17,180 nt of DNA from Pleurotus ostreatus/Saccharomyces cerevisiae fusant (lineage: Eukaryota; Opisthokonta): assembly GCA_024196135.1 (NCBI GenBank), contig JAMQCK010000715.1, forward strand, positions 1 to 17,180, given 5' to 3'. The notes under the pieces were generated by a model. It saw only the letters and a list, made by a program, of their open reading frames with translations. It ran no database searches and was not told the origin of the DNA. The stretch's first letter is position 1, and each line of letters begins with the position of its first letter. The position numbers and the translations under genes were made by a program. Of the stretch, positions 1 through 17,180 are shown piece by piece.

Positions 1-29
1 GGGCCCGTTCTTGTCGTGGTGTCATACGT

Positions 30-544
30 TCATTTCCACCCATCAGCGGCGGAATGTTCCATTACGAGCTTGTGAGCATAGTGAAGCCATTCCATCCAGC
101 GCCATTCGTCCAGAGTGCGGATTTTTTGGGCATGGGACTCGTCCACGGTGGCGCGCGTGGTGTCCTCGACAGCGACTATGTGCGGTGGATTTAACCCGGC
201 GAGATAAAGGAGCAGCGTCAAACGAGCTACGCCGACGCCCCAGAGTCATTGTATAGCTTCTAGCTTGAGAGTCCGAGACTGAACCTCCGCATAAGTCTCG
301 ATGGGAGGCAGGCGGCAAGCCAACGTCAAGAAGGAGTGAGTTATGCGGCGGAGTAGTGCAGCCATTGCAGGATGACCTCGTCGAAGAAGTTGGTACAGTC
401 ATGAGTCGAATCAATTGTTTGAGGTCTGGACGGCTGACGCCAGAGGTGTTTATGACCAGGGTCGAGTATGATGATGGGAGGACACAACATCAGAGCGCCG
501 GCACTGGCCGAATTACGCCACTTCAGGGCGCGTGCGTGACTTGC
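30..544 (-). other. possible degraded or partial gene, minus strand
   Basis: No gene can be named in the first 800 bases. Two minus-strand open stretches look more protein-like than chance. One runs 544 to 341, opens after a TTTAG that could be a splice acceptor (545-547), contains an ATG at 490, and includes the local motif FFDEVILQWLHY before a TAA. The other runs 221 to 30 and includes WRWMEWLHYAHKLV before a TGA. The two share a W-L-H-Y pattern and could be neighbouring exons or decayed repeats of one gene, but I could not join them with convincing splice sites. The rest of the stretch, 545-799, shows nothing beyond the leader of the next gene. This could equally be chance open frame. Confidence 0.2.
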
Positions 545-799
545 CTAAAGTAGAAACCATTGTTCTTTGCCGGCATCAGCGTCCTCATCGACCAACGATT
601 ATCAGCTCCTACCGCGACGGCCTTTGAGCTCACTGGACATTGCGTTCTGTCAATAACTGACCAGTCTGCTCTATAGGTAATTCCAGTCCAGTACAGTCCA
701 GTGTCTGAAGGTCTTTGACTCGGTATCTGCCGTTCCGCTGATGACTAGCTGATGCAGGGAATGTACGGGCTTGTTCACTCCCTGCTTGTCTGACACAGC

Positions 800-2257
800 A
801 TGAATACCCCTTCATTGACTGAGGACTTAACACCAACCAAGATCCTGCCTCCTTCTGACAATGCATCACAAGATAAGAATCCTTCGGCCCCAATACATCT
901 CTTCCCTCCCGAGCTCCTCGCCGACATCTTCGACCTCACCGTGCCACCTTCTTGGTACCAACACTACGCCGGGCGCATCTTACTTCCCTTCACGCAAGTA
1001 TGCTCACACTGGCGCGCTGTAGCTCATTCGTGCATGTCCCACCTCTGGGCTGACATCCGCGTGCACATCGAGCACTCCCCGAAAGACTGGGGAAAGGTCG
1101 TCGCGGCATATCTCGAGCGCTCGTCCTCGAGCACGCGGCCGCTGATGATTACGCTGGACTTCACTATCGATCCCAACCCGTTCGCTGAGTCCGATGTCTG
1201 GCCGAGACTTGCGTGGGATCCCGAGGCATGGGCACTACTGTGTGCTCAGTCGCACCGGTGGGCGAAGGTCAAGCTGGATGCGATCCCGCGCGAGGCGTAT
1301 GCAGGGCAGTCCCTATATTGCCCATTCCTCTCACAACTATCTCTTGGCTTACTCGAAGAAACCTCCACTGGTTCGGGCGCGCCAGAATCCATCGCAGACG
1401 TCCCCACAACCTTCTTCGCCGACGCGCCCGCCCTCGAGGCCCTCGCCGTCTCCCTCGAGCACAAGCCCGCCTCCTTCGTCATCCCTCCCGCCTGGAAGCT
1501 CGCCCGCCTCTCCATCCTCGACCGCCTCACCACGCCCTCGGGCACCTTCGGCGCCTGCGCCCACGCCGTGCGCGCCTCCTCCCGCACCCTCACCCACCTC
1601 GCCATCGACGTCATGAATTTCGGCGAATGGATCGGCCCGCACGCGACGCTCCCCGCCCTCCAGACGCTCTACCTCGCGCGCGGCGCCCTCGCGGTCGCCC
1701 CGCGCTACCTCGCCGCGCCCGCCATCCATACACTCACCCTGTGCGCGGGCTGGGGGTGCGTGCACCCGCAGGAGCAGGCCGCGCTGGCGCTCATGGTGCG
1801 CCGCTCGGATGGCATGCCGCACCTGCGCACCATGTACCTCCGCGGGATGGCCGCGAACGGGCTGACCATCCACCCCTGCCTCGCGCTGTTCCCTAGCGTA
1901 ACTTCTCTCGCGCTCGACTTCCACACGCAGACCGCGCAGAACGAGCACGTCCGGATTGTGGGCAAATTCATGCACCGGGAGAGGCACTCCAGGGACCCGA
2001 AGCGGCTTGGGCAGCGGTTCAAGACGATGCCGGAGCTGAGGTCGTTGTCGATTGTGTTTGGGGAGCAGTGGAAGAAGAATGTGTTGATCGGGCACTTCGT
2101 GCGGCATATGCTGGAGAGGAGAGCGGTGAATCCGGAGGGGTCGAGGACGTTAAAGACGTTCGATAGCGACATGGTACCGGACGGGCATGTAGTAGGGGAA
2201 TGGCCGGTGCTGAGGCTCTTTGATGAGCCAAGGGGGATGGAGTTTCCTGTGCCATAG
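800..2257 (+). CDS. F-box-like protein (single exon, 485 aa)
   Basis: Probable substrate-recognition subunit of an SCF (Skp1-Cullin-F-box) ubiquitin ligase, of the type greatly expanded in mushroom-forming fungi. The F-box-like domain is at about residues 32-85. It opens with the typical LFPPELLADIF, followed after an insertion by FTQVCSHWRAVAHSCMSHLWADI, the usual CRxWR-x-A-x-x-x-P-x-LW pattern of the family. The remaining 400 residues have irregular leucine-rich stretches (for example LQTLYLARGAL and LRTMYLRGM), as expected for a degenerate LRR substrate-binding half. No intron is needed; the frame is open from ATG to TAG. Third codon positions are C-rich at about 1400-1760 and turn G-rich after about 1990. 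It converges on COX17, with 204 bp between the two stop codons. The target protein cannot be predicted. Confidence 0.85.
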   Translation: MNTPSLTEDLTPTKILPPSDNASQDKNPSAPIHLFPPELLADIFDLTVPPSWYQHYAGRILLPFTQVCSHWRAVAHSCMSHLWADIRVHIEHSPKDWGKVVAAYLERSSSSTRPLMITLDFTIDPNPFAESDVWPRLAWDPEAWALLCAQSHRWAKVKLDAIPREAYAGQSLYCPFLSQLSLGLLEETSTGSGAPESIADVPTTFFADAPALEALAVSLEHKPASFVIPPAWKLARLSILDRLTTPSGTFGACAHAVRASSRTLTHLAIDVMNFGEWIGPHATLPALQTLYLARGALAVAPRYLAAPAIHTLTLCAGWGCVHPQEQAALALMVRRSDGMPHLRTMYLRGMAANGLTIHPCLALFPSVTSLALDFHTQTAQNEHVRIVGKFMHRERHSRDPKRLGQRFKTMPELRSLSIVFGEQWKKNVLIGHFVRHMLERRAVNPEGSRTLKTFDSDMVPDGHVVGEWPVLRLFDEPRGMEFPVP

Positions 2258-2461
2258 ATGTGGTCTGGATACAGAGATCAGTACATACCTTGAACTTCAT
2301 TCGAGGCGCGCAGGTCTGCTAGACCCGACTTGATGAGGGACATCAGAGGCAGTAAAGTGATGAGGGGAGGTTGAGATTATGGCATCGCTTTACAGACTCG
2401 AACATAAATTACACCAGTCTAGAGGTGATCCCCTGCCGATACATGGTGGGGGTGTAGTAGC

Positions 2462-2813
2462 TTAGATGTTGAAGCCGAGCCCACGCATGCAGGCGACGTG
2501 GCTCGCGACGAGCTCCTTGCACTTCTCGTCCGCCTCTGCGCCGTTCGCGAGGAAGCAGTCATCTCGCGCGCGCTTGGTCTGTGGGCAGGCGCAGCATCTA
2601 TAACGGTCATGGGTCAGCCAAACATGTAGTGAAGATCGGGGAGAACACGCACGGCTTCAACCCCTGCGGGTTCAAGGGGTTCTGCTTGGGGTCCGTCGGA
2701 TCGAACTTCGCTGGCGGCGCAGGGGCCGGGGACCACCAAGAAGTCAGCTAGATCGAATCCCTTCAGTCCCACATCCCCATCGCCAGCTATCTGCAGCGCA
2801 CCTTCTCAAACAT
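2462..2813 (-). CDS. COX17: cytochrome c oxidase copper chaperone Cox17
   Basis: Small soluble protein of cytosol and mitochondrial intermembrane space that hands Cu(I) to Sco1 and Cox11 for cytochrome c oxidase assembly. The gene is easily missed because it is split into three exons: 2802-2813 (only four codons, MFEK), 2653-2747 and 2462-2597. The introns are 54 and 55 nt (2748-2801, 2598-2652), both GT-AG with CTGA-type branch sites. The spliced product is 80 aa, a typical family length. It carries the copper-binding motif KPCCACP (Cys37, Cys38, Cys40) and the twin CX9C helices (Cys40-X9-Cys50 and Cys62-X9-Cys72) used for Mia40 import, and ends MRGLGFNI, close to the conserved family C-terminus. 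The N-terminal Trp/Pro/Ala-rich segment is variable in fungi. The single-frame open reading frame covering this place on the same strand is a different frame and is not the gene. Confidence 0.93.
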
Positions 2814-3693
2814 GGTTGGAGAGTCTGAGGAACGAGGAGAGCGCAAGGAGAGTCGCGGACGGTGGCTGAGTAAAGGCAAGCCGGGCCGCAGGGGATGGGT
2901 GACATGTTGCGATCCGAGCACCGGTCCGATGCGCCGATATGGCGGCTCGGCGCTCGCCGGGAGCGACTTGTTCTCTTCCACGTCGCTTTGGAGGCTCGCC
3001 TGGATATTGCGACATTATACGCGATGGTGGGCTGCTTACCGGAGAGGTCTAGATGCTGACTGCCCTTCTTTGGGAGCGTTGAGACTGATATTGCTTCTGG
3101 ATATGTAGCAGAAAAGGCTCAGCAGCGTGGCTCTTTACATACGCTACGAGGCGCCCTCGCGTGCCCATAAATCTTGCAGTGGCTGAAGTATCTGACTGGT
3201 GTGTAGTAGCCGATAGGAATGCATCCTCTGACCCCTTGTCGTTGTCATCTGGCCAGCGCTTTCATGGATATTGGCATCGGCAGTACTGCTGGTCTGACAG
3301 AATGTCTATCTGGCGATGACTTTCCATTTTCAATCTCGCGGCCTCTCTCAGGCTCTCTGCGACTTAGAGAAACAGACGAATACGCGCAGTATGAGTTCTA
3401 CAGCGCGTCTCTCAGAAGTCCACCCTTGTTCGATGGTGAGTGGTGTCATCAATACCTTCATCGCCCGTCGCGGCACTCATTCGCTCACAGACTGTATCAC
3501 AGAGTTTCGACGCGTCTTGATGCTGCCACTGTATCGTCCCTTTGTCGTCCAACTTTACCCTGGCTTGGCTCTTGTCCTCGACGTGAAGGGCGATAGAGCG
3601 ACCCAGGCAGTCGCGCACGTGGCCCGTGGACGTTGATCGCGAGACTTCTGTCTGGCAGACGTCTGACCACTGCCGACATCCTATCAGCCCAGA
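2814..3693. other. divergent intergenic region between COX17 and ADP1-like gene
   Basis: About 0.9 kb separates the two divergent start codons. Next to COX17 (2816-2875) the minus strand is pyrimidine-rich, as expected of a fungal leader or core promoter. A CATAAAT string lies at 3165-3171, but its distance from either start makes it doubtful as a TATA box. Open frames here (for example 3219-3596) have no recognisable domain, no intron signals joining them to anything, and no protein-like composition. I see no RNA gene. Confidence 0.5.
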
Positions 3694-3735
3694 ATGAAGG
3701 ACATCCGCTCGCCAGCTTGCTTCCCCCCACCATGA
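3694..3735 (+). promoter_or_regulatory. uORF overlapping the start of the ABC transporter
   Basis: An ATG at 3694 opens a 13-codon frame whose TGA (3733-3735) overlaps the main ATG (3732-3734) in an ATGA arrangement. If transcription starts upstream of 3694, ribosomes would meet this uORF first and would need to reinitiate or leaky-scan to make the transporter. The overlap is plain in the sequence; its presence in the mRNA is not known. Confidence 0.45.
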
Positions 3736-6700
3736 GGAAGTACGCGCTGCCCTTGCTGGTGCTCCTCTTACCTGCTCTGACCCTCGCGCAAACCTGCGAA
3801 AACTATGGGGTCCAGAACGGCTCGTCTTGTGCTTGTCCGGTCGGGTTTGGGGGAGACTCGTGCTCGGACATGGCGTGTGGGGGGACGATATTCGATGGCG
3901 CGCAGAGGTCGATGACGACCCATCGATCTGGCGCATTCGCCAACTTGACCGCGTCGGACTGCTCTTGCGAGGATGGGTGGACAGGGACAGGGTGCAACGT
4001 CTGCCAGACATCGAGCGCATGCCAGGCTTGGGATGGCGCGTCGTCGTCTTCGTCTTCTCTTGGCGACTCAACCTCCATTCAAAATAACACCCTTGTATGC
4101 AACACGGAGCCCCGCGTCTACGCCTCCAGCCAGATGAGCTGTGACGTGAAGGTGCGCTTCCTCGAATTCACTACCCATTCGACGCCTCCCTGACGGCCTT
4201 CCGCAGAACCCCACCTTGCAGGCCATCTTCCCGCTGTCCTCCACATTGAACATCATGCGCACCCTAGACCCGTCGCTCTCCCCGCTTCCCAACGTCACCT
4301 CCTTCGGCGTGTCGATGTCGGTCTTCGCGCAACTCATTTACGACGGGGTCGAGCAGTTCTATTGTACGGCAGACTCGTGCACGCAGGACTTCGACAACAG
4401 CACGAACAAGGCGGATTGGAGCTGCCAGAACTTGCAATGCACTTGCCGCGCGAACACGAGCTTCTGTGGTGGGGTGTCCATCTCGGACATCACACAGGTC
4501 ATCAATGGGCTCAGCGGCGAGCTCGATATCGATTGCGAGACTCCTGACTCGTCAGGCCAGGCAGCTTGCTCGTTCAAGCAGAGTATGCTCACTAGTCTCT
4601 TCGGCGCGGACGGCTTGTCGCTGAGTGGGTGTCGCTTTGGTGAATGCGTTCGGCAATATGTTATCGACAATGCTACCGATTCGTCTTCTCCCAGCGACGA
4701 CCAAGGAAGCTCGCTCAGCGCTGGGGTTATCGCAGGCTTGGCCGTCGTTGGGGCGCTTGTCGGGCTTGTTATCTTGCTCATCATCTTTGGATTCCTGAAG
4801 CAGCGCCGAGCACGTCGTACCGGGAATGTCGACCTCGGCAACGGAGGCGTAGGCATCGAATGGCGTAACCTCACCTACACGGTCGCCGGAGACAAGACCG
4901 TCCTCGACGATGTCACAGGTGCTGTCCGCCCCGGCCAAATCGTCGCTATCCTCGGCCCCAGTGGCGCCGGCAAGACCACCCTCGTCGAGATCCTCGCCGG
5001 CAAGAGCAAGTCCGGCGACATCGCCGGCAGCGTCATCTATACCGGCACCCACGAAACCGCCCGCCGCCCGCGCATCGGCTTCGTCCCCCAACAAGACGTC
5101 CTCCCCTCCATGCTCACCGTCCGCGAGGCCCTGCTCTTCGCCGCGCGCCTACGGCTTCCGGAAGCCCTCCCGGACACCGAGAAAGCCGCCCGCGTCGACG
5201 CGCTCATCGAGCGCCTCGGCCTCGCCAACGTCGCCACCACCCGCATCGGCGGCGCGCGCACGCGCGGGATCTCCGGCGGCGAGATGCGCCGCGTCTCCAT
5301 CGGCCTCGAGCTCGTCGGCAGCCCGGACGTGCTCATCCTCGACGAGCCGACGAGCGGGCTGGACAGCGTCTCCGCGGCGCGCATCGCGAACGTCCTCCGC
5401 GATATCGCGCACGACCCCGCGCGCCCGACGGCGGTGGTGGCGAGCATCCACCAGCCGAGCAGCCAGTTGTACCACGCGTTCGACGGGGTGGTGCTGTTGG
5501 CGCATGGGAATGCGCTGTACGCGGGGCATGGGAGGTTTGGGCCGGTGGACTACTTTAGGGGGAGGGAGGGGGTGGGGGAGTATCCGGAGGGGTATAATGT
5601 GGCGGACTATCTGCTGGAGATTGCGAGTGACGCGCCGGCGGGGCTGTTCCAAAGGGGCGTGGCCTATCAGAAGGAAGGATCCTCGTTTGCGCGGGGCGCG
5701 TCGGCGTCCGACCAGGCGATCTCGGAGAAGACGAGCGCGGACGATGTGGAGATGCTCTCCAAGGGGCACAAACACTCGCAGCACTGGAACTCGAGGCCGG
5801 TCAGGGGATGGAGACGATGGTCGCCGTCTTGGGCGACGTTGCGCGTGGATTATGCGACGACATTCTTGACGCAGATCGAGGTGCTGTCGGGGCGGGAGTG
5901 GAAAATCCTGCGGAGGTGAGCAGTCTTTGTGGGCTGTTGACCGCTTGCTGACCCACTGTTCTCTGCAGGGATAAGACCTTATGCCTGGCTCACATTGGTA
6001 TCGCCTCGGTGCTCGGCGTCTTTTGCGGTACGACTGACGTGTTCAGTATGTTGGCCCAGTGCTGACCTTACTTGCCTCCTCAGGTGGTCTGTACTACCAC
6101 ACGGATCAAAGCATCGCTGGCTTCCAGTCTCGCGTCGGCTGCTTGTTCTTTGTGGTTCGTGTTCGCTCGTCTCGAATTATTGTCGTAACCCTGACCGCTA
6201 ATTAGGGCGCACTCATCGCGTTCTCCTCGCTGAGCGCCTTGTTCAATGTGGTTCAAGCGCGTGAGCTCTTCTTGCGCGAGCGGTCAAGTGGGTTCTATAG
6301 GTCAGTCAGAGGGAAAGGCTGTTGCACGAAGGTTCAATTGACCAATGGGACAGTCCTACTGCGTGGTTAGCGACGCGTATCCTCTTTGACGTCGTGCCAC
6401 TGCGATTGCTGCCGACGATCATTGTCTCGACTATGTACGTGACGATCAACATAGTCATCTTACTTGGATAGACTCACGCGAGACGCTTTGCAGAACGTAC
6501 TGGATGGCCGGCCTTGCGGACGATGCTGCTCACTTCTTCAAGTACCTCTTCATTCTTGTCTTGTATACGCTTGCAATCACGCTTTGGGTTCGCCTCTCGC
6601 TCCTTTGCCGTCGCCTCAAGCTGACCCTGTCGTGCAGAATTTCTTTCTCGGCACTCTGTTTGAGAACGGAGGAGTCGCCATCCTGCTCTCAGCGTTGTCA

Positions 6701-7137
6701 GCGCTCTATCAGATGACAGTGAGTGCTGTCCTTGCTTTTCCCTTCGACCTTCAGACTGACGGTCTCGCTCAGTTCGCCGGCTTCTTCGTCCATCTCACCT
6801 CCATACCGCCCGTGCTCCGCTGGCTGCAGTGGCTTTGCCCGCTCAAGTACTGTCTCGAGGCGCTCTCGGTCAACGAAGTTGGTGCAGGGCTAATGATCGA
6901 GGACACGTTAGAGGGCGTGCCGGTGAATGTGTCCGCGAGCTTGATCATGGAGATGGTGAGTTTCGACGGCGTTCCTTCAAGCTGAGTCAACCGAGGCTGA
7001 TTATCTCTACTCCATAGCTCTTTGGCTTCAAACAGAACGCGTACTATAGGGATGTGTTGGTTCTCTTTGCCTTCATCGCTGGGTTCGGGATCGCTGCGGT
7101 CATGGTGGTGTGGTTGAAGGTTCGGGAGAGGAGATGA
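3732..7137 (+). CDS. ADP1: ADP1-type ABCG transporter with N-terminal EGF-like ectodomain
   Basis: Half-size ABC transporter of the ABCG family, resembling yeast Adp1; the substrate is unknown. Ten exons: 3732-4151, 4207-5915, 5969-6027, 6084-6154, 6206-6300, 6354-6434, 6494-6587, 6638-6718, 6773-6955, 7018-7137. The nine introns are 50-62 nt, and the phases all close to give 970 aa. Order of parts: signal peptide (residues 1-20, ending LTLA), Cys-rich EGF-like ectodomain (CSCEDGWTGTGC) with N-glycosylation sites, one membrane helix (about 311-336), then the ATPase. ATPase motifs: Walker A GPSGAGKTT from 390, Q-loop VPQQD, signature ISGGE at 495-499, Walker B LILDEP with D519 and E520, and H-loop His555. 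The C-terminal membrane domain (about 705-965) holds family segments such as FCGGLYYHT, LFLRERSSGFYSPTAW and NFFLGTLFENGG. The start is the only in-frame ATG before the signal peptide. Nothing looks broken. Confidence 0.93.
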
Positions 7138-7479
7138 CGAGGCGAACTTGGATGAACATGATGGGTCTAAATCTCGGACTTTGTAGCACGCATTGGACTC
7201 GTATCAGTAGAGTATATGTATCAGTATGGACATGAATGTTGAACATGTAGAATCCCAAGAGGGTGGACGAACATGCAACGAAGACTTGCTCTCGGCCCGT
7301 AGGGCGTACACGAGTATGACGTCGACGCGAAGTGATGAAGGACTTGTCCAGATCAGTCATGTCACACTCCGACTCTACTACAGCCTGCACTGCTTGCCAG
7401 CGTCGCTGTCTGCCGCACTCATAGGACCTCCAGGACCTGCTCTAGCCACTATAAGCTGACGAGCTGAGATCTACCCACC
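7138..7479. other. intergenic region between ABC transporter and sirtuin
   Basis: This 342-bp tandem intergenic region holds the 3' end of the transporter mRNA and the promoter of the sirtuin. A TATAAG lies at 7450-7455, but only 25 bp before the sirtuin ATG, so it is unlikely to be the TATA box for that start. No gene or RNA element is seen. Confidence 0.4.
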
Positions 7480-9211
<1,732 letters not shown>

Positions 9212-9736
9212 GCACATAATCCTCGTGACTGTATAGTATGTAGCAATGTACTGTATTCCGCTGTGTCTTAGCGACGATTGGGTGGTCTGTTTATCTCGCA
9301 CTATGGTTTTGGGATGCGAGGAAACCACAATGTTTGACACGACGAAAAAGGATGCTGGCAAGCCAGTACACCTAGAAAAGACCACACAACTCTCATCTTC
9401 AGCACAAAGGCCAGCCACGCAGCACATTGTCAAGTACATTTTCCGAAGAAGCGCGCCGGACAATGGCCATTGAGGGCGCCTGTGATTGAAATAACCCCGA
9501 AGCGGAACCAAATTACGCGGGGCCTGCCGCATTTGGTTCCGCTGGAGGACGTCGAGGGTTGGCCTTGACCACCCCATGCCACACCGCATAGCACTGCCCG
9601 CAGCTGGCCTGCGCGCCTTCTTTCATGTTCTCTCCATTGATACGCAGTCTAGTCCGGCGCTTGTGTCGCCTCGTGTTTAGGTCAAAGACGGGGTCCCGTG
9701 ACTAGCTCGTGTCTTCCATTGATCGGACCGGCGGGG
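9212..9736. other. intergenic region downstream of sirtuin
   Basis: No gene is recognisable. Open frames on either strand are short and unlike protein. The region contains the inverted repeat annotated at 9501-9543 and then leads into a promoter-like segment. Confidence 0.5.
9501..9543. repeat. perfect 13-bp inverted repeat with nested short stem
   Basis: The left arm 9501-9513 (AGCGGAACCAAAT) is the exact reverse complement of 9531-9543. The 17-nt spacer contains a further GCGG (9517-9520) and CCGC (9527-9530) that can pair, so an RNA or extruded DNA hairpin of about 17 bp with an internal loop is possible. It lies 290 bp after the sirtuin stop and about 200 bp before the next promoter. It could be a 3'-processing structure, a protein-binding palindrome, or the remnant of a small inverted-repeat element. 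Confidence 0.75.
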
Positions 9737-9872
9737 TACAAAAGGCCAGGGTCCTCGCTTGATCCCCCATCTCCCATCTTCTCTTCTGCCCCCATCACCT
9801 CCCCCGAGTGATGAGCGCGTCGCAGGGCGTGTCTCTCCCTTGCTTCTCTTCTTCTCTCTTCCTCTTTGCGCT
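9737..9872 (+). promoter_or_regulatory. probable Pol II core promoter and CT-rich leader of the ribozyme-bearing unit
   Basis: A TACAAAAG (9737-9744) is followed about 25-30 bp later by long pyrimidine tracts (9762-9805 and 9832-9870). In fungi, CT-rich tracts next to the transcription start are typical of strongly expressed Pol II genes. No convincing protein gene begins immediately downstream, so the likely product is the long repeat-containing RNA described at 9770-13760. The start site is inferred. Confidence 0.45.
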
Positions 9873-10010
9873 CTACTATACACGACGAGCGGCTTGCGAT
9901 CGTCGCGGTGTCCACTGCGCCTGACATCGTCCCCCGCGTCGTTTGCTCGTTACCGTTCTCGCTCCTCCTCGTGTCTTGCACCATCGTGTCTCCTACTATA
10001 GTCTACCTAC

Positions 10011-11026
10011 ATGCCACCTACCTACAATCCCCAAGCCGGCCTCAACACCGCTCCTCGACGCGTTCTCTTTCACGACCGCCACTTTGTGGCGGATAGGCGC
10101 CTGGCTTTACCGGACGCTCAAGGCTTTCGTGGACGGGTATTTGTGACGAAAAGTGGCTCTCAAGGTGTGTGGCAATGCTAGTGCGCGCATGCTTCTGCTC
10201 ATTGCTTCTGTAGATCGTCGACGCCACTTGACCCTGGATGCTGGCTTGTCACTAGGTGTGTGATCACTCACCTTCCCATCATTCTCCATACTGATTATCT
10301 ATCAGGATCTTCGCGTCTCTATTTGCGTCTACGCTCTTATGCCTGCGCTTTCTCTTTCGTCGGCGCCACTCCTTCGCGAACGAGACGCCATTCGACCACC
10401 GACCTCAAGCGCGTCAAGTCCGATCGCACTACTTCACCTACCTTTTGCTCATCGACCTCAAGCTTATTCAAGGCTCTCCGTCGACACCAACGAACCTACG
10501 TCAACATCCTCAAAGACCTCTCCCGACTCTTCTACAGTGTGTGCAAGGCCCGTCGGTTTGTCTTTTTCCTCTTCGATCCTCAAGACGCGCTCTCGACATC
10601 AAGACACGCCTTCTACCACGCGATCTACTTTCGACATCAAGACGAACCACAGACGCTCACCGAACCTTGCTTCGCTTCGATACCTGCAAGACCGGCTCTC
10701 GACCTCCGCACGACTCGCTCTCTAGCTGCTCTACGTCGCCCTCTCGAATCGGTTTCTCTCTGCCCATCGACCTCCCGGAGCAAGATCGAGTGCAAGACTC
10801 AACATGCGTGCCTCAAGCGACTTGTGTGCCTCAAGATCCCTTGGGATAGGTACATCGCCGGCGGGCGATGCACCGGCGCCAGACCTCAACGTGGTCCAAG
10901 GGTGAACCCCTCGGCTCTGTCGAGGGGGCCAACTGGCGTTCGGGAGCGCAGGAGTGAGCGTGAGGTGAGTTTCAACTCTGCTATCCGTTCGCCATGGCTG
11001 ACGGCCTTTCGCAGCGTGATGCGTGA
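10011..11026 (+). CDS. possible spliced ORF upstream of and through ribozyme 1 (doubtful)
   Basis: An ATG at 10011 opens a frame that stays open across two predicted introns (10165-10213 and 10256-10305). It continues through ribozyme 1 and, if the 10965-11014 intron is removed, ends at TGA 11024-11026 after 288 codons. Without that splice it ends at 11030. The predicted protein is rich in Arg, Ser, Thr and Leu, has no known domain, and its distal half is direct translation of CTCAAGAC-like repeats and of the ribozyme. The frame may be open only because the DNA is GC-rich. It could also be a real leader peptide whose mRNA is cut by the ribozyme. I consider non-coding more likely. Confidence 0.2.
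10838..10939 (+). ncRNA. HDV-like self-cleaving ribozyme, copy 1
   Basis: P1 is 10838-10844 (CCCTTGG) with 10896-10902 (CCAAGGG). J1/2 carries an extra hairpin, 10849-10859 with 10864-10874: ten pairs, one A/C mismatch, GGCG loop. P2 is 10876-10882 (GCGCCAG) with 10933-10939 (CTGGCGT). P3 is ACC/GGT, 10883-10885 with 10893-10895. L3 is TCAACGT. P1.1 can form between C10887-A10888 and T10903-G10904. P4 is 10907-10913 (CCCCTCG) with 10921-10927. J4/2 reads G-C-C-A-A, with the expected catalytic C at 10929, equivalent to C75 of the HDV genomic ribozyme. The cleavage site would lie just before 10838. The 5' flank is a CTCAAGA-rich sequence shared with copy 4. Confidence 0.9.
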
Positions 11027-11584
11027 TTGAATGAGCTTGGAGTGTGCTCGACCGCAACAGTCGGTGCATGGCGAATGCGCGCTGGTTTCAACCTTCTCGG
11101 TCTCTCCGTCAGTCTTCTCATGTTGAGGTTGAGATCGCGCACGAGTTACAGCTCTCGTCGCTGTCTACGCTCCCCTCACTGTAAGAGCCCGAGGTCTCTC
11201 GCGCCTTGCGAGCTGACGCGTCTAGCGCCTGAGTCTAACGTGCGTGCCCCTTCTACTTCTCTTCCCCAATCTTGCTGATCAACTTTCAGTGTCGCGCTTC
11301 CGCCGACGTTAACGCGCTCTCGATGTGATAAGCTGCCTCAGTCTCCTCACTCCCTTAGCCCTCGCCCTTCGACCTATCGTTCCCGCCCTTCGACCGCTCG
11401 TACTCATCAGTATCGCGCTCTCGGAGGTCCACGTCACGCGCTCGCTTGCCCCGTCATCGCTGGTCTCTCCGTCGTTTTGCTTGAGCTTCGTCATCGCATT
11501 CGGCCCTCGTCCTCTCCCACCGCTATAGCCACCTTTCTCTATCACAAGGTCTCCCTAACGGGGAGACCGGGCCCGAAGGGCCTT
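10940..11584 (+). repeat. module 1 spacer, homologous to module 2
   Basis: The sequence after ribozyme 1 contains GGAGTGAGCGTGAG directly before a 50-nt intron (10965-11014), then an exon with a small hairpin (stem 11049-11052 with 11060-11063). A second 50-nt intron (11240-11289) ends just before TGTCGCGCTTCCGCCGAC. The same order and near-identical junction strings occur after ribozyme 2, so the two modules are diverged tandem duplicates. Exonic sequence has stops in all three plus frames. The last 40 bases hold the double hairpin upstream of ribozyme 2. Confidence 0.75.
11548..11582 (+). repeat. double hairpin just upstream of ribozyme 2
   Basis: GGTCTCCC (11548-11555) pairs with GGGAGACC (11561-11568). 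Then GGCCC (11570-11574) pairs with GGGCC (11578-11582) around a GAA loop. It ends 2 nt before the predicted cleavage site and recurs before ribozymes 3 and 5. After cleavage it would form the 3' end of the upstream RNA. Confidence 0.75.
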
Positions 11585-11677
11585 CCCTTGGACTAGGTGT
11601 ACTTCGGACACCGGCGCCAGGCCTCAACGTGGCCCAAGGGTGAACCCCTCGGCTTTGTCGAGGGGGCCAACTGGCGT
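11585..11677 (+). ncRNA. HDV-like self-cleaving ribozyme, copy 2
   Basis: P1 is 11585-11591 with 11634-11640. The J1/2 hairpin is 11596-11600 (GGTGT) with 11608-11612 (ACACC), capped by a C(TTCG)G tetraloop with one bulged A. P2 is 11614-11620 with 11671-11677. P3 is GCC/GGC, 11621-11623 with 11631-11633. L3 is TCAACGT. The P1.1 partners are C11625-A11626 and T11641-G11642. P4 is 11645-11651 (CCCCTCG) with 11659-11665. The expected catalytic C is 11667, followed by C-A-A. All core positions match the family, and the fold needs no mismatches outside the J1/2 bulge. Confidence 0.92.
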
Positions 11678-12261
11678 TTTCGCTCGAAGGAGTGAGCGTG
11701 AGGTATGTTCAATCCCTTGTTTACACTTCATCGTCGCTGATCGTCTTTCGCAGAGTGATGTGTAATTGAGTGAGCTTGGGTCGTCACCGACTGCAACCGT
11801 CGGTGCTTGGCAAGAGCGTGCTGAGTGGCATTTGCCTTCTCAGTCTCTCATTCAGAAGTTTCCTGCTAAGCTCTGAGAGAAAGCGCAGTTCGTAGCTCTT
11901 GTGCGAAGACGCTTAGAATTCTCGCGCCAGCCTGACCGACTCATACATCGTATGAGTTGAACGTGCGTGTCATTTTATTTCCCTTCCGGACACATGCTCA
12001 TCAGATTATAGTGTCGTGCTTCCGCCGACCTCAACGTGCTCTCGGGATTATCAGTTGTGGTGTCGCTCCTGAGTCGTCGCCGCGGCATGCTTGTCGTCCG
12101 TGCTCTCGTCGTCTTTCTCTCCCTCTCCCAGCATCGCTATCCCGGCCTTCATCGTGCTCGAGTCTTGTCATTCAATTAGGCTCTCGTCCTCTCGCACCAC
12201 TGCATCCACCTTTCTCCTTTACAAGGTCTCCCTGACGGGGAGTCCGGGCCTCAAGGGCCTT
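11678..12261 (+). repeat. module 2 spacer, homologous to module 1
   Basis: It repeats the layout of module 1: GGAGTGAGCGTGAG, a 51-nt intron (11703-11753, GCTGATC branch), an exon with a clean hairpin (CACCGAC 11785-11791 with GTCGGTG 11799-11805), and a 49-nt intron (11963-12011). The acceptor of that intron is followed by TGTCGTGCTTCCGCCGAC, nearly identical to module 1. The exons are well diverged while junctions and hairpins are kept. No open frame of interest runs through it. It ends in the double hairpin before ribozyme 3. Confidence 0.75.
12225..12259 (+). repeat. double hairpin just upstream of ribozyme 3
   Basis: GGTCTCCC (12225-12232) pairs with GGGAGTCC (12238-12245) with one T/T mismatch. 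GGCCT (12247-12251) pairs with GGGCC (12255-12259) including a terminal U-G. It stops 2 nt before ribozyme 3, exactly as in copy 2. Confidence 0.65.
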
Positions 12262-12389
12262 CCCTTGGAATAGGGCGCGCGTCTTCGGCGGTCCCGCAAG
12301 AGGCCGCCGTCGGCCGTGTCCCGGCGCCAGGCCTCAACGCGGCCCAAGGGTGAACCCCACCAGCTTTGCGGGTGGGGGCCAACTGGCGT
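12262..12389 (+). ncRNA. HDV-like self-cleaving ribozyme, copy 3 (expanded J1/2)
   Basis: P1 is 12262-12268 with 12344-12350. The J1/2 insertion is the largest of the five (12273-12322). It is closed by GGG/CCC and contains an inner stem GGCGG (12287-12291) with CCGCC (12304-12308). P2 is 12324-12330 with 12383-12389. P3 is GCC/GGC and L3 is TCAACGC. The P1.1 partners are C12335-A12336 and T12351-G12352. P4 differs from copies 1 and 2, CCCCACC (12355-12361) with GGTGGGG (12371-12377), a compensatory change that keeps seven pairs. The expected catalytic C is 12379, then C-A-A. Confidence 0.88.
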
Positions 12390-12647
12390 GTCTGACGATG
12401 CGTAGGAAGACATCGTCGGGCGAACATCAAGGAGCAAGCCTTCGTCGGGCGAACAGCAAGGAGCAAGAAGGGCAGCAAGGAGCAAGAGGGCAGCAAGAAG
12501 CAAGAGCACCTCAAGACCGGAGTGAGAGCAAGGCGCAAGACCTCAACGTCCTCAAGACCGGCCGCGGAGTAAGAGCAAGACGCAAGACCTCAAGACGCGT
12601 GCCTCAAGCTGTGTGCTTCAAGAATCAAGACTGTGTGCCTCAAGACC
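12390..12647 (+). repeat. CAAG-rich imperfect tandem repeat between ribozymes 3 and 4
   Basis: From about 12421 the sequence is a run of GCAAGGAGCAAGA, GGGCAGCAAG and CCTCAAGAC-like units, ending GTGTGCCTCAAGACC at ribozyme 4. The purine-rich first part (12421-12520) has short direct repeats such as TCGTCGGGCGAACA-CAAGGAGCAAG, present twice. The end of the stretch is homologous to the 5' flank of ribozyme 1 (10790-10837). This spacer has none of the introns of the other modules, so it looks like a shortened or differently assembled unit. It would release the smallest RNA, 386 nt from cleavage site to cleavage site. Confidence 0.7.
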
Positions 12648-12729
12648 CCCTTGGAATAGGCGCTCCGCGCCGGCGCCAGACCTCATCGTGGTCCAAGGGT
12701 GAACCTCCTTTGGGAGGGCCAACTGGCGT
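12648..12729 (+). ncRNA. HDV-like self-cleaving ribozyme, copy 4 (most compact)
   Basis: P1 is 12648-12654 with 12693-12699. The J1/2 hairpin is GGCGC (12659-12663) with GCGCC (12667-12671). P2 is 12673-12679 with 12723-12729. P3 is ACC/GGT, 12680-12682 with 12690-12692. L3 is TCATCGT. The P1.1 partners are C12684-A12685 and T12700-G12701. P4 is shortened to five pairs, CCTCC (12704-12708) with GGAGG (12713-12717). The expected catalytic C is 12719, then C-A-A. At 82 nt it is the shortest copy and still keeps every core position. Confidence 0.9.
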
Positions 12730-13560
12730 ATATCGACTTGAGGATTGTTGTGTGAGGTGCGCTCTTCCTTCGCTACTTCGACTTCCGATGCTGACCGTCT
12801 TTTGCAGGTTCCGGTTCGTACTTGTGTAAGGGTGAGCACGCCGTCGCCGTCAAGCGCTTTGGCGATGGCTCCATTGAGTGTAACTTTTCCGCGCGCGTCC
12901 AAGCAAATCATCGCGCGCACTCTGAGTTGATGGACTCGCGCGGCGATTAAGTTCCCGTGCGTACGCTCTGTCTTCCCCTCGCGTTGGACTTGGGCTAATT
13001 CATATTCTATAGCGCTCGCGCTCCCGCGGGCATCGACGTTTCTTCGGTTGAGTCGTCGAGAGGATGCCGTCCTGAGCTTGCTTTGAGCCTCAACATCGTT
13101 AGGATTTGGCGCCCCGTCGTCGCCACCGACGTCTGCGAGCATCCTGGCAAGAACCTCGGGCGACTCTTCTCCCGTGATTTTGCATTGCTGAGTCTTAGCC
13201 CGCATTGAGACGAAAGAAACTCCGACCTTCCATTTGCCGCGCGCATTGAGCGCGGCGTGCTTGGCCTCATGTGAGTAGTTGTTATCACTCGTCTGTATCG
13301 TGCTGAATACTGACCTGGATACAGTGTTTTTTCTTTCGCTGGACGAGCATACGCCCAAACACTTGCAGCAGCGAGCCGAAGTCCTCTCTACAATCCTCTT
13401 CTCCATCTCGTTTACCGCTCCCTGAGTGCGCGGCAAGGTTTTCATCTCCACTAAGCGTCGCTCTCGAGCCGTCCTACATTTGTGGGCGATTCCGCCATTC
13501 TTAGACCCACTGAGGTTTTCTTCTGGTCTCCCTTGAAGGGAGACCGGGCCACAACAGCCC
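12730..13560 (+). repeat. module 4 spacer with three predicted introns
   Basis: It contains introns 12757-12807 (GCTGACC branch), 12957-13012 and 13271-13324 (ACTGACC branch). The first two sit where the introns of modules 1 and 2 sit relative to their ribozymes. The exon after the first intron can form a hairpin (CGCC 12845-12848 with GGCG 12861-12864, extended by GCC/GGC), again in the corresponding place. The rest is longer than in other modules and shows no plus-strand protein. A 277-codon minus-strand open frame crosses all three introns and ribozyme 4; I treat it as fortuitous. The 3' end is the double hairpin before ribozyme 5. Confidence 0.6.
13525..13560 (+). repeat. double hairpin just upstream of ribozyme 5
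   Basis: GGTCTCCCT (13525-13533) pairs with AGGGAGACC (13537-13545), nine pairs around a TGA loop. Then GGGC (13546-13549) pairs with GCCC (13557-13560). The second stem differs in sequence from copies 2 and 3 but stays paired, and abuts the predicted cleavage site. Confidence 0.75.
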
Positions 13561-13658
13561 CCCTTGGAATAGGTTGCGCTTTCGAGCGCGACCGGCGCCA
13601 GGCCTCATCGCGGCCCAAGGGTGAACCCCTCGGCTTTGTTGAGGGGGCCAACTGGCGT
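13561..13658 (+). ncRNA. HDV-like self-cleaving ribozyme, copy 5
   Basis: P1 is 13561-13567 with 13615-13621. The J1/2 hairpin is GGTTGCGCT (13572-13580) with AGCGCGACC (13585-13593), nine pairs including one U-G, with a TTCG loop. P2 is 13595-13601 with 13652-13658. P3 is GCC/GGC and L3 is TCATCGC. The P1.1 partners are C13606-A13607 and T13622-G13623. P4 is CCCCTC (13626-13631) with GAGGGG (13641-13646), extended by a G-U pair where the other copies have C-G or G-C. The expected catalytic C is 13648, then C-A-A. Confidence 0.9.
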
Positions 13659-14165
13659 GCCGTCTTTGGCTTTCCGTTCCCTCTCGCGACGCATGTTATC
13701 GGTAAGCTCCTTCGAGATCGATACTTGGGAAGATGGCCTTTTGTTTTCGATGGAGACCAGGAGCGAGGCGCGAGAAGGGTGAGTTAATAGAGGTGGCGCT
13801 CTCGCTACGTGCACCTAGAACATGAGGGTGCCCCATCTTGCACAGCTGGGTCTAGAGGATGCAAGCTTCGTTCCTTCTGAGCTTCCTTGCCTCGGATGCA
13901 GGCAAAGGTTAACATTTCGCTCTGTAAATTCTCCCAATCATTACTCAAATTTTGTGTTTGAATATCTTGCAACTGCCTCTAAGCAGTCGACATCCACGTA
14001 CTCTGGTGTGCGAGCAAAAGTTGAACCGTGACCAAACCGTGACAGTCATGTGCCCCGCCTTTGTTCCGCTTTTGGAAGGAAGAATAACGAGTGTCCTAAC
14101 TTGTCCTGAACCTCCATATGCGCACAATGGTATCCCCTTATCGGGTCTCAATGACTTTCTCTCAA
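13659..14165. other. region after the last ribozyme and promoter of the second F-box gene
   Basis: A possible last intron (GTAAGC 13702 to CAG 13760) follows ribozyme 5, with no clear branch site. After about 13800 the base composition changes to more AT-rich, marking the end of the repeat unit. A short tandem repeat, AACCGTGACC then AAACCGTGAC, lies at 14024-14043 and could be a transcription-factor site. No protein gene is supported here. Confidence 0.4.
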
Positions 14166-14173
14166 TATATAAG
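14166..14173 (+). promoter_or_regulatory. TATA box of the second F-box gene
   Basis: TATATAAG lies 58 bp before the ATG at 14224. Transcription would start near 14195-14200, downstream of the in-frame ATG at 14188, so 14224 is the better start codon. Confidence 0.6.
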
Positions 14174-14223
14174 GGCAGGGATGCGGCATGCCATTCCACT
14201 CTCCCCTCGCATACGCGAAGAGC

Positions 14224-15954
14224 ATGTCCCACCACGATCGAAGTACGCGTCGGTCTGCTGAGCGGACACCGGGTCCTACCACTTCAGCCATCCTTCGACT
14301 TCAGCCGGTGAGTCAAAAACGAAAGTGGAAGCTATCTCTCGCTGACACTTACCAACAGCGCTGGGACGCGTCGAATCGAAGGTCTGCTGGCTCGTACTCG
14401 CCGTCATTTTCTGCTCCTCTTGAAGGCGGGGCCAATTCATGCGCTCCTACGGCTAGCGATCGTAATGAGCTTTCTGTCTTTTCCAAGCCTACCCACTCCG
14501 TTTATTTACCTGCGCTGCCACCGCTCTCCTTCGACTCCTGGCGCCCAGGCTACGGGAATCCCGAGCTATCACCCCTCACGATCTCCCTTTCCCCGGCGTC
14601 AAGTGACATTCATATTGCCTTCGTGAACGAGATGCCGCCCGAAATTCTGGCGGAGATATTCGTGCACACCCTGCCGCTGCGCGTGGACGATGCGAAGCCT
14701 AACCGTTGGTACGAACCTCTCGTCATCAGCCATGTCTGCCGTTATTGGAGAGACGTGGCAATAAACCTTCCGACTCTATGGCAGCGGCTCTCCTTGGCAG
14801 GATGTCCGAGCATGCACGACCACCGCCCCCTTGAACTCGCTCGCCTTTTCGCGGACAGATCATGCGGCATGGGTATGCTGTTCGAATATAGCGATGATGA
14901 AGCATCCATCCTGCTCTGGCATGACCCCGAAGAACTCGTCCCCAATGGCCTTCCAATCACACCCGCGAACCAGCGATGCTACTGCGTTCTCGACTTCATC
15001 ATCTCGCACATCGCGCAGATACGCGTGCTCGAACTCACCGTCGTACACGCATCGTGCCATCGGCTCGCAGCCCTTCCACAAGGAGCAGCACCCGTATTGC
15101 GCGAGATCTCCGTCCAGTTCCTCGAGGGAGGAGAGGAAACGCAGGCGCTCTCCCACCTATACGCTACCTCGCCACAGCTGGCGCATTTTTCCAGAAGGAG
15201 CTATATGGAAATCTGCAGTATACCGCTCCCGATCGATGTGCCCTGGCAACGGCTCGTCAGCGCTCATATCGGCGACTCTCCTGTTCCCCACACCAAGTTC
15301 CTCGAGATCATGGCTGCTGGACAATCGCTGGCGCAGCTCGAGATCGTTCTCTGCCCTGACGCACATACGCCCTTCAGGCCACTGCAAACCCCAATCGCCC
15401 AGAACAACCTGCGGACCCTTATTGTCTATGACGATGAGCCGCTCGATGCTGTTCTGCAGAGCCTTCGACTCCCCTCACTCCGCGAAGTGAGACTGCGGCC
15501 GAAAACGAGCGATCCCCCTGTTTGGCCTTGCAACGATGCGAGCATTCTGCAACAATTCGTTCAGGCGACATCGGGAGGATTGCATGTCTTGGAACTGTCG
15601 GATGCGATTAGCCTGTCCCAAGGAGACTTGATAGCTCTGCTTCAGCTCCCGCAGGCAGCGTCGCTTACCACGCTGCAAGTGTGCGGTCCGCTCATACAGG
15701 ACGCGTTTTTTACTCTTCTGGATCCTGCAAGCGGACCACCACTTGCACCTGATTTGACAAAATTGATTATCAGCCGTTGTGCTATTACTGACGGTATCAT
15801 TGCGGACATGCTTGCCTCGCGTCAACAACATCACCATCCTCTGCGCTCTGTGCATATTGTTTACCACCCCTTATGTCAAGGTCGACATTCCAAGGATATA
15901 TCTGGTTTCCAATTTCTGAAGGAGCAGTACGGCATGCGCATATGGTGGGCGTGA
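14224..15954 (+). CDS. F-box-like protein with probable 51-nt in-frame intron
   Basis: Probable SCF ubiquitin-ligase substrate receptor, distinct in sequence from the one at 800-2257. The frame is open from 14188, but the TATA box favours the ATG at 14224. Bases 14308-14358 look like an intron: GTGAGT donor, GCTGAC branch site, CAACAG acceptor, 51 nt, phase 0. Because 51 is a multiple of three without a stop, retention adds 17 residues (SQKRKWKLSLADTYQQ region) and splicing removes them. Spliced length is 559 aa. The F-box-like domain is at about residues 116-175: NEMPPEILAEIF, then ISHVCRYWRDVAINLPTLWQRLSL. The C-terminal part has irregular LRR-like segments (for example LRTLIVYDDEP and LTKLIISRCAITD). 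It converges on the next gene with 68 bp between them. Codon use lacks the C-to-G shift of the left-hand genes. Confidence 0.85.
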   Translation: MSHHDRSTRRSAERTPGPTTSAILRLQPVSQKRKWKLSLADTYQQRWDASNRRSAGSYSPSFSAPLEGGANSCAPTASDRNELSVFSKPTHSVYLPALPPLSFDSWRPGYGNPELSPLTISLSPASSDIHIAFVNEMPPEILAEIFVHTLPLRVDDAKPNRWYEPLVISHVCRYWRDVAINLPTLWQRLSLAGCPSMHDHRPLELARLFADRSCGMGMLFEYSDDEASILLWHDPEELVPNGLPITPANQRCYCVLDFIISHIAQIRVLELTVVHASCHRLAALPQGAAPVLREISVQFLEGGEETQALSHLYATSPQLAHFSRRSYMEICSIPLPIDVPWQRLVSAHIGDSPVPHTKFLEIMAAGQSLAQLEIVLCPDAHTPFRPLQTPIAQNNLRTLIVYDDEPLDAVLQSLRLPSLREVRLRPKTSDPPVWPCNDASILQQFVQATSGGLHVLELSDAISLSQGDLIALLQLPQAASLTTLQVCGPLIQDAFFTLLDPASGPPLAPDLTKLIISRCAITDGIIADMLASRQQHHHPLRSVHIVYHPLCQGRHSKDISGFQFLKEQYGMRIWWA

Positions 15955-16022
15955 TAGAGAAGTACATAAAGATAGTTACATATATATACAACATTTCTTG
16001 CCTTACTCTGATACCTTTCCAT

Positions 16023-17162
16023 TCATCCTACAGTCGCAGCCCAGGTGTACCCCGTGGCCGCCCTCAGCTGCTCCCGTAAGGCTGGGGCGCGATTAGCTTT
16101 ATACCCAGGATTGTTAGAGGTAATAGTAATCGTGCCCGCGGCTGTCTTGTTTGACACGCGCACGAGCAAGTCGAAGCAATTCTGCTCGTCATCGCGCAGA
16201 GCAAGTTGAGACGTAGAAGCATTGTAGGCGAGGCGGATCCGATGCAGTTGCGTGGCCTCAAGATCGTCGAGAAAGCTACCGATGGGCGTTCGAATATCTT
16301 TCAGCGTTAATCGTTGGAGGTTCTTGGCATGAATCTTGAACCTGCACCTCTCCTTCTCTGTGTCCGGCAAGATAGACGCAAACACTGCCTTCTCCAGCTT
16401 CGTCGCTTGATACAGGATGAGGTGCAGGTCGTTGATTGTGATGGGGCCCGTCACCGTCAAGGACTTGATGGAACCCCAACCAGCGAGCACGGGAAGAACA
16501 CAGATGCCACTCGCAAAGGACTCGGTGCCGCTTAACTCGACGTGTCCGTCTTTGAAGCCGCGACTTGCCGTAGCGGAGCGCGGCGTCGAGAACGAGGACT
16601 GAGCCACTACATTGTCGGCCGTGTTCTGAGCGTCGGCAGCGCCTGGGGAAGAAGGCGCGTCCGCATCGGTGACAGGTGACTGACGGGCTGCACCTGCAAC
16701 GGGTTGCGCAGGCACGGCATTGGACGTAGCAGGCGGAGGAGCCGAGTCGTGCGCCACAGCCGACGATTGACAAGCCGCCTTCGTCAGGTAAAGGCGAGCG
16801 GACGCGGCAGTGGTCAAAGCAGACGGCCCTTGCTGCACTGGCTGTGACTGATGAGCAAGCTGAGACGCAATCGTGGACGGAACAGGTCCTGCCAAAGTCG
16901 GAGGTACAACTTGCGAAGGCACCGTCTGCGCCGAAGATGCGAGCATGGAGGTGATGGGGCTTGCATTGCTCGTTTCGGAGGGAACGTCCGGAAGGGGAAT
17001 GGTCGACAATCTGGGCGCGAACAGGATATGCGGCGGCGGGCAATAAGGTGCGAATCGGTTGGCGCCATGCTGCGAGGCTAGTGCGCGAAGGGGAAGACAG
17101 GACCGCTGGTTTGACTGGTACATTGCGGCAAATGTCAACGCGAAGAAACTGTTGGTGGAAAG
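16023..17162 (-). CDS. 3' exon of a probable F-box/LRR-like protein (5' end outside the window)
   Basis: A long minus-strand frame ends at TGA 16023-16025. It is open back to a TGA at 17178-17180. A CTGAC branch site followed 11 nt later by CAG (17163-17165) suggests an exon starting at 17162, with earlier exons beyond the window; the first internal ATG is at 17123. The first half of the product is an Ala/Pro/Ser/Gln-rich low-complexity segment, probably disordered. The second half has regularly spaced LRR-like pieces (IKSLTVTGPITINDL, LQRLTLKDIRTP, LHRIRLAYN) like the C-terminal part of fungal F-box proteins. No F-box is visible, as expected if it lies in the missing N-terminal part. Convergent with the F-box gene on its left. 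The family assignment is tentative. Confidence 0.6.
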   Translation of the reverse strand, partial: LSTNSFFALTFAAMYQSNQRSCLPLRALASQHGANRFAPYCPPPHILFAPRLSTIPLPDVPSETSNASPITSMLASSAQTVPSQVVPPTLAGPVPSTIASQLAHQSQPVQQGPSALTTAASARLYLTKAACQSSAVAHDSAPPPATSNAVPAQPVAGAARQSPVTDADAPSSPGAADAQNTADNVVAQSSFSTPRSATASRGFKDGHVELSGTESFASGICVLPVLAGWGSIKSLTVTGPITINDLHLILYQATKLEKAVFASILPDTEKERCRFKIHAKNLQRLTLKDIRTPIGSFLDDLEATQLHRIRLAYNASTSQLALRDDEQNCFDLLVRVSNKTAAGTITITSNNPGYKANRAPALREQLRAATGYTWAATVG

Positions 17163-17180
17163 CTGAGCGTGCGTCAGTCA

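Follow-up and report, generated by a model that had tools for sequence, protein, structure and literature searches.

Ribozymes of the HDV class share a strand order, a 7-bp P1, a 3-bp P3, and a two-pair P1.1, together with a loop L3 that carries C at place 2 and C-G at places 5 and 6 and a joint J4/2 in which an unpaired C precedes N-A-A. What most genomic HDV-like ribozymes do in the cell is an open question. A survey of fungal HDV ribozyme variants (PMC5640933) covers 230 copies from 26 species and describes a C-G pair as typical at the cleavage site; in vitro cleavage is reported there for one Penicillium copy and one Aspergillus copy. The theta ribozymes of gut phages (PMC10879173) are HDV-like and adjoin tRNAs; they process a transcript, giving it a defined 3' end. 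The retrozymes of animals and plants (PMC7229834, PMC7761336) are many-copy retroelements with tandem hammerhead ribozymes; in animals, their units measure ~170 to 400 nt, and circularization of the hammerhead-released RNAs most likely depends on tRNA ligases (PMC7229834).

The locus described here lies in a window of 17,180 nt (i.e., the whole stretch of DNA analyzed). We consider it likely that it encodes a self-dicing, spliced noncoding transcript with five HDV-like ribozymes and that it belongs to Schizophyllum commune. The array copies resemble the HDV-like class in strand order and in the features of P1, P3, P1.1, L3, and J4/2, but they differ from it in a J1/2 of 19 to 56 nt with its own hairpin and in their number (up to seven per locus). 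At the predicted cut site, 38 of the 39 copies in the genome carry the C-G pair of the fungal variants rather than the R-Y pair of the class consensus (PMC5640933). In the fungal variants of that survey, P2 and P3 are separated by an extra base and P4 contains a loop E, whereas in the array copies the P2 and P3 strands adjoin and no loop E was seen by eye in P4, which forms a near-continuous helix (96.3% of cells paired over eight pairs). Unlike the phage theta ribozymes, the array has no detectable tRNA beside it (a tRNA search of the window returned none). As in retrozymes, the tandem ribozymes would release unit-length RNA; however, the fold is of the HDV type, the units are unequal and bear introns, the loci are few, and there was no hammerhead family among the Rfam matches of the window.

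The preliminary description had presented a five-copy head-to-tail array inside one apparently spliced fungal transcript as seemingly new. We trim this claim because fungal HDV-type ribozymes, C-G cut pair included, have already been published (PMC5640933). The array in a spliced transcript was not found published: the main text of that survey does not contain "Schizophyllum," "tandem," or "basidio," and no report of HDV-type ribozymes in Schizophyllum was found in the literature searched (preprints and most subscription journals lay outside it). Within the same limits (no preprints, few subscription journals), there was likewise no HDV-type array in a spliced noncoding transcript.

Five HDV-like ribozyme folds in the window and their relatives in the genome

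TABLE 1 Coordinates of observed and predicted features of the array locus
Feature	Position	Strand	Remarks
Promoter-like region common to array loci	9480..9800	+	TATA-like TACAAAAG at 9737-9744; putative function
12-bp inverted repeat in upstream region common to loci	9502..9542	+	Arms 9502-9513 and 9531-9542; sequence
Predicted transcribed leader	9770..10837	+	Start inferred from TATA-like box
Predicted leader intron 1	10165..10213	+	Splice-site letters by eye; outside regular-expression matches
Predicted leader intron 2 (GTGTGT..CTGAT..CAG)	10256..10305	+	Regular-expression match
Ribozyme R1	10838..10938	+	P3 type A-U; cut predicted at 10837/10838 junction; predicted catalytic C 10929
Predicted intron, 26 nt past R1	10965..11014	+	
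R1 unit, predicted second intron	11240..11289	+	
Hairpin GGTCTCCC/GGGGAGACC, then short GGCC/GGCC hairpin	11548..11584	+	Immediately 5' of predicted R2 cut site
Ribozyme R2	11585..11676	+	Predicted catalytic C 11667
Predicted intron, 26 nt past R2	11703..11753	+	
R2 unit, predicted second intron	11963..12011	+	By eye; outside regular-expression matches
Hairpins	12225..12261	+	Immediately 5' of predicted R3 cut site
Ribozyme R3	12262..12388	+	56-nt J1/2; predicted catalytic C 12379
R3-R4 short spacer	12389..12647	+	Rich in CAAGAC-like repeats
Ribozyme R4	12648..12728	+	P3 type A-U; predicted catalytic C 12719
Predicted intron, 28 nt past R4	12757..12807	+	
R4 unit, predicted further intron	12957..13012	+	
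R4 unit, predicted further intron	13271..13324	+	
Hairpins	13525..13560	+	Immediately 5' of predicted R5 cut site
Ribozyme R5, last of array	13561..13657	+	Predicted catalytic C 13648
Region past R5	13658..13999	+	

The core pattern matched five times in the window (mean of 200 shuffles, 0.00). A descriptor of the HDV topology (i.e., a 7-bp P1, a 6-bp P2, a 3-bp P3, a P4 hairpin, a 7-nt L3 with a C pairing to the P1.1 G, and C-N-A-A ahead of P2', with the stem letters left free) was run on both strands of the window and returned exactly R1 to R5, with no match in 100 dinucleotide shuffles. Both searches thus recovered the five copies where the preliminary description had placed them, and the catalytic C that it had assigned to each copy is, as counted on the sequence, the first C of GCCAA. 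All five copies show full complementarity of P1, P2, and P3, and they share L3 (UCANCGN), J1.1/4 (UGAA), and J4/2 (GCCAA), the C equivalent to C75 standing unpaired before N-A-A as in the HDV class. P2 of R1 to R5 can be extended by one base through a G-U pair, which in R5 reaches 13658.

Genome-wide, 39 alignable copies were found on nine contigs, in addition to decayed ones; the core pattern matched 38 times and its reversed control 0 times. In the fetched stretches of the nine contigs, 35 of the 39 copies passed the descriptor with the complete double-pseudoknot strand order and nesting (P1, P2, P3, P1.1, and P4; 5/5 in the window), the P1 strand chosen in C638 beginning upstream of that in the alignment. 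The other four are damaged (C556_R5, C630_R4, C630_R5, and C818_R3). The array contigs hold four further copies that have decayed, and most of L3 is missing from the copies of C43 and C746. C63 holds a core match with three mismatches. J4/2 reads GCNAA in 36 of the 39 copies (GCCAA in 35, GCTAA in 1) and GCCAG in 1, while 2 damaged copies could not be parsed; the base preceding the predicted cut is T in 25 and C in 14. The core pattern had no match in viral contigs or in bacterial and archaeal genomes, and the latter negative says little about distribution because that collection holds no fungi.

The covariance-model match expected in the preliminary description was absent. Among all Rfam families searched against the window at E values up to 10, there was no HDV match, and a search of the genome with RF00094 at the same limit gave none among the 86 of 2045 first-look candidates scored. 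Covariance models cannot hold a crossing helix. Because of this, and of the long, hairpin-bearing J1/2, the Rfam negative weighs little.

Covariation and constraint between haplotypes

In the alignment of the 39 sequences, counted over 30 pairs, pairing is seen in 97.2% of 1,150 cells, compared with 89.1% in shuffles, which overstate independence since the copies are relatives, and with 37.4 to 53.2% in slid controls, over which the structure is favored because it was derived from these very sequences. Two-sided changes occupy 105 cells (35.1 in shuffles) and affect 12 of the 30 pairs, a number attained in 1 of 500 shuffles. They are located in P1 (U-A to C-G in 2 copies), J1/2, P3 (G-C to A-U in 13 copies and C-G to A-U in 1), and P4 (7 of 8 pairs), so the compensated helix changes of the HDV class are present. 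P2 and P1.1, which hardly vary, show no two-sided change across the 39 copies; the helix that forms the pseudoknot therefore rests on complementarity and constraint rather than on covariation. The "compensated A-U in P1.1" of the preliminary description does differ from HDV, but as evidence of compensation it falls away, since the pair is invariant in 39/39 copies and carries no covariation within the family.

A comparison of haplotypes gives 10 differences in 720 sites of the core (15 pairs of copies), 74 in 756 sites of the variable stems, and 905 in 6,329 sites of the spacers (11 spacers), i.e., the core is ~10-fold less diverged than the spacers. No haplotype partner was found for C638 when one was searched for. 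Complementarity in the fold P1-P2-P3-P3'-P1'-P4-P4'-P2', compensated changes, and constraint on the core are thus all observed, and the HDV-like fold first proposed from the window alone is borne out by pair counts with controls, by the descriptor with shuffles, and by core conservation between haplotypes.

Upstream region, introns, spacers, and rival explanations

The promoter-like region has five matches in the genome, all on array contigs (C964, 100% identity; C630, 93%; C963, 92%; C818, 88%; a second place in C630, 73%). The TATA-like box is present in the four aligned sequences, and the inverted repeat is recognizable in those of C963, C818, and C630. Haplotype identity is 91.7% over 9458-10837; past R5, it is 95.0% (13600-13799) and 99.5% (13800-13999). 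Downstream of the ribozyme, an intron-like sequence is present in 21/21 of the long units tested (C373 and C648 did not contribute their R1 units), beginning 24 to 26 nt past P2' in 17/17 units of one kind and 27 to 28 nt past it in 4/4 of another. Together with the fungal host, this letter-based regularity agrees with the earlier view of a head-to-tail array in an apparently spliced fungal transcript. The short GGCC/GGCC hairpin 5' of R2 was recognized mainly by eye, and its support is weak. Two further candidates were rejected: the unit spacers did not prove to be highly structured RNA (z = -0.97, -0.91, and -1.28 against shuffles for three spacers), nor did the exon past the first intron prove to be a structured domain (0 of 11 predicted pairs with a two-sided change).

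An explanation that we regard as unlikely is a retrozyme-like factory of circular RNA, in which a tRNA ligase would close the released units and the arrays would be, or derive from, a nonautonomous mobile element. Ends made by ribozymes suit a fungal tRNA ligase, and the ribozyme loci are several and dispersed. Tandem ribozymes around units of a few hundred nucleotides also match the layout of animal retrozymes (PMC7229834). However, the spacers within arrays are unequal (156 to 1045 nt), diverged, and interrupted by intron-like sequences, and those of the R1 and R4 units match array contigs only. The three spacers folded little better than their shuffles, unlike the self-paired circles of retrozymes, and the upstream region and copy order common to the loci have the look of gene duplication rather than of retrotransposition. 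The downstream reverse transcriptase that marks a 5' ribozyme of a non-LTR element was not seen either: among the 39 RVT_1 matches listed (at least 39 in the genome), none lies on the nine array contigs.

Less probable still is a protein-coding gene with ribozymes in or beside its coding part. Six database proteins match the ORF of the leader, and five of them come from other S. commune records, in which they are labeled hypothetical; the locus is therefore present there too. Such proteins begin at the equivalent of 10011, and two named and one unnamed among them read, as judged by eye, into the first ribozyme. The frame from 10012 has a pN/pS of 0.37 against C818 (Fisher P = 0.025) and 0.36 against C630 (P = 0.014), values uncorrected for three frames, yet it is an open stretch without ATG in C964, C963, and C818. 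The annotated frame (10011) gives a pN/pS of 0.71 to 0.84 against C963, C818, and C630 over 150 bases, and in C963 it carries a one-base insertion and an in-frame stop. A search of the leader for an intact reading frame common to the loci found none, one frame being weakly coding-like. Of the 33 haplotype indels counted over the locus and its predicted introns, 27 have a length that three does not divide. Pfam searches gave no match for three ORFs of the array, nor for ten open frames taken from array stretches elsewhere. That the arrays are decaying remnants, once active and now inactive or unselected, is equally improbable, since the damaged, decayed, and L3-deficient copies stand against 35 of 39 that fit the descriptor and a core ~10 times less diverged than the spacers.

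Proposed mechanism and meaning

For the self-dicing noncoding transcript that we favor, RNA polymerase II would start from the TATA-like box near 9737, and the transcript would yield no protein product. The ribozymes would cut the RNA cotranscriptionally just 5' of each CCCUUGG, at predicted sites 10838, 11585, 12262, 12648, and 13561. The pieces expected before splicing are the leader (~1.07 kb) and units measuring 747, 677, 386, and 913 nt. Each unit would begin with a ribozyme fold bearing a 5'-OH, and wherever a hairpin stands ahead of the next cut, the 3' end would be structured and carry a 2',3'-cyclic phosphate. Given that the core is conserved and the spacers diverge about as much as the rest of the locus, selection most likely acts on the cutting itself and on the shape of the ends and not on the sequence of the pieces.

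We propose more tentatively, stopping short of calling it probable, that these loci form a family of genes for which the product is the fragmentation itself. Their promoter-driven, spliced noncoding transcripts would carry as many as seven HDV-type ribozymes and would be under selection to be cut at fixed points, yielding RNAs with protected ends (possibly circles), and the stretches between the cuts would be free to drift. Since the core is constrained across 15 haplotype pairs of copies, in what is likely a species that has been called the most polymorphic known (PMC9187340), its natural variants amount to a mutational scan. A multicopy ribozyme family can go unreported by an Rfam scan. As an array in a predicted spliced transcript, the locus offers a direct test of the competition among self-cleavage, splicing, and RNA stability, and it also allows the production of circular RNA in fungi to be tested.

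Ribozyme copies in the window and across the assembly

The preliminary description of five tandem HDV-like ribozymes was borne out, since a core pattern and a topology descriptor both gave five copies at the positions it had proposed (R1 to R5). The P2-to-P1.1 core pattern matched five times in the window and never in 200 shuffles. The descriptor, which combines the topology of HDV with a small number of class positions (L3 set to 7 nt; stem letters free), returned exactly R1 to R5 from both window strands and nothing from 100 dinucleotide shuffles. The parsed copies share P1 (CCCUUGG/CCAAGGG), P2 (CGCCAG/CUGGCG), P3 (RCC/GGY), and L3 (UCANCGN), and their P1' strand is followed by UGAA, a variable P4, and GCCAA.

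Positions of the features discussed (window coordinates unless a stretch is named)
Feature	Position	Strand	Remark
F-box-like protein	800-2257		match below Pfam's curated cut-off
ABC transporter	4216-5919		ABC_tran match
SIR2-family protein	8117-8689
TATA-like box	9737-9744
R1	10838-10938	+
R2	11585-11676	+
R3	12262-12388	+
R4	12648-12728	+
R5	13561-13657	+
Second F-box-like protein	14188-15954		match below Pfam's curated cut-off
C963_R1	L035:6268-6388	-	P4 of about 40 nt
C630_R2	L033:8383-8498	-	P4 of about 40 nt
Decayed copy, C43	L051:3660-3758	-	outside arrays
Decayed copy, C746	L052:3482-3572	-	outside arrays

The second F-box-like protein is 86% identical to an S. commune H4-8 protein, and 11 of its 12 database matches are named Schizophyllum commune. 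The source organism is likely this species. The four protein genes in the table flank the array.

The window corresponds to contig C964 of the assembly (40.05 Mb; 1,277 contigs). When up to three mismatches were allowed, the core pattern matched 38 times on nine contigs, while the reversed pattern had no match. Adding one more degenerate copy gave 39 in total (C964, 5; C963, 5; C438, 7; C556, 7; C818, 3; C373, 2; C648, 2; C638, 1; and C630, 7, as groups of four and three lying 3.3 kb apart). The descriptor was satisfied by 35 of these; the failures were C556_R5 (i.e., the fifth copy on C556), C630_R4, C630_R5, which lacks J4/2, and C818_R3. With a covariance model trained on the 39 copies, four additional decayed copies were detected on array stretches (E below 0.01), as well as one on C43 and one on C746, both lacking most of L3. 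The long P4 common to C963_R1 and C630_R2, which occupy non-matching positions, suggests that stems may have been exchanged between copies.

Covariation and haplotype divergence

Pairing was counted over 30 pairs in an alignment of all 39 copies. Of 1,150 cells, 97.2% were paired, compared with 89.1% when the 3' letters were dealt anew and 37.4 to 53.2% when the strands were slid by one to three columns. Two-sided changes occurred in 105 cells (shuffled mean, 35.1) and at 12 of the 30 pairs, a count that 1 of 500 shuffles reached. These controls overstate independence, since the copies share ancestry and the pseudoknotted structure was derived from their own sequences. The two-sided changes include U-A to C-G in P1 (C438_R2 and C556_R2); in P3, A-U replaces G-C in 13 copies and C-G in C630_R1; seven of eight P4 pairs and two of four pairs in the J1/2 hairpin are likewise affected. 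Since P2 and P1.1 hardly vary, their support consists of complementarity and constraint only.

C964 and C963 align end to end (17,180 versus 17,194 bases; 86.6% identity), with the first 387 and last 98 bases identical, and look like two arms of an assembly bubble. C438/C556 and C373/C648 show 85.2% and 84.7% identity, respectively, over 8.4 to 9.9 kb. We infer that all three are haplotype pairs. Only three contigs carry a match to the RNA polymerase largest subunit, suggesting that a large part of the assembly is collapsed. In the ribozyme core, 15 haplotype pairs of copies show differences at 10 of 720 sites, of which the damaged C556_R5 accounts for four; in their variable stems the figure is 74 of 756 sites. 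Differences in 11 spacers from the three contig pairs amount to 905 of 6,329 sites (core versus spacer, Fisher p = 3e-32, with sites that are not independent). Conservation of the cores, together with drift of the spacers, marks cutting and the RNA ends as the probable target of selection. Identity between haplotypes is 80.6% for the window F-box gene and 96 to 99.5% at 9800 to 10399. Between the last ribozyme and the F-box gene, positions 13800 to 13999 are 99.5% identical, far exceeding the next flank.

Array organization and coding potential

An upstream region occurs once each on C964, C963, and C818 and twice on C630, and in the four aligned sequences it contains a 12-bp inverted repeat and the TATA-like box. 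C438 and C556 share part of the leader (i.e., the predicted transcript 5' of R1; 68 to 70%). Copies are preceded by either CAAGAC-rich sequence (type C; n = 14) or a GGTCTCCC hairpin (type H; n = 22), with three unassigned. C964 and C963 have the order C-H-H-C-H, C438 and C556 the order C-H-H-H-C-H-H. The first hairpin 5' of type-H copies is nearly invariant across the 22; a second, shorter one, to which the alignment lends weak support, is tentatively placed, mainly by eye, with its end within about 3 bases of the predicted cut. Units (i.e., stretches from one ribozyme to the next predicted cut) contain intron-like sequences. In all 17 examined long units of one kind, such a sequence, 50 to 63 nt long, starts 24 to 26 nt after P2', and in all four examined long units of another kind one starts 27 to 28 nt after P2'; the R1 units of C373 and C648 are outside these counts.

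The C818 array (L036) corresponds to the start of one C630 array (L033) fused to the end of the other, with about 5.6 kb missing; copy number therefore differs between the presumed haplotypes, perhaps through unequal recombination. J1/2 of first copies (window 10845 to 10855, and the corresponding positions of other type-C copies) reads GATAG|GTRNNN. P0018, a protein from another strain matching the leader open reading frame (ORF), is compatible by eye with a splice from this site to just before GTGAAC, which would remove the ribozyme core. Splicing may possibly compete with cleavage at first copies.

The leader ORF has six database protein matches, five being hypothetical proteins of S. commune records; some extend by eye into the first ribozyme, and the locus is therefore present elsewhere. 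From the TATA-like box to the 3' region, introns included, 27 of 33 C964/C963 indels have lengths that three does not divide. C963 interrupts the frame annotated from 10011, for which pN/pS is 0.71 to 0.84 against C963, C818, and C630 (150 bases). Frame 10012 (10012 to 10140) gives 0.72 against C963, and its substitutions are coding-like against C818 (0.37; uncorrected Fisher p = 0.025) and C630 (0.36; uncorrected p = 0.014); its open stretch has no ATG in C964, C963, or C818 (three of four loci). With small doubt, these patterns argue for a non-coding leader. Among the 39 reverse-transcriptase matches listed, none falls on any of the nine array contigs, and spacers of two window units matched array contigs only.

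Known systems and proposed processing

Fungal HDV-type ribozymes (230 in 26 species; PMC5640933) and tandem ribozymes, as hammerhead retrozymes (PMC7229834), are already known. The fungal variants of PMC5640933 typically have a C-G cut-site pair, as do the present copies; their P4 contains a loop E and one additional base separates P2 from P3, two features that the present copies lack. The literature searched yielded no report of an HDV-type array within a spliced non-coding gene family.

We read the array transcript as a self-dicing non-coding RNA and infer the steps that go beyond the fold and its constraint. Cleavage by every ribozyme at its own 5' end would separate a capped leader from successive units, each starting with a ribozyme fold and carrying a hairpin at its 3' end where a type-H copy comes next. 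Since the predicted introns lie inside units, splicing is not necessarily incompatible with cutting.
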